64,000 nucleotides of DNA, from contig NZ_JAJFAX010000001.1 in NCBI RefSeq assembly GCF_019710475.1, forward strand, positions 310,001 through 374,000, written 5' to 3'. Position 1 is the stretch's first letter; each line of letters begins with the position of its first letter. Shown piece after piece: positions 1-64,000 of this stretch. Under the pieces are notes generated by a model. It saw nothing but the letters and a program-made list of their open reading frames with translations, was not told where the DNA came from and did no database searches. The DNA is from Glycomyces sp. TRM65418 (GTDB lineage Bacteria > Actinomycetota > Actinomycetes > Mycobacteriales > Micromonosporaceae). Made by a program: the position numbers and the translations under genes.

Positions 1-743
1 TGCCCGTCGACGGGCTCACCGTCCTGGGCAACGCCTGGGGCGAGTTCGACGTCGAGCAGTACGCGCAGCTGAACCCCGAACTCCTCGTCTCCCACTACTA
101 CGACGGCTTCGACCTGTGGTTCGTGCCCGAGGAGCGCCTTGAGGAGGTCGAGTCGCTCGCACCGGGCATCGGCATCGAGGTCTCCCAGCCCGCATTGGAC
201 CAGATCATCGACCGCCACGCGGCCCTCGCCCAAGCGCTCGGAGCGGATCTCAGCTCCGACGAGAACGTCGCGGGGATCGAGCGCTTCGGCGCGGCGATGG
301 CGTCGATCTCGGATGACTACTTCGAAGTCCAGATGTCCACCGGCCATGAGTACAAGGCGATGGCCGTCGGCGCGTGGCCCGACGGCCTGTACGTCGCCGA
401 CCCCTCCGCCTTCAACCTGCTCGCGAAGAGCGTCGAACTCGGGGTCGACTTCGTCGTTCCGGAAAACCCCGACCAGAACGGCTACTGGGAGCTCCTCTCC
501 TGGGAGAACGTCGACAAGTACGAGGCGGACGTGATCTTCCTGGACCGGCGCACCGGCAACATCCCGGCCGAGGAGCTGCTCGCCGAGTACCCGACCTGGG
601 CGGCGCTTCCGGCCGTCGCAGCCGGGCAGGTGTACAGCTGGAATGCCGAGCCGGTGTACTCGCATGTCGGCGGCGCGGTCGAACTCGAGGCGATCGCGGA
701 AGGGCTCGCGACCGGGAGGCCGCTCCGCTTCCTGAACGACTGA
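1..743 (+). CDS. Iron-siderophore ABC transporter substrate-binding protein, 5'-truncated by window edge
   Basis: The reading frame is open from base 3 to the TGA at 741-743, giving 246 visible residues; the signal peptide and lipobox lie outside the window. The product aligns along its whole length with the gene at 882-1919: both have an NxxGEFDVExYA block, an xHYYxxxxLWxVPEE block, an LDQIIxRHAxLAxxLGADL block, an ELGVDFVVP block and a final WNAxPAVxxGQ(V/I) block. These are features of FecB/FepB-type (cluster 8) periplasmic-binding proteins that deliver ferric siderophores to an ABC importer. No permease or ATPase lies next to it here; they may be upstream of the window or elsewhere. It differs from its neighbour in lacking a run of about 10 residues around the middle. 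The family is clear, the ligand is not. Confidence 0.85.
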   Translation, partial: PVDGLTVLGNAWGEFDVEQYAQLNPELLVSHYYDGFDLWFVPEERLEEVESLAPGIGIEVSQPALDQIIDRHAALAQALGADLSSDENVAGIERFGAAMASISDDYFEVQMSTGHEYKAMAVGAWPDGLYVADPSAFNLLAKSVELGVDFVVPENPDQNGYWELLSWENVDKYEADVIFLDRRTGNIPAEELLAEYPTWAALPAVAAGQVYSWNAEPVYSHVGGAVELEAIAEGLATGRPLRFLND

Positions 744-793
744 GCAGTGGCCGGCGCCACGCGACGACCCCAGTTCATCAAGCCCGGATCCGT

Positions 794-812
794 TTAGGTT
801 AGCCTAACCTCC
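794..812. promoter_or_regulatory. Iron box (IdeR/DmdR1-type operator)
   Basis: TTAGGTTAGCCTAACCTCC matches the actinobacterial iron-box consensus TWAGGTWAGSCTWACCTWA at 17 of 19 positions; only the last two differ. It sits 70 bp upstream of the siderophore-binding lipoprotein at 882, so iron-replete DmdR1/IdeR would repress that gene. The match is seen directly; the regulator itself is not in the window. Confidence 0.85.
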
Positions 813-881
813 ATTCGGTCGGGCCGCGCCCGCGGACGGTTCCGACCCGGCCCTCACCTGCCCTTCGACAAGGAGACACAC

Positions 882-1919
882 ATGGCTTTCGATGCCGACA
901 GCGTCAAGTTCGGCCGACGCGGCCTGCTCGCGGGCGGTGGCGCCCTCGGCCTCACGGGCGCGCTCGCCGCCTGCGGCGCGGGCGACGACGAGGACGGCGG
1001 CAGCGCCGAGCGGACCGACCCCTGGTCCTTCACCGACGACCAGCCGGCCACGGTCGAGCTCCCCGCCACCCCCACCAAGATCGTCGCGTTCACCGGCATG
1101 GCCGCCGCGCTGTACGACTTCGGCATCGAGGTCCCGGCCGTCTTCGGCCCCACCACCAACGAGGACGGCACCGCCACCAGCCAGGCCGGGAACCTCCCCG
1201 TCGCCGACCTGGAGGTCTTCGGCAACGTCTTCGGCGAGTTCGACGTCGAGGCCTACGCCGCCTGGGGCCCCGAAGTGCTCATGACGCACTACTACTACGA
1301 CCCGGCGACCCTCTGGTACGTGCCCGAGGAGCGCAAGGACGAGATCACGAGCCTCGCCGAGGTCACCGCCCTCAACGTGGACGACGGCGCGAACACGCTC
1401 GACCAGATCATCGGCCGGCACGCCGAACTGGCCGAGTCCCTCGGCGCCGACCTCGCCTCCGAGTCCAACGCCGCCAACAAGGAGCGCTACGACGCGGCCG
1501 TCGAGGCCCTCCGGGAGGCCGCCGCCGCGAACCCGGTGACCGTGCTCGCCTGCTCGGCCGCCGCCGAGACGTTCTACGCCTCGAACCCGGCCATGGGCAA
1601 CGACATGCGGTTCTTCACCGAGCTGGGCGTCGACTTCGTCGTCCCCGACGCGCTCGACGAGTCCACCGGCGGCTACTACGAGACCCTCTCGTGGGAGAAC
1701 GCCGACAAGTACCCCGCCGACATCCTCTTCCTCGACTCGCGCGTCCAGGCCCTCCAGCCGGAGGCGCTCACCGACTTCCCCACCTGGAACGCGCTCCCGG
1801 CCGTCCAGGAAGGCCAGATCGTCGGCTGGGAGGCCGAGCCGATGTACGGCTACGGTCTCGCCGCCGCCTCCATCGAGGCCCTCGCCGAGGCGATCACGAA
1901 CGCGAAGAAGCTGTCCTAG
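882..1919 (+). CDS. Iron-siderophore ABC transporter substrate-binding lipoprotein
   Basis: 345-residue extracytoplasmic solute-binding protein of the FecB/FepB-like family, which binds ferric siderophores at the outer face of the membrane. The N-terminus has a twin-arginine pair at residues 12-13, a hydrophobic stretch and a LAAC lipobox with Cys31, so it is a lipoprotein exported probably by Tat. The substrate-binding domain covers about residues 50-345. The ATG at 882 is preceded by AAGGAG at 870-875 and an iron box at 794-812. It is a close paralogue of the truncated gene ending at 743, only 138 bp upstream, so the pair arose by tandem duplication. A hairpin at 1958-1987 ends the unit. 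No permease or ATPase follows; the protein must share components encoded elsewhere. Ligand specificity cannot be read from the sequence. Confidence 0.9.
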   Translation: MAFDADSVKFGRRGLLAGGGALGLTGALAACGAGDDEDGGSAERTDPWSFTDDQPATVELPATPTKIVAFTGMAAALYDFGIEVPAVFGPTTNEDGTATSQAGNLPVADLEVFGNVFGEFDVEAYAAWGPEVLMTHYYYDPATLWYVPEERKDEITSLAEVTALNVDDGANTLDQIIGRHAELAESLGADLASESNAANKERYDAAVEALREAAAANPVTVLACSAAAETFYASNPAMGNDMRFFTELGVDFVVPDALDESTGGYYETLSWENADKYPADILFLDSRVQALQPEALTDFPTWNALPAVQEGQIVGWEAEPMYGYGLAAASIEALAEAITNAKKLS

Positions 1920-1957
1920 CGGCTTCGAGAGACCGCAGCTGAAGAACGCCGAGTGAG

Positions 1958-1987
1958 AAAGGGCGGGCCCTCGCGGACCCGCCCTTT
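1958..1987. terminator. Bidirectional intrinsic terminator
   Basis: Perfect 10-bp stem (AAAGGGCGGG / CCCGCCCTTT) with a 10-nt loop lies between the convergent genes ending at 1919 (+) and 2004 (-). The A-rich and T-rich outer ends give it terminator character on both strands. Confidence 0.8.
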
Positions 1988-2003
1988 CGCCTGCTCGCTC
2001 GTG

Positions 2004-4241
2004 CTACTTGATGTCGAAGACGACGACTTCGGGGTCGTGGTCGGAGACGCCGTAGTTGCCGTACGCGGGCTCCTCGCCGAACTCGTACGCGTCGGCCGGG
2101 TAGTCCGAGTTGATGTGCGCGGACACCGCGGACTCGACCTCGCGCAGCAGCTGCGGGGACGCCCACATCTGGTCGAGCGTCTGGGCCTGGCCCATGTAGG
2201 TGTACGTGTAGGCGGCCTCGGGGTGGTCCTCCAGCATGTAGTCGTACAGGTTGGTCAGACCCGAGTCCTCGTAGAGGCCGGCGAGCTGGTCGGACGGGCC
2301 GACCCAGTCCCGAGCGATCCGCTGGCCCTCCGCGAACGGGTCGTCCGGGCGCGGGAAGACGTTGAGGTCGCCGCCCGCCAGGACCTTCGCCTTGCGATTG
2401 TGGTCGAGGATCGCGGCGCTGACGGCCGCGAGGTAGTTCGCCTGCTCGGTGCGGTGCAGCACGCGGTTGTTCGGGCCCGAGGAGAAGTGGTTGTTGATCA
2501 GGAAGATCTCCTCCACGCTGCGGCCGTGCTTGTCCTTGAGGTGGAACTTCGCGACCTGCGTCGGGCGACTGAAGACGTCGTAGCCGTTGCAGGCGTAGAC
2601 GCCCGAGCCGGTGCACCGGTCGAGGACCTCCTGCGGCAGCGCCGCGTTGAGGGCCTTCGGGTTCTCGACGTCGGCGTTGATCTCGTCGGCCTCGGTCGGG
2701 TACTCGACCTCCGGCTCGGCCCCGAACACCGGGTCCCAGCCCTTCACCTTCGACAGGCCGGCCAGCTTGGGCTGGTACAGGAAGCCGGTCATGATGCCGC
2801 GGGTGTCGGCCGAGTCGAGGTCGCCGACCGCGTTGTAGGTCGGGCCGCCGTGCTCGGCGATGAGGAGCGCCAGCTCCTGCAGCGAGTCGGGCGCGCCGTC
2901 GCGGTGCTCGTTCGCGTCGCCGGTGTTCACCAGGTCGCACACGAGGCGGTCCTGGCCGAGGTCGGAGCGCTTCGTCCACTCGGGATTGACCGAGCACACG
3001 TCCTGGGCCTCGCCCTCCTGGGTCATGAGGATCGCCGGGCTGTGCAGGTCGTCCACGATCTGGGCGGCCTCGCGCTGCATGCGGGCCTCGTACTCGTCGT
3101 AAGCGGCGGGCACGTAGTCGAAGGGCGGGTTCACGTTGCCCTCGGGGTCCTCCGGGTCGGTGCAGCCGGGGTCGCCGGCGAAGTCGCACTCGGAGTTCGG
3201 GTTGTCGCGGGTGTCGTAGAGGTTCTCGATGTTGTACGAGGCGACCGCGGCCTCGTGCTTGCCCGCGGGCTCGACCGGCTCGTTCTCGGCCGGCTCCAGG
3301 CCGCCTTCGAGCGCCAGGTCCTCGGCGACCTCGATGGCGTACTTCGCGAACGAGAGGTAGACGCCGCCGGTGTTCGCCTCGGTGATGACGTCGAAGGTCT
3401 TGGCCGGGGCGATGATCGACTGCGTGTCGCCCTCGGTCGCCCGGATGCCCAGGTCGCCCATGACGAAGAGGTAGCCGTTGCCGTCGTCGAACGCGCCCTC
3501 GACGGTGTCGAGCGGATGGGCGTCGCGGAAGGCGCGGCCCGCGTAGCCGTCCTGCTGGGCCGCTGCGCTGTCGCCGCGCATGGCCCAGACCTCGCCGCCG
3601 CTGGAGTACACGTCGCGCCCGGCGGTGACCACCGAGTCGGCCGGGACGGTCATCTGCATGCCGAGGTGGCGGCGGAAGTACTCCTTCGACGCCGTGGCGT
3701 CGTTCGGCGGATCGACTTCGACCGCGGCCACCTCGGCGAGCGGGTCGAGGCCCGTCTCGACCACGTCGTAGACGAAGGTGGAGCCGCCGCTGAACTGGAT
3801 GTTCCCGAAGTAGGAGCCGACCACGGCGCGCACCACGATCTCGTCGCCCACCGTCACGGTCCAGTTCGCGCCCAGCTCGGACTGCGCGGGCGAGCCGTTG
3901 AGGGTGCGGACCGTCGTGTACCGGTTGTTGAAGACGAAGATGCCGTCCGAGGAGTTCGGGTCGCCGTCCGTCGCGTCGGCGCGCTCCTGGAGGAAGAAGC
4001 CCCGGTTGCCGGAGGGGTCCAGGGTCTCCTGGGTGACGACGCCCTGCACGTACACCGTCTTGCCGGCCAGGGGGGAGGAGAAGTCGGTGTCGCCGTCGGC
4101 GATGGAGCCCTGGACTTCGCCGATGTGGACGATGTCGGTCTGGGCGTTGGCCTGCGAGGCGAACGCGAATCCGGCGGCGCCGATGAGCACCGCGCTCGCG
4201 GCCGCGGCCGCGAGTCTGGCTCGTCGTCTGAGGGACTGCAC
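2004..4241 (-). CDS. Secreted ExeM/NucH-like extracellular endonuclease
   Basis: Predicted secreted nuclease of the ExeM/NucH type, with the endonuclease/exonuclease/phosphatase fold. The GTG at 4241 is the best start: it has an upstream GGAG and begins an Arg-rich n-region (VQSLRRRARL), a hydrophobic core and an ANA cleavage site near residue 34. An ATG at 4319 in the same frame would put 26 poorly fitting residues before the signal peptide. An OB-fold-like region (IGEVQGS, VYVQGVVTQ) follows the signal. The catalytic domain shows YNIENLY near residue 331, a QEGEAQD segment, GDLN near 624 and SDHDPEVVV at the C-terminus, the usual metal and active-site motifs. The likely role is extracellular DNA or nucleotide breakdown for phosphate and nucleosides. 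The gene stands alone between two hairpins. The exact substrate, DNA versus RNA or phosphodiester, is inferred from the family. Confidence 0.8.
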   Translation of the reverse strand: MQSLRRRARLAAAAASAVLIGAAGFAFASQANAQTDIVHIGEVQGSIADGDTDFSSPLAGKTVYVQGVVTQETLDPSGNRGFFLQERADATDGDPNSSDGIFVFNNRYTTVRTLNGSPAQSELGANWTVTVGDEIVVRAVVGSYFGNIQFSGGSTFVYDVVETGLDPLAEVAAVEVDPPNDATASKEYFRRHLGMQMTVPADSVVTAGRDVYSSGGEVWAMRGDSAAAQQDGYAGRAFRDAHPLDTVEGAFDDGNGYLFVMGDLGIRATEGDTQSIIAPAKTFDVITEANTGGVYLSFAKYAIEVAEDLALEGGLEPAENEPVEPAGKHEAAVASYNIENLYDTRDNPNSECDFAGDPGCTDPEDPEGNVNPPFDYVPAAYDEYEARMQREAAQIVDDLHSPAILMTQEGEAQDVCSVNPEWTKRSDLGQDRLVCDLVNTGDANEHRDGAPDSLQELALLIAEHGGPTYNAVGDLDSADTRGIMTGFLYQPKLAGLSKVKGWDPVFGAEPEVEYPTEADEINADVENPKALNAALPQEVLDRCTGSGVYACNGYDVFSRPTQVAKFHLKDKHGRSVEEIFLINNHFSSGPNNRVLHRTEQANYLAAVSAAILDHNRKAKVLAGGDLNVFPRPDDPFAEGQRIARDWVGPSDQLAGLYEDSGLTNLYDYMLEDHPEAAYTYTYMGQAQTLDQMWASPQLLREVESAVSAHINSDYPADAYEFGEEPAYGNYGVSDHDPEVVVFDIK

Positions 4242-4408
4242 AGGAAGACTCCAATGCTGTTCGTATGGGACCTCGGCGCGCGAAGGCGCCTGAGGCGGGA
4301 TGACGGGGGCGGTCTTCACTCAACCGCAACCGCGGGTCGAAAGCAAGGCTTCCAAGTGAATTCCTCGTATCATCCCATGTCTCAGTGCGGAGGGTCCCGG
4401 ACGACGGA

Positions 4409-4436
4409 AGGCGGGGCTCCCGAAGGAACCCCGCCT
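4409..4436 (-). terminator. Hairpin terminator after the PL11 lyase gene
   Basis: 8-bp stem AGGCGGGG / CCCCGCCT with a 12-nt loop that can pair further; it is 22 bp downstream of the minus-strand gene ending at 4459. Confidence 0.65.
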
Positions 4437-4458
4437 CACTGCGGTCGTGCAGGTCCGG

Positions 4459-6783
4459 CTAGTGCCGGCCGTGCCTGGGCGTGTAGTAGTCCGGCACCGT
4501 GACGTCGCCGAAGTCCATGTCCGAGCCCATGTAGAAGCTCGTGTACTGCGGCTGGTTGTAGGTGGTCTGCTGGTTCGCGACCCCGACCCGGTACTGCGGG
4601 TCGTGCATGAGCGTGAACAGCTTGTGGTCGGTGACCTCGGTCGACAGGTAGACGCGGATCGCGCTGGAGTCGGTGGTGCGCACCAGCAGCTCCTCGCGCC
4701 AGTCGCCGAGCACGTCGGCCACCAGGCCGGGGTTGCCCTTCGACCAGTTGTTGGTCAGCGTCCCCGCCGCGTCCAGGACCACGCCGTCGGTGTAGTCCCG
4801 GATGGTCGTCTCCTCGATCACGTCGGTGGCGGCGCCGTGGACGAGCTGCGTGGTCAGGTCGGCGGACCAGCGGATGCTCATGTTGGTGCCGGGCGTCGGA
4901 CCCTCCAGCGGCTCACCGGTCGCGGTGAAGACGCCCTCGGAGGCCCCGCCGGGCGGCAGCGAGGCCCACGCCTCGAAGCCCGGGACCGACGGGTCGATGT
5001 CGCCGACCATGCCGCGGCCGGTGTCGCGGCCGGTGTAGCCGCCCCACAGGACCTCCCCGGTCTCGGCGTCGCGCATGGCGTAGCCGTAGGGCGCCCATCG
5101 GCCGCCTTCGTGGACCGTGAAGATCTCCAGCCCCTCACGATCGGGGTCGAAGTCGCCGACGTGCTCGGCGTCGCCGTGGCCGAGCTTCGCCAGAGCGCCC
5201 GGGTTGCCCGAGCCCTCGGGCATGGTGTCGTAGGAGGAGTACAGCAGCGAGCCGTCGTCGTCCAGGGTCGCCGACCCGTAGACGATCTCCTGCTTGCCGT
5301 CGCCGTCCACGTCGGCCGCGCTCAGCGAGTGGAAGCCCTGCGTCGTCAGCGTCCCCCACTCGGGGTCGGGGCCTTCGACGCCGTGCGGGCCGTCGTTGAA
5401 CGGGTTCGACATCGGCGCGTGCCCCGAGTCGGCGAGCCAGCGCTGCTCGAGGTTGCGGCCGTCCCAGTCGATCGCGGTGATGGTCGCCCGCGTGTAGTAG
5501 CCCCGGGCGAAGATCGCCGTGGGGCGCTCGCCGTCCAGGTAGGCCACGCCCGAGAGGAACCGGTCGACCCGGTTGCCGGGCTCGATGCGGGACATGGCGT
5601 AGTCGCCCCAGAGGAGCCCGTCGTCGCCGCGCTCGACCGGGAAGTCGATGGTGTCCATCTCCAGGCCGGTGCGGCCGTTGAACACCGTCAGGTACTCCGG
5701 CCCGCTCAGGATGAAGCCCTCGAAGTTCCGGAGCTGGTTCCGAGTGGAGCGGGCGGGCGCGTAGACGTCGATGAAGTGGTCGGCGAGGGTCTCCGCGTCC
5801 TCCTGGGACAGCGGATACGAGAAGTCGAACTGCTCGTCGGCCCCGAGCGCCGCCTCGATGGTCGCAGGCCAGTCGCCGTTGACGACCTCGGGGTGCTCGT
5901 GCCACCCCATGAACATGGAGACGAGGTGGTCGTAGTAGCCCTCGGCGGAGAGCCGGTAGTCGTCCTCGTGGGTGACCCCGGCCTCGACGTCGTCGGAAGG
6001 CAGGGTGATGAACCGCTCCTTGCCGCCCCGGACGTACGAGGTGGACTTCGTCCCGGGAGCGGTCTTGAGCATGACCTCCGAGATGCCGTCGCCGTCGAAG
6101 TCGTAGACGTCGAACTGGGTGTAGTGGGCGCCGGCCCGGATGTTGACGCCGAGGTCGATCCGCCAGAGGAGGTCGCCCTCCTGGGTGTAGGCGTCGAGGT
6201 AGACGGGGCCGGTGTAGCCGACCTGGGAGACGTCCCTGGAGTTGGAGGGGTCCCACTTGACGACGTACTCGTAGTCGCCGTCGCCGTCGAGGTCGCCGGG
6301 GCTGATGTCGTTGGCGCGGTACTCGTAGGCCTCCCCGGCAGGCGTGACCCCGTCGGCGGGCTTCTGCAGGGGGATGTCGAGATAGCCCTGCGACCAGGGC
6401 TTGACGGAGGCGGAGACGTCCGTCGGCCATCCCCGCTTGTGGGCGACGACCCGGTACTTCGAGTCCGCGGTGCCCGCGGCGTCGAGGAAGTTGGTCGAGT
6501 CGCTGACGGTGGCGATCTTCTTGCCGTCGCGGTAGACCTTGAACGTGGCGCCGGTCAGACCTGAATCGTTATAACCGGTCACCTCGTCGGCGAGCAGCCG
6601 CCAGCTGAGGAACACGCCCTCGTCGGTCACGGCCGCCACGAGACCGCGGTCGAGCCGTTCGAGCTGGATCTCGTCGCGATGACCGCCGCCGTGGGCCTGC
6701 ACCGAGGCCGTGACGCCGGCTCCGGCCAGCGCACCGACCAGCGACATCGCGACGACTCTACGAAACATATTGGGAGGACTCAT
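4459..6783 (-). CDS. Secreted rhamnogalacturonan lyase, PL11 family (YesW/YesX-like)
   Basis: 774-residue secreted polysaccharide lyase that cleaves the alternating rhamnose-galacturonate backbone of pectin by beta-elimination. A signal peptide occupies about residues 1-30, ending in VQA before HGGGHRDEIQLERL. It is followed by a fibronectin-III-like N-domain (VSWRL-type strand, FKVYRDGKKIA) and a large beta-propeller with Ca-binding repeats such as DLDGDGDYEYVVKWD, DFDGDGISEVMLKTAPGT and DVDGDGKQEIVYGS. These and the length match PL11 lyases. The ATG at 6783 is chosen because GAGGAG lies 8 nt upstream. The gene is monocistronic and ends at a hairpin. A LacI-type dyad is about 80 bp upstream of the start. 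The endo versus exo mode is not decidable from sequence alone. Confidence 0.9.
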   Translation of the reverse strand: MSPPNMFRRVVAMSLVGALAGAGVTASVQAHGGGHRDEIQLERLDRGLVAAVTDEGVFLSWRLLADEVTGYNDSGLTGATFKVYRDGKKIATVSDSTNFLDAAGTADSKYRVVAHKRGWPTDVSASVKPWSQGYLDIPLQKPADGVTPAGEAYEYRANDISPGDLDGDGDYEYVVKWDPSNSRDVSQVGYTGPVYLDAYTQEGDLLWRIDLGVNIRAGAHYTQFDVYDFDGDGISEVMLKTAPGTKSTSYVRGGKERFITLPSDDVEAGVTHEDDYRLSAEGYYDHLVSMFMGWHEHPEVVNGDWPATIEAALGADEQFDFSYPLSQEDAETLADHFIDVYAPARSTRNQLRNFEGFILSGPEYLTVFNGRTGLEMDTIDFPVERGDDGLLWGDYAMSRIEPGNRVDRFLSGVAYLDGERPTAIFARGYYTRATITAIDWDGRNLEQRWLADSGHAPMSNPFNDGPHGVEGPDPEWGTLTTQGFHSLSAADVDGDGKQEIVYGSATLDDDGSLLYSSYDTMPEGSGNPGALAKLGHGDAEHVGDFDPDREGLEIFTVHEGGRWAPYGYAMRDAETGEVLWGGYTGRDTGRGMVGDIDPSVPGFEAWASLPPGGASEGVFTATGEPLEGPTPGTNMSIRWSADLTTQLVHGAATDVIEETTIRDYTDGVVLDAAGTLTNNWSKGNPGLVADVLGDWREELLVRTTDSSAIRVYLSTEVTDHKLFTLMHDPQYRVGVANQQTTYNQPQYTSFYMGSDMDFGDVTVPDYYTPRHGRH

Positions 6784-6860
6784 GGAAGGGGCTCCTCGAT
6801 GAACGCGCGAGGCCTGCGAAAACGCGCCGAAATCGCGAAGGGGACGCGCCCAGACCTCAA

Positions 6861-6874
6861 TTGAAACGATTTAA
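6861..6874. promoter_or_regulatory. Candidate LacI-family operator upstream of PL11 lyase
   Basis: TTGAAACGATTTAA is an imperfect dyad centred on CG, the layout typical of LacI/GalR operators, in an AT-rich patch 78 bp upstream of the lyase start. It differs from the TCGAAA-based sites of the 26-35 kb locus, so a different regulator is likely. Confidence 0.4.
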
Positions 6875-6993
6875 CGCATCGAAGACTATCGACCCCGCCC
6901 GCCCCTGTCAACCCACCCCGTGTGACCGGAGGAACCGACAACCCCCCACTGCACTCCCCCGCAACGGACTCGGGTACAGTTCTACCTCGTCCC

Positions 6994-7068
6994 GGTCGAT
7001 TAGCTCAGCGGGAGAGCACTCGCTTCACACGCGAGGGGTCACTGGTTCGATCCCAGTATCGACCACCA
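6994..7068 (+). tRNA. tRNA-Val (anticodon CAC)
   Basis: The full cloverleaf can be drawn: acceptor GGTCGAT / ATCGACC, D arm GCTC-AGCGGGA-GAGC, anticodon arm CTCGC-TTCACAC-GCGAG with anticodon CAC, five-base variable loop, and T arm ACTGG-TTCGATC-CCAGT. CCA is encoded at 7066-7068. It reads GTG codons. It is followed at once by a strong terminator and a tyrosine recombinase gene, the usual arrangement of a tRNA used as an integration site. Confidence 0.97.
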
Positions 7069-7070
7069 GC

Positions 7071-7110
7071 ACAGAGAGGGCCCGGCGGATATCCGCCGGG
7101 CCCTCTCTGT
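7071..7110 (+). terminator. Terminator of tRNA-Val
   Basis: Perfect 40-bp palindrome, two 20-bp arms starting ACAGAGAGGGCCC, directly after the encoded CCA. It would fold into a very stable hairpin ending the tRNA transcript. Confidence 0.8.
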
Positions 7111-7136
7111 CGCCAAATCCGGGGCCATTGCCGGTG

Positions 7137-7997
7137 TTATTCGGCCTCTCGGAACTCCTCCTCAAAGACCTCGTCGAGCAGGTTCGCGCCCGTCGTGATG
7201 ACCGGCCTGAGCTGGTGCCGGTAGACGGTCCTCGTGGTCGACGTCTTCTTGTGTCCCACCAGGTCAGCGATGAGCTGATCGCTCGCGCCCTGGTCCGACA
7301 TCCACGACACGAAGGTGTGGCGCAGTTCCCGCGGGGCCCATTGCCCTTCGATCTTCGCCTCTTTCACGATGGCTTGGAAGAATCGGCGCACGTTGCGGGC
7401 GTCCTTCACGGTGTCGTTGCGAGTGCCGAAGACGTAGACGATGCCCTCGTGCTTGTGACCATTGCGCTTGCGCGACTCGACTTGCTTCGCCGAGTAGTCG
7501 AGGAGAATCGTCACCACGTAGGACGGGAGGGCGATCGTGCGGCGGCTCTTCTCGTTCTTGGTGTCCCCCTTCTTGCGGACCGAGCGCCACACCTCGACGT
7601 GCGGTGGCAGGTCTTCCTTGTGGACCCGCCCGCAGGTGCACCGCTCACCCTTGACGGGGTTCAGATGCGTGTGCTCCCGCTTCAGCGGCCGGGCCTCCTC
7701 GGTGCGGACCCCGGTGAACATCGACAGCGCCACGTAGGCATGGAGCCACGGCTCCCGGCTCTGCCGGCACCCGCGCACGAGGGCCCTCCCCTGCTCAAGG
7801 GTCATGGCCTTGCTCGGACGCCCGTCCTTGCCTAGCGGCGCTTCCACCAGCTCGGCGACATTCCGCGCGACCTTGTTGCGCCGCTGGGCGAAGCGGATCA
7901 CGCGGCGCAGGGTTCCGAGGATGCGTCCGAGGTAGCTGGTCGAGACCTTCGTCTTCAGGCTGGCTAAAGGCTGTCCCGTAAGGATGTGATGGTCCAC
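7137..7997 (-). pseudogene. Tyrosine recombinase (phage/ICE integrase), N-terminus replaced by IS-A
   Basis: C-terminal part of a tyrosine site-specific recombinase. It keeps part of the core-binding domain (YLGRILGTLRRVIRFAQRRN) and the catalytic domain: Arg in MFTGVRTEEAR, the Lys region NEKSRRTIALP, the RELRHTFVS box, the LVGHKKTS box, and the nucleophile region RTVYRHQLRP. Family members are usually 370-420 residues; about 100 N-terminal residues are gone because IS-A inserted at about 7964. The first 11 or so codons of the present open frame (MDHHILTGQPL) come from the IS terminus, which happens to supply an ATG. The gene ends 69 bp from the tRNA-Val gene, consistent with integration at that tRNA. 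It is a close paralogue of the damaged recombinase at 12618-13238. It is probably inactive. Confidence 0.8.
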
Positions 7998-8022
7998 CGA
8001 GGTTGAGGCCGTGGCCGTGTGT

Positions 8023-8529
8023 TTAGAGGATCCGGCGCATGCAGGTGCGGGGCCAGCGGTCGAGGCCGTGGGCGGCTTCCCGGTCGCGGATCTTGCGGAG
8101 GCCTGGGGTCAGGCTGTTCGCCGGGATCGGTTCGAACCCGCAGCGGGCGTAGTAGGGGGCGTTCCAGGCGACCTCGGTGAAGGTGGTGAGGGTCAGCGCC
8201 TCCATGTCCTGGGCGGCGGCATGCCCGGCGGCGTGCTCGATCAGGCGGCGGCCGATGCGGCGGTGCGCCCAGTCCGGGTGGACCGAGACCTGCTCGATGT
8301 GCAGGGCGCCGTCCACCGGCTCGGCGATGAGGTAAGCGACCGGCCGGTCCTCGCCATCGACGGCGACCCAGGCCAGCCCCGACCGCTGGAAGCGGGCGAG
8401 GTCGTCCAGGCTGAGCGGTTCGTCGTCAGCGATCGGGGACATCCCGATAGGCCGGAAGGATTCGCCCGCGGCGCGTTCGATGTCCCGGCATCGGGGCAGG
8501 TCCGTAATGGAGGCCGATCGGATACGCAT
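8023..8529 (-). CDS. GNAT family N-acetyltransferase, passenger in IS-A
   Basis: 168-residue acetyl-CoA-dependent N-acetyltransferase. Strand beta4 (ALHIEQVSVHPDWAHRRIGRRLI) carries the acetyl-CoA-binding motif A with the RRIGRRL form of Q/RxxGxG/A; motif B contains WNAPYYARCGFEPI near residues 125-140. Length and order fit single-domain GNATs. It lies between the left inverted repeat of IS-A and the transposase, in the opposite orientation to the transposase, so it would be moved with the element. It starts with ATG at 8529, 90 bp from the transposase start, leaving room for divergent promoters. The acceptor substrate is unknown. The frame is intact, while the transposase beside it is split, suggesting selection on the cargo or recent acquisition. 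Confidence 0.85.
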   Translation of the reverse strand: MRIRSASITDLPRCRDIERAAGESFRPIGMSPIADDEPLSLDDLARFQRSGLAWVAVDGEDRPVAYLIAEPVDGALHIEQVSVHPDWAHRRIGRRLIEHAAGHAAAQDMEALTLTTFTEVAWNAPYYARCGFEPIPANSLTPGLRKIRDREAAHGLDRWPRTCMRRIL

Positions 8530-8619
8530 CGGGCCAGTGTGCCCGACCGGTCCGGCGACGGCAAGCAGGTTTGATGCTGTCGCGTTATTAGTTGCGGCGC
8601 AACGGTTTAGGATGTCCGC

Positions 8620-9383
8620 GTGGGTGTGGTGACCGCTGCCGAGGAGCGCTGGATCGAACCGTTCTCGGGGCTGCGGCCCCGGGTGTTCGCCCGGCTGGTG
8701 CGCCAGCTCGAACGCGAGGGCCCGACGCGGCGCGTCGGGGCCGCCCCTGGAGCCTGCCGCTGACCGACCGGGTGCTGCTGGTGGCCGCCTACTGGCGCAC
8801 CAACCTCACCCTTCGCCAGCTCGCGCCCCTGTTCGGGATCTCGAAGTCCGCTTCCGACCGCATCATCGACGACCTGGGCCCCAAGCTCGCGCTGCGGCCG
8901 CGTAAGCGGTTCGCGCCGGGCACCGTGCTCATCGTTGACGGCACCCTGGTGCCCACGCGGGACCGGTCGGTCAGCGCGCCGAGCAAGAACTACCGCTACT
9001 CGACCAATCACCAGGTCGTCATCGACGCCGACACGCAGCTGGTGGTCACCGTGGGCACGCCGCTGCCGGGGAACCGCAACGACTGCAAGGCGTTCGCCGG
9101 ATCCGGGGCCGAGCACGCCTGCCGCAATCATGATGTGATCGGTGATGGCGGCCACACCGCCATCAGCGCGATCATTCCCCACCGCCATCAGCCCGGGCAG
9201 GCGCTGCCAGCTTGGAAGGAGGAGTACAACGCCTCCCACCGGCACGTCCGCGTCCGCGTCGAGCACACTTTCGCACGGATGAAAACCTGGAAGATCCTAC
9301 GGGACTGCCGCCTGCGAGGCGACGGGGTCGCGATCGCGATGAGCGGTATCGCCCGTCTTCACAACCTTGCCCGCACCGCCTGA
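8620..9383 (+). pseudogene. IS-A transposase, IS5 family; two frames joined at a slippery GGGCCCG
   Basis: The N-terminal part starts with GTG at 8620 (VGVVTAAEERWIEPFSG) and reads in one frame to a TGA at 8761. The DDE part continues in the -1 frame from about 8724 (DAARRGRPWSLPLTDRV) to the TGA at 9381-9383. It includes an HTH (LRQLAPLFGISKSASDRIID), the first Asp in VLIVDGTLVP, a second in IGDGG, and the final Glu in VRVEHTFARMK. The switch occurs at 8718-8724, which reads G_GGC_CCG, a canonical X_XXY_YYZ heptamer in the zero frame. Shifting there gives a product of the same length as the IS-B transposase. So the gene is either a simple one-base-deletion pseudogene or uses -1 frameshifting, as reported for some IS5-family (IS427-group) elements. 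The sequence alone does not decide. Confidence 0.75.
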
Positions 9384-9470
9384 TCCCCAGCGAGTCACCG
9401 CGGACGCCAGCGCGATCGAATCCCCAGGACCAATAACGGGACAACCTTTAGCGGCGGAGCCTTTGCGGCG

Positions 9471-10118
9471 TCAGATGCGGCCGGTCTCGTGGGCCCACAT
9501 GGCGACTTCGACGCGGTTTCGGGCGCCGAGCTTTCGCATGAGGCTGGCGAGATGGGCTTTGACGGTGCTTGGGGTGATATGGAGCTCGCTGGCGATCTCA
9601 TTGTTAGTGCGGCCTTGCGCTACAGGCACGAGGACTTCCTCCTCGCGGGCGGTGAGCGGTTCTATCGGCTGCCTGGGTGGTGAGGTCTGCGCATGGGCGA
9701 ACGCTGCGAGCAGTCGGACAGTCACGCTGGGTGCGATCAGTGCGTTTCCGGCGGCGGCGGCGTGGATGGCCTGGGTCAGCAGGGCGGGTCCGGCGTCCTT
9801 GAGCAGGAACCCGCGGGCGCCGGCTTTGAGCGCTCCGTGGACATTCTCGTCAAGGTCGAAGGTGGTGATGACCACGATCGGCAGGGGGTCGGTGACGTCG
9901 GGGCCTGCGAGTCGTCGGGTGGCTTCGATGCCGTCCATCAGCGGCATTCGGATGTCGAACAGGCCGACGTCGGGGCGCAATTGGAGCGCCAGGCGGACTG
10001 CCTCGCGCCCGTCCGCGGCCGCGCCGATCACTTCGATGTCGGGCTGGGCATCGAGCAGCATCGTCAGCCCGGTGCGCACGATGGGCTGATCGTCGGCGAT
10101 GAGGACCCTGATGCTCAT
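9471..10118 (-). CDS. Two-component response regulator, NarL/LuxR family
   Basis: 215-residue response regulator. The receiver domain (residues 1-120) has the acidic pair D9-D10, phosphoacceptor D55 in LFDIRMPLMDG and the conserved Lys in GFLLKD. A C-terminal LuxR-type HTH (LTAREEEVLVPVAQGRTNNEIASELHI..STVKAHLASLMRKLGA, residues about 150-205) binds DNA. Its ATG overlaps the stop of the histidine kinase at 10115 by 4 bp, so the two are translationally coupled and form one signalling pair. IS-A ends only about 18 bp beyond the stop codon. The downstream target may be the DUF6326-like membrane protein divergently encoded at 11428; that is inference from position. Confidence 0.92.
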   Translation of the reverse strand: MSIRVLIADDQPIVRTGLTMLLDAQPDIEVIGAAADGREAVRLALQLRPDVGLFDIRMPLMDGIEATRRLAGPDVTDPLPIVVITTFDLDENVHGALKAGARGFLLKDAGPALLTQAIHAAAAGNALIAPSVTVRLLAAFAHAQTSPPRQPIEPLTAREEEVLVPVAQGRTNNEIASELHITPSTVKAHLASLMRKLGARNRVEVAMWAHETGRI

Positions 10119-11266
10119 CGTGGCGTCCCGGTTCGGGGCAGGACCGCCTCTACCCGCCAGCCCCGCTCGGCGGCGGGACCTGCGTGGAAGGTGCCGCCGA
10201 GCAGTGAGACGCGTTCGCGCATGCCCACCAGGCCGTAGCCTGCTGGGGCGCGGCCGCCAGCGGCGGAGCCGTCGTCGTCGATGGTCAGCCGTACCTGGTC
10301 GGCGTCACCGGTGACGGCGACGGTGACCTGGGTCGCGTGGCGGGCGTGCCGTCGAGCGTTGGTGATGGACTCCTGGGCCAGGCGGTAGATCGCGGCCCCG
10401 ACCGCCGGGCTGAGGTCGTCGAACTCGCCGAATAGCGTCACCTCGACGCAGGGACCCGTCTGGCCATCGGTGGCGAGCTGCTCGACTTCGGCCACGCCGG
10501 GCTGCGGCGCGAAGCCGGTGTCCTGTGAGGCGCGGAGCACGCCGACGATGGCGCGCAGCTCGCCGAGGGTGCGGGTCGCTGCGTCCTCGATGACGGCCAG
10601 GGCCTCGATGGCCCCCTCGGGGTGGGAGGCCGCGATGGCACGTCCTGCTTGGGCCTGGATGGTGATGCCCGAGACGTGGTGGGCAACGGTGTCGTGGAGT
10701 TCGCGAGCGAGCTGTTCGCGTTCGCGGGCCTTGGCTTGGTCGATGTCGCGGATGCGGATCTTCGCGCGATAGCGGATCGCGGCGCCGAGCGCGGCGGCGA
10801 ACAGGAAGAACGCATATCCTGCGGCCGCCTCCACCGGGGTGGCGGGGTCGGCGCCGTGGGTGGTGAGGATGGCCAGCCAGAGCAGGATGACGCCGAGGCC
10901 GCTTGCGGCTTCCCGTCCGGAACCCCAGCGGAACAGGGCGTAGGCCAGGATCAGCACCGCGAGGGTGCTGTTCAGCATGGTGCCTTGCGTCCCGGTGAGG
11001 ATTCTGACGAGGTCGACGATCGTCAACGTGCCGCAGGAGACCGCAACCGCGACGAGCGGGTGCGTGCGTCGCCACAGCAGGGGGCCGAGGACCGCGAGCA
11101 CCGCGAGTAGCTGCAGCGGGCGTGGCGCCAAGTCCTGGCGAAGCACCACTTCCACCACCGACCAGCAGATCAGTACTGCGACCAAGACCCAGTCCCGCGG
11201 GCCCCGGCCCGGGGCATTCGTGGGTCGAGGTTCGGCCCACAGCGAGCGGAGTGCGTTGGTGGCCAT
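10115..11266 (-). CDS. Two-component sensor histidine kinase, NarL-partner (HisKA_3) type
   Basis: 383-residue membrane sensor kinase. The N-terminal half holds about five to six membrane helices (residues 25-165) without a large external domain, typical of the short actinobacterial DesK-like sensors. A cytoplasmic linker (IRDIDQAKAREREQLA) leads to the HisKA_3 dimerisation box, in which H191 of ARELHDTVAHHVSG is the phosphoacceptor. A HATPase domain follows with the N-box (YRLAQESITNARRHA) and G-box (GYGLVGMRERVSLLGG). It overlaps the response regulator start by 4 bp. The signal sensed is unknown. Confidence 0.92.
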   Translation of the reverse strand: MATNALRSLWAEPRPTNAPGRGPRDWVLVAVLICWSVVEVVLRQDLAPRPLQLLAVLAVLGPLLWRRTHPLVAVAVSCGTLTIVDLVRILTGTQGTMLNSTLAVLILAYALFRWGSGREAASGLGVILLWLAILTTHGADPATPVEAAAGYAFFLFAAALGAAIRYRAKIRIRDIDQAKAREREQLARELHDTVAHHVSGITIQAQAGRAIAASHPEGAIEALAVIEDAATRTLGELRAIVGVLRASQDTGFAPQPGVAEVEQLATDGQTGPCVEVTLFGEFDDLSPAVGAAIYRLAQESITNARRHARHATQVTVAVTGDADQVRLTIDDDGSAAGGRAPAGYGLVGMRERVSLLGGTFHAGPAAERGWRVEAVLPRTGTPR

Positions 11267-11427
11267 CTGATCAGCCTAGGCGGCCCGCGTGCTCGGTGTA
11301 TCCGCCGAAAGTACAAGAGCTCAGCTGTGCCAGTGGCCAGGTCGAACCAGGCTCCGCGGCTGATGTGCCCGCCGCCGGCATCTGTGAAGGTGGAAGCACC
11401 CAACCAATCAAGCCAGGGAGCATTGTG

Positions 11428-11952
11428 ATGAGAACGCCTCAATCCCACACCGCACCAGAGAATCCGCCGTCCCAGAACACGCTGGAAGATCTGCGCATGC
11501 CCGTGCAGGCCAAGCTCGCAGCAGCATGGACCAGCTTCATGTTCCTCTACATCTACGTCGACTACCTCGCCCTGTACAAGCCCGGCTTCCTCGACGACCT
11601 CCTGGCCGGCACCGTCCACGAGTTCGACACCGGCCCAACCTTCGTCGCCGTCGCGCTCACGCTCATGGCCATCCCGATCCTCATGATCCTGCTCTCCGCG
11701 ACACTGCCAGCCCGTGTCAACCGCACCATCAACCTCGTCGTAGCAACGCTCTACATCCCCGTCTCGATGTTCAACGCGGCAGGGGAGGCTTGGACCTACT
11801 CCTACTTCTACGGCCTCTCCATCGGACTCGAGGTGCTGCTCCTGGCCTTCATCCTGCGCTCCGCCTGGACCTGGCCACGCCGCGCCGCATCACCGGCGAC
11901 CCTGGCAGCCAGCCTCGACAGCGAGCCACTCCGCAGGCCGCAGCAGGCGTGA
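11428..11952 (+). CDS. DUF6326-like integral membrane protein
   Basis: 174-residue membrane protein with four predicted helices. After a polar N-terminus the block LEDLRMPVQAKLAAAWTSFM and the helix MFLYIYVDYLALYKPGFLDDL are seen, followed by a second helix with LTLMAIPILMILLSATLPA, a third (TINLVVATLYIPVSMFNAAG) and a fourth (FYGLSIGLEVLLLAFILRSAW). This pattern recalls the DUF6326 family; no function is known. The start is ATG 11428 (or the adjoining GTG 11425), with GGGAG at 11416-11420. It is divergent from the two-component pair at 9471-11266, separated by 161 bp that should hold both promoters, so control by that response regulator is plausible. Confidence 0.7.
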   Translation: MRTPQSHTAPENPPSQNTLEDLRMPVQAKLAAAWTSFMFLYIYVDYLALYKPGFLDDLLAGTVHEFDTGPTFVAVALTLMAIPILMILLSATLPARVNRTINLVVATLYIPVSMFNAAGEAWTYSYFYGLSIGLEVLLLAFILRSAWTWPRRAASPATLAASLDSEPLRRPQQA

Positions 11953-11985
11953 CTGCCCCGCAGTTCAGCCCAGATCGGGCATGGC

Positions 11986-12120
11986 ATGCCCCAGAATGTC
12001 CGGCCGGTAGCCGAAGACGCAGTCACCTGGGCAGCCGTCAAGACTCACGGCAAAGATGTCGTGATCGAGCTGGCCGCGAGGCTCATTACCGAACACAAGG
12101 CAAGAGCCAGAATCGGGTAA
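11986..12120 (+). CDS. Small unrecognised ORF, possibly a gene remnant
   Basis: A 44-residue frame beginning MPQNVRPVAEDAVTWAAV and ending ITEHKARARIG. Its composition looks like real coding sequence (charged helix, no codon bias breaks), and the frame is open back to the stop of the preceding gene at 11952, so it may be the 3' end of a lost gene. No ribosome site is evident. No family is recognised. Confidence 0.3.
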   Translation: MPQNVRPVAEDAVTWAAVKTHGKDVVIELAARLITEHKARARIG

Positions 12121-12244
12121 CCGGGATGAGGACAGCCTCACCCCGCAGTCGCAGCCGACCCAGCTACGAGCAACCTCTCGACATAGCCCGCCCAGGCATC
12201 GCAGGGTGCCTGGGGCGACAACTGCGATTCCCTGGACCCTCGAC

Positions 12245-12548
12245 TCAGCTACTGCTGGCCTTCAGCAGGCGATAGATCGTCTTGCGGCTGACCCCGGACT
12301 CCTCAACAAGCCGCAGCCGTGGCACCCCGGCCCGGGCAGCGACTAGCAGCCGCTCCAGCTCATCGACATCGAGGCGGTCGCGAACCGCTCGCGGCTTGCC
12401 GTTGCGGGGAGCCATCGCGAGTTGGAACAACTGAGGCACCGGTTCGGGTCGCTCATCGGCCGAGATGGCATCGATGAGATCCCTGAGGGCGGGTGAGCGA
12501 GGCTCTGACCTGCAGTGGAGAGTTGTAGTAAGAGCCAGTAAGGTCCAC
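12245..12548 (-). pseudogene. Small HTH DNA-binding protein, one-base frameshift
   Basis: About 100 residues when repaired. The start region (GTG 12548, VDLTGSYYNSPLQVR) and the body (LRDLIDAISADE...AVRDRLDVDELERLLVAA, then SGVSRKTIYRLLKA) lie in frames one base apart; the break is near 12490-12500. It is homologous throughout to the intact gene at 21776-22072, which shares the YYNS start, the AxRDRL block and a C-terminal resolvase-like HTH. It is probably a DNA-binding accessory protein of an integrated element. It lies 70 bp beyond the damaged recombinase at 12618. Confidence 0.6.
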
Positions 12549-12554
12549 CAGCAA

Positions 12555-12583
12555 AAAGCCCCGGCCAGATGAGCCGGGGCTTT
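12555..12583 (-). terminator. Terminator after the second recombinase relic
   Basis: 11-bp perfect stem AAAGCCCCGGC / GCCGGGGCTTT with a 7-nt loop and flanking A/T runs, 35 bp downstream of the minus-strand recombinase that ends at 12618. Confidence 0.8.
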
Positions 12584-12617
12584 CGCGTAGGAGCCAAAAA
12601 GGGAGCCAATCGGCCTC

Positions 12618-13238
12618 TCAGCTGGGCTCCTGCAAGGTCTCACCGAACACCCCATCCAGCAGATCGGCGCCCTTGGTGATGACCGGTCGAAGCTGGTGTC
12701 GATAGACCGTCCGCGTGGTCGAGGTCTTCTTATGGCCGACGAGATCGGCGATCAGCTCTTCGGCCGCGCCCTGGTCGGACATCCACGATACGAAGGTATG
12801 CCGCAGCTCCCGCGGTGTCCAGCTCCCTTCGACCTCCGCGTCCTCGACGATGGTCTGGAAGTAGCGCCGCACGTTGCCCGCATCCTTGACCGTGTCGTTC
12901 CGCGTGCCGAAGACGTACACGATGCGCTCATGCCCATGACCGTTCCTCTCGCGGGATTCCGCCTGCTTGGTCCTGTATCCGGCGAGGATCTCGACCACGT
13001 AACCGGGCAGGGCGATCGTGCGGCGACTCTTCTCGTTCTTCGTCTCGCCCTTCTTGCGGACCGAGCGCCAGACCTCCACGTGCGCCGGAAGCGTCTCCCG
13101 ATGCCAGCGCCCGCACGAGCACTCCTCCCCGCTACCGGGTTCAGGTGCGTGTGCTCCCACTTCAACGGCCGCGCCTCCTCGGTCCGGACGCCGGTGAACA
13201 TCGACAGCGCCACGTAGGCGTAGATCCAGGGTTCCCGG
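12618..13238 (-). pseudogene. Second tyrosine recombinase, truncated by IS-B and frameshifted
   Basis: C-terminal half of a tyrosine recombinase closely related to the one at 7137: same MFTGVRTEEARPLK, NEKSRRTIALPGYVV, RELRHTFVSWMSDQG, LVGHKKTSTTRTVYRHQLRP motifs. It starts abruptly at SREPWIYAY, where IS-B has inserted at 13239, about 63 codons nearer the C-terminus than the IS-A insertion in the other recombinase. A one-base deletion in a G run near 13127-13131 separates the HTHLNPVAG and GEECSCGRWH segments, whose homologue is unbroken in the first copy. It is therefore doubly inactivated. It marks a second related integrative element or a duplication of the first. Confidence 0.85.
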
Positions 13239-13311
13239 CTAAAGGCTGTCCCGGAAGTTGGTGAGTCGATTCTCCGGTGACGTGACCCGATGGATGTGAG
13301 AACCTGCGGGA

Positions 13312-13647
13312 ATGCTGATTCGGGAGCACAAGGGTGTCCAGTACGCCATCGAGGTCGGTTACCTCGGTGATGAGGAGGCATGGATGCTGGAGCTGAGTGA
13401 GGCGCGGCATGCCCCCGAGTCCTGGAGCGAGAGCTTCAAGACGGTTCCCTGGTTGCCAGGTGAGGCGTTCCTGATGGCATTGGTTCCTGACGAAGACCTT
13501 GATCGGGAGCCGAGTCTCCACCTGTTCGGTCCCAACGGTAAGGAGCTTCCCCACGCGGTCATGCTGTGGTTCATGGAGGTCGTTGCTGAAGAGGTCGCCC
13601 GCTGTCGTGCCAACCTTGAACAGGCTCGGCCGTCCGACCCTGCTTGA
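13312..13647 (+). CDS. Uncharacterised 111-residue protein, passenger in IS-B
   Basis: No family recognised. The product is small, acidic and soluble (MLIREHKGVQYAIEVGYLG...). It is rich in Trp, Glu and Leu, with a likely mixed alpha/beta N-terminal half and a C-terminal helix (AVMLWFMEVVAEEVARCRANLE). In size and composition it resembles small immunity-type proteins, but no diagnostic motif supports this. ATG 13312 follows GCGGGA. It lies between the left inverted repeat of IS-B and the transposase start 41 bp downstream, so it is internal cargo of the element. Confidence 0.7.
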   Translation: MLIREHKGVQYAIEVGYLGDEEAWMLELSEARHAPESWSESFKTVPWLPGEAFLMALVPDEDLDREPSLHLFGPNGKELPHAVMLWFMEVVAEEVARCRANLEQARPSDPA

Positions 13648-13688
13648 GAGCAACGCAATGCCGTTGGGGCGCATGGGATCATACTCGT

Positions 13689-14456
13689 GTGGCAGGTGTG
13701 ATCAGCGCGGCGGAAGAGACCATGATCGAGCTGTCCAGCGGGCTGTCCGCCCGGCAAGTCGCCAAGCTCATCCGGCAGCTGCGTGCCGAAGGCGCCGACC
13801 CGGCGCTCAAGGGCCGCCCTTGGAAGCTCGGTTTCGAGGACCGGGTGCTGGTCGCGACCTATTGGCGCACCAACCTCACGATGCGGCAGATCGCGGTCCT
13901 GTTCGGCACTTCGAAGTCCGCCACCGACCGGATCATCGACGACCTTGCCCCGAAGCTCGCGCTTCGGCCGCGGAAGCGATATGCGCCCGAGACCGTGCTC
14001 ATCGTCGACGGCACCCTGGTCCCGACCAGGGACCACCAGGTCGCGGCGCCATCGAAGAACTACCGGTACTCGACCAACCACCAGGTGGTCATCCACGCCG
14101 ACACCCAGCTCGTGGTCGCGGTCGGGACGACGCTGCCGGGCAACCGCAACGATTGCAAGGCCTTCGGTGAGTCCGGAGTCGACCACGCCACTCGCACCGC
14201 GACCGTGATCGCCGACGGCGGCTATCCCGGCACGCGCGCGGTGATCCCGCACCGTCGCAAGCATAAGGACGAGCCGCTGGTCGAGTGGAAAGAAGAGCAC
14301 AACGCCTGCCACCGGCGAGTGCGCGCCCGCATCGAGCACACCTTCGCGGCGATGAAGCACTGGAAGACCATGCGTGATTGCCGCCTACGAGGGACCGGCG
14401 TTGCCGAGGCCGTGTCCGGCATCGCCCGTCTCCACAACCTCACCCTCGCCAGCTAA
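13689..14456 (+). CDS. IS-B transposase, IS5 family, DDE_Tnp_4 type
   Basis: 255-residue transposase in a single frame from the GTG at 13689 (VAGVISAAEETMIELSSG). The N-terminal HTH (MRQIAVLFGTSKSATDRIID) precedes a DDE catalytic domain: first Asp in TVLIVDGTLVPTRD, then RYSTNHQVV, LPGNRNDCKAF, second Asp in IADGGYPG, and Glu in RARIEHTFAAMKHWK near residue 220. The C-terminus (GIARLHNLTLAS) is close to those of IS-A and of the relic at 18087. It catalyses cut-and-paste or copy movement of IS-B between its 22-bp ends. All catalytic residues are present, so the element may be active. Confidence 0.9.
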   Translation: MAGVISAAEETMIELSSGLSARQVAKLIRQLRAEGADPALKGRPWKLGFEDRVLVATYWRTNLTMRQIAVLFGTSKSATDRIIDDLAPKLALRPRKRYAPETVLIVDGTLVPTRDHQVAAPSKNYRYSTNHQVVIHADTQLVVAVGTTLPGNRNDCKAFGESGVDHATRTATVIADGGYPGTRAVIPHRRKHKDEPLVEWKEEHNACHRRVRARIEHTFAAMKHWKTMRDCRLRGTGVAEAVSGIARLHNLTLAS

Positions 14457-14563
14457 AACACCGGCCGGACACCACGCCCACACCCAAAATCAACTTCCGG
14501 GACAGCCCTTAGTGCCGGAGGTGGTGGTGGCTTGACAGTGCGGTTTCCGACCGTTACCGTTCG

Positions 14564-15124
14564 GTGCTCGCTCAGCCCGCCCGGTTGAGCACGCAGCCTT
14601 CACAACTGAAAGCGCCCGCCGTGAACCCTTCCACGTCCTCGCCGTCAGGTGAATCAACCCCGCCTGCCCACTCCATATCCCCATCGCCCCAACACGACCA
14701 GCCACAACCGCGGCCTCCGCGTACTCTCGTACGCCAGGGGCTGCGCAACCTGTGGGTCTGGATACTCATCGAGTTCGCGATCGTGCCGCTGCCGTTGAGT
14801 ATCCTGGGGCTCTGGCCCGTCAACGGGGAGATCGACCAGTTCGTCGCGGGCGTGATGCTCTATCTCGCCGTAGTGGGATTCGGCTTCGGGCTCGCTATTG
14901 TTGTCCTCCCGTGCGCGATCGCGTCCGCAGGGCGATTCAAACGCAACCCGCCGCCGAGGATGCATTTCGTCCCCTACCTGGCGACGGGGGTTTGCGCCTT
15001 CGCCTTCATGCCGATGACCGGCATCCTGTGGGGACTGGTCGTGATTCCGCAGGCTGTCGTCACGCCGGTGCTTCACTTCCTGATGGCGCGGCATTACAAG
15101 CGGTCCACCTGGCGCGAGGGTTGA
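14564..15124 (+). CDS. Small integral membrane protein, paralogue of 19552 gene
   Basis: 186 residues at most. A Pro/Ser-rich N-terminus of about 55 residues is followed by four hydrophobic segments: WVWILIEFAIVPLPLSILGL, GVMLYLAVVGFGFGLAIVVL, a third from FVPYLATGVCAFAF, and a last ending in VVTPVLHFLMARHYKRS. The block VLPCAIASAGRF...FVPY...GxxW matches the LVVLPTALLTTKRF...FIPY block of the protein at 19552-19938, so the two are paralogues. Function is unknown. The upstream end lies 50 bp from IS-B. The start is uncertain; an internal GTG or ATG just before the first helix is possible. Confidence 0.6.
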   Translation: MLAQPARLSTQPSQLKAPAVNPSTSSPSGESTPPAHSISPSPQHDQPQPRPPRTLVRQGLRNLWVWILIEFAIVPLPLSILGLWPVNGEIDQFVAGVMLYLAVVGFGFGLAIVVLPCAIASAGRFKRNPPPRMHFVPYLATGVCAFAFMPMTGILWGLVVIPQAVVTPVLHFLMARHYKRSTWREG

Positions 15125-15286
15125 GCAGCGCCATGTACCGTCAGCGGCCACTCGCGGGGGCCGACGGAGCGCGCGGGCCGTGGCGAACTTCGATGATTCC
15201 GGCCTGGTAGACGTCGCGGACATCCTCCGTTGAACTCGTTTCGACCCGGAGAACGATGCTGCGGGCATCAGGGCTCCTGGAGTGCG

Positions 15287-15628
15287 TCACTTGCTGGCGT
15301 GGATGAGGGTGCCGTCGATGATCACGTAGCCGCGGCCGGAGCGCTTGGCTCGCCGCAGCCCGGCTCGTAGTCGTGGTGCATGCGCCGCGAGCAGGTCGAT
15401 CACTTCGTTGAGATACCGCGCGGCAGTGGCCCTCGAGATCCCGAATGCGGGAGCCAACTGCTCATAGGAGTGGCCCTGATGCAGGTAAGCCACGGCCAGC
15501 AACGCTTGCTGACCTGGATCGATAGCCCGCCACCGTGACCGGATAGTGCGACGATGCGCCCGGATGAGCCGGGCGGTGAAGTTCAAGGTCCGAGTCGACA
15601 ACGGCAGCGCGGCCTGGAACAACAACAT
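15287..15628 (-). pseudogene. Transposase fragment related to IS-C, N-terminal third only
   Basis: 113 residues from ATG 15628 (MLLFQAALPLSTRTLNFTARL) to a stop at 15287. It aligns with residues 1-115 of the intact IS-C transposase at 16578 (ALPLST.TLN, IDPGQQALL.AYL, FGISRATA.R), and ends just after the first catalytic Asp (YVIIDGTLIH). The rest is lost, so it is inactive. Confidence 0.75.
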
Positions 15629-15753
15629 TCGGAAGCCCCTGGGAGGCAACGTGTTTGGTGACTGTTGTTGTACCAGGAGCTTTGCTGCACAACGGAACCC
15701 ACTCACGATGAGAGAGGCTCTGTGCCACTGGATGATCGTCTCGAGCAAAGATG

Positions 15754-16230
15754 CTATTCCGGAGGCCAGGGTTTAACACCAGGATCAACCACTGCGAGGC
15801 ACTTTAGCGGCCGATCCCCTAGGACGGAGAATGCAATTGCATCCTCGATAGATTCACCCAGTTTCCAGACCCATGAGAATCCGGTCGCCACAACAAGACC
15901 ATCCTCACGAATAAGTACGCTCGAATGGCTCATCCACTCACCCATCGGGCACCAGTCTCCGCCGAGTGCCTTTTCGAGCTCATCTTGGAATCCAACCCCG
16001 GTCAGTGTGGGATCGAGCTCCAAGGGCTCATCATTTGAATAGTTTGGCCCTTCCTTGAACAAGGGATCTATTGAAAGGCCGCCGAACTCCTTCAATGCGG
16101 CGCATCCAGATGGATGCATTATGTAACCCTGCCCCTGGAATTCTTCTACCCAGGTTGATATATCTACGGCTCGTCCCGGCGCCCAGCCCGAACTCTCAAG
16201 GCGTGAGGCAACCCTAGTCGAGAATCTCAT
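15754..16230 (-). CDS. SUKH-3 domain immunity protein
   Basis: 158-residue SUKH-3 family protein. Diagnostic blocks are the SGWAPGRAVDISTWVEEFQG start, the region ending in ALKEFGGLSIDP, and the C-terminal GESIEDAI...RPLKCLA. SUKH proteins of this type are immunity factors against nucleic-acid-targeting or other polymorphic toxins in contact-dependent systems. No toxin gene lies nearby, so it is an orphan, as often seen in immunity arrays that protect against kin-cell toxins. Base composition is clearly less GC-rich than its neighbours, suggesting transfer. Which toxin it neutralises cannot be told. Confidence 0.8.
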   Translation of the reverse strand: MRFSTRVASRLESSGWAPGRAVDISTWVEEFQGQGYIMHPSGCAALKEFGGLSIDPLFKEGPNYSNDEPLELDPTLTGVGFQDELEKALGGDWCPMGEWMSHSSVLIREDGLVVATGFSWVWKLGESIEDAIAFSVLGDRPLKCLAVVDPGVKPWPPE

Positions 16231-16440
16231 TACGCAACCCTACCCCGCCCTTCCACGAATGGTTGCGCTCCAAGCGGATCGAAGCGATCATCCTGCAACG
16301 CCGCCGTAAGAAGATATGGCCTGGGCAAGGTCCGCTGTGTCGTTGAACAGGCCATCGCGCACTTCCACCAGTTCAAACGCCGCGCGGTCCGCTGGGCACC
16401 TCCTCCTGCATGAGGACTTCACCAAACTGGCCGCCGCACT

Positions 16441-17360
16441 GAGCTTGTTTCAACGTGCCTGAGGTCTGTTGCGGTGCAACAGATGTCGTGAGGACATGGC
16501 AGGTCCTGGACCGAGACAGCAGGAGAGCCCCTGGTAGAACAGCAGGTGCTGAAATCCGTTGTCTACCAGGAGCTCTCGTGCTTTTCTACCCTGCCGCGCT
16601 ACCCCTGTCCACCTCGACCCTCAACCGCGTGGCCGGCCTCATCCGCACCCACCGCAAGACCATCGGCTCCCGCTGGCGAGTCCTCGACCCCGGCACCCAG
16701 GCACTGCTCACCCTCGCCTACCTGCGTAAAGGCGAAGCACTACGGATCCTCGCCGCCGGGTTCGGCATCTCGGCCGCGACCGCATGGCGACGCACCCGCG
16801 AGACCATCCTCCTGCTCGCCGCCCGCGCCCCGGGGATCCGAGACGCCCTGCAGCATGCGAAGTGCTCCGGTGCGGCCTTCGTGATCCTCGACGGCACCCT
16901 GGTCCACATCGACCGCAACCAGATCGACCAGCCCTTCTACTCCGGCAAACACCAGCGGCACGGGATGAATCTCCAGGCCATCGCCGATGCGCGAGGGAAC
17001 CTGCTGTGGGTCTCCGGGGCGATCCGCGGCTCGATCCACGACACCGCTGCCGCCCGGACCTGGCAGATCCCCAGGCTCCTGCACGAGCACGGCCTGTTCG
17101 CCCTGGGCGACAAGGGCTACGACGGACTCGACCGAGACCTGGTGGTCACGCCGTTCAAGGGGAAGGGCAAGCCGGAGTGGCAGAAGGAGTACAACCGCCT
17201 CCACACCCGGCTCCGCGGCCCCGGCGAACGAATGTTCTCCCAGCTCAAGAAATGGTCGATCTTCGCCCAGCTCCGCTGCGACCCCGCCTGGACCACCCAC
17301 ATCGCCAAAGCCCTCCAGGTCCTCAACGACTACGAGCGCTCAGCAGGTTGAAACAAGCTC
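16441..17360 (+). mobile_element. IS-C: 920-bp insertion sequence with 14-bp inverted repeats and 3-bp duplication
   Basis: Inverted repeats GAGCTTGTTTCAAC (16441-16454) and its exact complement at 17347-17360 bound the element. The trinucleotide ACT is duplicated at 16438-16440 and 17361-17363. Excision restores an older transposase frame, which confirms the borders to the base. One transposase gene fills the element. Confidence 0.92.
16578..17351 (+). CDS. IS-C transposase, IS5 family (DDE_Tnp_4-like)
   Basis: 257-residue transposase from GTG 16578 (VLFYPAALPLST), with the ribosome-site-like CAGGAG 8-13 bases upstream. N-terminal HTH region (LRILAAGFGISAATAWRRTRE), first Asp in FVILDGTLVHID, conserved GKHQRHGMNLQAI, GSIHDTAAAR, second Asp in FALGDKGYDGL, and Glu in RGPGERMFSQLKKW. 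The stop codon lies inside the right inverted repeat. Fragments of the same subfamily lie at 15287-15628 and 38070-38286, so this IS group has been active in the genome. The copy is intact. Confidence 0.9.
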   Translation: MLFYPAALPLSTSTLNRVAGLIRTHRKTIGSRWRVLDPGTQALLTLAYLRKGEALRILAAGFGISAATAWRRTRETILLLAARAPGIRDALQHAKCSGAAFVILDGTLVHIDRNQIDQPFYSGKHQRHGMNLQAIADARGNLLWVSGAIRGSIHDTAAARTWQIPRLLHEHGLFALGDKGYDGLDRDLVVTPFKGKGKPEWQKEYNRLHTRLRGPGERMFSQLKKWSIFAQLRCDPAWTTHIAKALQVLNDYERSAG

Positions 17361-17411
17361 ACTCATCTGCTGGAGACGCCTCAAGCGTGCCGTTTGAACC
17401 GAGCCTGCTTC

Positions 17412-17960
17412 TCATCTTTGCGGGAGCAACCGGTGCACGATGGCGACAGCTGATCCTTCGGTGTTCGTGAGCCGGGCGGTGTCCACCTTGCAGGGGCCGG
17501 GTGGCCAGTCGATGCGCACGAAATCGCCCTCGATGCACCCGTCAGGCCCGTAGTCAGCGACCGAATAGGCGGCGTCGATCGTCACCAGCCCTCCGGGCGG
17601 AACGTGCCAATCCATCACACCAAGCCATCGCGCATGCGGCAGTTGGTCGTCGACCATGGCGAGCAGTTGGTGTTCGGTATCAGCGCACCACCATCGGACG
17701 ATGCAACGATGCTCGGCCAGATAGGCGGATGCAAGCGGCTCGTCGCCGAGGACGAGCGCGTGGGCTTCATCGGTGATGGGGCCGAACGCAACGAGCCCGT
17801 GATAGTCGTCAACAGCGCATGCTCGGCCGTAGTCACCCCAGGTTGTCGGGTCGTCCCCGGATCCGAGATCGGCTCCACCCCAGGAACTTGCGCGCAGAAG
17901 ATCGCGAAGCTGGTGAACGCGAGCGGGAAGGGAGTCCCGGTGGTGGAAGAGCTTCCTCAT
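17412..17960 (-). CDS. Imm21-type immunity protein
   Basis: 182 residues from ATG 17960. The segment DYGRACAVDDYHGLVAFG, the LVLGDEPLASAYL strand, RWWCADTEHQLL and the closing FVRIDWPPGPCKV region resemble the Imm21 immunity family of polymorphic toxin systems. The protein is predicted cytosolic and acidic. Like the SUKH-3 gene 1.2 kb upstream, it has no partner toxin in the window. The strings fit the family well by memory; a profile search would settle it. An in-frame ATG at 17978 would add six residues but has no better ribosome site. Confidence 0.7.
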   Translation of the reverse strand: MRKLFHHRDSLPARVHQLRDLLRASSWGGADLGSGDDPTTWGDYGRACAVDDYHGLVAFGPITDEAHALVLGDEPLASAYLAEHRCIVRWWCADTEHQLLAMVDDQLPHARWLGVMDWHVPPGGLVTIDAAYSVADYGPDGCIEGDFVRIDWPPGPCKVDTARLTNTEGSAVAIVHRLLPQR

Positions 17961-18086
17961 GGCGACCTTTGGAACCACTCAGGACCCCAATGAGAAACAC
18001 CTGAATCCAGCCCACGCAGAATCCCCACTTCCGTGGCTTGGGTGGGGATCGTCGTGGGCGAGACGTTGTGGCAGTCGCGGTGCGGG

Positions 18087-18814
18087 TCAGGCGGTGCGGG
18101 CGAGATTGTGGAGACTGGCGATACCGCTCATCGCGATCGCGCCGCCTTCGCCGCGCAGGCGGCAGTCTCGCAAGATCTTCCAGGTCTTCATCCGCGCGAA
18201 AGCGTGCTCGACCCGTGCCCTGACCTCCCGGTGCGAGGCATTGTGCTCGGCTTTCCAGGCCGGTAGGTCGGCGACGGTGCGGGATGATCGCGCTGGTGGC
18301 GATGTAGCCGCCATCGCCGATCACGTTGTGATTGCGGCAGGCGTGCTCGGCACCGGAATCGGCGAACGCGATGCAGTCGTTGCGGTTGCCCGGAAGCGGC
18401 GCGCCCACGGTGACCACCAGTGGCGTATCGGCGTCGATGACGACTTGGTGGTTGGTCGAGTACCTGTAGTTCTTGCTCGGCGCGGCGATCGACCGGTCCC
18501 GGGTGGGCACCAGGGTGCCGTCGACGATGAGGACGGTGCCGGGCGCGAACCGCTTGCGCAGCCGCAACGCCACCTTCGGTCCCAGGTCGTCGATGATGCG
18601 GTCGGCGGCGGACTTCGAGACACCGAACAGGGGCGCGAGCTGGCGCAGGGTTAGATTGGTCCGCCAGTAGGCGGCCAGGCACAGGCGCCAGGGCCGGCCC
18701 CGGCGCGGCGGCACCTTCGCGCTCCAACTGCCGCACCAGCCAGGCGAACACCCTGGGTCGCAGCCCCGAGAACGGCTCGATCCAGCACTCCTCGGCAGCC
18801 GTCACCACGCCCAC
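18087..18814 (-). pseudogene. Degenerate IS5-family transposase related to IS-A
   Basis: Start GTG 18814 (VGVVTAAEECWIEPFSGLRPRVF) is nearly identical to the IS-A transposase N-terminus. The frame shifts near 18725, a segment matching LTDRVLLV of IS-A is missing, and a second frameshift near 18270 separates the central DDE part (VLIVDGTLVP, IGDGGYIA) from the C-terminus (VRARVEHAFARMK to GIASLHNLARTA). No IS-A-type right end is found beyond the stop. It is a dead relic. Confidence 0.85.
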
Positions 18815-18856
18815 CAGGACATCCTAAACCGTTGGGACACAAGTAGAAACGGTCCA

Positions 18857-19435
18857 TCATTGAGTCGGGCGGATGGCCGCGTACAGCAGCATGTCCCGGC
18901 GGACCTCGCCGATGATTTGATGGCTTCGCAAGAGTCCTTCGCGGGCGTAGCCAGCGCGCTCGGCAGTTCGTATCGAACCGGTATTCCAAGGCTCGATGTA
19001 CAGCTCCATCCGGAACAGTCCGGGCACCGTCCATCCGAAGGCGGTGAGCGCGGTGAGGGCGTCGGCGGCGAATCCGCGCCCGCGGACGGAAGGCGCGATC
19101 GAGTACCCGGCCGACGCCCGACCGGCCTCGAGTTCTCTGAGCCAGAGCCCGCATTGACCGACCGCCGTATCGTTGCTGGCTTCAGCGATCACGAAGGAGA
19201 AGCCGGCGCCTTCGTGGTAGCGTCCCATCTGCCGACGTATCCATGCCAGGGCCTCCTCGTCATTGGCATGCCGCGGCAGCGTGCCGATCGTGGGAACGTA
19301 GGCATCGGTAGCGAGCTCCCGGGCCATGGCGATGTCGTCCTCACGCGGTCGGCGGAGCACGACACCGCCGTGCGCAGGCGGCGTGGATGGCCAAGGCGGG
19401 AGCGGCGAGGTCGACACCATGGCCTCATTATCCAT
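18857..19435 (-). CDS. RimJ/RimL-type GNAT N-acetyltransferase
   Basis: 192-residue acetyltransferase of the RimJ/RimL group (Acetyltransf_3). The order is VVLRRPREDDI (strand 1), QCGLWL (strand 3), ASAGYSIAPSVRGRGFAADALTALTAFGW (motif A with RGRGFA pyrophosphate loop, residues 110-140), and the NTGSIRTAERAGYAREGLLR signature that ends in the conserved R-hook. Members acetylate ribosomal protein N-termini or small amines and some confer drug resistance; this substrate is unknown. It sits 43 bp from the relic transposase at 18814, within the mobile island. A second Met at residue 6 is an alternative start. Confidence 0.85.
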   Translation of the reverse strand: MDNEAMVSTSPLPPWPSTPPAHGGVVLRRPREDDIAMARELATDAYVPTIGTLPRHANDEEALAWIRRQMGRYHEGAGFSFVIAEASNDTAVGQCGLWLRELEAGRASAGYSIAPSVRGRGFAADALTALTAFGWTVPGLFRMELYIEPWNTGSIRTAERAGYAREGLLRSHQIIGEVRRDMLLYAAIRPTQ

Positions 19436-19551
19436 GCAAACGCGCTCGCCGACCGTCGCGCAATATCGCCCAGCCGCAACCCCGGAGTCCTCACGTTCTA
19501 CGGACGCGACGGTGCCATGTCGCGTCTCAAACGGCCGGGTAGGTTGCAGCG

Positions 19552-19938
19552 GTGAAGCAATTCTGGAGAACCTTCATGTTGTGGTCCGCCCTGAATGCCG
19601 GAATCACAGCAGTGCCGCTGGTGGCACTCCCGCTCCTTGCGACCGGCGGGCCCGATCTTGTCCTGATGCGGCTTATGGCAGCCATCGCCGGACTGGGGGT
19701 CGGGTTGGGCGTTGCGCTCGTGGTCCTCCCTACCGCGCTGCTGACGACGAAGCGGTTCGCGCATCACTCCAAAAACTGGATCTTCATCCCTTATGCCGCA
19801 ATGATTCCGTACATGGTCGCGATCATGGCGGCCACCGGCATGTTCTTCATGCCCCCGTTGGTGCTGCAGCTCGTCGTCGCTGTGACCCTGCACCTTCTGA
19901 TCGCGCAACGCCTTCGAAAGGCACCCCGGCTCTCATGA
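19552..19938 (+). CDS. Small four-helix membrane protein, paralogue of 14564 gene
   Basis: 128 residues from GTG 19552 (VKQFWRTFMLWSALNAG). Four hydrophobic segments cover residues 8-30, 38-60, 75-97 and 98-118. The VALVVLPTALLTTKRF...WIFIPYAAMIPY region matches the same position in the protein at 14564-15124. No known family is recognised and no enzyme motif is visible. It stands between a GNAT gene and an unknown soluble protein. Two paralogues in the same island, both next to mobile DNA, suggest cargo of the same kind. Confidence 0.65.
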   Translation: MKQFWRTFMLWSALNAGITAVPLVALPLLATGGPDLVLMRLMAAIAGLGVGLGVALVVLPTALLTTKRFAHHSKNWIFIPYAAMIPYMVAIMAATGMFFMPPLVLQLVVAVTLHLLIAQRLRKAPRLS

Positions 19939-20144
19939 ACGCCGGCCAGACCGCGCAATACGAGCCATCCTCCGCGCATCGGGCCGTCGGACACTCGGAT
20001 CCCTTTCCGGGAGGGAAACCTCCCAGCCGAGGGCCGCATCCAAACCGGGACCGGCACAGTAGCGGCGCGCGCCACGGATCTACGCTTCCGACATACTCAG
20101 CCCGGAGGGGCTTCGCCCTTCCGATGCCTCAACAGGGTGGATCA

Positions 20145-20627
20145 ATGACGGCTCTCTCGCTCCAGTGGAACATGGGGAATGCAGGCTCCGCCGACCTTGT
20201 CTTCCAGCATGCGGCGGAGAGCGTCGAAGTGCACACAACGTACATAGGTGACGGTCTCGGCTCCATTGTGCAGGCCGCCGTCGACCTTCACAGAGGTTCA
20301 CGATCGGCGTTCGCCTATCTACCCGCAGAACCCTCCGGGACCTGCCTGTTCTTTGGAGGAGCACGCACCGATGTGTATGTTCAGATAGTGCAGTTCGCTG
20401 ACATGGAGTCCTTGTCCGCTCGGTGGAGCGGGGGCGAGCTTCGGTGGCATGGACGGGTCGACGTCAGGGAGTATGTCCGCAACGTGAAGCACATGGCTGA
20501 CGACGTGTTGCTTCAGTGCGGAGGCGTCGAGTCGTACGCGAGGGCCTGGGGCGGGATTTCCTTCCCGATCGAGGAACTGGAATCACTTCGGCAAGGACCT
20601 TCGACCGGACCCGGCTCCGCCCGTTGA
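20145..20627 (+). CDS. Uncharacterised soluble protein, possible immunity protein
   Basis: 160 residues. The pattern is SLQWNMGNAGSADLVFQ, DGLGSIVQAAVDLHRG, a TCLFFGG strand, VYVQIVQFADM, VREYVRNVKHMADDVLLQCG and YARAWGGISFPIEELESL. Similar small proteins that pair LGxLxxAxxxLxxG with a final (Y/W)xxxWxxxxFPxxxLxxL are common as unnamed accessory genes in actinomycetes. No enzymatic residues stand out. Because two immunity-type genes lie within 5 kb, an immunity role is possible but unproved. ATG 20145 is preferred; an ATG at 20124 is in the same frame. Confidence 0.6.
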   Translation: MTALSLQWNMGNAGSADLVFQHAAESVEVHTTYIGDGLGSIVQAAVDLHRGSRSAFAYLPAEPSGTCLFFGGARTDVYVQIVQFADMESLSARWSGGELRWHGRVDVREYVRNVKHMADDVLLQCGGVESYARAWGGISFPIEELESLRQGPSTGPGSAR

Positions 20628-20933
20628 TGGGCTGGTCAACCTGCGGGTTCATGGGCTGCGCCTGATAAACGCGCACCCCGGACTCTCGCCGAAAGGACCG
20701 CGGCGGCCCTGCTGGAGGCCAGGATCACGGTCGAGGCGGCCTCGCCCGATTATGCATAATCAAAACATCGCGCATAGAGAGGAGGGACTTTAATTGACGA
20801 GACATGCTTGGAGGCCGAACGTCGGACATCCCGCGTAGAGTGCAGGCATTTTTATCTTCTGAGCAGGGCATGACGTCAGAGCCAGTCTCCGACGGGTGGC
20901 CGGTTGATTCGCGTCCATGGAGTTGCCCTCGCA
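20628..20933. other. Intergenic region with a coding relic and an AT-rich promoter-like patch
   Basis: One frame reads RTAAALLEARITVEAASPDYA to a TAA near 20760, which looks like the end of a lost gene. An AT-rich patch with GAGAGGAGGGAC near 20775-20795 resembles a ribosome site, but only very short frames follow it. No complete gene is visible. Confidence 0.4.
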
Positions 20934-21380
20934 TCACCGGTCGGGTACAGGTCGAGCCTCGTCAGGCGCCCATTCGGGTCGGTAGTCGCGGTGATCGGCC
21001 CAGGGAGCGGCGAGGTCGCGGAGCTCGCGGCAGCGGGCGATGTCGGCAACTTCGGACTCGAGGTCGCCGTCGAAGTTCAACCATTCACCACATCCGCAGC
21101 AGGCCCAGACGCCGTTCTCAGGACGGTCGGCCGGGCGGTGCCGCGCAAGGATGCGGCGCCCGGCGGCGACTTCGCGGAGCGCCCTCGCCGGGGAGTGAAA
21201 GACAATGTGGTCGGCTGGTCCGGGCGCTGTCGTGTCGTCGTCGGCGACTAGGACGAGGCGGCCCGCGCCGTCTTCGATGCGGCCACCGCGGCCGCGGTGC
21301 CAGGGGGCAGCGCCAGCCGCGCGCGCGGTGGCTTCGTCCTCAACAAGGCGGACGTAGATGAAGTTGCGGAGGTCGTTCAT
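20934..21380 (-). CDS. DUF6221 family protein
   Basis: 148 residues. Typical features of DUF6221 are present: an N-terminal (F)xxxRLxEDEATARAA segment (residues 7-21), a DHIVFHSPARALREVAAGRRILARH core, a short Cys-containing patch (WACCGCGEW), and the C-terminal LRDLAAPWADHRDYRPEWAP. The family is frequent in actinomycete prophages and integrative elements and has no known function. An AAGGAA lies about 13 bases upstream of ATG 21380. It supports this stretch being part of an integrated element. Confidence 0.85.
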   Translation of the reverse strand: MNDLRNFIYVRLVEDEATARAAGAAPWHRGRGGRIEDGAGRLVLVADDDTTAPGPADHIVFHSPARALREVAAGRRILARHRPADRPENGVWACCGCGEWLNFDGDLESEVADIARCRELRDLAAPWADHRDYRPEWAPDEARPVPDR

Positions 21381-21520
21381 GCTGGCTGAGGGGTTCCTTC
21401 TCGGTAGTGGCGGCGGTCGCGCCGTTCGCGATGGCGGTGTCGAGCAGCGTTAGAGGAGAGGTGCTGCATGCCGCGAGCGTAGTGCTACCGAAGGCGCGGG
21501 GGCCGGACCCTCAGCAGCTC

Positions 21521-21715
21521 CTACGGTCCGCAGCGGCCCGGGACTTCCTTTACCGCCCCCGTGCCAGGGTCTTCCGGTTCGGGTTCTGGGGCGAGGCCCT
21601 GGGCTCTCAGCTGCTTTGCTTTCGCGATCCGGATGAGGACTCCGGCGATGCGGTGGGCGTCGATAGTCTCGCGCCGCTCGCCATACACGCTGATCCGGCG
21701 CTCATATCCTGACAT
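21521..21715 (-). CDS. Small hypothetical protein
   Basis: 64 residues (MSGYERRISVYGERRETID...), basic and charged at the N-terminus with an LIRIAKAKQLRAQG helix and an acidic Pro-rich tail. It follows the HTH gene at 21776 on the same strand by 60 bp. No family is recognised and no strong ribosome site is seen; it could be chance. Confidence 0.35.
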   Translation of the reverse strand: MSGYERRISVYGERRETIDAHRIAGVLIRIAKAKQLRAQGLAPEPEPEDPGTGAVKEVPGRCGP

Positions 21716-21775
21716 CGCCCGACCATAACGCCGGAGCCCTCGCCTCCCTTGGAAGCGATCGTGCCGTGTCGCGAC

Positions 21776-22072
21776 TCAGCCGGCCAGGAGCCGGTGGATG
21801 CTGCGCCGACTGATTCCGAACTCGGCCGCCAGCGCCTTCCTGCAGGCCCCCGCACGAGCCGCAGTCAGCAGACGCTCGAACTCCTCAGGCGCGAGCCGGT
21901 CCCGGATCGCCCGAGGTTGACCATTGCGGGAGGCAGCCGCCAGCTCGGAAACTTCCGGTGCCGACTGGTGCCGTCCTGGGGTCGCGGCGGCCGAAATGAC
22001 GTCTCGTACGCGCGCCAACAGGCGCGTGACCTGCGGTGATGAGTTGTAGTAAGCGGCGCTAAGGTCCACCAC
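21776..22072 (-). CDS. Small HTH protein of an integrative element
   Basis: 98 residues from GTG 22072 (VVDLSAAYYNSSPQVTRLL). A helical N-domain is followed by AIRDRLAPEEFERLLTAARAG and a C-terminal Hin-like HTH (ALAAEFGISRRSIHRLLAG). It is the intact homologue of the frameshifted gene at 12245-12548; the DNA around both starts is also conserved (GAGTTGTAGTAAG within each, plus strand). It likely binds DNA, perhaps as a regulator or accessory factor of the mobile element. A hairpin at 22100-22128 lies just upstream. Confidence 0.65.
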   Translation of the reverse strand: MVDLSAAYYNSSPQVTRLLARVRDVISAAATPGRHQSAPEVSELAAASRNGQPRAIRDRLAPEEFERLLTAARAGACRKALAAEFGISRRSIHRLLAG

Positions 22073-22099
22073 CCGGCCCCCTCATGGGGCCCATGTGAT

Positions 22100-22128
22100 C
22101 GCCTGTGACCGGCTCTCGGTCACAGGCG
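22100..22128. terminator. Stem-loop near the right edge of the island
   Basis: 11-bp perfect stem CGCCTGTGACC / GGTCACAGGCG with a 7-nt loop, followed by a short T run. It lies upstream of the HTH gene start and could insulate the island from the chromosome. Confidence 0.6.
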
Positions 22129-22456
22129 TCACGTTTACTGGTCCTCGTCTGCTACCCATACCGCGCCGACGGCGGGTTCGATTACCTCTGCATCCGCACC
22201 TCCCACGTGCGCTCCTTCGCGGGGCACATGTGTCCGTGTGTGACCAGCTGTAGGACTGTGATCGTCCATTAGGGTCTATGTTCGAGCCGGTGTCTCCCCG
22301 ACCATCGCGTGCAGGTAGCCGATGCGCTGCTCGACGCGCGCGGACGACTTCTCGACCGGCCAGGCGGGATTCCCAAAGTGGACCGGGGCGGTTCTGGCCC
22401 CGGCGAGTGGTCGGCCGCTTCGCCCGGGACCGGGCCCGGCGGCCGACCCCTCGCCG
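22129..22456. other. Gene-free stretch between island and sugar ABC operon
   Basis: About 330 bases without a convincing gene. On the minus strand a frame reads HFGNPAWPVEKSSARVEQRIGYLHAMVG and stops near 22276, which may be the tail of a lost gene. No repeat of the tRNA-Val 3' end is seen here. Confidence 0.35.
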
Positions 22457-23140
22457 TCAGTTCCGCACCGTGAATCGATCGGTGATGTCCGTGACGACCG
22501 GTCTCGCGACGAGCCACAACGACACCGAGAACGCCCCTCCCAGCAGGAGCAGCAGCGCCTCGGAGCCCAGGACCACCGTGGCGATCACCACGACGAACAG
22601 GGCGAGCAAGCCGAGAGACGACTTCCATGAGAGGAAGAACTCCGCCGCCGCCACGCGGAGGACGTCCCGGAAGCGGAACGAGAAGAACGAGGTCACCACG
22701 AGCAGGTGACCCGACCACACGGCGAGCGCCACCAGGAGTACGGCGCAGACCGGTCGCAGGACCGCTCCCCCGGCGACCCCTTCGGCGAAGAGCAGGTTCA
22801 CGGCCAGCACCGTCGTCAGCGCGAGCACCGGGACCCACCAGGCGATCGTGTCCCGCAGGTTGAGCCGCAACCCGCGAAGCAGCAGTCGCGCCGGGCTCAG
22901 GTCCGGTTCCCTCGCCCAGGCCCGCTGCGCGTACAGCGCCGCCGAGAGCGCGGGAGCGGCCGGCAGGAGCGCGGCCGTGAAGAGCACGACGTTCGAGGGC
23001 TCGGGCGCCAACAGGGTCCAGAACAGCAGGGTCGGCAGCCCGGCGACCGCGAGGAACACTCCGAGGACGAGGTACCGGTAGACCGCGGCGGTCAGCCGGG
23101 AGAGCGCCCCCGGGCCGATCTCGTCGGCGTGCGTCGTCAT
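22457..23140 (-). CDS. DUF624 (YesL-like) membrane protein of a sugar ABC operon
   Basis: 227 residues with five to six membrane helices and the DUF624 pattern: YRYLVLGVFLAVAGLPTLLFW near the N-terminus, an Arg/Trp-rich LRLNLRDTIAWWVPVLAL helix in the middle, and FFSFRFRDVLRVAAAEFF before the last helices. In Bacillus, YesL sits with the rhamnogalacturonan and other oligosaccharide transporters YesOPQ/LplABC; its role is unclear, perhaps transporter assembly. Here it is the last gene of the operon SBP - permease - permease - DUF624, starting 55 bp after the second permease. Confidence 0.8.
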   Translation of the reverse strand: MTTHADEIGPGALSRLTAAVYRYLVLGVFLAVAGLPTLLFWTLLAPEPSNVVLFTAALLPAAPALSAALYAQRAWAREPDLSPARLLLRGLRLNLRDTIAWWVPVLALTTVLAVNLLFAEGVAGGAVLRPVCAVLLVALAVWSGHLLVVTSFFSFRFRDVLRVAAAEFFLSWKSSLGLLALFVVVIATVVLGSEALLLLLGGAFSVSLWLVARPVVTDITDRFTVRN

Positions 23141-23195
23141 CGTGATGCTCCCGCCGCCCTGCGCGTTTCGGCCGCGCGCCTCTCCGCGTCGCGTC

Positions 23196-24122
23196 TCATC
23201 CCTTCACCGAGCCCAGCATGATCCCCGATACGAAATAGCGCTGCACGAAGGGATAGACGCACAGGATGGGGATGACGGTGAGGATCATCGTCACCGCCTG
23301 GATGTTGGTCGACACCAGCGCGGTCGTCGTCCCCGCGGCCGCCGCCCCTTCGGAAGCCGAGGTGGAGGCCCCCGCGATGAGGTTCCTCAGGAACAGGGTG
23401 ACGGGGAAGAGCTCGGTCTTGTCGAGGTAGAGGAACGCGGCGAACCAGTCGTTCCAGAAGGCGACCGAGTAGAAGAGCACCATCGTGGCGACGACCGCCT
23501 TCGACAGCGGCAGCACGATCCGCCCGAAGATGCCGTACCAGCCGAGCCCGTCGATCTGCGCGGCCTCCTCGAGGTCCTTCGGCAGGCTCTCGAAGAACGA
23601 CTTCATGACGAGGAGGTTGAACACGGAGATCGCCCCGGGCAGCACGATCGCCCACATGGTGTTCTTCATGCCCAGCGAGGAGATGAGCACGTAGTTGGGC
23701 ACGAGGCCGCCGTTGAAGAACATCGTGAACACGGCGATGCCGATGAGCGCCTTCCGTCCTTTCAGGTGCTTCTTCGACAGCACGTACGCGTAGGTCGTGG
23801 TGAGGACCATGGCGATCAGGGTCCCGACCACGGTGTACAGCACGGAGTTGCCGTAGTTGCGCCAGAACATCTCGTTCGACATCACCGCGCCGTAGGTGTC
23901 GGTGTTGAAGCCGACGGGCCAGAAGCTGACCTGGCCCGCGTTGATCGCGCCCGGCGAGCTGAACGACTGGGCGAGGACCGTGATGAACGGGTACAGCATG
24001 ACCAGGCACAGGAGGACGAGGAAGGTCGCGTTGACGACGCCGAAGACGCGCGTCCCGGTGGACTCCTTCATCGGTCGTGGGCGGGTCGCCGGCCTCGTCG
24101 TGTTCTTCGCAATGTCGGTCAC
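23196..24122 (-). CDS. Carbohydrate ABC transporter permease, LplC/YtcP-like
   Basis: 308-residue inner-membrane permease of the CUT1 subfamily. Six helices are visible, and the EAA cytoplasmic loop (DLEEAAQIDGLGWYGIFGRIVLPLSKAV, about residues 195-222) contacts the ATPase. The C-terminus VQRYFVSGIMLGSVKG is the standard ending of LplC/YtcP proteins. The GTG at 24122 overlaps the stop of the partner permease by 4 bp, so translation is coupled. No ATPase is encoded in the operon; CUT1 systems of actinomycetes usually share an MsiK-type ATPase. The substrate is probably an arabinoxylan oligosaccharide, inferred from the adjacent hydrolases and shared operator. Confidence 0.9.
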   Translation of the reverse strand: MTDIAKNTTRPATRPRPMKESTGTRVFGVVNATFLVLLCLVMLYPFITVLAQSFSSPGAINAGQVSFWPVGFNTDTYGAVMSNEMFWRNYGNSVLYTVVGTLIAMVLTTTYAYVLSKKHLKGRKALIGIAVFTMFFNGGLVPNYVLISSLGMKNTMWAIVLPGAISVFNLLVMKSFFESLPKDLEEAAQIDGLGWYGIFGRIVLPLSKAVVATMVLFYSVAFWNDWFAAFLYLDKTELFPVTLFLRNLIAGASTSASEGAAAAGTTTALVSTNIQAVTMILTVIPILCVYPFVQRYFVSGIMLGSVKG

Positions 24123-25147
24123 CACAGGCTCGTCCCCACCATCCGCCGCGAGATCAGGTTCGCGGAAAGCACCATCACGAGGCCGATCACCGCCTGGAAC
24201 AGGCCGATCGCCGCCGCATAACTGAGATTGTTCGACACGAGGCCGACCCGGTAGAGATACGTCGAGATGACGTCGGCCGTCTCGTACGTCAGCGGGTTGT
24301 ACAACAGCAGCACCTTCTCGAAGCCGACGTTGAGGAACGTCCCGATGTTGAGGACCAGGAGCGTCATCATCGTGGGTCGGATGCCGGGCAGCGTGACGTG
24401 CCACGTCTGCCGCAGCCGGCCGGCCCCGTCGATCCTCGCGGCCTCGTACAGGGAGTCGTCGACCGTGGTGAGCGCCGCCAGATAGAGGATCGTCCCCCAG
24501 CCGACGGTCTGCCACACTTCGGAGCCGACGTAAACGGCGCGGAACCACTCGGGCCGCTGGAGGAACGGGATGGCCTCGCCGCCGAACGCCCCGATGATCT
24601 GGTTGACCGTCCCCTGCAGGGACAGGAGCTGCATGAGCATGCCGACGACGATGACGATCGAGAGGAAGTGCGGCAGATAGGAGATCGACTGCACGATCTT
24701 CTTGAAGTGCTTCTTGCGCACCTCGTTCAGCAGGAGCGCGAGCGCGATCGGGAGCGGGAAGCAGACCAGGAGGGTCAGTCCGCCGAGGATCGCGGTGTTC
24801 GCGAACACGTGCCAGAACGTGGGGTCGTTGATGAACATCTCGATGTATCGGACGCCGACCCACTCGTCGCCGAACATGCTGCCGCCGGGGCGGAACCTTC
24901 GGAACGCGATGACGTTGCCGACCATGGGGCCGTACTTGAAGACCGCGAAGAAGATCAGGGGAACCAGGGCGAGGCTGTACAGCTGCCAGTCGCGCCGGAA
25001 CGCCTCCCGCCAGGTCTGCTTCCGCTTGCGGGGCCGAGGGGTCGGTTTCGCGGCGGAAGTCGGTGTCAGGGGCCTGTCGGGTGCGGCCGCGCCGGTCGCG
25101 CCCCGGCCCGAGGACCGCGGGGACTGCTCGTCTTGTGTGAGGGGCAT
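24119..25147 (-). CDS. Carbohydrate ABC transporter permease, LplB/YtcO-like
   Basis: 342-residue CUT1 permease. A basic, Pro/Thr-rich N-tail of about 45 residues precedes DWQLYSLALVPLIFFAVFKYGPM, the diagnostic start of LplB/YtcO proteins; the periplasmic RYIEMFINDPTFWHVFANTAIL and the EAA loop (SLYEAARIDGAGRLRQTWHVTLPGI, residues 225-250) follow. ATG 25147 is preceded by GGAGGGAG. It pairs with the permease at 23196 through a GTGA overlap and with the lipoprotein at 25195, 47 bp upstream. Confidence 0.92.
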   Translation of the reverse strand: MPLTQDEQSPRSSGRGATGAAAPDRPLTPTSAAKPTPRPRKRKQTWREAFRRDWQLYSLALVPLIFFAVFKYGPMVGNVIAFRRFRPGGSMFGDEWVGVRYIEMFINDPTFWHVFANTAILGGLTLLVCFPLPIALALLLNEVRKKHFKKIVQSISYLPHFLSIVIVVGMLMQLLSLQGTVNQIIGAFGGEAIPFLQRPEWFRAVYVGSEVWQTVGWGTILYLAALTTVDDSLYEAARIDGAGRLRQTWHVTLPGIRPTMMTLLVLNIGTFLNVGFEKVLLLYNPLTYETADVISTYLYRVGLVSNNLSYAAAIGLFQAVIGLVMVLSANLISRRMVGTSLW

Positions 25148-25194
25148 CGGTGCTCCCTCCCGTCCGCGTCGGGGCGGCCGCCCCGACAGGCGGA

Positions 25195-26874
25195 TCAGGA
25201 GTTCTCCTCCTCGAAGCGGTCGCGGGCGGTGTTGATGAGGTCGACGTACTGCTGGAGGCCCTGGGCTTCGAGCTCGGCCACGTAGTCGTCCCATTCGGCG
25301 ATGTCGCGCTCGCCCATGATGAACCGCAGCGTGTTCGTGTCGACGGTGTCCTTGATCGGCGTGGCGAGGAGCGAGGCCTGCTCGAGTTCCATCTCGTCGA
25401 GGGGCGCGGGCGGGTTCGGGTCGCGCGGGGTCCGTGTGGCGAGTACGGAGTCGATGTACTCGACGAACGTGGGGGTGTTGTAGGACTCCTTGAGCGCGCG
25501 CGATTCCGTCGAGTCGGCGAACACCGAGTTCGACCAGCCGAGGTCGCTCTGGATGTCCGTCGGCGCGCCCGGGTTGATGTTGTAGGCGTTGAGGGAGTAC
25601 TCCGGCTTGAGCGTGATCGTGCCGTCGGCGTCCTTCATGTACGTCTCGTCGAGGATGCCCCAGCGGAGCAGTTCGCGGGCTTCGGGGTTGTAGTAGAGCC
25701 AGTCGAGGAACTGCAGCGTGGCGAGGAAGTGCTCGGACTCCGCGACCTCGGAGTTCAGCATGAACCCGTTCCAGAAGTTGCGCGGTTCGACCACCTGGCC
25801 GGCCGGGCCTCCCGGCGGGGCGATCTGGAGGACCTCGTAGTTGCCGGCGCCCACGGTGGCGTCCAGCGCCTGCGCGAACTCGATCGCCGTGCCGCTCGAT
25901 CCGGATGCGGCGAAGACCAGCTCGTTGGCGAACTTCTCCGCCACGCTGCCGCCGCCGCTGCCGTCGTTCGCGGCCGTGAGCGATTCGGTGTCGAGGAGGC
26001 CGTCGGCCACGAGGCCGCGGAAGTACTCGACCATCTGCTTGTATCCCTCGGACACGGCGGTGTACTGGAGCTTGCCGGAGCCGTCGTCCATCATGCCGTC
26101 GCCGAAGCCCCAGCCGGCCTGGGCGCCGAACGCGTGCGCGGCGTAGTTCAGCAGCGACGCCGCCTCGAACCCGTCGGCGAGGGGCTTGGAGTCGGGGTAC
26201 TCCGCCTTGATCTCGACGAGGGCTTCGCGCATCTCGTCCCAGGTCTGGGGGACGCCTCCGGCGACGGACTCGAAGACGTCCTTGCGGATGACGAGCGTGA
26301 AGACGGGGACCGACACCTCTTGGAGGCCGGGGAGCATGTAGTACTTGCCGTCGGCCTGCTTGAGGTTGTCGATCATCTCTCCGAGGTCCCACTCCTCCAC
26401 GTACTTGCGGAAGTGCGGCATGTGCTCGACGTAGTCGCTGATCGGGAGGATCGCGCCCGAGGAGACGAAGGAGTCCTCGTCGCCGGTGTAGATGAGCGGG
26501 ATGACCGTGGGGGCGTCACCGGCGCTGATGAGCAGGCTTCTCTTCTCGACCGCGTCGCTGAAGGGGATGGTCGTGACTTCCATCTTCACGTTCGTGCGCT
26601 TCTCGATCTCGTCGAAGAACTGCCACGAGTCGGTGATCGGGAGGTCGGGCCACTCCGTCCACAGGACCGACAGGGTGAACGCCTCAGTCGCCGTGAACTG
26701 CGAGTCGGCTGCGAAGTCGTCCATCGCTCCCTTGGATTGCCGATCGAGGTCCACATCGCCGCCGTCGTCGTCGCTGCACGCCGCGAGCGCGAGTGCGCTG
26801 GAGGCTGCGATCGACATACCGATGACACCGCGACGAGTCGCTCTTATAGGAGTGCGCCCGAATACGTCTGACAT
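25195..26874 (-). CDS. Extracellular sugar-binding lipoprotein, LipO/YtcQ-like
   Basis: 559-residue solute-binding protein of the large LipO/LplA/YtcQ group (typical length 500-570). MSDVFGRTPIRATRRGVIG at ATG 26874 has GAGGAG upstream and starts a Tat-type signal with an LAACS lipobox near Cys34; a start at 26937 would add 21 unlikely residues. Motifs of the family include LSVLWTEWPDLP, the FDEIEKRTNVKMEV region, and a C-terminal EWDDYVAELEAQGLQQYVDLIN block that closes most members. It captures oligosaccharides for the two permeases downstream. The TCGAAA-G-TTTCGA dyad at 26945 sits in its promoter region and links it to the LacI regulon of the 31-35 kb genes. Confidence 0.9.
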   Translation of the reverse strand: MSDVFGRTPIRATRRGVIGMSIAASSALALAACSDDDGGDVDLDRQSKGAMDDFAADSQFTATEAFTLSVLWTEWPDLPITDSWQFFDEIEKRTNVKMEVTTIPFSDAVEKRSLLISAGDAPTVIPLIYTGDEDSFVSSGAILPISDYVEHMPHFRKYVEEWDLGEMIDNLKQADGKYYMLPGLQEVSVPVFTLVIRKDVFESVAGGVPQTWDEMREALVEIKAEYPDSKPLADGFEAASLLNYAAHAFGAQAGWGFGDGMMDDGSGKLQYTAVSEGYKQMVEYFRGLVADGLLDTESLTAANDGSGGGSVAEKFANELVFAASGSSGTAIEFAQALDATVGAGNYEVLQIAPPGGPAGQVVEPRNFWNGFMLNSEVAESEHFLATLQFLDWLYYNPEARELLRWGILDETYMKDADGTITLKPEYSLNAYNINPGAPTDIQSDLGWSNSVFADSTESRALKESYNTPTFVEYIDSVLATRTPRDPNPPAPLDEMELEQASLLATPIKDTVDTNTLRFIMGERDIAEWDDYVAELEAQGLQQYVDLINTARDRFEEENS

Positions 26875-26944
26875 GTCTCTCCTCGAGATCGTCGTTGTTC
26901 CGCTTGACCGTCCGCTGTGATGCGCACGGTCACACATGGAGTGC

Positions 26945-26957
26945 TCGAAAGTTTCGA
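26945..26957. promoter_or_regulatory. LacI-type operator of the sugar ABC operon
   Basis: TCGAAAGTTTCGA: perfect 6-bp arms around one base, 71 bp upstream of the lipoprotein start, in an AT-rich patch rare for this genome. The same arms occur upstream of the GH62 operon, the GH39 gene and a LacI gene. Confidence 0.75.
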
Positions 26958-27300
26958 AGAATTATTCGATAATTTCCAGAGCTTAGTTATCGCGAGCATT
27001 GATGTCAATGAGTCTTTTGGTGCGACGCCATCGGCACGCTGGGTGATGAAGTGGATTCGCCCCTCGACGTAGGGAGGTCGGCGATGCCGGACGATGCAGC
27101 GGGGCCATCGGCGAGGCGGCAGCACTTTTCGCAGGCACCGTCCGGCAACTCGCGCCACCCGGGGCGGTGTCGGCGAGGACGCGTTCGGCGCCGACTCGTC
27201 ACCCCGGGCACTTCCCGGTTCTCAGCGCGTACCGTCGCTGAGAACCTTAAGACCAACGGTCACTGTCCGAAACTTTCGTAGCTTCATGACCCGAGACGCC
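26958..27300. other. Gene-free stretch with a second half-strength dyad
   Basis: No convincing gene. AT-rich sequence to about 27005 fits a promoter for the ABC operon. At 27268-27278 CGAAACTTTCG repeats the core of the operator (CGAAA and TTTCG arms), 310 bp from the main site, so it could serve as an auxiliary site. Remaining frames are GC-rich shadows. Confidence 0.4.
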
Positions 27301-27330
27301 CCGCGAGCGGTCCTGCAGGACCGCTCGCGG
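27301..27330 (-). terminator. Terminator of the GH62-GH43 operon
   Basis: Perfect 30-bp palindrome (arms CCGCGAGCGGTCCTG) 140 bp beyond the stop of the GH43 gene; it would end the minus-strand operon. Between it and the stop codon no gene is seen. Confidence 0.65.
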
Positions 27331-27469
27331 CGGGGTGGATCTGCGGGCGCCGCCTCGCCGAGGGCGTTCACCACTGCGGCGCCGCGGACGGTGATGCTCT
27401 GGAGTGCGACCTGGCATGTGGACGGATCCGCGACCGCGCTCGGGTGGATTAATAGTCCATGAGGGAATG

Positions 27470-29079
27470 TCAAGAAGTGCTGACCGTGAAGCGGCGCACG
27501 GTGACGGCGCCGCCGAGTGCCGCGGTGGCGTAGTTGAAGACGGCGAACCGGTAGCCCATGAAGAACGTCCAGTTGCTGTTGAGGGTGAACGCGGGACCGA
27601 GCGGCACGAAACTCGCGCCGTCCTCGCTGTAGGAGAAGACGGCCTGACGTCCGGGGCCGGGCCGGATGTCGGCGGCGACCCGCGGCCAGACCCGGTCGCC
27701 GCACAGCTCGGCGCTCGCGCGTTCGGCGCCCCTGCCGGTGGTGTTCCAGTCGGCGTCCATGGTGAGGCCGTCGGTCATGGAGATCCGTGTGACGCCGTTG
27801 TCGCGGCGCAGGCCGATCCAGGCCGAGGCGTCGCGGAGCACCGCCAGGCCCGCGCGGTCGCCGTTCGCCATCGCGGACGGGTCGAGTTCGATCGTGGCCG
27901 TGGACGAGGGCCCTTGGATGCGGTGGGTGAGCGTGTTGCGGGCCTGGTAGAGGTCGTTCGTGACCGTAGCGGTCTGGAGGCGGAGGCCGTTCCCGGTGGA
28001 CCACTCGGCGTTGTCCGGGTTGTGGTTCCATTCCCACTTGGCGCGAGGGTCGCGGCGGTGAACTCGTCCGTCCCGATGAGGGACGGCACCGGGTGCGGGG
28101 TGAGGTTCGGGAACGGGTAGGTGCTCCCCCATGCGCCGTTCACCGTGGTGACCTGCGGCCAGCCGTCCGGGGTCCAGGTGATCGGGGCCAGCGCGGGCAT
28201 CCGGCCCCCGGGATAGGCGTCGACGAAGGCCATGTAGTACCAGGCCCCGCCTGTGGTCGAGACGAGGCCGCCCTGGTGCGGCACGCCGCCGCCCGGGACG
28301 GGGCCGGGCATGTCGAGCAGAACTTGCCTGAGTGCGTAAGGGCCCCAAGGGGAGGGGGCTTTGAGGACGTACTGGCCGTTGGCGGGCCGGGTGAGGAAGA
28401 TGTAGTAGCTGCCGTTGATCTTGTAGAACCGGGCTCCTTCGAGGGCGCCGATGCTCGACGGGGTGGTGAAGACCTGCTGGTCGCGCACCTCGGTCCTGCC
28501 GTCGGCCGAGAGCTGCGCGACGGAGATCCGCGTGTTGCCGTAGGCGACGTAGACGGTGTTGTCGGTGTCGACGAGCATCCCCGCGTCGTAGTAGGCGCGG
28601 GGCAGCTCGGCGTGGCGGGTCCACGGGCCGGCGGCGTTCGCGGCGGTGTAGAGGTAGGACCGGGCGAAGTCGATCTGGCCGAGCCAGTAGAAGCGGTTCT
28701 CGGCGGCGCGGTGCGCGATCGTGGAGGCCCAGATGCCCCGCACGTAGCCGCGTCCGCCGTTCAGATCGTACTTGGCGCCGAAGTCGAGTCTGGGTACCGA
28801 GTGGCCGATGAACTCCCAGTTCACGAGGTCTCGCGAGTGCAGGACCGGGGCGCCGGGGGAATAGTGCATCGTGGATGCGGTCATGTAGAAGTCCGCGCCG
28901 ACGCGGATGACCTCGACGTCGGCGAAGTCCTGCCAGACGACCGGGTTCGCATAGGTCGACTGCTGGGCCGCGGCTTCGGCGAACGGTCGGAGGGCGGTCG
29001 CGGCGGCGGCACCGGCGAGCACGCCGGCCCCGCCGATCAGCATCCGCCTGCGGCTCCGGGGCATTCCGAGCCAGGACAT
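27470..29079 (-). pseudogene. Secreted GH43 beta-xylosidase/arabinofuranosidase, single frameshift near 28046
   Basis: Start ATG 29079 (MSWLGMPRSRRRMLIGGAG) with GAAGGGAG upstream; Tat-type signal to about residue 40. The GH43 five-bladed propeller has the catalytic base in WQDFADVEVIRVG (D51/D54 region), DAGMLVDTDNTVYVAYG with the pKa-modulating Asp, and the acid in IGALEGARFYK. After TDEFTAATLA the frame breaks: the last 190 residues (KWEWNHNPDNAEWSTGNGLRL to FTVSTS), a concanavalin-like beta-xylosidase C-domain, lie in the next frame. One missing C in GCGCCAAGTGG (near 28046) explains it. The enzyme would release xylose or arabinose from side chains. It is the last gene of the GH62-led operon, 14 bp after the esterase-like gene. 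Either a real loss or a sequence error. Confidence 0.85.
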
Positions 29080-29093
29080 GGCGGCTCCCTTCG

Positions 29094-29999
29094 TTAGAGG
29101 TCGGCTTCCCAGACGATGCCGCCGCCGGAGGCGTCCGAGGCGAGCCGGTCGCGGGCGGCGGTGTCGCCGTAGAGGGCCCAGCGCATCCAGTCGAGGCTGG
29201 TCTTGACGGTCTGGTCGTAGGTGGGGCCGTTCCAGATGAACTCGTCGTGGCCCTGTCCGGTGTGGGTCATGAACGCCTTGGCCGGCGGGAGTTCGGCGTA
29301 GGCCTGCCGGGCGAGCGAGTACTGGCAGATGGGGTCCTGGTCGCCGTGGACGAACAGGGTCTTCGCGTTCACCGCTCCGGTCGGGTCGCCCATGTCGACG
29401 CACGCGTAAGGGATCGCGGCGGTGACGCGGGAGTCGGGCCAAGCGGTGAGCAGGCCGTGGGTGGTCATGCCGCCCAGGGAGTGTCCGGCCGCGCCGACGC
29501 CGAGAGTCGTGTCCATGCGGCCTTCGAAGGGGTCGCATGAGCCGGGCTCGCCGAGGGCGAGCGTGCGGGTGATGACCTCGGAGACGTCTTTGGACTGGTT
29601 GCCGTTGTAGACGTCGCCGACGTTCCCTTCCGCGCCCGTCGTGGTCGTGGGGAACACCGGAGCGGCGACGATGAAGCCCGCGGCGGCCAGGGGCCGGATG
29701 CAGACGCCGTAGCTCTCGGGGTTGCCGCCGAGGCCGTGACTCCACTCCACGACGGGGAACCGCCCGTCCGCGACGGGGGCGTCGCCGACGGGGTCGCCGC
29801 CCGGGGCGCCGGAGGCGGCGGGATAGAAGATCCGCGTGACGAGGGTGCGGCCGGCGCGGCTCCAGGTGAACTGGCGGACGCCGAGCGGGAACGTCCGGGT
29901 CGGCGCGGTCCGGGCCAGAGCGGGCGCCGCGGGACCGATGAGGGCGCCCGCACTCGCCGCGGTGGCGAGGCTGAGAACGGTGCGTCGTGTCATGGACAT
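29094..29999 (-). CDS. Secreted alpha/beta hydrolase (esterase, dienelactone-hydrolase/PAF-AH-like)
   Basis: 301 residues. MSMTRRTVLSLATAASAGALIG is a Tat signal ending near ALA. The alpha/beta-hydrolase core shows the oxyanion strand VVEWSHGLGGNPESY, the nucleophile elbow GAAGHSLGGMTTHG with Ser of GHSLG (about residue 178), an Asp in KTLFVHGDQDPICQY and His in TGQGHDEF. Within an arabinoxylan operon an acetyl- or feruloyl-esterase role that deblocks the polymer is likely, but sequence alone points only to the broad esterase group. ATG 29999 has AAGGAG upstream. It lies 80 bp after the RICIN gene and 14 bp before GH43. Confidence 0.8.
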   Translation of the reverse strand: MSMTRRTVLSLATAASAGALIGPAAPALARTAPTRTFPLGVRQFTWSRAGRTLVTRIFYPAASGAPGGDPVGDAPVADGRFPVVEWSHGLGGNPESYGVCIRPLAAAGFIVAAPVFPTTTTGAEGNVGDVYNGNQSKDVSEVITRTLALGEPGSCDPFEGRMDTTLGVGAAGHSLGGMTTHGLLTAWPDSRVTAAIPYACVDMGDPTGAVNAKTLFVHGDQDPICQYSLARQAYAELPPAKAFMTHTGQGHDEFIWNGPTYDQTVKTSLDWMRWALYGDTAARDRLASDASGGGIVWEADL

Positions 30000-30079
30000 G
30001 GAAGCTCCTTGCTTAGGGCGGGACCGGACCGGGCGGTCGCGGACCGGCGGGTGCGCCGCCCGGCCCGGTCCCGGATCGG

Positions 30080-30697
30080 TCACTTCGAGGCGGAGGCGAT
30101 GTCGGCGAGGACGGTGTCCGCACCGCAGGCGGCGCCCACGGGGATGAGCGAGAACTGCTGGTTCGCGGCGCCCGTCGGGGCCCATTGGCGGATCGGGTCG
30201 CCGGCGGTGGTCGACCAGTTGTAGACGTCGAGCGCCTTGCCCGAGTGGCGGTTGACGAACGAGTAGTAACCGGCCGAGTCCCTGGTGACCCGCCACTGCT
30301 GGTTGTCGCCGTTCAAGTTGGTGTACTGCGCGATGGTGCCGCCGTCGGCGGTGCTGAAGTTCCAGACGTCGAGCACCTGCCCGGAGTGGCGGGCCTGGAT
30401 CCGGTAGTGGCCGTTGCCGCTGTCGATGAAGCGGAACTGCTGGTTCGCGTTCTCGTAGTTGGTGTACTGGGTCAGGATCGCGCCGGTCGCGGTCGAGGCG
30501 CCCTGGATGTCGAACGCGAGGCCGGAGTGGCGGGAGACGATCGTGTACCAGTCGCTCGTGTTCGGCGGCTGCGCCTCGGCACGGTCGACGGGGAAGGCGA
30601 CCATGGCAGCGGTCGCCACCACGATGACCGCCGCGAGCGCGGCCAGGCCGCGGGCCCAGCGGGACGGGAACGAGCAGTCGGGTGCGGCCGAAGTCAT
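30080..30697 (-). CDS. Secreted RICIN (CBM13-like) beta-trefoil lectin
   Basis: 205 residues. The signal peptide has one helix (ARGLAALAAVIVVATAAMVAF) and a cleavage site near AEA, followed by one ricin-B beta-trefoil with three repeats. Each repeat shows a (L/F)D(I/V) strand (LAFDIQGAS, VLDVWNFS, ALDVYNWS) and a Q-x-(W/F) ending (NQQFRF, NQQWRV, NQQFSL). Two Cys residues are absent except near the end (ACGAD). Such domains bind galactose or xylan chains. Usually they are fused to a glycosidase; here it is a separate polypeptide 50 bp after GH62, so it may act as a free carbohydrate-binding helper. ATG 30697 follows CAAGGAG. Confidence 0.88.
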   Translation of the reverse strand: MTSAAPDCSFPSRWARGLAALAAVIVVATAAMVAFPVDRAEAQPPNTSDWYTIVSRHSGLAFDIQGASTATGAILTQYTNYENANQQFRFIDSGNGHYRIQARHSGQVLDVWNFSTADGGTIAQYTNLNGDNQQWRVTRDSAGYYSFVNRHSGKALDVYNWSTTAGDPIRQWAPTGAANQQFSLIPVGAACGADTVLADIASASK

Positions 30698-30747
30698 CGG
30701 GGGCTCCTTGGCGGACTCGGGAACGGGGGACGAGGGATTCGGAGGAG

Positions 30748-31830
30748 TCAGCACGGGTCGGCTCCTTGGAGGGTCAGGAGGCCGAGCCGGTAGGGCAGCT
30801 GCGAGTAGTCGCCGCCGGAGTTCGGGTTGCGGCCCTGGTAGAGCATCTGGAAGTTGCCGGTGTCGATGTCCATGGTCTGGTCGCGGCCGGATCTGATGAG
30901 CTCGCCGTGGCTGATGTCCCTCGTCCAGGCGCCTCCCGGGAAGGAGACGTTCGCGGCTCCCGCGAACGGGGCGGACTGGCTGACGGCCTGGGGCCGCCAC
31001 TGGCCGTTGAGGCCCTCGGCGGTGTAGGAGCGGTAGTACCGCGCGCCGTCCGACCCGATCGACTCCCACAGCAGGAGATAGGTGTTCGAGTCGTCGACCT
31101 GGTACACCGCCCCGCCCTCGAAGAGGTTGTTCTTGGTGTCCTGCAGCACGATCTTGGTGTTGCGGAAGCCGTTCGGGAACTCCCCCACGGTGGTCTCGGC
31201 CCGGTAGACGTGCCCGTTGTCGTCGGCGGAGAACAGGTAGCACATCGTGCTGTCGCAGATGACCCAGTAGTCCAGCCAGTGGCCGTCGCCGATGTTGTCC
31301 CTGACGATCTGCGGCATCGAGCTCTGGAAGTTCCGCGGCGCCGACCAGCTGCTCGGGTCGTTGATGTTCGCGGTGGTGGAGTACGAGGGCAGGCCGGTCT
31401 GGTAGACGAGGTACCAGAGCCGCTGCGGCTCGTAATAGAACACGTGGGGTGCGGCGGCGTACCGGGAGCCGATGTTCGGGTTGGCGTCGAGGAAGGTGTG
31501 GGGCGCGGACGAGGCCTGACTCCAGTCGTTGAAGCCGGTGTAGGCGAGGCTCCAGGCTCCGGCGGTGTTCGCGACGGTGAAGAAGACGTGCCATTTGCCG
31601 CCGGCGTCCTGGACCACGGTGGGGTCTTTGGCGGAGACGACGTTGTGGCTCGGGTTCGGTTTGGGACCGATGAGGGCCCCGGTCGATTCCCAGCTGTAGC
31701 TCGTCGGGAGCGCTTGGGCGCCGACCTCGTCGGCGGTCGGGCTCTGGGCGTTGGCGGTGAGCGCGGTGGCGGCGAGGGCCGCGGCGGCGGCCAGCGCGGC
31801 GAGCGCTCCCAGCAGTCTGGTCCGGGTCAT
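30748..31830 (-). CDS. Secreted GH62 alpha-L-arabinofuranosidase
   Basis: 360 residues, signal peptide to about residue 29 (ALTANA). The GH62 signatures are complete: SYSWESTGALIGPKP, the catalytic base Asp69 in SAKDPTVV, GKWHVFFTVANTAG, AAPHVFYYEPQRLWYLVYQTG, WLDYWVICDSTMCYLF, and the acid Glu310 in TRDISHGELIRSG, ending QLPYRLGLLTLQG. GH62 enzymes cut alpha-1,2 or alpha-1,3 arabinose from arabinoxylan. It is the first gene of an operon with RICIN, esterase and GH43 genes. Promoter and operator lie in the 183-bp gap shared with the divergent LacI gene at 32014. Confidence in family is very high. Confidence 0.95.
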   Translation of the reverse strand: MTRTRLLGALAALAAAAALAATALTANAQSPTADEVGAQALPTSYSWESTGALIGPKPNPSHNVVSAKDPTVVQDAGGKWHVFFTVANTAGAWSLAYTGFNDWSQASSAPHTFLDANPNIGSRYAAAPHVFYYEPQRLWYLVYQTGLPSYSTTANINDPSSWSAPRNFQSSMPQIVRDNIGDGHWLDYWVICDSTMCYLFSADDNGHVYRAETTVGEFPNGFRNTKIVLQDTKNNLFEGGAVYQVDDSNTYLLLWESIGSDGARYYRSYTAEGLNGQWRPQAVSQSAPFAGAANVSFPGGAWTRDISHGELIRSGRDQTMDIDTGNFQMLYQGRNPNSGGDYSQLPYRLGLLTLQGADPC

Positions 31831-31892
31831 TCGGCTTCCTTCCAGGTGAGGCGGGAGGCTGCTCTGTTATCGATCACAGATGCAAGCCGGTT

Positions 31893-31905
31893 TCGAAACG
31901 TTCGA
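31893..31905. promoter_or_regulatory. LacI-type operator between GH62 operon and LacI gene
   Basis: TCGAAACGTTCGA: arms TCGAAA and GTTCGA (5 of 6 match) around one base, the same 13-bp layout as the site at 26945. A further CCGAAAC and ATTCGAA lie at 31913-31934. The site is in the divergent promoter region, so the LacI protein can act on the operon and on itself. Confidence 0.7.
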
Positions 31906-32013
31906 GTTAGATTCCGAAACTTAATAGATTCGAACTATAGAGACTTATCGATACCCAGTCAACGGCCGGGGCGAAGTTGCGACGGGTGTTGCGCCTGGCG
32001 TTAGACTGCCGCG

Positions 32014-33057
32014 ATGAGCCCCTCCGCCGCTTCCGGGCCGACTCCTGATGGACCGTTGACGATCGCCCAGCTCGCCGCGCTGGCCGGCGTCTCCACCGCG
32101 ACCGTCTCGAAAGTGGTCAACGGCCGTTCGGACGTGTCCGCGGCGACCCGTGAGCAGATCGAGGACCTCATCCGGACCCGCGGTTACCGGCGGCAGCGGC
32201 GGCCCACGAAATCGGCGGCGCTCATCGACGTCCTCTTCCACGAGCTGCGAGGCCTGTACGCGATCGAGATCCTCAACGGCGTCCAAGAGGTCGCGCACGA
32301 GCACCGGCTCGGCGTCGTCCTCTCCGAGATGGGCGGACGCCACGTGCCCGGGCACGACTGGGTCGAGGAGGTCCTGGCCCGCCGGCCGATCGGCGTCGTC
32401 TCGGTGTTCTCCGGCCTGACGACCGAGCAGAGCGACCGGCTCTACAGCCGCGACATCCCGCTGGTCCTGCTGGACCCCACCGGCGACCCCGATCCCGACG
32501 TGCCCTCGGCGGGCGCGAGCAACTGGAACGGCGGCCTCGCGGCCGCCCGGCATCTCGTGGGGCTCGGGCACCGGCGCATCGCGGTCATCACGGGCCCCGA
32601 CCACATGGAGGCCGCCAGGGCCCGCCTCGACGGCTTCCGGTCCGGATTGGACATGGCGGGCGCGCCGATCGACCCGGCCCTCGTCCGCCCCGGCGACTTC
32701 GAGATCGAGACCGGACGGGACCTGGCGTCGGACCTGCTGCGGCTCGACGCACCGCCCACGGCGATCTTCGCCTGCAACGACGGAACCGCGCTCGGCGTCT
32801 ACCACGCCGCGGCGAAACTGGGGGTGCGCATCCCCGAGGACCTCAGCGTGGTCGGCTTCGACGACCTGCCGAAGGCGAAGTGGACGGTGCCGCCGCTCAC
32901 CACGGTCCGCCAACCGCTCAAGGCGATGGGAGCCGCGGCGGCACGGATGATCCTCGCGCTCGCCGCGGGCGAGCCGCTGCCGCAGCAGCGCGTCGAACTC
33001 GCCACCGAGCTGGTGGTGCGCGAGAGCACCGCCCCGCCGCGCGACCGAACGGCGTAG
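32014..33057 (+). CDS. LacI-family transcriptional regulator of the arabinoxylan operon
   Basis: 347 residues. The LacI HTH is at residues 16-37 (LTIAQLAALAGVSTATVSKVVNGRSDVS) with the hinge after it; the effector domain follows (IDVLFHELRGLYAIEILNGV, VLLDPTGDPDPDVPSAGASNWNGGLAAARHLVGLGHRRIAVITGP, AIFACNDGTALGVYHAAAKLGVRIPEDLSVVGFDDLP). It is divergent from the GH62 gene, the normal place for a local repressor released by a sugar breakdown product such as a xylo- or arabino-oligosaccharide. The dyad in the gap and at 26945 are its likely sites. It is about the same length as the second LacI gene at 34969, with which it shares the VSKVxNGRxDVS recognition helix. Confidence 0.92.
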   Translation: MSPSAASGPTPDGPLTIAQLAALAGVSTATVSKVVNGRSDVSAATREQIEDLIRTRGYRRQRRPTKSAALIDVLFHELRGLYAIEILNGVQEVAHEHRLGVVLSEMGGRHVPGHDWVEEVLARRPIGVVSVFSGLTTEQSDRLYSRDIPLVLLDPTGDPDPDVPSAGASNWNGGLAAARHLVGLGHRRIAVITGPDHMEAARARLDGFRSGLDMAGAPIDPALVRPGDFEIETGRDLASDLLRLDAPPTAIFACNDGTALGVYHAAAKLGVRIPEDLSVVGFDDLPKAKWTVPPLTTVRQPLKAMGAAAARMILALAAGEPLPQQRVELATELVVRESTAPPRDRTA

Positions 33058-33092
33058 TCGACGCGGCCGAACCGATCGCGCACACCGATGAG

Positions 33093-33111
33093 GCGGCCCG
33101 GCAAGGGCCGC
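33093..33111. terminator. Hairpin between convergent LacI and GH39 genes
   Basis: 7-bp stem GCGGCCC / GGGCCGC with a 5-nt loop in the 78-bp gap. It has no T run and is a weak candidate. Confidence 0.4.
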
Positions 33112-33135
33112 GCCGCCGGTTCGGGCCCCGCTGTG

Positions 33136-34773
33136 TCAGTCCGACTGCCACACGGACATCACGGCCCACGGCGCGAGGTCGACGTCGAGATCGAGCACGC
33201 CGGACTCGGGAACGGTGAGCGCGAACCGCAGGAGCGCGTCAGCGACCGCGGCCAGGTACCGGTGCTCGGACCGGCTCGGATTGATCGGGCTTCCCATGCC
33301 GTACCAGGCCTCGGCGACGTTGCCGTGCTTCCAGTCGACGATCTCGACGAGGAAGGTCGTGCCCGGTTCCAGCCCGGCGATCGAGTGCCGGATCCTCCGG
33401 TTCGGGCCCTGCTCGGCGAGGGCGCGCGTCGCCTCGTACGAGTCCGCCGAGCCGACGGCCCGCAGGCCCATGTCCTCGGGGTAGTTGAAGAACACGGCCG
33501 ACACCGCCGAGGTCCCGCTGTCGCGGGTCACCGCTCCGTGGGGAGTGGAGTGGAGCAGCCGGTCGCCGAGGCGGTTCAGCATGGCGAACGCGTGGAAGGT
33601 GGGCTTGTGGATGCCGTTCTCGTTCACCAGGCCGAAGCCGCCGTGGAACGGCCCGATGCCCGCGCCGCCCTCCTCGAACACGTCGGTGAAGGCCCAGTAG
33701 GAGATCGAGTCGGCGAGCGTGGCGCACTGCAGGTACGAGCGCGTGATCGAGGCGGCCGCGAACACCGTGTCGTGCATCCGGTCGCGGGAGGACGGGGACG
33801 TCGACCACTCCGTTATGTGGATCTCCGCTTCCGGGTAGGCGCTGCCGGCGACGAGCTTCCGCAGGAGCGCGAGGTCGTCGCGCGTGGCGTCGGCGTAGCG
33901 GGCGAGCGGCACCCCGACGCCGTCGGCGCCGAACGCGTAGTCGGTCGGGTACGTGTGGGTGGAGATGAAGTCGATCGGGACCTGCCGCCGCTCGCACCAG
34001 GCCAGGAACTCCTCGATCCACACCGGACGCCAGTCGAGCGCGTCCACGTCTTCGGCGGCGGCGGTCTCATGTTCCTCGGCACGATCCTGAACCTCGCCCT
34101 TGTACCGGTCGTCGGGCACGAAGACGCTCGTGGAGGGACCGCCGACCCGCAGCTCGGGGTCGATCCGCTTGATCGCCCCCGCAGTCTGCTCGTAGAGCTC
34201 GAAGTACTGCGTCCGGGTTCCGGTCCAGAAGTGCGGCACGAGATTCGGCTCGTTCCACACCTCGAACCGCCATTGACGGACCTCTGCCGGGCCGTAGCGG
34301 TCGATCCAGTGCTCCACCGTCTTGGTCACCAGTTCGACCCAGCGCGACATGTCCTTGGGCGGGCTGCAGTGCGCCCGCCACCAGAACAGCGTCTCGGTCC
34401 GCGTCGCGAGCTCGCGGGGCATGAAGCCGAGTTCCACGAACGGGCGGGCGCCGCAGGCGAGGATGAAGTCGAACACCTTGTCCACGTAGCCGAACGTGTG
34501 GACCGGGGACTCCAGGGGCGTGTTCGGGCCGAAGCCGCCGCCGTCGCTCCCTCGGTAGACGAACATGTCGTCGTGGAAGACGCCGTGGAAGCGGATGAAC
34601 TTGAAGCCGAGGGTGTCGACGGCTTCGGCGAACTGCCGCTGCCAGTCCGCCCGCAGCGCCTCGTTGGCCCTGCCCGCGCCGACGCATTCGCTCCAGACGT
34701 GCGGCAGGGCGGTCTCCTCGCACCGTTCGCCGTCGATGCGGAAACGGGGCCGGGGCATGGGGTGGGGGGTCAT
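33136..34773 (-). CDS. GH39 family beta-xylosidase
   Basis: 545-residue cytoplasmic enzyme without signal peptide. GH39 features are FRIDG, a GFKFIRFHGVFHDDMFVY strand, the acid/base Glu175 in RFEVWNEPNLVPHFW, and the nucleophile Glu322 in AEIHITEWSTSPSSRD. The barrel (residues 10-400) is followed by a beta-sandwich C-domain. GH39 xylosidases hydrolyse xylobiose and short xylo-oligosaccharides to xylose, the expected intracellular last step after ABC import. ATG 34773 is chosen over ATG 34812 because the latter would overlap the operator and add poorly conserved residues. The LacI-type dyads at 34814-34839 lie right upstream, divergent from the LacI gene at 34969. Confidence 0.9.
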   Translation of the reverse strand: MTPHPMPRPRFRIDGERCEETALPHVWSECVGAGRANEALRADWQRQFAEAVDTLGFKFIRFHGVFHDDMFVYRGSDGGGFGPNTPLESPVHTFGYVDKVFDFILACGARPFVELGFMPRELATRTETLFWWRAHCSPPKDMSRWVELVTKTVEHWIDRYGPAEVRQWRFEVWNEPNLVPHFWTGTRTQYFELYEQTAGAIKRIDPELRVGGPSTSVFVPDDRYKGEVQDRAEEHETAAAEDVDALDWRPVWIEEFLAWCERRQVPIDFISTHTYPTDYAFGADGVGVPLARYADATRDDLALLRKLVAGSAYPEAEIHITEWSTSPSSRDRMHDTVFAAASITRSYLQCATLADSISYWAFTDVFEEGGAGIGPFHGGFGLVNENGIHKPTFHAFAMLNRLGDRLLHSTPHGAVTRDSGTSAVSAVFFNYPEDMGLRAVGSADSYEATRALAEQGPNRRIRHSIAGLEPGTTFLVEIVDWKHGNVAEAWYGMGSPINPSRSEHRYLAAVADALLRFALTVPESGVLDLDVDLAPWAVMSVWQSD

Positions 34774-34813
34774 GGTCTCACTTCGCTCGTGGTCGGCGGC
34801 GTCGCGTCGCATT

Positions 34814-34839
34814 TCGAAATATTTTCGAAATATATTCGA
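34814..34839. promoter_or_regulatory. Two overlapping LacI-type operators at the GH39 promoter
   Basis: TCGAAATATTTTCGA (34814-34828, perfect 6-bp arms, 3-base centre) overlaps TCGAAATATATTCGA (34825-34839, 11 of 12 arm bases). They lie 41 to 66 bp upstream of the GH39 start in a strikingly AT-rich block. Confidence 0.75.
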
Positions 34840-34934
34840 TCGGACTTCACGCTACCGTGAAGGACGATGCCAGTCAAACGGCTACTGAAGTGGGAGTTCA
34901 CTCGGCAGCTCGCCTCATCCGGACGATGTTAGGA

Positions 34935-34949
34935 TCGAAAGGTTTTCGA
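34935..34949. promoter_or_regulatory. LacI-type operator upstream of the second LacI gene
   Basis: TCGAAAGGTTTTCGA: perfect 6-bp arms and a 3-base centre, 20 bp before the LacI start at 34969. Same spacing as the GH39 sites, suggesting that the 34969 product represses both itself and GH39. Confidence 0.75.
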
Positions 34950-34968
34950 ATCTTGAACGGAGCGCCTG

Positions 34969-36012
34969 ATGGGTCGGCAACCACGAGCTGAGCGAGTCAC
35001 CCTGGCCGACGTCGCGCTGCGGGCAGGTGTCTCATCGGCGACCGTCTCGAAAGTCCTCAACGGCCGCACCGACGTCTCCGCCCGTACGCGCGAGCATGTC
35101 CTCGGCGTCATCGCCGAAACCGGCTACCGGTCGACGACGCCGCGGCACGACCGCCCCCGGAGGCAGGCGCTCGTGGTCGTCGTCGACTTCATGGCTTCCC
35201 CCTACGCGGGCACCGTGCTTCAGGAGATCCTCGCCGCCGCCACCGAGAAGGCCACCGATCTGCTGCTCCGCCTGCCGCCGGACGCGTCGATCGGCGCCAG
35301 CACCAAGCCCGCTCACACCTGGATCACGCAGCAGCAGGTCGCAGGCGCGGTGGGCCTCATCGAGCTCGCCGTCGCCGTGCCCGACACGGTGCTCACCGCC
35401 GCGAACGAGTGCGAACTGCCGATCGTCACGATCGATCCGATCGGCACGGCAGGGTCCCGCGCCGTCACCATCGGTTCCACCAACTGGGCCGGCGGGCGCT
35501 CCGCGACCGACCACCTCATCCGCTTCGGCCACCGCAGGATCGCCTGGATCGGCGGCCCGGTGAACTCGGCCCCTTCGGCTGAGCGCTTCCACGGATACCG
35601 GGCCGCACTCGAGGCCGCCGACCTCGCAGCGGAACGAGATCTGATCCGCCACGACGCGTTCCTGGTCGAGGCGGGGTTCCGCCACGGCCATGACATGCTT
35701 TCGCTCCCGACGCCCCCCACCGCCGTCGTCGCGGGCAACGACGAGATCGCCATCGGGGTCCTGGCCGCGGCGAAGGAGCTGGGCGTCGACGTCCCACGCC
35801 AATGCTCCGTCACCGGATTCGACGACACCCCGCAGACCGAATGGACCACGCCCGCCCTCACTTCGGTGCGGCAGCCGCTCGCGGGCATGGGCCGGATGGC
35901 CGTCGAGACCGTCCTCGGCATGGCGAACGGCGCCCAGCCCGCGTCCCGCCACCTCCAGCTGGCGACCGCCCTCACCGTCCGCGACTCGACGGGGCCCGCC
36001 CCGATGGACTGA
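34969..36012 (+). CDS. LacI-family transcriptional regulator of the GH39 gene
   Basis: 347 residues. HTH at residues 11-32 (VTLADVALRAGVSSATVSKVLNGRTDVS), then the sugar-binding domain (ALVVVVDFMASPYAGTVLQEIL, IVTIDPIGTAGSRAVTIGSTNWAGGRSATDHLIRFGHRRIAWIGGP, AVVAGNDEIAIGVLAAAKELGVDVPRQCSVTGFDD). Divergent from GH39 with dyads at both promoters. The recognition helix is near-identical to that of the 32014 regulator, yet the putative sites next to this gene have a 3-base centre rather than one base, which may set the two apart. It ends 276 bp before the convergent TetR gene. Confidence 0.92.
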   Translation: MGRQPRAERVTLADVALRAGVSSATVSKVLNGRTDVSARTREHVLGVIAETGYRSTTPRHDRPRRQALVVVVDFMASPYAGTVLQEILAAATEKATDLLLRLPPDASIGASTKPAHTWITQQQVAGAVGLIELAVAVPDTVLTAANECELPIVTIDPIGTAGSRAVTIGSTNWAGGRSATDHLIRFGHRRIAWIGGPVNSAPSAERFHGYRAALEAADLAAERDLIRHDAFLVEAGFRHGHDMLSLPTPPTAVVAGNDEIAIGVLAAAKELGVDVPRQCSVTGFDDTPQTEWTTPALTSVRQPLAGMGRMAVETVLGMANGAQPASRHLQLATALTVRDSTGPAPMD

Positions 36013-36287
36013 CCCGATCGAAGCTCGATCCCCCGAGCCCCTGCGGATACGCAATGCCATCACCGACCCTGCCAGGTTCGCTTTGCCGGGATCGAACCGG
36101 TGACGAGTCGGCAACGGTTTCTCGATGCCCCCGCTCACTTCGATACGCGCAGACGGTTCACCGCCGTCGCGGGAGTAAACCGATCTGACTTATAACCCGC
36201 CCGAGGAGCCGTGGAGGAGCTGGTCAGGTGCGTGGGGGTAGCGGCATAACCCGCCCAGGACGCAAACCCGCACACTTTGAACGTGTC
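36013..36287. other. Intergenic gap with a short direct repeat
   Basis: No gene seen. ATAACCCGCCC occurs twice (about 36191 and 36246). Nothing else stands out. Confidence 0.3.
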
Positions 36288-36842
36288 TCAGTCGGTCAGG
36301 ACCGAGGCGAGGCGTGTGAGGGCGGTCTTGACCTGGTCGGGGGAGAGTCCTTGCCCGCGTTGATGGGCGAAGACGTCAGGAGCGAGGGGGGCAAGGAGGA
36401 TGTCGGCGAGGGGATCGGGTGAGGCGATGCCGGCCGCCCGTGCGAGCGACAGGACGTGGGCGCGCCAGAAGCGGTAGGCGCCGACTTCGAAGCGGCGCCC
36501 GCCGACTTCGGTGGCGAGGGCGAGGTCGCCGTGGGTCTCGAGCAGGTCCACCATCGCCGCGTAGAAGGCGGCGAGGCGATCGACCGGCGGAGCACCCGGG
36601 CCCAGGGGCGGAGGGCCTTCCAACAAGTCGCGCTGAAGGCGCCTTTCGTGCTCGTCGAGCAGCGCGACGGCGATGGAGGCGATATCGGGGTAGCGGCGGT
36701 ACAGGGTCCCGCGGCCGACGCCGGCGGCCTTCGCGATGTCGTCCATCGTCACCGTCCGGGGGTCCTTCGCGGCGAACAGTTCGGCCGCGGCGGTCAGCAC
36801 CTTGGCGCGGTTGCGGGCCGCATCGGCGCGCTCCTTCCTCAT
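36288..36842 (-). CDS. TetR-family transcriptional regulator
   Basis: 184 residues from ATG 36842 (MRKERADAARNRAKVLTAAAELFAAK). The HTH is at residues 28-47 (VTMDDIAKAAGVGRGTLYRRYPD). The remaining 130 residues form the ligand-binding helices, with no close sub-family match. An upstream ATG at 36863 would add seven residues and reach into the operator region. It is divergent from the azoreductase and SMR pair at 36934-37895 with a 23-bp dyad between, so it most likely represses both and responds to a quinone, azo dye or cationic drug; the ligand is inferred. Confidence 0.9.
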   Translation of the reverse strand: MRKERADAARNRAKVLTAAAELFAAKDPRTVTMDDIAKAAGVGRGTLYRRYPDIASIAVALLDEHERRLQRDLLEGPPPLGPGAPPVDRLAAFYAAMVDLLETHGDLALATEVGGRRFEVGAYRFWRAHVLSLARAAGIASPDPLADILLAPLAPDVFAHQRGQGLSPDQVKTALTRLASVLTD

Positions 36843-36893
36843 GGTGGCGAGCATAACAGGCAAGTGGACGGCATGACCGGTTATGCTCGGCAG

Positions 36894-36916
36894 TAAGTGG
36901 TCATCGTGTCCACTTA
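36894..36916. promoter_or_regulatory. TetR operator between tetR and azoreductase genes
   Basis: Arms TAAGTGGTCA and TGTCCACTTA around TCG; 9 of 10 arm bases pair. The related CAAGTGGAC is found 36 bp nearer the TetR gene. The dyad lies 18 bp before the GTG of the azoreductase, between it and the ribosome site. Confidence 0.8.
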
Positions 36917-36933
36917 TCTGCCGAGGAGGAACC

Positions 36934-37575
36934 GTGCTCCTGCACCTTGACGCCAGCGCCCGCCGCCACTCGTTCAGCCGTGAGATCGGCGACGCCGTCG
37001 CCGACGCCTGGAGACAGACGCATCCCCACTCCGCCTACGTCCACCGCGACCTCGCCTACGACCCGCCGCCGCCGATCGACCAGGCATGGACCGAGCTGTG
37101 CGACTACGTCCTGAAGCACCAGATCACCGACCCCGCCCGGTACCGAGAGGCCGTCCGCACCCCTGAGCAGGCGAAGGCGTGGTCCATCGTCGAGCCGCTC
37201 CTGACCGAACTGGTCACCGCCGATGCGGTGCTCATCGCGACGCCGATGTACAACTTCTCCATCCCCGCCGCCCTCAAAGCGTGGATCGACCAGGTCACCT
37301 TCCCCAAGATGTCCCTGGCCGGCACCCGCTTCGTCGTCGCCTACGCCCGCGGCGGCGCCTACGGCCCGGGCAAACCACGGGAACCGTTCGATCATCACGA
37401 GCGCTATCTGCGCGACTTCTTCGCCGGCCACTTCGCCGTCGAAGAGGCCGTGTTCGTCGGCACCGAGATGGTCAACGCGCTCCTCGACCCGGTCCTGGCC
37501 GATCGACGCGACGAGCACGAGCGCTCCCGCGCCGCCGCCCTGGCCGCCGCCCGCGAGATCGGAGCAGGGCTGTGA
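36934..37575 (+). CDS. FMN-dependent NADH-azoreductase (AzoR family)
   Basis: 213 residues from GTG 36934, with GAGGAGGA directly upstream. LLHLDASARRHSFSREI is the FMN phosphate-binding start; TPMYNFSIPAALKAWIDQVTFP (residues 97-120) and the YARGGAYGPG loop are the classic AzoR flavin site; the last quarter (YLRDFFAGHFAVEEAVFVG) matches too. It reduces quinones and azo compounds with NADH via two-electron transfer. The stop overlaps the GTG of the SMR gene by 4 bp, forming a two-gene operon under the divergent TetR. Confidence 0.92.
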   Translation: MLLHLDASARRHSFSREIGDAVADAWRQTHPHSAYVHRDLAYDPPPPIDQAWTELCDYVLKHQITDPARYREAVRTPEQAKAWSIVEPLLTELVTADAVLIATPMYNFSIPAALKAWIDQVTFPKMSLAGTRFVVAYARGGAYGPGKPREPFDHHERYLRDFFAGHFAVEEAVFVGTEMVNALLDPVLADRRDEHERSRAAALAAAREIGAGL

Positions 37576-37895
37576 GCTGGTGGATCCTCATCGCCGCCGG
37601 CATCGTGGAGATCGCGTGGGCGATGAGCATCAAGCCCACGGCAGGATTCACCCGCTTCTGGCCCACGGTCCTGTGCGTGGCGCTGATGGGGCTCGCCGCC
37701 TTCCTGCTGTCGGTCGCGATCCGCGATCTGCCGACCGGCACCGCCTACGCGGTCTTCACCGGGATCGGAGCGATCGGCGCCGTCACGTTGGGCATCGTCC
37801 TCAACCGGGACCCCGTGACGACCGGACGAATCGTGGCGATCGCGCTCATATGCTGCGGAGTCGTCCTCGCCAGGATCACCGCACCCTCCGAGTAA
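37572..37895 (+). CDS. SMR-family multidrug/quaternary ammonium efflux protein
   Basis: 107-residue, four-helix small multidrug resistance protein. VSWWILIAAGIVEIAWAMSIKPTAGFT has the essential membrane Glu (E13) of SMR pumps; LPTGTAYAVFTGIGAIGAV is the signature helix 3 and IALICCGVVLARI is helix 4. The KPTAGFTRFWP pattern recalls the SugE/Gdx subgroup, which exports guanidinium, more than EmrE, but this is not certain. Co-translated with azoreductase through a GTGA overlap; presumably a dimer in the membrane. Confidence 0.9.
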   Translation: MSWWILIAAGIVEIAWAMSIKPTAGFTRFWPTVLCVALMGLAAFLLSVAIRDLPTGTAYAVFTGIGAIGAVTLGIVLNRDPVTTGRIVAIALICCGVVLARITAPSE

Positions 37896-38069
37896 CAGCC
37901 CACCACGCCAGCTGCAGACCCACACGCAGCGACTGAAGCGGCCGACGCCGCGACCGAGCAAACCGGGAGACCGGGCGGATTGAGCAAGTGAGCTGAGCTT
38001 CCTCGGCGGCGAGAACGGCCCTCAGATGACGACCGGACCGCGTGTCTGCAGTGAGCCTGTCGCAACTTG

Positions 38070-38286
38070 ATCGGTGTTCGTGGTCATCGAGAACTTGAAC
38101 GGCCTTGGCGATCCGAGTGGCCCGATTCGGATCGCAGCGGACTTGGTCGAGGATCACCCGGGCTTTGAGCTGGGTGACCATGCGCTCTCCGGGTTCGCGG
38201 AGGCGGTTGCACTCCTTACCCCTGAGGCTTGCTCTTGCCCTTGATCGGCGTGGCGACCAGGTCGTGGCCGAGCCCCTGCGCGCCGA
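38070..38286 (-). pseudogene. C-terminal relic of an IS-C-type transposase
   Basis: Pieces GLGHDLVATPIKGKSKP and MVTQLKARVILDQVRCDP, then ATRIAKAVQVLDDHE, match the ends of the IS-C transposase (GLDRDLVVTPFKGKGKP, MFSQLKKWSIFAQLRCDP, HIAKALQVLNDYE), with a frameshift between. Only about 75 codons are left and no inverted repeats were found. It abuts the stop of the MFS gene at 38287. Confidence 0.7.
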
Positions 38287-39507
38287 TTAGTTCTTCGGAT
38301 CAGGCCATGGGGCTCGCTTCGCGTAGTGCGCGTAGGCGACCAGTGCCGAGAGCATGGCCAAGACACCGCCGAGCGTCATGACCGCCGCAGGCGAGGAGCG
38401 GTCGACGACGACGCCTCCGGCGAGTGCCCCGAGGGCGATGGTGGCCTGGAACGACGCGGTGAACAGCACTGACGAGGCCTCAATGGAGTGCGGAGCGGAC
38501 TTGGCGAACCAGGCCTGGGAGCAGACCGGAACACCGCCGTACGCGATCCCCCAGAGCGTGAGGAGCACGATCGCTCCGAACAGGCCGTGCCCGAGCACGG
38601 GCAGCAGCAGCGTGCTCACGGCGATCGCGGTCGCCACGGCCGCGAACGTGGCCCGCGGATACCGGGACACGGCTGCGCCGCAGAGGAAGTTGCCGATCAT
38701 CCCGGCCACGCCGTAGACGAGCAGGACCGCGGTGACAGTGGTCGAACCCGCCGACGTGACGTCTTCCAGGAACGGCGTGACGTACGTGTAGGCGCCGAAA
38801 TGGGCTGCCACGATGAGGAACGTCATCGTCAGCGCGAACCGCGTACCGGTACCTCGAAGCATGCTCCCCAGCTCCGACATGCGCGTCGGCCGCTCGGGCC
38901 GAAGCGTCGGAACGGTGAGGATCAGTGCCGCGAGGACGGCGGTGCTCAGGACTCCCATGACGACGAACGCCGTGCGCCAGCCAGCGATCTCGCCGATGAA
39001 GGTGCCCGCGGGGACCCCGAGCACCGACCCCAGCGGCACCGCGGAGAAGATCGCCGCCGTCGCCCGGCCGACCAATGCAGGGGGCACGAGGCGGCTCGCC
39101 AGGCCGGCCCCGATCGACCAGAAGCCGCCGATGGTGACGCCGACGAGCACCCTGGAGAGCAGCAGCAGCCAGTAGTCCGTGGCCGCTGCGGCGAGGAAAT
39201 TGGCGACAGCCAGCAGCAGGATGAGGGCGCACAGCATCGCCCGGCGATCGAAGCGTGCCGTCGTGACGGTCACCAGTGGGGCGGCGACCGCCGCTAGAAG
39301 CCCTGGCATGGTCATCATCAACCCGGCCATGCCGTCGGAGACGTCGAAGCTGGCACCGATGGAGGTCAGCAGGCCGATCGGCAGGATCTCGGTAGTGACG
39401 ATGGCGAAGATGCCCGTCATCACTGAGACCACCGCCGGCCACGGGGTGAGGCCCGGGCGGTTCGCCGGCTCGGTCGTCCTTGTGGGAGGCGGGGCGGTGG
39501 TGTGCAT
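38287..39507 (-). CDS. MFS transporter, DHA1 family (AraJ/NepI-like)
   Basis: 406 residues from ATG 39507 (MHTTAPPPTRTTEPANRPGL). Twelve helices are visible. The DHA1-type signature (LLLLSRVLVGVTIGGFWSIGAGLASRLVP, helix 4) and the ATAAIFSAVPLGSVLGVPAGTFIGEIAGWRTAFV motif C in helix 5 place it near AraJ, SotB and NepI, which export sugars, purine nucleosides or drugs. ATG 39570 would add 21 residues without a hydrophobic or conserved stretch. It is a single-gene unit. The substrate cannot be derived from sequence. Confidence 0.88.
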   Translation of the reverse strand: MHTTAPPPTRTTEPANRPGLTPWPAVVSVMTGIFAIVTTEILPIGLLTSIGASFDVSDGMAGLMMTMPGLLAAVAAPLVTVTTARFDRRAMLCALILLLAVANFLAAAATDYWLLLLSRVLVGVTIGGFWSIGAGLASRLVPPALVGRATAAIFSAVPLGSVLGVPAGTFIGEIAGWRTAFVVMGVLSTAVLAALILTVPTLRPERPTRMSELGSMLRGTGTRFALTMTFLIVAAHFGAYTYVTPFLEDVTSAGSTTVTAVLLVYGVAGMIGNFLCGAAVSRYPRATFAAVATAIAVSTLLLPVLGHGLFGAIVLLTLWGIAYGGVPVCSQAWFAKSAPHSIEASSVLFTASFQATIALGALAGGVVVDRSSPAAVMTLGGVLAMLSALVAYAHYAKRAPWPDPKN

Positions 39508-40063
39508 GAACGGGCGTCCTGTCCTGGCGGCTGGAAGAGTGCGTGCGTTCCAGCTCATCAGGCGGCGCAACGGAATGCTGGCAGGATTGCGACGTCAACC
39601 GTGTCCCGCCCGGGGACCGCTTCATGACCGATGGTGCGAGATCGGCTGTCGAGTTGGCGATTTCATCGGGCGGAACCTGACCCCGATCGTCGACGGCGTC
39701 CTCGGACTGGTCGTGCGGCTGTTCCGGCGGGCAGAGCGCAGAAGCGGCGCTCGGTGACGACCTCCCCGGTTTCTTCGCGGCGCCGGTGGGCGATGAGGGC
39801 GCCGAGGACTATCGAGACCGGGGGCGCAAGCAGCTGAACCGAAACGTCGCACGCAAGCTGAGCCGGCCGGGAGGCTGACATGAGCATCCGGGACATCATC
39901 GAGGGCAAGCTTCTGCGACGGTCTGATCGAGGACCCGCCGACGTATGCCGGCCTCTGTCAGGAGTCGATTCACAAGCAGTCCTGACGCTCCGGGCGATGA
40001 CCCGGCCAGCCATGATGAGGGCATCGCCGGACATCCGGTCCGGCCGTCGGGGGGGATCTGTTT
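39508..40063. other. Gene-poor stretch with small relic-like frames
   Basis: No complete gene is supported. On the plus strand DFIGRNLTPIVDGVLGLVVRLFRRAERR ends at 39757, and MSIRDIIEGKLLRRSDRG starts at 39880 after AGGCTGAC, but neither continues convincingly. On the minus strand LLAPPVSIVLGALIAHRRREETGEVV is open. These could be remains of one deleted gene. Confidence 0.4.
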
Positions 40064-41467
40064 TCAGCCGACCAGTGGACGGCCTTCGGGGTAGTGGTAC
40101 AGGCGCCGCCGGGTGCGGATCGCCAGTGCCGTGGCCAGGAGGACCGGCCCGATGCGGCCGATGAACATCAACGCGATGATGAGCACCTTCGACGCCGCGT
40201 CGAGTTCGGCGGTGAGCCCGGTGGACTGGCCGACGGTGGCCAGGGCGGAGGCGACCTCGAAGGCGGACTCGTGGAGCGCGAATTCGGGGTGGAGGAGGGT
40301 CATGGCGACCACCGCGGTCACGTTGACAGCGACGTAGAGCAGCGCGATGGTGAGCGCCTGCCGGATGACGTTCACGCTCAGGCGGGTCCGGAACGCCGAG
40401 GCGTCGGGTTCGGCGCGCACCTCCGACCAGATCACCCACAGCAGGACGAAGAACGTGGTGACCTTGATGCCGCCGGAGGTCGATGCCGAACCGCCGCCGA
40501 TGAACATGAGCACGATCGAGACGAGGACCGAGTGGTCCTCCATCGCCCCCACGTCGATCGAGTTGAAGCCGGTGGTGCGCAGCATCGCCGACTGGAAGAA
40601 CGCCGACAGGGTCTTCTCGTGCCAGCCCATGGGGCCGAATGTGGCCGGGTTCGCCCATTCGAAGGCGAGGAAGACCACGAAGCCGCCCGCGAACAGGATG
40701 GTGGTGCCGGCGAGGGTCATCTTGGTGTGCAGGGTCCAGCGCTTGCGCCCCCAACCGCGCCGGGTGACCTCGAAGATCACCGGCATGCCCAGGCCTCCGA
40801 TGATCGAGGCGGCGGTGATCGGGACGATGACGAGCGGGTCGTTCGCGAAACTCATGAGCGAGTCGGAGAACAGACTGAATCCGCCGTTGTTGAACGCGCT
40901 CACGCCGTGGAAGAGGCCCTGCCAGGCCGCTTCGCCGCGCCCCATGCCGTAGCCGTAGTGGAACCGCAGGGCCAGGACCAGCGCCACCGCGGCCTCGACG
41001 ATGCCCGCCACGGCGAAGGCCCGGAAGATGACGCCCCTGAGGTCGCCGAGGTTCAGCGCCGAGTGCAGCTCGGCCTGGGCCATCAGACGCGAGCGGAGGC
41101 CGAGTCGTTTGGATACGAGCAGGCCCATGAACGCGGCGCTGGTCATGATGCCGAGGCCGCCGACCTGCATCGCGACCATGATGACCGCTTCGCCGAAGCC
41201 GGTCCAGTGGACGGGGGTGTCGACGGTGGCCAGACCGGTGACGGTGATGGCCGAGGTCGCGGTGAACACGGCGTCCAGCACGGTGGTGCCGCCGGGGTCG
41301 GCTTGGGCGATCGGGAGCATGAACAGGCCCGTGACCAGCGCGATGGCGCCGGCGAAGGTGAGCGGCACGAGTTTGATCGGCCGCCGGGCGAGATGCTCGA
41401 AGGCCGAGCGCAGGCCGATCGGTGAGGGCCCGGACGCCGTTCGCCGCAAGGAGGCCGCGTTTTTCAC
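40064..41467 (-). CDS. TrkH/KtrB-type potassium uptake channel subunit
   Basis: 467-residue membrane protein with four M1-P-M2 repeats. The P-loop filters are TATSAITVTGLATVD, VSAFNNGGFSLF, RTTGFNSIDVGAM and the final ATVGQSTGLTAE; each has the T-x-G-type selectivity core, and GGGSASTSGGIKVTTF forms the intramembrane gate loop. KtrB/TrkH channels need a cytosolic RCK subunit (TrkA/KtrA), not present here. It is divergent from the kdpDE-like pair (41589), with a 121-bp gap between. Control by KdpE is plausible since both concern K+. Confidence 0.92.
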   Translation of the reverse strand: MKNAASLRRTASGPSPIGLRSAFEHLARRPIKLVPLTFAGAIALVTGLFMLPIAQADPGGTTVLDAVFTATSAITVTGLATVDTPVHWTGFGEAVIMVAMQVGGLGIMTSAAFMGLLVSKRLGLRSRLMAQAELHSALNLGDLRGVIFRAFAVAGIVEAAVALVLALRFHYGYGMGRGEAAWQGLFHGVSAFNNGGFSLFSDSLMSFANDPLVIVPITAASIIGGLGMPVIFEVTRRGWGRKRWTLHTKMTLAGTTILFAGGFVVFLAFEWANPATFGPMGWHEKTLSAFFQSAMLRTTGFNSIDVGAMEDHSVLVSIVLMFIGGGSASTSGGIKVTTFFVLLWVIWSEVRAEPDASAFRTRLSVNVIRQALTIALLYVAVNVTAVVAMTLLHPEFALHESAFEVASALATVGQSTGLTAELDAASKVLIIALMFIGRIGPVLLATALAIRTRRRLYHYPEGRPLVG

Positions 41468-41588
41468 TCGGCGAGCGTATTTTCGTTCGGGCGCCTCCGG
41501 CTGCTCGGCGGCGTCAAGAATCCGTCAGGATCCGCGGTTCCGCTCACCCGGCCCCGCTCCTGGTGCCCGTACGGCCTGGGATGCGAGC

Positions 41589-42716
41589 ATGCTTAGGGTT
41601 GTGACAGGTGGAACGACCGCGCGCCTATCGTGGCCGCGACGGCCCGGTCGAAGCCGGGACTTCATCGGCGCCCGACGCCGCCGCACCGGCTTCGCCCTGA
41701 CCCTGCTCGGGCTCCCGGCGCTGGTGATATCGCTGGTGCCGCTGCGCGGCGAGCTCTCGTTCAGCAGCGTCATCCTGATCGTGCTGACCGCGGTCATGGG
41801 CATCACGCTCACCGGCGGCATGTGGCCGGCGCTCCTGGCGGCGCTGGTCGGATTCTTCGGACTCAACTACTTCTTCACCGAGCCGCACCACACCTTCATC
41901 GTCGCGCACGAGCGCCAAGTCGTCGCCCTGGTCGCGTTCGTGGTCCTGGCGCTGGGCGGGGCCAGCGTGGTGAACCTGTCGGCCGATCGGGCTCGCGCGG
42001 CCGCGCGAGCCCGATCGGAGGCGCAGGTGCTCGCCGAGGCCGACCGCCTGCGCACGGCGCTGCTGGCGGCGGTCTCCCACGACCTGCGGACGCCGCTGGC
42101 CTCGGCGCGCGCGGCGGTGGGCAGCCTGCGATTGAGCGGGAACCGGTTCACCGAAGCCGAACGCGCCGAACTGCTCGACAGCGCCGACATCTCGCTGGCG
42201 CGCCTGGGCGGCCTGGTGGACAACCTGCTCGACATGAGCCGCCTCCAGGCGGGTGTGCTCGGGGCCGAGCCGGTCCCGATCGCCCTGGACGAGGCGGTGC
42301 CGTCCGCGCTCGACGAGATCGGCGCCGCGGACGTGCGGATCCTCGTGCCGCCCGCCCTGCCCGAGGTGAGCGCCGATCCCGGCCTGCTGCAGCGCATCCT
42401 CGTGAACCTCGTCGGCAACGCGATGCGCTACAGCCCCTCCGACCGGCCGCCGCTCATCACGGCCAGCGAGGCAGGCGAGTCGGTGGAACTGCGTGTGACG
42501 GACTGCGGCCCGGGCGTGCCGGAGGAGGACTTCGAGCTGATGTTCACCCCGTTCCAGCGTCTGGGCGACACCGACAACAGCACCGGAGTGGGCCTGGGGC
42601 TGGCGCTCTCGCGCGGATTGGCCGAGGCGATGGGCGGCGCCCTCACTCCCGAGCCGACTCCGGCCGGGGGCTTGACCATGGTCCTGGCGCTGCCGACCGC
42701 GAGGCAGGAGCGATGA
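41589..42716 (+). CDS. kdpD: Short KdpD-like sensor histidine kinase (DUF4118 plus kinase core)
   Basis: 375 residues from ATG 41589. It has only the membrane part and kinase core of KdpD: a DUF4118 four-helix domain (FALTLLGLPALVISLV..GLNYFFTEPHHTFIV, residues 33-130), a short linker, the H-box with phosphoacceptor H164 (AVSHDLRTPLAS), and HATPase motifs (LVNLVGNAMRYSP, VTDCGPGVPEEDF, GVGLGLALSRGLAEAMGG). The roughly 400-residue N-terminal KdpD sensor and universal-stress-protein domains are absent, and no kdpABC genes are near. It overlaps the response regulator by ATGA. A GTG four codons in is another possible start. Confidence 0.85.
   Translation: MLRVVTGGTTARLSWPRRPGRSRDFIGARRRRTGFALTLLGLPALVISLVPLRGELSFSSVILIVLTAVMGITLTGGMWPALLAALVGFFGLNYFFTEPHHTFIVAHERQVVALVAFVVLALGGASVVNLSADRARAAARARSEAQVLAEADRLRTALLAAVSHDLRTPLASARAAVGSLRLSGNRFTEAERAELLDSADISLARLGGLVDNLLDMSRLQAGVLGAEPVPIALDEAVPSALDEIGAADVRILVPPALPEVSADPGLLQRILVNLVGNAMRYSPSDRPPLITASEAGESVELRVTDCGPGVPEEDFELMFTPFQRLGDTDNSTGVGLGLALSRGLAEAMGGALTPEPTPAGGLTMVLALPTARQER
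41983..42018. repeat. Perfect 36-bp palindrome inside the kdpD-like gene
   Basis: 18-bp arms beginning CCGATCGGGCTCGCGCGG meet without a spacer. It encodes the RARAAARAR part of the linker between membrane and kinase domains. Alternating Arg/Ala codons favour such symmetry, but 18 perfect base pairs are exceptional. Confidence 0.9.
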
Positions 42717-43396
42717 CCAAGGTCCTGGTCGTCGACGACGACCCCCAGATCGTGCGGACGCTGCGGATCAACCTGGCGGCAGGCGGCTACGAGGTCGTGA
42801 CGGCCGTCGACGGCACCGCCGCGCTCAGGTCCGCCGAGGCAACTGCACCGGACGTGGTCGTGCTCGACCTGGGCCTGCCGGACATGGACGGCACCGAGGT
42901 CATCACCGGTCTCCGCGGGTGGACGGCCGCGCCCATCCTGGTGCTCTCGGGCCGCACGGGCAGCACCGACAAGATCACCGCGCTCGACGTGGGCGCCGAC
43001 GATTACGTGACCAAGCCGTTCGACATCGGCGAGCTGCTCGCCCGACTGCGGGCCATGGCACGGCGGCAGGGCGGCGAACCCGAACCCACGACTGTCCATA
43101 TAGGAAACGTTCTCGTCGACCTCGCCGCTCGGACCGTCCACCGGGGCGCTGTGGAGATCCGGCTGACCCGTACCGAATGGCGACTCCTGGAGGTCCTCCT
43201 GCGCAACCCCGGCAAGCTGGTCGTCCAGCGCCGCCTCCTGCACGAGGTGTGGGGCCCGACGTACCGGCGCGAAACCAACTACTTGCGCCAGTACATGGCC
43301 CAGCTGCGCCGCAAACTCGAACCCGAACCGTCGAGGCCGGTCTACCTCCTCACCGAGCCCGGCATGGGATACCGCTTCAAACCCGACCCCGAGTGA
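42713..43396 (+). CDS. kdpE: KdpE-like OmpR-family response regulator
   Basis: 227 residues. Receiver domain with D8/D9, phosphoacceptor D52 (VVVLDLGLPDMDG), the switch Ser in VLSGRTGSTDKI and Lys of YVTKPFDIGELLARLRA; OmpR winged helix from residue 125 (VDLAARTVHRGAVEIRLTRTEWRLLEVLLRNPGKLV..YLRQYMAQLRRKLE..YLLTEPGMGYRF). The closing signature is characteristic of KdpE. It starts within the kinase gene by a 4-bp overlap. Targets are probably K+ uptake genes; the nearest is the divergent trkH-like gene. Confidence 0.9.
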   Translation: MTKVLVVDDDPQIVRTLRINLAAGGYEVVTAVDGTAALRSAEATAPDVVVLDLGLPDMDGTEVITGLRGWTAAPILVLSGRTGSTDKITALDVGADDYVTKPFDIGELLARLRAMARRQGGEPEPTTVHIGNVLVDLAARTVHRGAVEIRLTRTEWRLLEVLLRNPGKLVVQRRLLHEVWGPTYRRETNYLRQYMAQLRRKLEPEPSRPVYLLTEPGMGYRFKPDPE

Positions 43397-43416
43397 CCCT
43401 CAACCGGCTGGATCGT

Positions 43417-44022
43417 TCACGCAGCCTCGTACCCCGAGACGGGGCCATGGTTCGAACTCGAACCGACCGTGCGGGACCGACGTGCTGAACCGCGCCCCCG
43501 GTCCCGTCGGATCGCCCGAGTTCGAAGCCGCACCCCTGCTTTTCGGACGTTCGCAATCTGGTCGGCTTCGGCGCTGTAGTCCCGGCCGCCGGTGTCCTGG
43601 GGTACGAGCGTCCGCCCGGCCCCGAACTCGATCAGTCCGGCGAGGACGCTCACCGGTCCGCAGCAGAGCAGGCCGAGCCGGGCCAGGAACCAGCCGGTGG
43701 CGCGGGCGGTGGCACTGCGGTGGAACACGCCGATCGTCGCATAGAGCACTGCGAGGCACAGATAGACGACCGCTACGGCCCCGAAGGAGATCGAGAGGAC
43801 CCAATCGACCTGGAGGAAGACGTAGTAGGCGTCTTCCCCGAGCCCCGGGTCGCGCTGGACCCGCCGTTCGAGCTCTTGGCGCACCGCGCCTTCGGAGGCG
43901 AGGAAGCCGATCGCGGCGAGGACCAGTGCGGCGGCGGTGAGGAAGCGCGTCCACACGATGACGGTCTCAGCCGGCTGACGCTTCGGTCGGATCGTCGGCG
44001 GCTCTCGGAGGTCCAGGGCCAT
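43417..44022 (-). CDS. Hypothetical three- to four-helix membrane protein
   Basis: 201 residues. Helices at about residues 22-42 (VIVWTRFLTAAALVLAAIGF), 72-95 (VDWVLSISFGAVAVVYLCLA) and 112-130 (FLARLGLLCCGPVSVLAGL). A polar loop ELERRVQRDPGLGEDAYYVFLQ lies between the first two. The tail is Arg/Ser-rich. No family is recognised. It is convergent with kdpE (20 bp away). The C-terminal Arg/Gly-rich 40 residues may be read-through of a lost stop. Confidence 0.6.
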   Translation of the reverse strand: MALDLREPPTIRPKRQPAETVIVWTRFLTAAALVLAAIGFLASEGAVRQELERRVQRDPGLGEDAYYVFLQVDWVLSISFGAVAVVYLCLAVLYATIGVFHRSATARATGWFLARLGLLCCGPVSVLAGLIEFGAGRTLVPQDTGGRDYSAEADQIANVRKAGVRLRTRAIRRDRGRGSARRSRTVGSSSNHGPVSGYEAA

Positions 44023-44181
44023 CCCCGGAGCGGACGGCGCAGTGCGATTCGGCGTTCAATGGAGTCGAGGGCTTCCGGTATTGAGTCCTGTTGCGAGACA
44101 ACGAAGGCAACTGCCGATGCCGTGGCCGACCTGATCCTGGAGGCGGCCGACACCACCGCCCGGGACCGTTCCCGATCGCGG

Positions 44182-45243
44182 TCAGTTGGCGTCGAGGCGC
44201 GGGTGGACGAGCTCTCGGACGACCAGTCGGACCGCGGCGTAGGTCGGGACGGCGAGGACCACGCCGACGACGCCGTAGAGCGTGGCTCCGATGAGGACGC
44301 TCACGAGCGCGGCGAGGTTGGAGACCTTGACGGCGCTGCCCATGATGGTCGGATAGATGAGCCAGTTCTCCACCTGCTGGTACACGACGAAGAAGATGAG
44401 CGCGGCGACCGCGGTCATCGGCGAGGAGGCGAGCGCGATGAGGATGACGATGCCCGATCCGATGAAGGCGCCGATCTGCGGGATGAGATCGGTGATCGCC
44501 ACGATGAACGCCAGGATCACCGCGTAGGGGATGCCCGCGATCACCATGAAGACCCACGCGGACACTCCGGCGGTGAGGCCGATCACGAGCGCGCCGATGA
44601 GGTAGGAGCCCGCCTGGAGGAGGATGCGGTCGAGGATCTCTCCGGCCCGCTCGCGTTTGGAGTCGACGACGAGCCGCAGCGCGGCGTCCCTGATGCGGTC
44701 GTGCGCGGCGAGGATGAACAGCGACAGGAGCACGGCCGTGACGGCCCAGCCGACGACGGTGGCGGCCGAGGCCGCTCCGCCGAGGAGGCCGCCGGCCGCC
44801 GCCGAGAGGTTCTCGGCGGTGAGCAGCTCCTGGACGCGGTCGAGCAGCGCCGACTCGCCCCCGAAGCGCTCGGCGAGGGTCGACTGCATGAGCTGCTCGT
44901 AGTAGTCGGGCGCGGCGGCGACGAAGTCGGCGGTCTGCCTGACGATCGCGGGGATGACGAGCGCGAGGCCGCCGCAGAAGAACAGGAGGAGGCCGACGAT
45001 GAGGATCGTCATCGCGAGCCAGCGCGGCAGGCCGTGCCGCGTCATGAACTGGACGGGGCGGTTGAGTCCCACGGCGAGGAATCCGGCGATGATCAGGACG
45101 ATGATGAGCGTGTCGAGTTTCGTTACGGCCCAGATGAGGAGGGCGGCGAACCCGAGCCCGATGCCAAGGTAGAGGCCGGCCTGCACCGGAGGGGTCTGGG
45201 AAAGGCTGCGCCGCGTCGGCAACTGGGGAGCGTTTCCGGTCAT
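44182..45243 (-). CDS. AI-2E family transporter
   Basis: 353-residue, seven- to eight-helix membrane protein of the AI-2 exporter superfamily (Pfam AI-2E_transport). Landmarks are the double helix LYLGIGLGFAALLIWAVTKLDTLIIVLIIAGFLAVGLNRPVQFM, a long external loop of about 130 residues, and the C-terminal half VFMVIAGIPYAVILAFIVAITDLIPQIGAFIG, VYQQVENWLIYPTIMGSAVKVSNLAALVSVLIGATLYGVVGVVLAVPTYAAVRLVVRE, which is diagnostic. Some members (TqsA) export AI-2; others in this family act as Na+(Li+)/H+ antiporters. With the Mrp operon 1 kb away, an ion role is a reasonable guess. Confidence 0.88.
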   Translation of the reverse strand: MTGNAPQLPTRRSLSQTPPVQAGLYLGIGLGFAALLIWAVTKLDTLIIVLIIAGFLAVGLNRPVQFMTRHGLPRWLAMTILIVGLLLFFCGGLALVIPAIVRQTADFVAAAPDYYEQLMQSTLAERFGGESALLDRVQELLTAENLSAAAGGLLGGAASAATVVGWAVTAVLLSLFILAAHDRIRDAALRLVVDSKRERAGEILDRILLQAGSYLIGALVIGLTAGVSAWVFMVIAGIPYAVILAFIVAITDLIPQIGAFIGSGIVILIALASSPMTAVAALIFFVVYQQVENWLIYPTIMGSAVKVSNLAALVSVLIGATLYGVVGVVLAVPTYAAVRLVVRELVHPRLDAN

Positions 45244-45411
45244 ACCAGGTGTCTAGCAGAGATTCCTTCACGTGTATCGGCTTCGGCGCTCCCGGTCGAC
45301 GGGCGGGAGGTACGGCGCCCACGATCATCGGCAATGGCGTGTCGGACGCCGAGCGGATCGAGCCGGAGGCCTGCTCCGAGAAGTTCGCGGTGTGCTGCTG
45401 CCGGGGCGGGC

Positions 45412-46050
45412 TCAGCGCCTCGGCTCGCCCGCGCCCCCTGCCACCAGGACCGGGACGGGCGCCTGCTGGATCATGGTCTGGCTCACGTCGCCCATGAGCG
45501 CCTTCGACAGCCCCTTGCCGTGGCGGCCCACCACGATCACGTCGACGTCCCGCTCCTCGGCGTATCGCAGCAGCGCCCCGGCCGGGGGCCCCGCCAGCAC
45601 CGCGGAGCTCACCTGGCGGTCGCTGATCCGCGCGGCTCTGCGGGCCAGCTCCTCCTCGACCCGCTGGATCGCCTCGGCGTCCTCCGAATCGACGTCGGCG
45701 GCTTCGGCGAGGTCGAAGTCCACGACTCTCGCCAGGATCAAGGAGTACCGGTCGCCGGGCAACAGGTCGAGCGCCGTGTCCAAGGCGCGTTCGGACGCCG
45801 GAGAGCCGTCGATGCCCACCAGCGCCCGCCGTTGCGCCGAGGAGTCGTCCCGGTCGCGTTCGGATTCGACCAGGCGCGAGTTCATCCGGGCCCGTTCGGG
45901 CGCTGAGGCGGCGAAAATGGGGCCCAGCAGCACCGCGAGGAGAATCCATCCGCGATCGCGATGGCCCTGCCGGGCCATCCACAGGAGCGCCACCAGCCCC
46001 GAGGCGGCCCACAACGCGATGATGATCAGCAACACTTCAAGTGCGGGCAT
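45412..46050 (-). CDS. Membrane-anchored universal stress protein (UspA domain)
   Basis: 212 residues. Two N-terminal hydrophobic segments (EVLLIIIALWAASGLVALLWM, WILLAVLLGPIFAA; residues 4-50) are followed by a UspA domain: RALVGIDGSPASERALDTALDL, a middle acidic helix, and the ATP-binding GRHGKGLSKALMGDVSQTMIQQAPVPVLV (residues 175-205), whose G-x2-G-x9-G(S/V) pattern suggests nucleotide binding. Fusion of a USP to a short membrane hairpin is uncommon. It is divergent from the Mrp operon (210 bp gap), and may sense stress at the membrane. The TM part recalls the PLDc_N hairpin. Confidence 0.8.
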   Translation of the reverse strand: MPALEVLLIIIALWAASGLVALLWMARQGHRDRGWILLAVLLGPIFAASAPERARMNSRLVESERDRDDSSAQRRALVGIDGSPASERALDTALDLLPGDRYSLILARVVDFDLAEAADVDSEDAEAIQRVEEELARRAARISDRQVSSAVLAGPPAGALLRYAEERDVDVIVVGRHGKGLSKALMGDVSQTMIQQAPVPVLVAGGAGEPRR

Positions 46051-46192
46051 CCCCCCATGCTAGGTGCGCCCCCATGCCCCGGCAAGGCGTTCGCCGCTCC
46101 CGAATCGAAATAGCCGAAACCGGTTTGACGCGCGCCCAAAGGGAAACATCATTAGGTCCGCGGCAGACCGGTGGCGACCGAGCACTGCCGCC

Positions 46193-46219
46193 GTCCGCCG
46201 CCCCGTCGGGGCGGCGGAC
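46193..46219 (+). promoter_or_regulatory. Very stable hairpin in the mrp operon leader
   Basis: Perfect 27-nt inverted repeat (arms GTCCGCCGCCCCG and CGGGGCGGCGGAC, one base apart), 41 bp before mrpA. It lacks a T run. It may be an attenuator, an mRNA stabiliser or the terminator of a short leader transcript. Confidence 0.6.
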
Positions 46220-46259
46220 GCCTGTGCGCTTCGGTCGCGAAAGGAGCGGTGGACCGGTC

Positions 46260-49058
46260 GTGTTGCTGTTCGCGCCCCTGATCGCCCTGGCGGTCTTCGC
46301 CCTCCTCGTCCCCGTGACGTACCGCCGTTTCGGACGCGACACCGGATGGCTCCTCGCCGCGGGGTTCACGGTCCTGGCGGTCGTGCTCGCCCTCCAGTTG
46401 CCGGCGAGCGGGGACGGGGAGGTCGTCACCGCCTCCTGGTCGTGGATGCCCTCGATCGACGTGGCGCTGCGGCTGCGGCTCGACGCGCTGGCCCTCCTGT
46501 TCTCGCTCATCGTCCTGGGCGTCGGGGCGCTCGTCATGGCGTACTGCGCCCGCTACTTCAGCCGCGGACGCCACGTGTGGCTCTACACCCTCATGACGGT
46601 CTTCGCGCTGGCCATGCTGCTGCTCGTCCTCGCCGATGACGTGATCGTGCTCTTCATCGGGTGGGAACTCACCACCCTGTGCTCGTTCTTCCTCATCGGC
46701 GGGGTGCGTTCGGGCGCCGCCGGCCCCGCGCTGCGCGCCCTCCTCGTCACGGCGTCCGGGGGTCTGGCCCTCTTCGCCGGGCTGATCCTGCTGTCGGTCC
46801 ACTCCGGCACGACGAGGCTGAGCGCGATCCTCGACGACGAGGCCTGGAAGAGCGATTCGCCGCTCGCGACGACCGCGGCCGCACTGGTGATCGTCGGCGC
46901 CATGGCCAAGTCGGCGCAGCTGCCGCTCCATTTCTGGCTGCCCGGTGCGATGGCCGCCTCGACGCCCGTGAGCGCCTACCTCCACGCCGCTTCGATGGTC
47001 AAAGGCGGCATCTACGTCCTCATGCGCTTCTCGCCGCTGTTCGCGGAGAACCCACTGTGGACGTGGGGCCTGATCACCGTCGGCCTCGCGACCGCGCTCT
47101 TCGGTGCGCTGCTCGCCCTCGAGCAGCACGACCTCAAGGCGCTGCTGGCCTATTCGACCATGAGCCAGCTCGGCTTCCTGGTCGCGATGATCGGCGTCGG
47201 CACCCCCGAGGCGCTGGCCGCGGCGGCCCTGCACACCCTCGCGCACGCCCTGTTCAAGGCGACGCTGTTCATGCTCGTCGGCATCATCGACCGCCAGGCG
47301 GGCAGCCGCGACATCCGGGAGTTGGGCGGCCTGCGTCGCGTCATGCCGGTGACCGCGACGCTCACCGCCCTCGCCGGGATGTCCTTGGCCGGCCTCCCGC
47401 CGATGATCGGGTTCGTCAGCAAGGAGACGATGTTCGCCGCCTTCCACGATCTGCCCGGCCCGGCGTGGGCGGGGCCGGTCGCATTGGCGCTCACGGTCGC
47501 GGCGGCCTCCCTCACGTTCGCCTACGGGCTGCGGATCTTCACCGGCGCCTTCATCGGGCCGACGGTGCAGCGACGCCTCCACGAACCGAGCCTGCTGTTC
47601 CTGGCGCCCGCCGCGGTCGCCGCGGCGGGCGGACTGGCGCTGGGCGTCGGCGTGCACACGCTGAACCCGCTCATCCGCCGCGTCGCGGTCGACACCCGCG
47701 AGCAGTTCGCCGCGGTCGATCTGCACCTGTGGCACGGGTGGACCCCCGAACTGGCGCTCTCCGCGGTCACCTTCGCGGCGGGCACGGCGCTCTTCCTGGC
47801 GCGCGACCCCGTCGACCGATTCCTCCAGCGCCCCCGCCGGCGGCTCGACGGGGAGGCGGCGTTCACCGCCTGCTACGACGCCACGATGCGCGCCGGCGCC
47901 CGGCTCGGATCGCTCACCCAGCGCAGCTCCCCCGCGGCGCATCTGCCGGTCCCGATCCTGGCGCTGGCGGCGATCGCCGCGGCGTACGCGCTGCACCCCA
48001 TCGCCGTGCCCGCGCCGCCGCGGCCCACGACCTTCGGCGTGGACTGGGTCCCGGTGACGGTGCTGGCCGTGACGGTGGCCGGAGCGGCGACCAGGCGCTC
48101 ACGGCTCGGCGCGGTCATCCTCGTCGGCCTGACCGGGTTCGTCATCGGCCTGTGGTTCCTGCTCGCGGGGGCGCCGGATCTGGCGATCACCCAGGTCCTG
48201 TTCGAGGTCATCACCGTGGTCGTGGCGGTGCTGGTGCTCCGCGGCCTGCCCCGCCGGTTCCACTCGGCTTCGCGGCGTCGCACCGCGGTCACGGCGGGCA
48301 TCGCCGTAGGGGCCGGCATCGCCGCCGCGGCGGCGACCTTCGCGTTCACGGGGCGACGCGAGCGCTCCCCGGTCGCGGATTACCTGCTGCACGAGACGGG
48401 TCCGCAGACCGGCGGTTCCAATGTGGTGAACACGATCTTGGTGGAGTTCCGCGCCCTCGACACGCTCGGGGAGATCGCCGTGCTCGTCGCGGCGGGGCTG
48501 GGCACGGCCGCGATCATGGACCTGGTGGCCGTGCGCGGCGCTGAGCGCACAGCGGCTTCGGAGCAGGCCGAAGTCCCCGACAGCGCGCTCATCGTCGACG
48601 TCGTCCGGCGGGCGCTCACACCGGTGCTCGTGGTCCTCTCGGTCTATCTGCTGCTGCGCGGGCACCACGAGCCGGGCGGCGGCTTCACGGCCGGACTGGT
48701 GGGCGGATGCGGGCTCGCACTCGTGCACCTCTCGCGGCCCGCGGCGTCCCGGACGCCGCTGCCGCCGATCCAGACGCCCCTGCTCGCGGCCGGGCTGCTC
48801 GTCGCCACCGGCACGGGGCTCGCGGCGCTGGCCGCCGCCGAACCGTTCCTGCGGCCCGCGCACGGCCACGTCGATCTGGCCGGCGCGCACGTGTCGCTCA
48901 GCTCCTCCCTGGTGTTCGACCTCGGCGTGTACCTGGTCGTCCTCGGGATGGTGGCCGCGGCGCTCAACCGCTTGGGCCACTACGGCGTCGAAGCGGCGTC
49001 GGGCGCCCCCCGCGATGCGCCGGAGCGGGCCGGCGCGGGCGAACGGGGCGACGCATGA
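46260..49058 (+). CDS. mrpA: Na+/H+ antiporter subunit A, with fused MrpB-like domain
   Basis: 932 residues from GTG 46260 (VLLFAPLIALAVFALLVP), AAGGAG 13 bases upstream. The complex I ND5-like core (residues 90-480) includes LIGWELTTLCSFFLIG with the key Glu, AKSAQLPLHFWLPGAMAASTPVSAYLHAASMVKGGIYVLMRF and LLAYSTMSQLGFL. After about residue 630 come the DUF4040 helices and then the MnhB domain (TPVLVVLSVYLLLRGHHEPGGGFTAGLVGGCGLAL), so subunit B is fused to A as usual in actinomycetes. It exchanges cytosolic Na+ or K+ for external H+ in a six-protein complex. It is the first gene of mrpACDEFG, all overlapping. Confidence 0.95.
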   Translation: MLLFAPLIALAVFALLVPVTYRRFGRDTGWLLAAGFTVLAVVLALQLPASGDGEVVTASWSWMPSIDVALRLRLDALALLFSLIVLGVGALVMAYCARYFSRGRHVWLYTLMTVFALAMLLLVLADDVIVLFIGWELTTLCSFFLIGGVRSGAAGPALRALLVTASGGLALFAGLILLSVHSGTTRLSAILDDEAWKSDSPLATTAAALVIVGAMAKSAQLPLHFWLPGAMAASTPVSAYLHAASMVKGGIYVLMRFSPLFAENPLWTWGLITVGLATALFGALLALEQHDLKALLAYSTMSQLGFLVAMIGVGTPEALAAAALHTLAHALFKATLFMLVGIIDRQAGSRDIRELGGLRRVMPVTATLTALAGMSLAGLPPMIGFVSKETMFAAFHDLPGPAWAGPVALALTVAAASLTFAYGLRIFTGAFIGPTVQRRLHEPSLLFLAPAAVAAAGGLALGVGVHTLNPLIRRVAVDTREQFAAVDLHLWHGWTPELALSAVTFAAGTALFLARDPVDRFLQRPRRRLDGEAAFTACYDATMRAGARLGSLTQRSSPAAHLPVPILALAAIAAAYALHPIAVPAPPRPTTFGVDWVPVTVLAVTVAGAATRRSRLGAVILVGLTGFVIGLWFLLAGAPDLAITQVLFEVITVVVAVLVLRGLPRRFHSASRRRTAVTAGIAVGAGIAAAAATFAFTGRRERSPVADYLLHETGPQTGGSNVVNTILVEFRALDTLGEIAVLVAAGLGTAAIMDLVAVRGAERTAASEQAEVPDSALIVDVVRRALTPVLVVLSVYLLLRGHHEPGGGFTAGLVGGCGLALVHLSRPAASRTPLPPIQTPLLAAGLLVATGTGLAALAAAEPFLRPAHGHVDLAGAHVSLSSSLVFDLGVYLVVLGMVAAALNRLGHYGVEAASGAPRDAPERAGAGERGDA

Positions 49059-49366
49059 GCGCGGCGGTCGCGGTCGGCATCCTGGTGGCCGGAGGCGTGT
49101 TCCTGATCCTGCAGCGCGGGCTCGTGCGCATCGCGCTCGGATTCATCCTGCTCGGGCACGCGGCCAACGTCGTGCTGCTCGCCTCCGGCGGCATGTCCAC
49201 ACGCGAGCCGCCCCTGGTCGGGGACGGCGTGCCGGCCGACACCGCCGACCCGCTGCCGCAGGCGTTCGTCCTGACGGCCATCGTGATCACGTTCGGCATC
49301 ACCGTCTACCTGTTCGCGCTCGCGCGCGCCGAGGGGGACGACGACGACACGGAGGCCGACCCGTGA
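49055..49366 (+). CDS. mrpC: Na+/H+ antiporter subunit C
   Basis: 103 residues, homologue of NuoK. Three helices: AVAVGILVAGGVFLILQRGLV, ALGFILLGHAANVVLLASGG (with the signature GHAANVVLLASGG) and PQAFVLTAIVITFGITVYLFAL (DPLPQAFVLTAIVI). The acidic tail GDDDDTEADP is unusual but short. The ATG overlaps mrpA by 4 bp and the stop overlaps mrpD by 4 bp. Required for assembly of the Mrp complex. Confidence 0.95.
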   Translation: MSAAVAVGILVAGGVFLILQRGLVRIALGFILLGHAANVVLLASGGMSTREPPLVGDGVPADTADPLPQAFVLTAIVITFGITVYLFALARAEGDDDDTEADP

Positions 49367-50838
49367 GCGGACTGACGATGCCCCTGTCCATCGCGCTGCC
49401 CCTGGTGGCGGCCACACTGCTGGCCGTGGTGCGCCGTCCCGCGCGGCCGCGGCGCATCGTCCTGCTCGGAACGCTGGGACTCCTGCTGGCCCACCACGTC
49501 GTCCTCCTCGTCGCGGTCGCCGACGGCGCGGTGCTCGCCACCCGCATCGGCGGCTGGCCCGGCGGCGTGGCGATCACGTTCGTCCTCGACACCTTCAGCG
49601 CGCTCATGCTGGTCGCCACCTCGCTGCTGGCGCTCGTCTGCGTCTGGTTCGCGATCGCGGCGGGTGAGGACGAGCGGTCCATGTTCGCGCCGCTGGTCCT
49701 CGTCCTCGTCGCCGGTGTCGCCGGGGTGCTGCTCACCGGCGACCTGTTCAACCTGTTCGTGTTCCTCGAAGTCACCTTGATGCCGTCCTACGCGCTCATG
49801 AGCATGTCCTCCGATCGCGCGCGGTTCGCCGTCGGCAGGGTCTTCGTCAGCATCAGCCTGCTCACCTCCACGGTCTTCCTCATCGCCGTGGGCCTCGTCT
49901 ACGGCATCGTCGGCACGGTCGACCTCGCCTCCCTCGCCGGAGCGGCGGCCGACTCGCCGCCGCTGGCCGCGGCGGGCGCGGTGCTGCTCGCGGCGCTGGC
50001 GGTCAAGTCGGCGCTCGTGCCGGTCCACGGTTGGCTCGCCGAGACCTATCCGCACGCCTCCCCCGGCGTGACGGCGCTGTTCTCGGGCCTGCACACCAAG
50101 CTCGGCATCTACGCGATCTACCGGCTCTACTCCCTGCTCTACGGCGGCGAAGCCCGGTTCGCCTGGATCGCCGTGGGGGTGTGCGTCCTGACGATGGCCG
50201 TCGGCGTCCTCGCGGCCTTCGGGCAGCGATCGATGCGGTCGATCCTGTCGTTCCACATGATCAGCCAGAACGGGTACATCGCGCTCGGCGCGGTGTTGGC
50301 GGCGCCGGCCGGGGCCGCGGCGGGCATTTTCTACCTGATGCACCACATGGTGGCTAAGGCGTCGCTGTTCCTCTCGGCGGGCGCCGTCGAGCACCGCTAC
50401 GGCACGGGGCGGCTCGCATCGTTCGGCGGCCTCGCGCGACGCGAGCCGCTCGTCGCCCTGGCCTTCATCGTCCCGGCGCTGTCCCTGGCGGGGATGCCGC
50501 CCTTCTCGGGGTTCCTCGCGAAGTACGTGCTGGTGCGGGCGGCCATCGGCCAGGGGCAGTACATCGCGGCGGTCGCCGCGGTGGCGGTCGGGGCGCTGAC
50601 CCTGGCATCGATGATCAAGATCTGGCAGTCCGTCTTCATCGCCAAGCCCAAAGACGACGACCGGCACGAGGCGCCGCAGCTCACCGCCGCCCCCGTGGGG
50701 TTGGTCGCGCCGGCGTTGTCGCTGGCCGCGGTGACGGTGATCCTCGGTCTCACGGGCGACTGGCTGCTGGCGCTGTGCGAGCAGGCGGGCCGCGGGCTCG
50801 CCGACTACACGGCCTATGCGGAGGCGGTGGTCGACTGA
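49363..50838 (+). CDS. mrpD: Na+/H+ antiporter subunit D
   Basis: 491 residues, related to complex I NuoN/NuoM (Proton_antipo_M). Key features are LTGDLFNLFVFLEVTLMPSYALMS, with the conserved Glu; KSALVPVHGWLAETYPHASPGVTALFSGLHTKLGIYAIYRL with the essential Lys; and ILSFHMISQNGYIALGA. The last helices carry GMPPFSGFLAKY. Start GTG 49363 overlaps mrpC. Proton-pumping subunit, membrane-embedded. Confidence 0.95.
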   Translation: MSGLTMPLSIALPLVAATLLAVVRRPARPRRIVLLGTLGLLLAHHVVLLVAVADGAVLATRIGGWPGGVAITFVLDTFSALMLVATSLLALVCVWFAIAAGEDERSMFAPLVLVLVAGVAGVLLTGDLFNLFVFLEVTLMPSYALMSMSSDRARFAVGRVFVSISLLTSTVFLIAVGLVYGIVGTVDLASLAGAAADSPPLAAAGAVLLAALAVKSALVPVHGWLAETYPHASPGVTALFSGLHTKLGIYAIYRLYSLLYGGEARFAWIAVGVCVLTMAVGVLAAFGQRSMRSILSFHMISQNGYIALGAVLAAPAGAAAGIFYLMHHMVAKASLFLSAGAVEHRYGTGRLASFGGLARREPLVALAFIVPALSLAGMPPFSGFLAKYVLVRAAIGQGQYIAAVAAVAVGALTLASMIKIWQSVFIAKPKDDDRHEAPQLTAAPVGLVAPALSLAAVTVILGLTGDWLLALCEQAGRGLADYTAYAEAVVD

Positions 50839-51245
50839 TGAGAACGGCACGCGGCGCACTCGTCCCGGCCTTGACGTGGCCGGTACGCCTGGTGTGGTTC
50901 GCGCTCTACTTCGCGCGCGAGATGATCACGGCCAACGCCGCGCTCACCTGGGACATCCTGACGCCCAGCAGTCGGCTCGCGCCCGGCATCGCGCGGTTCC
51001 CCCTGCGCTGCCGGACCCGGTTCGAGATCGCACTCCTGGCGAACCTCATCTCGCTGACGCCCGGCACCTTGACGCTCGCGGTGCGCCGCGAGCCGCCGAC
51101 GCTGTACGTGCACGGCATGTACGCGCCCGATCCCGATCGATTCCGCGAGCGTCTGCGCGCCTTGGAGAGCCGGATGCTCGCCGCGGTCCGGTTCCACGGC
51201 ATCGACGCCGAAGCGGCCGAGGGGGGCGGTCATGAACGCGCTTGA
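50838..51245 (+). CDS. mrpE: Na+/H+ antiporter subunit E
   Basis: 135 residues. VWFALYFAREMITANAALTWDILTP (helix 1-2), RFEIALLANLISLTPGTLTLAV (conserved LISLTPGTL), then a cytosolic beta-strand region LYVHGMYAPDPDRFRERLRALESRMLAA. This matches MnhE/MrpE (150-170 residues usually), slightly short at the N-terminus. The ATG shares one base with the mrpD stop (TGATG). Confidence 0.93.
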   Translation: MRTARGALVPALTWPVRLVWFALYFAREMITANAALTWDILTPSSRLAPGIARFPLRCRTRFEIALLANLISLTPGTLTLAVRREPPTLYVHGMYAPDPDRFRERLRALESRMLAAVRFHGIDAEAAEGGGHERA

Positions 51246-51510
51246 CGTGATGTTCGCCGTCGTGGCCCTCGCGCTGCTCACAGCAGCCGTCGGTGTGATC
51301 CGCGGGCCGACCGACGGCGACCGCGCCGTGGCCGGGGACCTCGGGTTCTACGCCTTCGTCGCCGCCGTGGCGATCCTGGGGACGCGCCTGGGCGGCTCGG
51401 CGTTCTTCGCGGTCGTGCTCGTGGCGGCGCTGGTCGGCTTCCTCTCGTCGGTCTCCGTGGCCCGGCTGATCGACCGAGAGGACCGGAACGAAGGAGAGGA
51501 GGACTGGTGA
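51232..51510 (+). CDS. mrpF: Na+/H+ antiporter subunit F
   Basis: 92 residues with three helices. VIRGPTDGDRAVAGDLGF is the MrpF loop (R-GPT-DR-A) and VLVAALVGFLSSVSVARLI the last helix. It starts 14 bp inside mrpE, and its stop is overlapped by mrpG (GTG 51507). Part of the small-subunit module needed for complex stability. Confidence 0.93.
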   Translation: MNALDVMFAVVALALLTAAVGVIRGPTDGDRAVAGDLGFYAFVAAVAILGTRLGGSAFFAVVLVAALVGFLSSVSVARLIDREDRNEGEEDW

Positions 51511-51845
51511 ACGCGCTCGAAGCGATGTCGTGGGCGTGCATGGGTCTGGGCGTCTGGCTCATCGCCGTGGCGGCCGTGGGCTATGTGCGGCTGCCCGACC
51601 CGTATTCGCGGCTCAACGCCGTCACCAAGGCCTCGGCCCTGGGTCTGGTCCTGGTGCTGGTCGGCGCCTGGATGGCCGAACCGGGGTGGCTGGAGGCGGT
51701 CGAAGTGCTGCTGGCGATCTGGCTGCTGTTGACCACCGCGCCGGTGGGCGGCTACGCCATCGGCCGGGCGCTGCACCGCAGCGGCGTCCCTCTCGGACCC
51801 CGCGCCGGTTACGACGAGTTGCACGAGGACCGGCGAGGAGAGTGA
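51507..51845 (+). CDS. mrpG: Na+/H+ antiporter subunit G
   Basis: 112 residues, three helices. GVWLIAVAAVGYVRLPDPYSRLNAVTKASALGLVLVLVGAW is the diagnostic MrpG stretch (VGLLRLPDxYxRLHAATKAxTLG), and VLLAIWLLLTTAPVGGYAIGRALHRSG closes it. GTG 51507 overlaps mrpF by 4 bp. Last gene of mrpACDEFG. Confidence 0.94.
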   Translation: MNALEAMSWACMGLGVWLIAVAAVGYVRLPDPYSRLNAVTKASALGLVLVLVGAWMAEPGWLEAVEVLLAIWLLLTTAPVGGYAIGRALHRSGVPLGPRAGYDELHEDRRGE

Positions 51846-51938
51846 GCAGGGAGCGCCGCGCCGGCCCGCGGCCTTCACCGAGTCGGCGCCCTCCGGCCGA
51901 GGCGGCGCGACCATCGGATGCAGGAGGGAAGTGATCGG

Positions 51939-52121
51939 GTGTCGAAGCCTTTGGAGGACTACGCCCTCATCGGCGACATGCACACGGCGGCGCTGGTGGA
52001 CCGGGGCGGATCACCTCATCGTCGACGCCGGCGTCGAGTTCGACATCGCCTCGGAAGACCGCGCCGAGGCCGCCGACCGCGGGGGCTCGAGCGATTGAAC
52101 GACGCCCTGCAGGGAACCTGA
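51939..52121 (+). pseudogene. N-terminal relic of a GH15 (glucoamylase/trehalase-type) protein
   Basis: GTG 51939, after AGGAGGG, begins VSKPLEDYALIGDMHTAALV and continues DRGGS, the standard start of actinobacterial GH15 proteins (SKPIEDYALIGDxxTAALVxxDGSIDWLC). After 26 residues homology stops at a deletion near 52016, and the next frame (DHLIVDAGVEFDIASEDRAE) does not match GH15. About 570 residues are missing. The good ribosome site and first codons suggest recent loss. Confidence 0.6.
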
Positions 52122-52204
52122 TGAGCGGTCGCGCCGGAACGCCTCCGCTTCCCGCGCAGGCGTAAACTCTGCAAGATTGTCGGCCCCGAGATCTGAGGAC
52201 GCGA

Positions 52205-52933
52205 ATGATCGGCCAAACCCCGGCGCTGGCCGCCGCAGTACCGCCCGCCACCGAGGAATACGACGGATTCATCGGGTGGGTCCTGGGGCTGATGACCGAT
52301 TTCGGCGAGGCCGGCGTCGGCCTGGCGCTCGCCATCGAGACGATCTTCCCGCCCGTCCCCAGTGAGCTCGTCCTGCCGGTGGCCGGATTCCTGTCCTATT
52401 CGGGCCACATGAACGTCGCCCTCGTGCTGCTGTTCGCGACCATCGGATCGATGCTCGGCGCGTACTGCTATTACTTCGTCGGCGCCGCGATCGGCCGTGA
52501 GCGCACGCGCTGGCTGTTCGCGAAGCTGCCGCTGTTCGAGGTCCGCGACTTCGAGCTGTCCGAGCGGGTCTTCGACCGCTGGGGCGGCATCGCGGTCATG
52601 GCGGGGCGCTGCCTGCCGCTGGTGCGCAGCGCCATCTCGATCCCTGCCGGCATCGCGCGGATGCCGCTGGGGAAGTTCTCGCTCTACACGCTCATCGGCA
52701 GCACCGTGTGGAACTCGGTCTGGGTCGGGCTCGGCTTCGCGTTCGGCCCGCAGATCGAGCCGATCCTCAGCCGCTACAGCAACCTCTTGAGCACGATCGT
52801 GCTGGGCGTCCTCGCCGCCCTGTTCCTCTGGTTCGTCACCGCCCGCATCATCAAACGCATCCGCAAAGGCCCCGATCAAGGCTCAGGACCGAACTCGGTG
52901 ACCGACACGGTCATCCTGAAAAAGATCCGCTGA
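52205..52933 (+). CDS. DedA family (SNARE-associated/VTT) membrane protein
   Basis: 242 residues. The family hallmarks are FGEAGVGLALAIETIFPPVPSELVLPVAGFLSY (first half), GAYCYYFVGAAIGRER, FDRWGGIAVMAGRCLPLVRSAISIPAGIARMPLGKFSLYTLIGSTVWNSVWVGLGF with the conserved GRxxPxxR. DedA/VTT proteins move lipid carriers (polyprenyl phosphates, phosphatidyl ethanolamine) across the membrane and support proton-motive-force homeostasis. ATG 52205 follows GAGGACGCGA. It is alone, downstream of the mrp operon. Confidence 0.93.
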   Translation: MIGQTPALAAAVPPATEEYDGFIGWVLGLMTDFGEAGVGLALAIETIFPPVPSELVLPVAGFLSYSGHMNVALVLLFATIGSMLGAYCYYFVGAAIGRERTRWLFAKLPLFEVRDFELSERVFDRWGGIAVMAGRCLPLVRSAISIPAGIARMPLGKFSLYTLIGSTVWNSVWVGLGFAFGPQIEPILSRYSNLLSTIVLGVLAALFLWFVTARIIKRIRKGPDQGSGPNSVTDTVILKKIR

Positions 52934-52956
52934 CCCGACCCTGGACATCCCCGCGG

Positions 52957-53205
52957 TCAGACGCGGACACCAGCCGCGAAGCCGAAACGGCGGCGTTCGG
53001 CGACGCCGTGCCGGTCATGGGCGGAGGCGCGGTAGGAGTGTTCGGCGACCGGAGCGCCGGTCCAGGACCAGGCGTTCCCGTCGCGGAGGTGGTAGTCCTC
53101 CCCCGGCTCGGTGCCCATGCCTTCGAACGGGTTCCGCCTCCCTTCGACGAACTCGTCCTCGAATCCCTCGACCAGGTCCGTGGTCGTGCGCCGCATGTCG
53201 GCCAT
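52957..53205 (-). CDS. Hypothetical small protein, start uncertain
   Basis: 82 residues from ATG 53205 (MADMRRTTTDLVEGFEDEFV). The composition (acidic, Trp/His-rich GNAWSWTGAPVAEHSYRA) looks genuinely coding. The frame is open upstream to a TAG near 53273, through a plausible helix HAELRREIAHRERVRAAM. A GTG with a good ribosome site (GGGAGGCCACC) near 53258 lies one frame off, so the true start may be lost by a frameshift. No family recognised. Confidence 0.4.
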   Translation of the reverse strand: MADMRRTTTDLVEGFEDEFVEGRRNPFEGMGTEPGEDYHLRDGNAWSWTGAPVAEHSYRASAHDRHGVAERRRFGFAAGVRV

Positions 53206-53401
53206 CGCGGCGCGGACGCGTTCGCGGTGCGCGATCTCGCGGCGCAGCTCGGCGTGGACACGGTGGCCTCCCTACGGGAATCGGATGCGCGAACGGCACC
53301 GCGCTGCCGTGTCGGCCGCTGACGGGCACCGGGATGCGCAGCGGTCTCGACTCTACCCCGGCGGTAGAGTTGCGGCATTCGTGACGGAGGTGGGGACCGA
53401 G

Positions 53402-54361
53402 ATGACCGAACCCATTGCGGTGACCGATGCGGGACTGTGGCGGCTGCGCGTCCGCGGAGCGATCATCCTCGCCGCGTGCGCCGACGCGCTCGGCGCGCCC
53501 TTCGAGGGCCGGACCGAGGTCGACCCGCAACAGGTCGCCGCCGAACTGGACCTGCCGACCCCGCCGACCCAGTGGACCGACGACACCGCGCAGATGCTCG
53601 TCCTCGCCGCCCATCTGGCCCGGCGAGCGGGCCGGATCGACGCGGACGCACTGGCCGGTGAGCTGGCCGCGGCCTGGGCGTCCGAACCCTGGCGCGGCTA
53701 CGGCCCCGGGGCGGTGAAGGTGCTGTCGCAGATCCGTTCGGGGGCCCGTTGGCAGGAGGCCGCCGCCTCGGTGTTCGGCGGCGCCGGTTCGCTGGGGAAC
53801 GGCGCGGCGATGCGCGTCGCACCAGTGGGACTGGTCGCCGGCCTGAACCTCGATGCGGTGGCCGAGACGGCGGCGGTGAGCGCGTCGGTCTCGCACGCCC
53901 ACCCAGAAGGGGTCGACGGTGCGATCGCGCAGGCCGTGGCGGTGGCGCTCGCCGCCCGCAGCGACAGCGCGCTCCCGCTCCCGCCCGCGGACTTCGCTGC
54001 GGCCGTCGCCGCCCACACCGGCACCGACGCCTTCGCCGCCGCGCTCGGAGCGGTGCCGTCGCTGGTGGAGGGCCCGAGTGCGGACCTCGCCGATCGGTTC
54101 GCGTGCGACGCGACCGCGCTCGGGTCGGTACCGGCGTCGATCACCGTCTTCCTGCGCCACCCCGAGGACCCGGTCGCGGCGGTCGCCGAGGCGATCGGAT
54201 TGGGCGGCGACACCGACACCATCGCGGCGATGACCGCGGCCCTGGTGGGCGCCCGCTGCGGCGAAGGGGTGGTCCCCCCGCTCTGGGGGCTGCGGTTGGA
54301 GCAGCCGATGCGCGTGTGGACGGTCGCGTGCGAGCTGGCACGCCTCGAACCGCACCGGTAA
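53402..54361 (+). CDS. ADP-ribosylglycohydrolase (DraG/ARH family)
   Basis: 319 residues. Mg-binding DraG signatures are present: RGAIILAACADALGAPFEGRTE at the start, QWTDDTAQMLVLA (TDDT metal motif, residues 60-72), GAGSLGNGAAMRVAPVGL, and the closing AIGLGGDTDTIAAMTAALVGARCG with the second metal cluster (GGDTDT). Such enzymes remove ADP-ribose from proteins, nucleic acids or small molecules. ATG 53402 follows GGAGGTGGGGACC. The next gene, a MerR regulator at 54397, starts 35 bp later on the same strand and may be co-transcribed. The actual substrate is unknown. Confidence 0.88.
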   Translation: MTEPIAVTDAGLWRLRVRGAIILAACADALGAPFEGRTEVDPQQVAAELDLPTPPTQWTDDTAQMLVLAAHLARRAGRIDADALAGELAAAWASEPWRGYGPGAVKVLSQIRSGARWQEAAASVFGGAGSLGNGAAMRVAPVGLVAGLNLDAVAETAAVSASVSHAHPEGVDGAIAQAVAVALAARSDSALPLPPADFAAAVAAHTGTDAFAAALGAVPSLVEGPSADLADRFACDATALGSVPASITVFLRHPEDPVAAVAEAIGLGGDTDTIAAMTAALVGARCGEGVVPPLWGLRLEQPMRVWTVACELARLEPHR

Positions 54362-54396
54362 CGTGGCACTCTTGGAACCCGAAAGACGGAGCGGCG

Positions 54397-54816
54397 ATGC
54401 GCGACAGCGAACTGATGCAGATCGGCGAGGTCGCCGAGCGGACGTGCCTGAGCCTGCGCACCATCCGCTACTACGAAGAGGTCGGTCTGGTCGTGCCCTC
54501 GGAGCGCAGCCAGGGGCGCTTCCGTCTCTACACCGAGGCCGACGTGCGCCGGCTGTGGCTGATCCGCCGCCTCAAGCCCCTTGAGCTCTCGCTCGATCAG
54601 ATCCGGGACCTGCTCGCCGCTCTCGACCGCGCCGATGCGGGGAACGTCGACGGCGACGAGGCGGCCGTACTGCGTTCGACGCTCACCGCGTTCCAGACCA
54701 TCGCCCGGGTCCGATGCGAATCGCTGCGCGACCAGCTCGTCGGCGCCGAGGAGTTCGCCGCCGCCCTCGCCGACCGGATCGACGCCCTGCAACCGGAGGC
54801 CGCGCCGCAGCCCTGA
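54397..54816 (+). CDS. MerR-family transcriptional regulator
   Basis: 139 residues. The MerR winged HTH is complete: LMQIGEVAERTCLSLRTIRYYEEVGLVVPSERSQGRFRLYTEADVRRLWLIRRLKPLELSLDQIRDLL. A coiled-coil (residues 95-125) follows and no effector-binding domain, so it is the short form. A 19-bp dyad lies 18 bp after the stop, perhaps its site in the promoter of a gene that is now decayed. Same strand as the DraG-type gene. Confidence 0.88.
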   Translation: MRDSELMQIGEVAERTCLSLRTIRYYEEVGLVVPSERSQGRFRLYTEADVRRLWLIRRLKPLELSLDQIRDLLAALDRADAGNVDGDEAAVLRSTLTAFQTIARVRCESLRDQLVGAEEFAAALADRIDALQPEAAPQP

Positions 54817-54834
54817 CCGCCGCGCCGACAACTG

Positions 54835-54853
54835 TGACATCACGTTAGTGTCA
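54835..54853. promoter_or_regulatory. 19-bp dyad, candidate MerR operator
   Basis: TGACATCACGTTAGTGTCA has 5-bp perfect outer arms (TGACA / TGTCA) and a CACGTTAG centre. The 19-bp size fits MerR-family sites. The genes beyond it are relics (54854-55819). Confidence 0.45.
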
Positions 54854-55227
54854 GCGCCGCAGTCTGGTCCGACGACCCGTCCGACCTCGGCTTCCTCGCT
54901 CGGCCCCGCGACGTCTTCGCCAAGGCCGAAGCGCACGTCATCGCGGTTCCGGGTCCCCTGCACGGCATAAAGGCGACCAACACCGTCTACCTCGCCTCGA
55001 TGGCCTGCCGAGCGCCGGCCCGGCGACACGCCGCCGCGCGATCCCGATCCGGACGAGTGAACTCGCGGAGGCGTTCCATGCCCGCCATCCGCCTGCGGCC
55101 GTCCGCGCCCTCGCATCGGGCCTCGCCCGCTGCACCGCCACTGGGCCTCGCCAGCCATCGCCCCAGGCGGAGAACCGGCATCTCAGCGGTCCCCATCTCG
55201 TTTCCGCAGCATCGGCCGAGTCTGCCG
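54854..55227 (+). other. Relic sequence without an intact gene
   Basis: On the plus strand one frame reads DLGFLARPRDVFAKAEAHVIAVPG then LHGIKATNTVYLASMA, and another SELAEAFHARHPPAAVRALASGL; both look like true but disrupted protein sequence. No complete gene or known family is recognised. Confidence 0.4.
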
Positions 55228-55230
55228 TAG

Positions 55231-55819
55231 CGTCTCGGACTCGCCGCCGTCGGCCTCCTGGAGTCGCTCATGACCGCCAAGGTCGTCGACGACGCCACCG
55301 ACACCGGTTCGAACAAGACCCGTGAAGCCGCGGGCCAGGGCATCGGCAACATCCTCGTCGGCTGCTTCGGCGGCATGGCCGGCTGCGCGATGATCGGCCA
55401 GACGATGATCAACGTCAAGGCCGGGGCCCGCTCGCGGCTCTCGACCTTCTCGGCCGGGTTCTTCCTGCTCATCCTCGTGGCCGTCTTCGGCGGCGTGGTC
55501 GCTCAGATCCCCATGGCCGCGCTCGTGGCCGTCATGGTCTTCGTGTCCGCGGTGACCTTCGACTGGCACTCCGTCAAGCCCGAGACCCTCCGCAAGATGC
55601 CGGTCTCCGAAACGATCACCGTCGCCGTCACCGTCGCCGTCACCGTCGCCACCCACAACCTCGCCATCGGCGTCCTCGCCGGCGTCATCGTCGCGATGGT
55701 CGCCTTCGCCCGCAAGGTCGCCCACCTGGTCGAGGTCACCAGCGTCCAAGAAGGTCGAGATCGTCGGCCTCAACCGCCCGAGCGCGAGGCTCCACGGCGA
55801 ACTCACCGGCGGCCGCTAA
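55231..55819 (+). pseudogene. SulP-family anion transporter, internal fragment
   Basis: LGLAAVGLLESLMTAKVVDD, NKTREAAGQGIGNILVGCFGG, CAMIGQTMINVKAGARSRLS and IPMAALVAVMVFVSAVTFDW are classic SulP (SLC26/bicarbonate or sulfate transporter) blocks of the core and gate helices. The N-terminal half is missing; a TAG sits in frame just before 55231. Near 55743 the frame changes, and VEIVGLNRPSARLHGELTGGR, the end of the STAS domain, follows after a deletion of the rest of that domain, up to the TAA at 55817. Confidence 0.8.
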
Positions 55820-55866
55820 AGGCTGTCCGACGAGCTCGGGCCGCAACGGTCGAACGGTCGGACAGC
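55816..55866. repeat. IS-end-like 13-mer and inverted repeat after the SulP relic
   Basis: CTAAAGGCTGTCC at 55816-55828 equals the left end of IS-A and IS-B for 13 bases (14 with the preceding G). The GCTGTCCGAC at 55822-55831 pairs with GTCGGACAGC at 55857-55866. It may be a solo IS end or mini-element, or just a terminator hairpin. Confidence 0.5.
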
Positions 55867-55914
55867 TCCCGGCGGCGTTACCGAGGCGAGGGTCCCCCGC
55901 ACCGACGCACCGGC

Positions 55915-56865
55915 TCAAGCGTCACGTGAGCTCCTGAACGACCTCCGGTAGGCCCCGGGTGTGACGCCGACGGTCTGCGCGAACTGCGCCCGGAAGTTGC
56001 TCAGGCTCGGGAAGCCCGTCTGCGCGGCGATCCGCTCCACGGTGTGGTCGGTCGTCTCCAGCAGCTCCTGGGCGTGCCGGAGGCGCACCCCGCCGAGCCA
56101 CTGGATCGGGCTCTGGCCCGTCTCCGCCGCGAACCGCCTGGTGAGCGTTCTGACGCTGACGCCCGCAGCGGCGGCGATGTCCGCCAGGGAGAGGCTGCGG
56201 TGCGCGTGCTCCTCGATCCACGCCAGGACGCGCTCCAGCGTCGCGGTCTGATAGGACGGGCGGTTGCGCAGGATGTACTGCGCCTGGCCTCCCGTGCGCT
56301 GCAAGGGGGCCACCGCCAGCCGCGCCGCATCGGCCGCCACGGCCACCCCGTAGTCGCGCTGCACCAGGTGAAGGCACAGGTCGAGCCCTGCCGCGGCTCC
56401 GGCCGAGGTGAGCACGTCGCCGCCGTCCACATAGAGCACGTCGGGATCGACCTTCACATTCGGGTGTCGGCGCGCGAGCGTCTCGGCGGCCAGCCAGTGC
56501 GTGGTCGCGGCTCGGCCCTCGAGCAGACCCGCCTCGGCGAGCGTGAACGCCCCCACGCAGATCGAGGCGATCCGCGAACCGCGCTCGGCCGCGCGTCGGA
56601 GCGCGTCGAGGACCGCCGGCGCGGTCGAGCGCCGATGGTCGTTCCGGCCGGGCACCACGACCAAGTCCGCCCGCTCCACCGCCTCCAGTCCTGCGTCGGT
56701 GGCGATCCGGATCGGCCCGGCCGTCGTCACCGGGTTCTCTCCGGCGACGACCACCCGGTATCCGGGCCGCCCGTCCGGCAGCCGCACGCGACCGAACACC
56801 TCGATCGGGGTGGCCAGATCGAACGCGATGCCGTCCTCTAGTGCGAGGACCACGACGGTGTGCAT
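55915..56865 (-). CDS. GlxA-type AraC-family regulator with DJ-1/PfpI-like domain
   Basis: 316 residues from ATG 56865. Residues 1-190 form a class-I glutamine-amidotransferase-like (DJ-1/PfpI) domain: MHTVVVLALEDGIAFDLATPIEVFG, VVVPGRNDHR, SICVGAFTLAEAGLLEGRAATTHW with the elbow Cys. Residues 210-312 are the AraC HTH pair (SLADIAAAAGVSVRTLTRRFAAETGQSPIQWLGGVRLRHAQELLETTDHTVERIAAQTGFPSLSNFRAQFAQTVGVTPGAYRRSF). GlxA-type regulators are transcription activators or repressors; the N-domain may bind a ligand. It is divergent from the small membrane-protein pair at 57028, which may be its target. Confidence 0.9.
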   Translation of the reverse strand: MHTVVVLALEDGIAFDLATPIEVFGRVRLPDGRPGYRVVVAGENPVTTAGPIRIATDAGLEAVERADLVVVPGRNDHRRSTAPAVLDALRRAAERGSRIASICVGAFTLAEAGLLEGRAATTHWLAAETLARRHPNVKVDPDVLYVDGGDVLTSAGAAAGLDLCLHLVQRDYGVAVAADAARLAVAPLQRTGGQAQYILRNRPSYQTATLERVLAWIEEHAHRSLSLADIAAAAGVSVRTLTRRFAAETGQSPIQWLGGVRLRHAQELLETTDHTVERIAAQTGFPSLSNFRAQFAQTVGVTPGAYRRSFRSSRDA

Positions 56866-57027
56866 GGGCTGATCGTAACGCGACTGCGGCGCCTGCCGCG
56901 TCATGGCCGGAAACAGGCAAAAGTTGGCCGTCCAGCCATTGTCGATGACCGTCCGCAACGCGAGCATGGGGAGCCAGCAAGCCAAGGAAAGGACCTCCAT
57001 GACTCGATGCCGCACCAGGGCGGGCGC

Positions 57028-57486
57028 ATGACCGCGTTCCTGCTCTCCGTCCACGTGCTCGCCGCCATCCTGACGATCGGCCCGGTCGCCATCGCCGCCA
57101 GCATGTTCCCTCCCGCGCTCGCCGCCGCCGCGCAGGACCCCGAGGACACCCGGAAGACCGCAGGCGTGGCGATCCTGCACCGCATCACCCGCGTCTACGC
57201 CGTCATCGGCATCCTCGTGCCGGTCTTCGGCGTCGCCACCGCCGCGAGCCTCGGCGTGCTCACCGACGCCTGGCTCATCACCTCGATGACGCTCACCGCG
57301 GCCGCGGCCGTGATCCTCATCGCGATCATCCTCCCCGGGCAGCGCCGTGGCCTCGATTCCCTCAGCACCGCAGCGGCGACCGGCGCCGGTCGGCGCCTCG
57401 CTGCCGCCACCGGCGTCTTCAACCTGCTGTGGGCGATCGTCGTAGTCCTCATGGTCTACCGCCCCGGCTCCACGACGGGAGTCTGA
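57028..57486 (+). CDS. DUF2269-like integral membrane protein
   Basis: 152 residues, four helices: TAFLLSVHVLAAILTIGPVAIAASMFP (with His in helix 1), ITRVYAVIGILVPVFGVATAASLG, WLITSMTLTAAAAVILIAIILPGQR, and GVFNLLWAIVVVLMVYRPG. The layout is that of DUF2269 proteins of unknown role. A ten-codon frame (ATG 56999, behind a strong AAGGAAAGGAC) overlaps its ATG as ATGA. An in-frame ATG at 57007 is another possible start. It is followed by a second small membrane gene 2 bp later, likely a bicistron. Confidence 0.65.
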   Translation: MTAFLLSVHVLAAILTIGPVAIAASMFPPALAAAAQDPEDTRKTAGVAILHRITRVYAVIGILVPVFGVATAASLGVLTDAWLITSMTLTAAAAVILIAIILPGQRRGLDSLSTAAATGAGRRLAAATGVFNLLWAIVVVLMVYRPGSTTGV

Positions 57487-57488
57487 CC

Positions 57489-57752
57489 GTGAACCAGCGC
57501 CGCGCGCTCCACGCCATCGGAACGGTCGAGCTCACGACCTTCGCGCTCATGATGGCGAACCTGGCCACCGTCCACCTTGAACTCTTCACGAGCATCCTGG
57601 GCCCGCTCCACGGTCTCGCCTACACGGTCAGCGTGATCGCCGCCGCCCTCACCTCGAACGGCCGCCACCGGATCTGGCTCCTCGCCCTCGTCCCCGCCGT
57701 CGGCGGCCTCCTCGCCGCCCGCAGCCTCCCCTCCCGCCGGCCCTCCCCTTAG
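57489..57752 (+). CDS. Small membrane protein, DUF3817-like
   Basis: 87 residues from GTG 57489. Three helices: HAIGTVELTTFALMMANLATVH, ILGPLHGLAYTVSVIAAALTSNG with a conserved-looking PLHGxxY, and RIWLLALVPAVGGLLAARSL. The PLHGLAY motif recalls DUF3817 proteins. No function known. It starts 2 bp after the DUF2269-like gene and is in the same unit. Confidence 0.6.
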   Translation: MNQRRALHAIGTVELTTFALMMANLATVHLELFTSILGPLHGLAYTVSVIAAALTSNGRHRIWLLALVPAVGGLLAARSLPSRRPSP

Positions 57753-58000
57753 GCCGCTCCGCGCAGGCGGGTGGCGCGGCGGGATTCGCCGCCGCGCTAC
57801 CCGCCCTCGCCGCATCACCGGCCTCCGTCTCCTCGGACTCGGCGTCCCGACCGGTGGCGGGCTCGCCCGGCAACAGGCCTGATCGCTGCGGGAGGCCTCG
57901 GGTCGGCAGGACGCGCGGCGTCGCCCGTCGGGGAGCGTGCCGAGTCGACGATCGGCGAGGCCGGTGGCGCCGAGGCGGTCCGGGCCCGGAAGGCGTTCCG

Positions 58001-58363
58001 TCAGTCGAAGAGATCGCGTTCGGCGGCGACGGCCAGCGCGTCGATCAGCAGCACCGGCCGCTCCAGCAACGACTCCAGGGTGGTCGCGACCTCGCCGAGC
58101 GCCTCGCGGTCGCCGCCGTAGGCGCAGAACATGCCGGCCTCGGAGTCGAACGAGAAGCGCTCGAGGAGCGGACCGCGGTCGATCAGCGCGGCGTGCACCG
58201 CCGACTGCCAGTCGTAGCCGGATCCTTCGAGCCCGTGGGCGGCGAACACCTCGGACAGATGGGCGTCGGCCGGACCGCCGGGACTGTAGATCACCGAGTC
58301 GCTCGTCTCGCCCTCAACGAACGTGACGTTGGGGAAGCGCGTGAATTCCGGTCGTTCTGACAT
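58001..58363 (-). CDS. Imm51-like immunity protein
   Basis: 120 residues. The block VFAAHGLEGSGYDWQSAV (residues 39-56), followed by RFSFDSEAGMFCAYGGDREALGEVATTLESLL (residues 69-100), fits the Imm51 immunity family (GxxGNGYDW and FDSEAGMFCAY). Such proteins neutralise polymorphic toxins in contact-dependent competition. No toxin is nearby, so it is a solitary immunity gene. ATG 58363 is the natural start; residues before it in the frame are basic filler. The call is from motif memory and would need a profile check. Confidence 0.7.
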   Translation of the reverse strand: MSERPEFTRFPNVTFVEGETSDSVIYSPGGPADAHLSEVFAAHGLEGSGYDWQSAVHAALIDRGPLLERFSFDSEAGMFCAYGGDREALGEVATTLESLLERPVLLIDALAVAAERDLFD

Positions 58364-58719
58364 GCCCGCGAGCCTAGCGGGAGCGACCGACAGCACGACG
58401 GCTTCTCCGCGGCGGTCCGCGCCCGCCACGCCGTTTCACGGGACGACGCCTCGACCGCCCGGGGTGGACGGCCGGTCGTCGACTGGAGGAAGCGCCGTCT
58501 CCGGGTGCCCGATGCCGAATGCGTGAGCCGGTGAGCGCAGACGGCGAGGAGCATACCCCGCATGCTCCCGGCCAGCTGCCGCCGATGGATTGTGCACCTA
58601 TGGTAGGAAGGCTCCGTACAAGCGTTGGCTTGTCCACGCACGGAATCCGCCGCGACATAGTCCGATGCCCGCACCGGCCGGGCGGTCGCCAGGGCTCCGG
58701 ACCATACGGAGGTGGAGTG
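58364..58719. other. Divergent promoter region, no gene seen
   Basis: 356 bases between Imm51-like and STAS genes. Frames present are GC-rich shadows. Promoters for both genes should be here; no dyad or repeat stands out. Confidence 0.4.
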
Positions 58720-59121
58720 ATGGTGAAACGCGGAGACTGCGACCGGAACGGCACCGGCCCGCTGCCGCGGTTGTCTCCCGCCATTCCGCCGCCCGAGCAG
58801 GAAGAGCCCTTCCGGGTCACGGCGCATGGTGACTCGCTCGGGGGCATGCGGGTCGCCGGAGTGATCGATGCGAACAGCCACGACGCCTGGGAGCGGGCGC
58901 TGAGGCAGGCGACCGGCCCGGGTGCGGGGATACACTTGGATCTGGCCGAGGTGGAATTCATCGACTCTCGGGGCGTGGCCGTACTCGTGCAGGTCGCGAG
59001 CGGGCTGCCCGACGGGTACCGGATCGTGGTGCGCCATCCGCCGCGGTGCCTGCGCCGCATCATGCAGGCCCTGTGGCCCCAGGGAGTGCCCGCCATCGTG
59101 ATCGAAGGAGCCGTGCCATGA
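58720..59121 (+). CDS. STAS-domain anti-sigma factor antagonist
   Basis: 133 residues from ATG 58720 (GTG 58717 is adjacent), after GGAGGTGGAG. STAS domain: FRVTAHGDSLGGMRVAGVIDANSHDAWERAL, then LDLAEVEFIDSRGVAVLVQVA, with Ser of FIDSRG as the usual phosphorylation site in SpoIIAA-like antagonists, and a C-terminal RHPPRCLRRIMQ helix. It binds an anti-sigma kinase and frees the sigma factor. Its stop overlaps the start of the MEDS/HATPase protein by 4 bp, so the two are likely antagonist and kinase partners. Confidence 0.85.
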   Translation: MVKRGDCDRNGTGPLPRLSPAIPPPEQEEPFRVTAHGDSLGGMRVAGVIDANSHDAWERALRQATGPGAGIHLDLAEVEFIDSRGVAVLVQVASGLPDGYRIVVRHPPRCLRRIMQALWPQGVPAIVIEGAVP

Positions 59122-60098
59122 GCCCTGCGCATCCCTCTACGGCGGAGGACCCGTTCGACCATCCGGCGCTGTTCTACTCCGGTCCCGACGAGTATTTGGC
59201 CGGCACGGTGCCGTTCATCGAGGAAGGCCTGAGCGCGGACGAACCGGTCGCGGTCGCCGTCCCCGAGCGCAACCTCAGACCTCTCCGTGACGCCTTGGGG
59301 TCCTCGGCCGAACGCGTCCACATGCTCGACATGACCGAGGCCGGGGCCAACCCCGGACGCATCATCCCCGGGGTGCTGCGCGCCTTCGCCGACGCCCACC
59401 CCGACCGCCGCGTGCGGATCATCGGCGAGCCGATCTGGCCGGGCCGCAGCGAGATCGAATACCCCGCGTGCGCCCAGCACGAGGCCTTGATCAACTTCGC
59501 GTTCACCGGGCGAGCGGTCACCATCCTGTGCCCCTACGACACCGACGGCCTCCACCCGCAGGTGATCGACGACGCCCGAGCCACCCACCCCGTGCTCGTC
59601 GACCGCGGCGGGCGTCGGCGCAGCGACAAGTACGACCCCGGCCGCATCGTCGGCGATCACAACCAGCCGCTGCCACGGCCCCCGCAGACGGCCGTCGAGC
59701 GGGTCGTCGATCGCGCCGCTCTCGACGGCGCCCGCCGATTCCTCGCCGCCTACGGACGCGAGTCCGGCCTCGCCGCCGATCGGATCGTCGACCTGGAGAT
59801 CGCCGCCACCGAACTGCTCACCAACAGCGTCCGCCACGGCGGCGGCACCGGCACGCTCCGCATCTGGACCGACGGGGAACAGCTGATCTGCGAAGTCAGC
59901 GACACCGGCCACATCACCGACCCGCTCGCCGGGCGCCGTCCGCCGGGCGCCGATCTCTCGCAGGGCCACGGGCTGCTGCTGGTCAACCACATCGTCGACC
60001 TCGTCCGCATCCACACCGGCCCGCTCGGTACGACCGTGCGGATCCACCTGTGGCTGACCCGCCAGGAGCCTCAGGCAGCCGCAGCTCAACAGCGGTGA
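59118..60098 (+). CDS. MEDS-domain plus HATPase anti-sigma kinase
   Basis: 326 residues. The N-terminal MEDS (methanogen/methylotroph DcmR sensory) domain covers residues 10-170: HPALFYSGPDEYLAGTVPFIEEGLSADEPVAVAVP, a central RVHMLDMTEAGANPGRI, and EYPACAQHEALINFAF with conserved Cys and His. The C-terminal RsbW-like HATPase (residues 195-310) has VDLEIAATELLTNSVRHGG (N-box), ICEVSDTG (G1) and GHGLLLVNHIVD (G2). Such proteins sense a C1-type or related signal and control a partner anti-sigma network. Coupled to the STAS gene by overlap, it probably phosphorylates that protein and holds a sigma factor encoded elsewhere. Confidence 0.88.
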   Translation: MSPAHPSTAEDPFDHPALFYSGPDEYLAGTVPFIEEGLSADEPVAVAVPERNLRPLRDALGSSAERVHMLDMTEAGANPGRIIPGVLRAFADAHPDRRVRIIGEPIWPGRSEIEYPACAQHEALINFAFTGRAVTILCPYDTDGLHPQVIDDARATHPVLVDRGGRRRSDKYDPGRIVGDHNQPLPRPPQTAVERVVDRAALDGARRFLAAYGRESGLAADRIVDLEIAATELLTNSVRHGGGTGTLRIWTDGEQLICEVSDTGHITDPLAGRRPPGADLSQGHGLLLVNHIVDLVRIHTGPLGTTVRIHLWLTRQEPQAAAAQQR

Positions 60099-60400
60099 GG
60101 GCGTTCGCGCCGACCCGGCGGGCGTCTGTTATGGAGAGGTCTCGGTCGATTGCCGCCGGCGGGGCTCTGGGGCCTCGGTTCACACCGGCCGGGCCTCCTT
60201 GCCCTCCTGAGCACCGCGACGATGCCGTTCGGCCGGCACCGGGCTCGACGTGCCGGTATCGTCTTCCGTCGCACGCGAGCTGCTCCGGTCCATCGCTGCC
60301 GTCCGATTCCGACCGGGTGCCGTAACGCGGCGCGGTTCCGATGTCGTCCGGGGTGATCATCGTTGCCGACGCGGGTAAACAACGGCAGAAGGGGAAGCCG
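60099..60400. other. Intergenic stretch, nothing recognised
   Basis: 302 bases between MEDS kinase and the FUSC-type gene. It has GC-rich shadows only; no hairpin longer than 7 bp and no repeat was found. Confidence 0.35.
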
Positions 60401-61528
60401 ATGCGCATGATGCTGCATGGGGTACGCGACGGCGTCGGCGAGGATCTCCGGGGGATGCGGCGATTCCTCCGCGACATGGCCCGCCGGGGCACGTGGGCGC
60501 AGGAGACCGCGACGCAGGCGCTCAAGGCCGCGATCGCGTCGGTCCTCGCCTGGATCGTCGCGGCGCATCTGCTCGCGCTGCCGATGCCTTACCTCGCGGC
60601 GTGGGCCGCGCTCGTGGTGGTCCGGCCGACGGTCCATTGGTCGGTCCTCACGGGTCTGCGCCAGTTGGTGGCGGTCGGGTTGGGCGTCGTGGTGGCGGTG
60701 CTGGCCGTCGTGGTCACGCCCGGCAAGGAGCTCGCCCTCGCCGTGGGCGTGTCGGTCGCCTTCCTCATCGGGTACTGGCCCCGGCTGAACGACCAGGGCC
60801 TCTACGTGCCGTTCACCGCACTGTTCATGATCGCCGTGGACAGCGTCGAGGAGCCGTTCGTGGTGGTCCGCCTGCTCGAGACGGCGCTCGGCGCGGGGAT
60901 CGGCATGGCGGTGAACCTGCTGATCGAGCCTCCTGCGCGAGTGCGCGCGGTGGGCACCCGTATCCGGCAGGACGGTGCGGCGACCGCCGAGTTCCTGCGC
61001 CAGATCGCCGCATGGCTGCGGGAGGAGTCCGAGCGCGGCGACGGCGACACCTGGGCGGGCCGGGCGAAGCGCCTGGACAGCCACGCCGCCGAGACGCGAT
61101 CGGCGCTCGACCACGCGAACGACAGCCTTCGTCTCAACCCCCACACGACCAGCGCGCAGACCGACGCCCTCGATCGGTTCCACGCGGGGTTCGAGCTGAA
61201 CCAGCGGGTGCTCCGTGCCACCCGGGCCCTCACCGATGTCCTGGACGGGCCCGCTCGCGGCGCGATACCCGACGACCTCGCGCTCGATGCCGAGTTCTGC
61301 GGGGACTGCGCGACGGTGATCGAGGAGACGGTCGACGTCTACGAGGGACGGCTCACCCGCATCCTGACGCGCCACGACTCGGATCCGGGCGACTCCAGCT
61401 CGGCCGACGAGGCGCTGACGGCGCTGGAGCGCCGGACCCATGCCGCCGGCGACGACGGCGTCATGGTCGAAATGCAGGCGACCGTGCTCGTCGCCCTCCG
61501 CCGCCTCCTCAGCGAGGCGCAGTCCTGA
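60401..61528 (+). CDS. FUSC / aromatic acid exporter family membrane protein
   Basis: 375 residues from ATG 60401, with AGAAGGGGAAG upstream. Five to six N-terminal helices (residues 35-185) include AALVVVRPTVHWSVLTGLRQLVAVGLGVVVAVLAV, ALAVGVSVAFLIGYWPRLNDQGLYVPFTALFMIAV and LLETALGAGIGMAVNLLIEPPARVRA, the standard ArAE/FUSC core. A 190-residue cytosolic helical domain follows (HAAETRSALDHANDSLRLNP, etc.). Members export aromatic carboxylates or contribute to lipid-II-linked processes; the substrate here is unknown. Single gene. Confidence 0.85.
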   Translation: MRMMLHGVRDGVGEDLRGMRRFLRDMARRGTWAQETATQALKAAIASVLAWIVAAHLLALPMPYLAAWAALVVVRPTVHWSVLTGLRQLVAVGLGVVVAVLAVVVTPGKELALAVGVSVAFLIGYWPRLNDQGLYVPFTALFMIAVDSVEEPFVVVRLLETALGAGIGMAVNLLIEPPARVRAVGTRIRQDGAATAEFLRQIAAWLREESERGDGDTWAGRAKRLDSHAAETRSALDHANDSLRLNPHTTSAQTDALDRFHAGFELNQRVLRATRALTDVLDGPARGAIPDDLALDAEFCGDCATVIEETVDVYEGRLTRILTRHDSDPGDSSSADEALTALERRTHAAGDDGVMVEMQATVLVALRRLLSEAQS

Positions 61529-61594
61529 CAGTCCGGTCGACTCCGGTTCAGTGCTGCGACCGCGGCGTCGCGAGCGTTCGATCGCCAGTGCTCG

Positions 61595-61975
61595 TCAGTC
61601 GGGGCGGCGGACGAGGTGCGGGATGCCCGCAGGGTTGGTGATCCAGTGCGCCGTCATGCCCGGCGGCAGCGGCTCCAGCTCGTCCTGGGGCTCCACCCCG
61701 TGCGCGGCCAGATGGTCGGCGGCCAGTTCCACGTCGTCGGTGAACAGCTCCAGCCAGAGCTCGGCGCTCGCGTAGTTGTCGACGCGGTCGAACCAGAGCT
61801 TCACCGGCCCGAACTGCACGGATGCGGACTGGCGCACCCCGTCCGCGATGTCGGTTCCGCTCTCGTCGACCACGTCCATGCCCAGGACGTCGCGGTAGAA
61901 GGCGAGGGTCCGGTCGAACTGTGCCTTCGGGAGCTTCATGGCGATGTTCTGACCGCCGCGGAAGTGCGGGTTCAC
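61595..61975 (-). CDS. VOC family (glyoxalase/bleomycin-resistance fold) protein
   Basis: 126 residues. Two beta-alpha-beta-beta-beta modules: NIAMKLPKAQFDRTLAFYRDVLGMDVV and AELWLELFTDDVELAADHLAAHGVE..; strand VKLWFDRV lies between, and AHWITNPAGIPHLVRRPD closes the fold. Metal ligands are not all certain. It overlaps the ArsR stop (61972) by 4 bp, so it is third in an SRPBCC-ArsR-VOC operon. The role is unknown, perhaps binding or conversion of a small toxic molecule. Confidence 0.8.
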   Translation of the reverse strand: MNPHFRGGQNIAMKLPKAQFDRTLAFYRDVLGMDVVDESGTDIADGVRQSASVQFGPVKLWFDRVDNYASAELWLELFTDDVELAADHLAAHGVEPQDELEPLPPGMTAHWITNPAGIPHLVRRPD

Positions 61976-62319
61976 GATGGTTCCTCCGATGTGTGGTCCA
62001 GATGGTCTTGCAGGTCGTGCAGGCGCGCGTCCCAGTCCCGTGCCATCGCGGCGAGGAACTGCTGCGCCACGCGCATGGGCTCGGAGTGCAGCCGGTACCG
62101 CACGCGACGCCCTTCTCTCGGTTCGGGCGTCACCAAGGCCGCCTCGGCGAGCAGCGCCAGATGCTTGGCGATCGCCTGCCGGGTGATCGGCAGCCGGTCG
62201 GCGAGCTCGGTGACGGTGGCCGGACCGCCGGAGGCCAGGTCGGTCAGGATCGCGCGCCGGGTCGGGTCGGCGAGGGCGACGAAGACCCGTTCGGCGGTCG
62301 TCTCGGCGTCAGGCGGCAT
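61972..62319 (-). CDS. ArsR-family transcriptional regulator
   Basis: 115 residues from ATG 62319. Winged HTH: VFVALADPTRRAILTDLASGGPATVTELADRLPITRQAIAKHLALLAEAALVTPEPREGRRVRYRL. No metal-binding ELCVCDL motif is present, so it belongs to the non-metal ArsR group often coupled to an SRPBCC protein. It overlaps the SRPBCC stop by 11 bp and the VOC start by 4 bp. It probably represses its own operon via the two perfect dyads at 62759-62801. Confidence 0.88.
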   Translation of the reverse strand: MPPDAETTAERVFVALADPTRRAILTDLASGGPATVTELADRLPITRQAIAKHLALLAEAALVTPEPREGRRVRYRLHSEPMRVAQQFLAAMARDWDARLHDLQDHLDHTSEEPS

Positions 62320-62740
62320 CGAGGTATCCGACGAGCTCGTCGAGTTCGATCGTCCATCCCTCGACATTGCCTCCGAAGGCCTCGCGATGCGCGTTCTCCG
62401 GCAGTTGCGCGAATCCGGTCTCGACCACGCGAAGCAGCGTGCCCGTGTCCACCGGCTCGAGGGTGAACTCGACGTAGGTGCGCCGCGGGTCGTCCTCGGG
62501 CAGTCCGGTGATCGGCCAGGTGAATCCGAAGACCCTCGCCTCCTCCACGCGCTCCACGCGCAGTTCGGCGGTCTCGCCGCCGGCCCATCGCATCCACCCC
62601 GCCCCGCCGGGACGCAGGTCGATCCGCGCCTCGGTGCCGAACCAGCCGCTGAGTCCCTCGGCGGTGGTCAGTGCGGCCCAGACCTTGTCCGGCGGATGGG
62701 CGAGCTTCACGGTGCGCTCGATGCTGTCCGGAAAACCCAT
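62309..62740 (-). CDS. SRPBCC (AHSA1/START-like) domain protein
   Basis: 143 residues. The AHSA1 form of the Bet v1-like fold is clear: IERTVKLAHPPDKVWAALTTAEGLSGWFG at the start, TYVEFTLEPVDTGTLLRVVETGFAQLP, and a final HREAFGGNVEGWTIELDELVGYLDA helix. ATG 62740 is 5 bases from the leader dyads. First gene of the operon, upstream of ArsR. The hydrophobic cavity may bind a lipid or aromatic ligand; function unknown. Confidence 0.88.
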   Translation of the reverse strand: MGFPDSIERTVKLAHPPDKVWAALTTAEGLSGWFGTEARIDLRPGGAGWMRWAGGETAELRVERVEEARVFGFTWPITGLPEDDPRRTYVEFTLEPVDTGTLLRVVETGFAQLPENAHREAFGGNVEGWTIELDELVGYLDAA

Positions 62741-62758
62741 TGCCTGCCTCCAAATGAT

Positions 62759-62801
62759 CGCAACCTCTTGGTTGCGACCATATCGCAACCAAGAGGTTGC
62801 G
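62759..62801. promoter_or_regulatory. Twin dyads, ArsR operator
   Basis: CGCAACCTCTTGGTTGCG (62759-62776) and CGCAACCAAGAGGTTGCG (62784-62801) are two 7-bp-arm dyads 7 bp apart; the whole 43-bp block is itself symmetric. They sit 19 to 61 bp upstream of the SRPBCC start and would bind two ArsR dimers. Confidence 0.85.
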
Positions 62802-63025
62802 TCAACTATCGGAGGAGCCCTGTTCGAATGCGGACCCGTCCGAGTTCCAGCCGACCGCCCGTCGCCGATCCCCGGTCGGCAAGCACCTCGGCAATGTCCT
62901 CGCAAAACCCTGACCGCCCCAAGAGGACGTCGAGCACCCCGCGGGCTCACAGTCCTGGCCCGCCTCTGCGGCGACCGCTGCATGAGCAGTCCCGGCCCTG
63001 CGCATCGCGCAGTAGGATCTCGTCG

Positions 63026-63877
63026 ATGAGGGACCCTCTCGAATCGCTCACTCCTCCCCAGCGTGAACTGCTGGACGTATGGCTGCCCGGGCTCGAAGCC
63101 GAAGCCGACATGAGCTGGAACCTGGTCGAGACGACGGTGCTGCGGGCCCGAGCGGGGGAACGCACCGTCGTCGTCAAAGCGGGTGGCACTGCGGACCATC
63201 ACATCGAACGAGAAATCCGCGCCCACCGTGAATGGACCGGTCCCTGGGTGCGCAGCGGCCGAGCCGCCCGGTTGCTCCACGCCGATGCCGACGCGAAGCT
63301 GCTGGTCACGGAGTATCTTCCCGGCACTCTCGTCCAAGGCACCGCTGCCGCCGCCGAGACGGACACCTACCGGCAGGCGGGCGAACTGCTCCGCGTGTTC
63401 CACGACCAGTTGGCCTTCGAAGACCCCGACTACGAGCCGCGCATGAACGCGAAGGCGCTGGCGTGGATGGACGGCCGCCACCGGATCGAGCCGGAGATCG
63501 AGGCGGAGCTGCGGGCCGTGGTGCAGTCCTGGCCCGTACCGACAGCGGTCTGCGCACCCTCGCACGGTGACTGGCAGACCCGGAACTGGCTGCAGGACAA
63601 CGGCGTGGTGCGCGTGATCGATTTCGGCAGAGCGGCTCTCCGCCCGGCGGCCGAGGACTTCGAACGCCTTGCGGTCCAGGAGTTCGCCTGGCACTCGGGC
63701 GCCGAAGAGGCGTTCGTCTCCGGCTACGGCACGGACCCGCGCGAACCCGAGGCCTGGTTCCGCCAACGAGTCCGCTCCGCGATCGCCACCGCCTGCTGGG
63801 CCCACCTCGTCGGCGCTGACGATTTCGAAGCCCAGGGCCATCGAATGATCGCCGCAGTACTCGCCGAAGCCGCTTAG
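63026..63877 (+). CDS. Aminoglycoside phosphotransferase-like (APH) family protein
   Basis: 283 residues from ATG 63026. Kinase-like APH fold: RTVVVKAGGTADHHIEREIRAHREW with the Lys and Glu of the nucleotide site, a hinge at LLVTEYLPGTLVQG, the Brenner catalytic loop APSHGDWQTRNWL (HGDxxxxN, about residues 184-194) and the Mg-binding VIDFGRAA (DFG). Family members phosphorylate antibiotics, sugars or other small hydroxyl substrates; nothing fixes this one. It is followed by a strong terminator. Confidence 0.85.
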   Translation: MRDPLESLTPPQRELLDVWLPGLEAEADMSWNLVETTVLRARAGERTVVVKAGGTADHHIEREIRAHREWTGPWVRSGRAARLLHADADAKLLVTEYLPGTLVQGTAAAAETDTYRQAGELLRVFHDQLAFEDPDYEPRMNAKALAWMDGRHRIEPEIEAELRAVVQSWPVPTAVCAPSHGDWQTRNWLQDNGVVRVIDFGRAALRPAAEDFERLAVQEFAWHSGAEEAFVSGYGTDPREPEAWFRQRVRSAIATACWAHLVGADDFEAQGHRMIAAVLAEAA

Positions 63878-63924
63878 AGTGAAGCGTCTGTCTGCGGGTT
63901 CGCATAAGTGTGCAGTACCTCCGC

Positions 63925-63965
63925 CACGGCAATGCCCCGGTCGACCGAGCCGGGGCATTGCCGTG
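63925..63965 (+). terminator. Strong intrinsic terminator
   Basis: Perfect 16-bp stem starting CACGGCAATGCCCCGG with a 9-nt loop, 48 bp after the APH-like gene. Confidence 0.85.
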
Positions 63966-64000
63966 AGCGCCGAATCCAGAGCCGATCGCTTCCTTGCAGC

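Follow-up and report, generated by a model that had tools for sequence, protein, structure and literature searches.

Two related elements and their genes

The window (the whole 64,000-nucleotide stretch of Glycomyces sp. TRM65418 DNA analysed here) holds two IS5-type elements, IS-A and IS-B, each with its own gene between the left end and the transposase gene. An earlier note made from the sequence had described these genes as a minus-strand GNAT gene in IS-A and a plus-strand open reading frame of 111 residues in IS-B, and both are present. The features are as follows.

7965..7966 (partner 9449-9450), no strand: TA dinucleotide at the left of IS-A, probably a target duplication, judging from an empty site found for a relative
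7967..9448, plus strand: IS-A element proper, 1482 bp, with ends of two subtypes (terminus search)
7967..7978, plus strand: IS-A outer left terminus, reading AAGGCTGTCCCG and then TAAGG, where the right end instead continues TTATTGG
8004..8573, minus strand: GNAT block of IS-A; a GNAT locus in genome G151 is 86% alike across 571 columns
8023..8529, minus strand: IS-A cargo, GNAT acetyltransferase of 168 aa, P0001 (PF00583, 1.2e-12)
8574..8590, plus strand: decayed inner left end of IS-A, containing TGCTGTCGCGTTATTAG where short relatives have GGCTGTCCCGTTATTG
8620..9384, plus strand: IS-A transposase, frame broken in the N-terminal part; intact relatives exist
9437..9448, minus strand: IS-A right terminus (terminus search)
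13242..14509, plus strand: IS-B element proper, 1268 bp (terminus search)
13242..13260, plus strand: IS-B left inverted repeat (repeat arms)
13312..13647, plus strand: IS-B cargo, 111 aa, P0002, with relatives in the same slot of Streptomyces plasmid elements
13689..14456, plus strand: IS-B transposase, P0003 (DDE_Tnp_1 and HTH_Tnp_4 above the Pfam cut-off); translated from 13692, the GTG start at 13689 being inferred by eye
14491..14509, minus strand: IS-B right inverted repeat (repeat arms)

Termini and family placement

The termini that the two elements were said to share were recovered at the same positions: both left ends read CTAAAGGCTGTCCCG, starting at 7964 (IS-A) and 13239 (IS-B), and the right ends, on the minus strand, read CTAAAGGTTGTCCCG ending at 9451 (IS-A) and CTAAGGGCTGTCCCG ending at 14512 (IS-B). 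The DDE transposases are likewise related as claimed (72% alike as proteins, 74% over 753 columns of DNA). At up to two mismatches CTAARGGCTGTCCCG is found five times in the 64-kb window against 0.18 expected, a count attained by none of 100 shuffles, and four of these five matches are the ends of IS-A and IS-B. When the first 14 nt of paired ends were compared with 300 random stretches drawn from a resampled first-order chain (not an exact shuffle), the likeness of the IS-B repeats (13/14) was attained by none and that of the IS-A repeats (12/14) by four; H189, AAAph and P2c fall with IS-A in the range of 2-5/300, and the weakest end pairs, those of H158, P2a and P2b, were attained by 30-43/300. 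Chance termini are thus ruled out for IS-B and most relatives by the shuffles and random stretches, the weak end pairs excepted. The inverted-repeat arms of IS-B (13239-13260 and 14491-14512, 22 nt) are 95% complementary; in IS-A the outer left end agrees with the right end only through TGTCCCG and a few more nucleotides.

The outer CTA and TAG are most readily understood as a CTAG target whose TA has been duplicated, leaving 7967-9448 and 13242-14509 as the elements proper. A 2-bp TA duplication is a trait of the IS427-like group of the IS5 family, and it is present here, as TA beside both ends in all 15 end-defined units (CTA...TAG in 12 of them) and as empty sites with one TA, described below. 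The best NCBIfam match of the IS-B transposase is NF033581, transpos_IS5_4 (103.3 bits, below the cut-off of 140), and public records label its relatives as IS5 or IS112 family. IS-B, with its 111-aa gene, is a clean IS112-like (IS5-type) element. Searches of Pfam, NCBIfam, PADLOC and PHROGs gave no match to its cargo protein within the limits applied, and a single-sequence model of the fold reached a mean pLDDT of only 57.2. The tree of this protein, of few rows with long branches, neither supports nor contradicts a separate capture in Glycomyces and Streptomyces. A phage origin of IS-B was rejected, there being no match in the phage collection; among viral contigs, three pattern hits to P0002 included no true relative. 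IS-A and IS-B both adjoin integrase fragments whose continuation is absent on the other side.

Short and cargo-bearing relatives

Under one rule, an end pair was found at 45 of 83 distinct transposase-selected loci. Most of these (32/45) are short, the left end lying -6 to 71 nt from the transposase, which bears out the view that typical members hold a transposase only; in the remaining 13 the gap measures 434-790 nt and contains a gene, and no gap between 72 and 433 nt occurs among the 45. The extra gene is preceded by ~20-36 nt of left end and followed by a few tens of nucleotides that lead up to the transposase. Set against short elements, L172 shows, in three of four comparisons, a single insert of 595-598 nt that begins once 36 or 28 nt of the left end have passed; alignments of the L177, AAA_28, SUFU and L068 elements with short ones are fragmented and do not fix the insertion point.

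Fourteen mutually unlike cargoes were counted. The host Glycomyces genome itself has two further end-defined relatives with other genes, four cargo elements in total. Pfam assigns cargoes to GNAT, glyoxalase (L002), AAA_28 and SUFU; FosA-type enzymes have a glyoxalase-like fold, as does the L002 cargo. The cargoes of L007, L056, L057, L058, L061, L063 and L068 gave nothing above the curated cut-offs of Pfam and NCBIfam, PADLOC gave only weak ATPase matches among the ten proteins compared, and PHROGs gave no match for six. Function is assigned to most cargoes through a fold name or not at all.

In the clade of IS-B in the transposase tree, a short left end was found in none of nine rows and both ends in six, no left end being found in L058, L062 and L064. 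There is a second clade in which all rows carry cargo, three of its four rows having been fetched via that cargo. No end pair was found at L005 and L006, which were left out as evidence.

Mobility of whole units

Empty sites in relatives, which had been suggested as a check, were found for the element with a 172-aa cargo. Its joined flanks are spanned by a match in genome G157 (89% of 303 nt, and with flanks of 800 nt 90.9% across 1609 columns) and by others in G166 (81%) and G163 (76%), and the site holds a single TA in G157 and G166. Among the matches listed, at least eight genomes (78-84%) have an intact, uninterrupted version of the gene into which the M. arida element inserted, and in G173 it is 80% alike over 186 columns. 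Closely related units also lie at unrelated sites: those of M. arida and M. phaseoli are 94.4% alike over 1509 columns and two Streptomyces plasmid elements 92.3% over 1273 columns, with flanks unlike over 1 kb in both cases. At the level of sequence comparison, whole-unit mobility of element and cargo is demonstrated in these relatives.

The cargo can also differ on similar backbones. The G004 element is 82% alike to three Streptomyces P0002 elements, and the AAA_28 element 85% alike to the SUFU element, only from just before the transposase onward; backbones are thus 82-85% alike from the transposase on while the cargo is unrelated. As the cargo differs between elements with a near-equal transposase and right end, the slot is refilled faster than the backbone diverges. 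Cargo dN/dS ranges from 0.16 to 0.31, and the transposases of the AAA_28 pair give 0.20.

The proposal that the cargo is mobilised thus holds in relatives, through the empty site and the like units at unrelated sites. For nine of 11 joined flanks, including those of IS-A and IS-B, no junction-spanning match was found among the matches listed, a weak negative as the searches scored no more than about 13 and about 2 candidates in each genome. Nor did the part of the candidates scored in 22 genomes of the genus span the junctions of IS-A or IS-B. The wider idea of a transporter insertion sequence (tIS) with exchangeable cargo stands for the kin of IS-B, which are single-transposase units with differing genes and mobility in relatives, and is weaker for IS-A.

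Alternative explanations

The case of IS-A is weaker than that of IS-B: its short element is broken, and the outer left end beyond the GNAT gene belongs to another subtype. It is quite possible, if somewhat short of an even chance, that IS-A is not a unit but a short broken IS beside a GNAT gene, the outer left end being a solo remnant of another IS. Consistent with this, the outer ends are mismatched, the transposase frame is broken, and the decayed inner end at about 8574 is of the same subtype as the right end; likeness to the GNAT locus of G151, which has no IS ends, stops at this inner end. No pair of IS ends lies within 1.5 kb at any of 29 other GNAT loci. A tblastx comparison of neighbourhoods gave, outside the GNAT gene, scattered low-identity matches only and was set aside. 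The earlier note had named two observations as contrary to its reading, and for IS-A they were found in part: in the nearest tree relative (one locus, L060 = L078, where no right end was found) 45-51 nt separate the left end from the transposase, a decayed end of this kind lies inside IS-A, and GNAT homologues lie elsewhere without IS ends. Against this reading, the outer flanks of IS-A are CTA and TAG, as in most end-defined units; H190 of G. harbinensis (L077), in the same transposase clade, shares its plan with unlike inner ends; and L172, an independent element with good ends, carries as cargo a GNAT unlike that of IS-A.

Two further alternatives concern all the elements. They might be remnants of composite transposons, in which two IS copies flanked a gene, the left one was reduced to an end, and no unit moved later. 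In line with this, the locus L132 (G108) has a methyltransferase with a transposase fragment on one side and a second transposase on the other, but the array lacks a left-end candidate at fewer than four mismatches, and like units at unrelated sites, together with the empty site, show unit mobility after acquisition. The composite idea is improbable and survives only as a way in, not as the present state. The L132 array is decayed and was given no weight as proof. Slightly less probable still is that the extra genes are the element's own transposition or regulation apparatus. P0002-family genes do immediately precede the transposase, both in IS-B and in the Streptomyces elements L020, L021 and L023 (with only 7 nt between the two annotated genes in L023), and the truncated copies L019 and L022 keep such a gene behind an intact or near-intact left end. 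However, the short majority of end-defined loci have no room for such a gene, the slot is filled by unlike genes on 82% alike backbones, and P0002 relatives occur at L015-L018, L024 and L025 with no transposase match in the fetched stretch.

Proposed explanation and its meaning

IS-B, and less surely IS-A, are thus very probably transporter insertion sequences that belong to an IS112-like group of IS5-type elements in actinobacteria. In the relatives, genome comparison shows the insertion, at a single-TA site, of a unit that has matched termini at both ends and holds one gene besides that of the DDE transposase. A gene would enter when a left end comes to sit beyond a gene adjoining the element, this distal end deriving from a second IS copy that lost its middle and right end, or from a stray left end; the old inner left end would then be lost and the transposase would use the distal one. 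IS-A looks like such a capture, with the outer end, the GNAT gene and the decayed old end all visible. Some cargoes may pay their way in the host and so keep the unit in the population, as suggested by purifying selection and by the acetyltransferase, glyoxalase-fold, AAA_28 and SUFU cargoes.

The same slot is occupied by different genes in IS-A, in IS-B and in their relatives from other species, so the elements seem to acquire, exchange and disseminate individual bacterial genes. This suggests that single genes, several of them without a named family, move between actinobacterial species on elements annotated as plain IS5-type transposases. Passenger acquisition by insertion sequences is mostly visible only once it is complete. 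In the present group a single slot with its many cargoes, short sisters, near-identical backbones with different cargo and an apparent half-finished capture (IS-A) are found together, which allows a direct comparison of the routes of capture and exchange. A bolder and rather doubtful extension is a true exchange slot, with one whole clade never travelling without cargo and refilling with unlike small genes, partly because these protect or benefit the host. If so, the elements would be one-gene vehicles for detoxification or for immunity-like or resistance-like roles, comparable to integron cassettes in a minimal form that lacks a dedicated recombinase.

Comparison with known systems

Transporter ISs are a known kind of element in the IS1595 and IS66 families. 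The idea is credited to Siguier et al. 2009 for the IS1595 family (by PMC12888890), the term is also used in PMC3129680 and PMC9330008, and ISPa75 of the IS66 family, carrying fosZ, is given as an example, with passengers in seven of 25 Pseudomonas IS66 elements (PMC12888890). Within the open-access literature, our search found no tIS in the present IS5 group. IS112 of Streptomyces albus (PMC3937824) has a related transposase and the same terminal sequence as the elements described here. L174, annotated as IS112 family (transposase 67% to P0003), differs in being short: it measures 887 bp, and 46 nt separate its left end from the transposase.

The tIS traits are present: a lone transposase between paired termini, with no second flanking IS and hence without the two complete flanking copies of a composite transposon, and a gene unrelated to transposition within the termini, as judged by Pfam names and by swaps on like backbones. 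Like the IS66-family tIS so described, the present elements have their own termini, a transposase and an unrelated gene inside, and several members with passengers, and in both the passenger gene was probably captured from host species. Unlike them, they are IS5-type and IS112-like, with one transposase gene, a TA duplication and a single slot at the left end, and cargo exchange is visible on near-identical backbones.

Termini and neighbouring features

Within the window, which lies in a genome of 5.09 Mb, the family terminus (CTAARGGCTGTCCCG) is matched five times with at most two mismatches, against 0.18 matches expected, and four of the five are the ends that the earlier note had assigned to IS-A and IS-B. 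The features concerned are:

6994-7068: tRNA-Val, followed by a tyrosine-integrase fragment (region 6994-7997)
7967-9448 (+): IS-A, with a minus-strand GNAT gene (168 aa) before the transposase
12618-13217: region of a second integrase fragment, 78-89% identical to the first and 5.5 kb further on
13242-14509 (+): IS-B, with its cargo P0002 (13312-13647, +, 111 aa) and transposase P0003 (13689-14456, +)
16701-17279: an additional, distant IS5-type transposase, 28% identical to P0003
18087-18835 (-): a degenerate, two-piece relative of the IS-A transposase with no end pair by the survey rule; by eye, the DNA directly upstream resembles another acetyltransferase-type gene
55816-55830: a lone match to the family terminus with two mismatches, possibly an isolated end, possibly a chance match

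The arms of IS-B are 22 nt each and 95% complementary, their agreement running through GGAAGTTG. P0003 has DDE_Tnp_1 and HTH_Tnp_4 domains, and its top NCBIfam model is an IS5-family one, with a score under that model's cut-off. Its named relatives with top identity are from Glycomyces: the one in Glycomyces sp. NRRL B-16210 shares 84% identity and the one in G. tenuis 92%, the latter over part of the length. Two loci from the same genus also agree in every letter with records of named Glycomyces (L068 with L077, G. harbinensis; L061 with L079, NRRL B-16210), which makes the host a Glycomyces.

Frequency and diversity of cargoes

Eighty-five loci were fetched by transposase similarity and treated with a single end-pair rule; two loci had been fetched twice (L059/L081 and L060/L078), leaving 83 distinct loci, and 12 survey loci were hand-chosen among 60 listed Streptomyces plasmid matches (124 records). 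An end pair was obtained for 45. Shorter copies with a left end just upstream of the transposase, which the earlier note had named as evidence against cargo carriage, do exist and make up 32 of these 45 (the left end precedes the transposase by -6 to 71 nt), in keeping with its remark that typical group members hold a transposase only. The other 13 have a cargo-size gap of 434-790 nt, and there are no gaps of intermediate length. The 38 loci without an end pair by this rule include IS-A, L007 and L003, a short cargo-free element of the same genome, the ends of these three having been found separately.

That one gene lies between left end and transposase and differs among elements is borne out by 14 distinct cargoes in elements with both ends, between no pair of which blastp gave a match at E 0.01. 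They comprise the IS-A GNAT, the P0002 family, a glyoxalase, an AAA_28 protein, a SUFU protein, a second GNAT (in L172) and ORFs of 138, about 172, 139, 158, 189 and 190, 144 (L177) and 97 aa (L175); ORFs without a family match were selected by length and place, or by record annotation (L175, L177), so that misassignments are possible among them. Of the 14 cargoes, nine are divergent from the transposase and five co-directional. A fifteenth cargo, in G. tenuis L111, is an AAA_28 protein 28% identical to the first, no right end being found for that locus. The SUFU-domain gene is the cargo of an IS in Micromonospora orduensis (L118, 1834-2421); SUFU proteins are often immunity proteins of polymorphic toxins.

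Four cargo elements occur in the host genome: IS-A, IS-B, one on contig 34 with a divergent glyoxalase-fold gene (PF13669, 9.6e-12), and a further one, on contig 37, that holds the divergent 138-aa ORF (membrane-like by eye) and a transposase retaining part of its length only.

Exchange, gain and maintenance of cargoes

Some elements with unlike cargoes are similar only from just before the transposase onward. This holds for the G004 element (189-aa cargo) against three Streptomyces P0002 elements (82%, nothing upstream), for the AAA_28 against the SUFU element (85%) and for IS-B against the glyoxalase element (80%). Against short elements, the GNAT-carrying L172 shows a single insert, of 595 nt past 36 nt of the left end (L167, L169) or 598 nt past 28 nt (L174); its alignment with L170 is less clean, and those of other cargo elements with short ones are fragmented. 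L172 (857-2327, Streptomyces sp. NA03103) has flanks CACGAGCTCG and CGAGCTCGTG that are reverse complements, so its target was palindromic and centred on TA.

The transposase tree has 65 rows (L167-L178 left out). In the nine-row P0003 clade (support 100/99) no short left end was found; both ends were found in six rows and no left end in three (L058, L062, L064). A second clade (L063, L020, L021, L023; support 100/98) carries cargo in all four members, three of them fetched via the cargo. IS-A, L068, L118 and the pair L089/L093 fall among short or undefined elements. The cargo label changes six times, against 15.9 in shuffles (0/500 equally low, near copies helping), and from its distribution cargo has probably been gained more than once. 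With dN/dS values (NG86) of 0.16, 0.25 and 0.31 for three P0002 pairs and 0.28 for the AAA_28 pair (transposase 0.20), the tested cargoes are, judging from these ratios, maintained as proteins.

Empty sites and whole-unit copies

With their two flanks joined, 11 elements were queried, seven against 22 genus genomes and four against 300 family genomes, and two were matched well across the junction. The empty site of the 172-aa element in G157 is 89% identical over 303 nt across the junction (when the flanks are extended to 800 nt, 90.9% over 1609 columns) and holds a single TA (TTAG); G166 (81%, CTAA) and G163 (76%) also span it. The gene struck by the M. arida element continues without interruption in at least eight genomes (78-84%) among the matches listed, and in G173 is 80% identical over 186 columns, the TA itself absent. 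For the other nine, IS-A and IS-B included, any matches listed ran no further than about 13 nt past the junction, a weak negative given that at most 13 or so candidates per genus genome, and about two per family genome, were scored. Whole units recur in unlike surroundings: identity reaches 94.4% over 1509 columns between the elements of M. arida and M. phaseoli and 92.3% over 1273 between two Streptomyces P0002 elements, and neither pair has similar flanks within 1 kb. The mobility of cargo with the whole unit, proposed in the earlier note, is thus upheld in relatives, but the IS-A and IS-B junctions are unmatched among the candidates scored.

Structure of IS-A and origin of cargoes

IS-A does have a GNAT gene between its outer left end and its transposase. 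The outer left end (...CCCGTAAGG) and the right end (...CCCGTTATTGG) diverge soon past CCCG, and TGCTGTCGCGTTATTAG, a decayed version of the short relatives' left end, adjoins the transposase, whose reading frame is broken. Positions 8004-8573 are 86% identical to a GNAT locus of G151 that is without IS ends, the similarity stopping at the inner left end. These features together indicate that IS-A consists of a short element, a GNAT gene and, outside that element, a further left end belonging to a different subtype.

Of 200 family genomes, 108 contain GNAT homologues at E values up to 1e-15; the host is among them, the IS-A gene being its sole one. An IS end pair within about 1.5 kb (one mismatch) was present at none of 29 other fetched GNAT loci, L044 having a lone terminus-like match. 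Genus homologues (L027-L055) have 66-85% protein similarity to the IS-A GNAT. The flanks of L027 do not resemble those of the other loci in this set, which suggests that the gene relocates independently of this IS.

In two truncated Streptomyces plasmid copies (L019, L022), a P0002 relative is preserved together with a left end and the initial transposase codons; no left end was seen at L015, another P0002-relative locus. In L132 (G108:C9:163500-172500, minus orientation, 2388-4370), a transposase fragment, a SAM methyltransferase and a second same-clade transposase lie in series, possibly a fossil of cargo capture with decayed ends.

A possible surrounding island

IS-A and IS-B each adjoin a C-terminal integrase fragment cut at the IS left end, which suggests that these elements remodelled a tRNA-borne genomic island. 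Related integrases of G128 and G151 match the left flank of IS-B up to 13240, where their sequence departs, and that of IS-A up to 7944 and 7859, respectively. The right flanks match neither integrase locus; neighbouring DNA has probably been deleted or rearranged, which leaves the repeats to define the right borders.

Relation to known transporter IS

Among IS112-like members of the IS5 group, no transporter IS was found in the parts of the open-access literature covered, which is limited evidence. Transporter IS, single elements carrying an unrelated gene beside their transposase within their own termini, are as such an already known kind, named in PMC3129680, PMC9330008 and PMC12888890.
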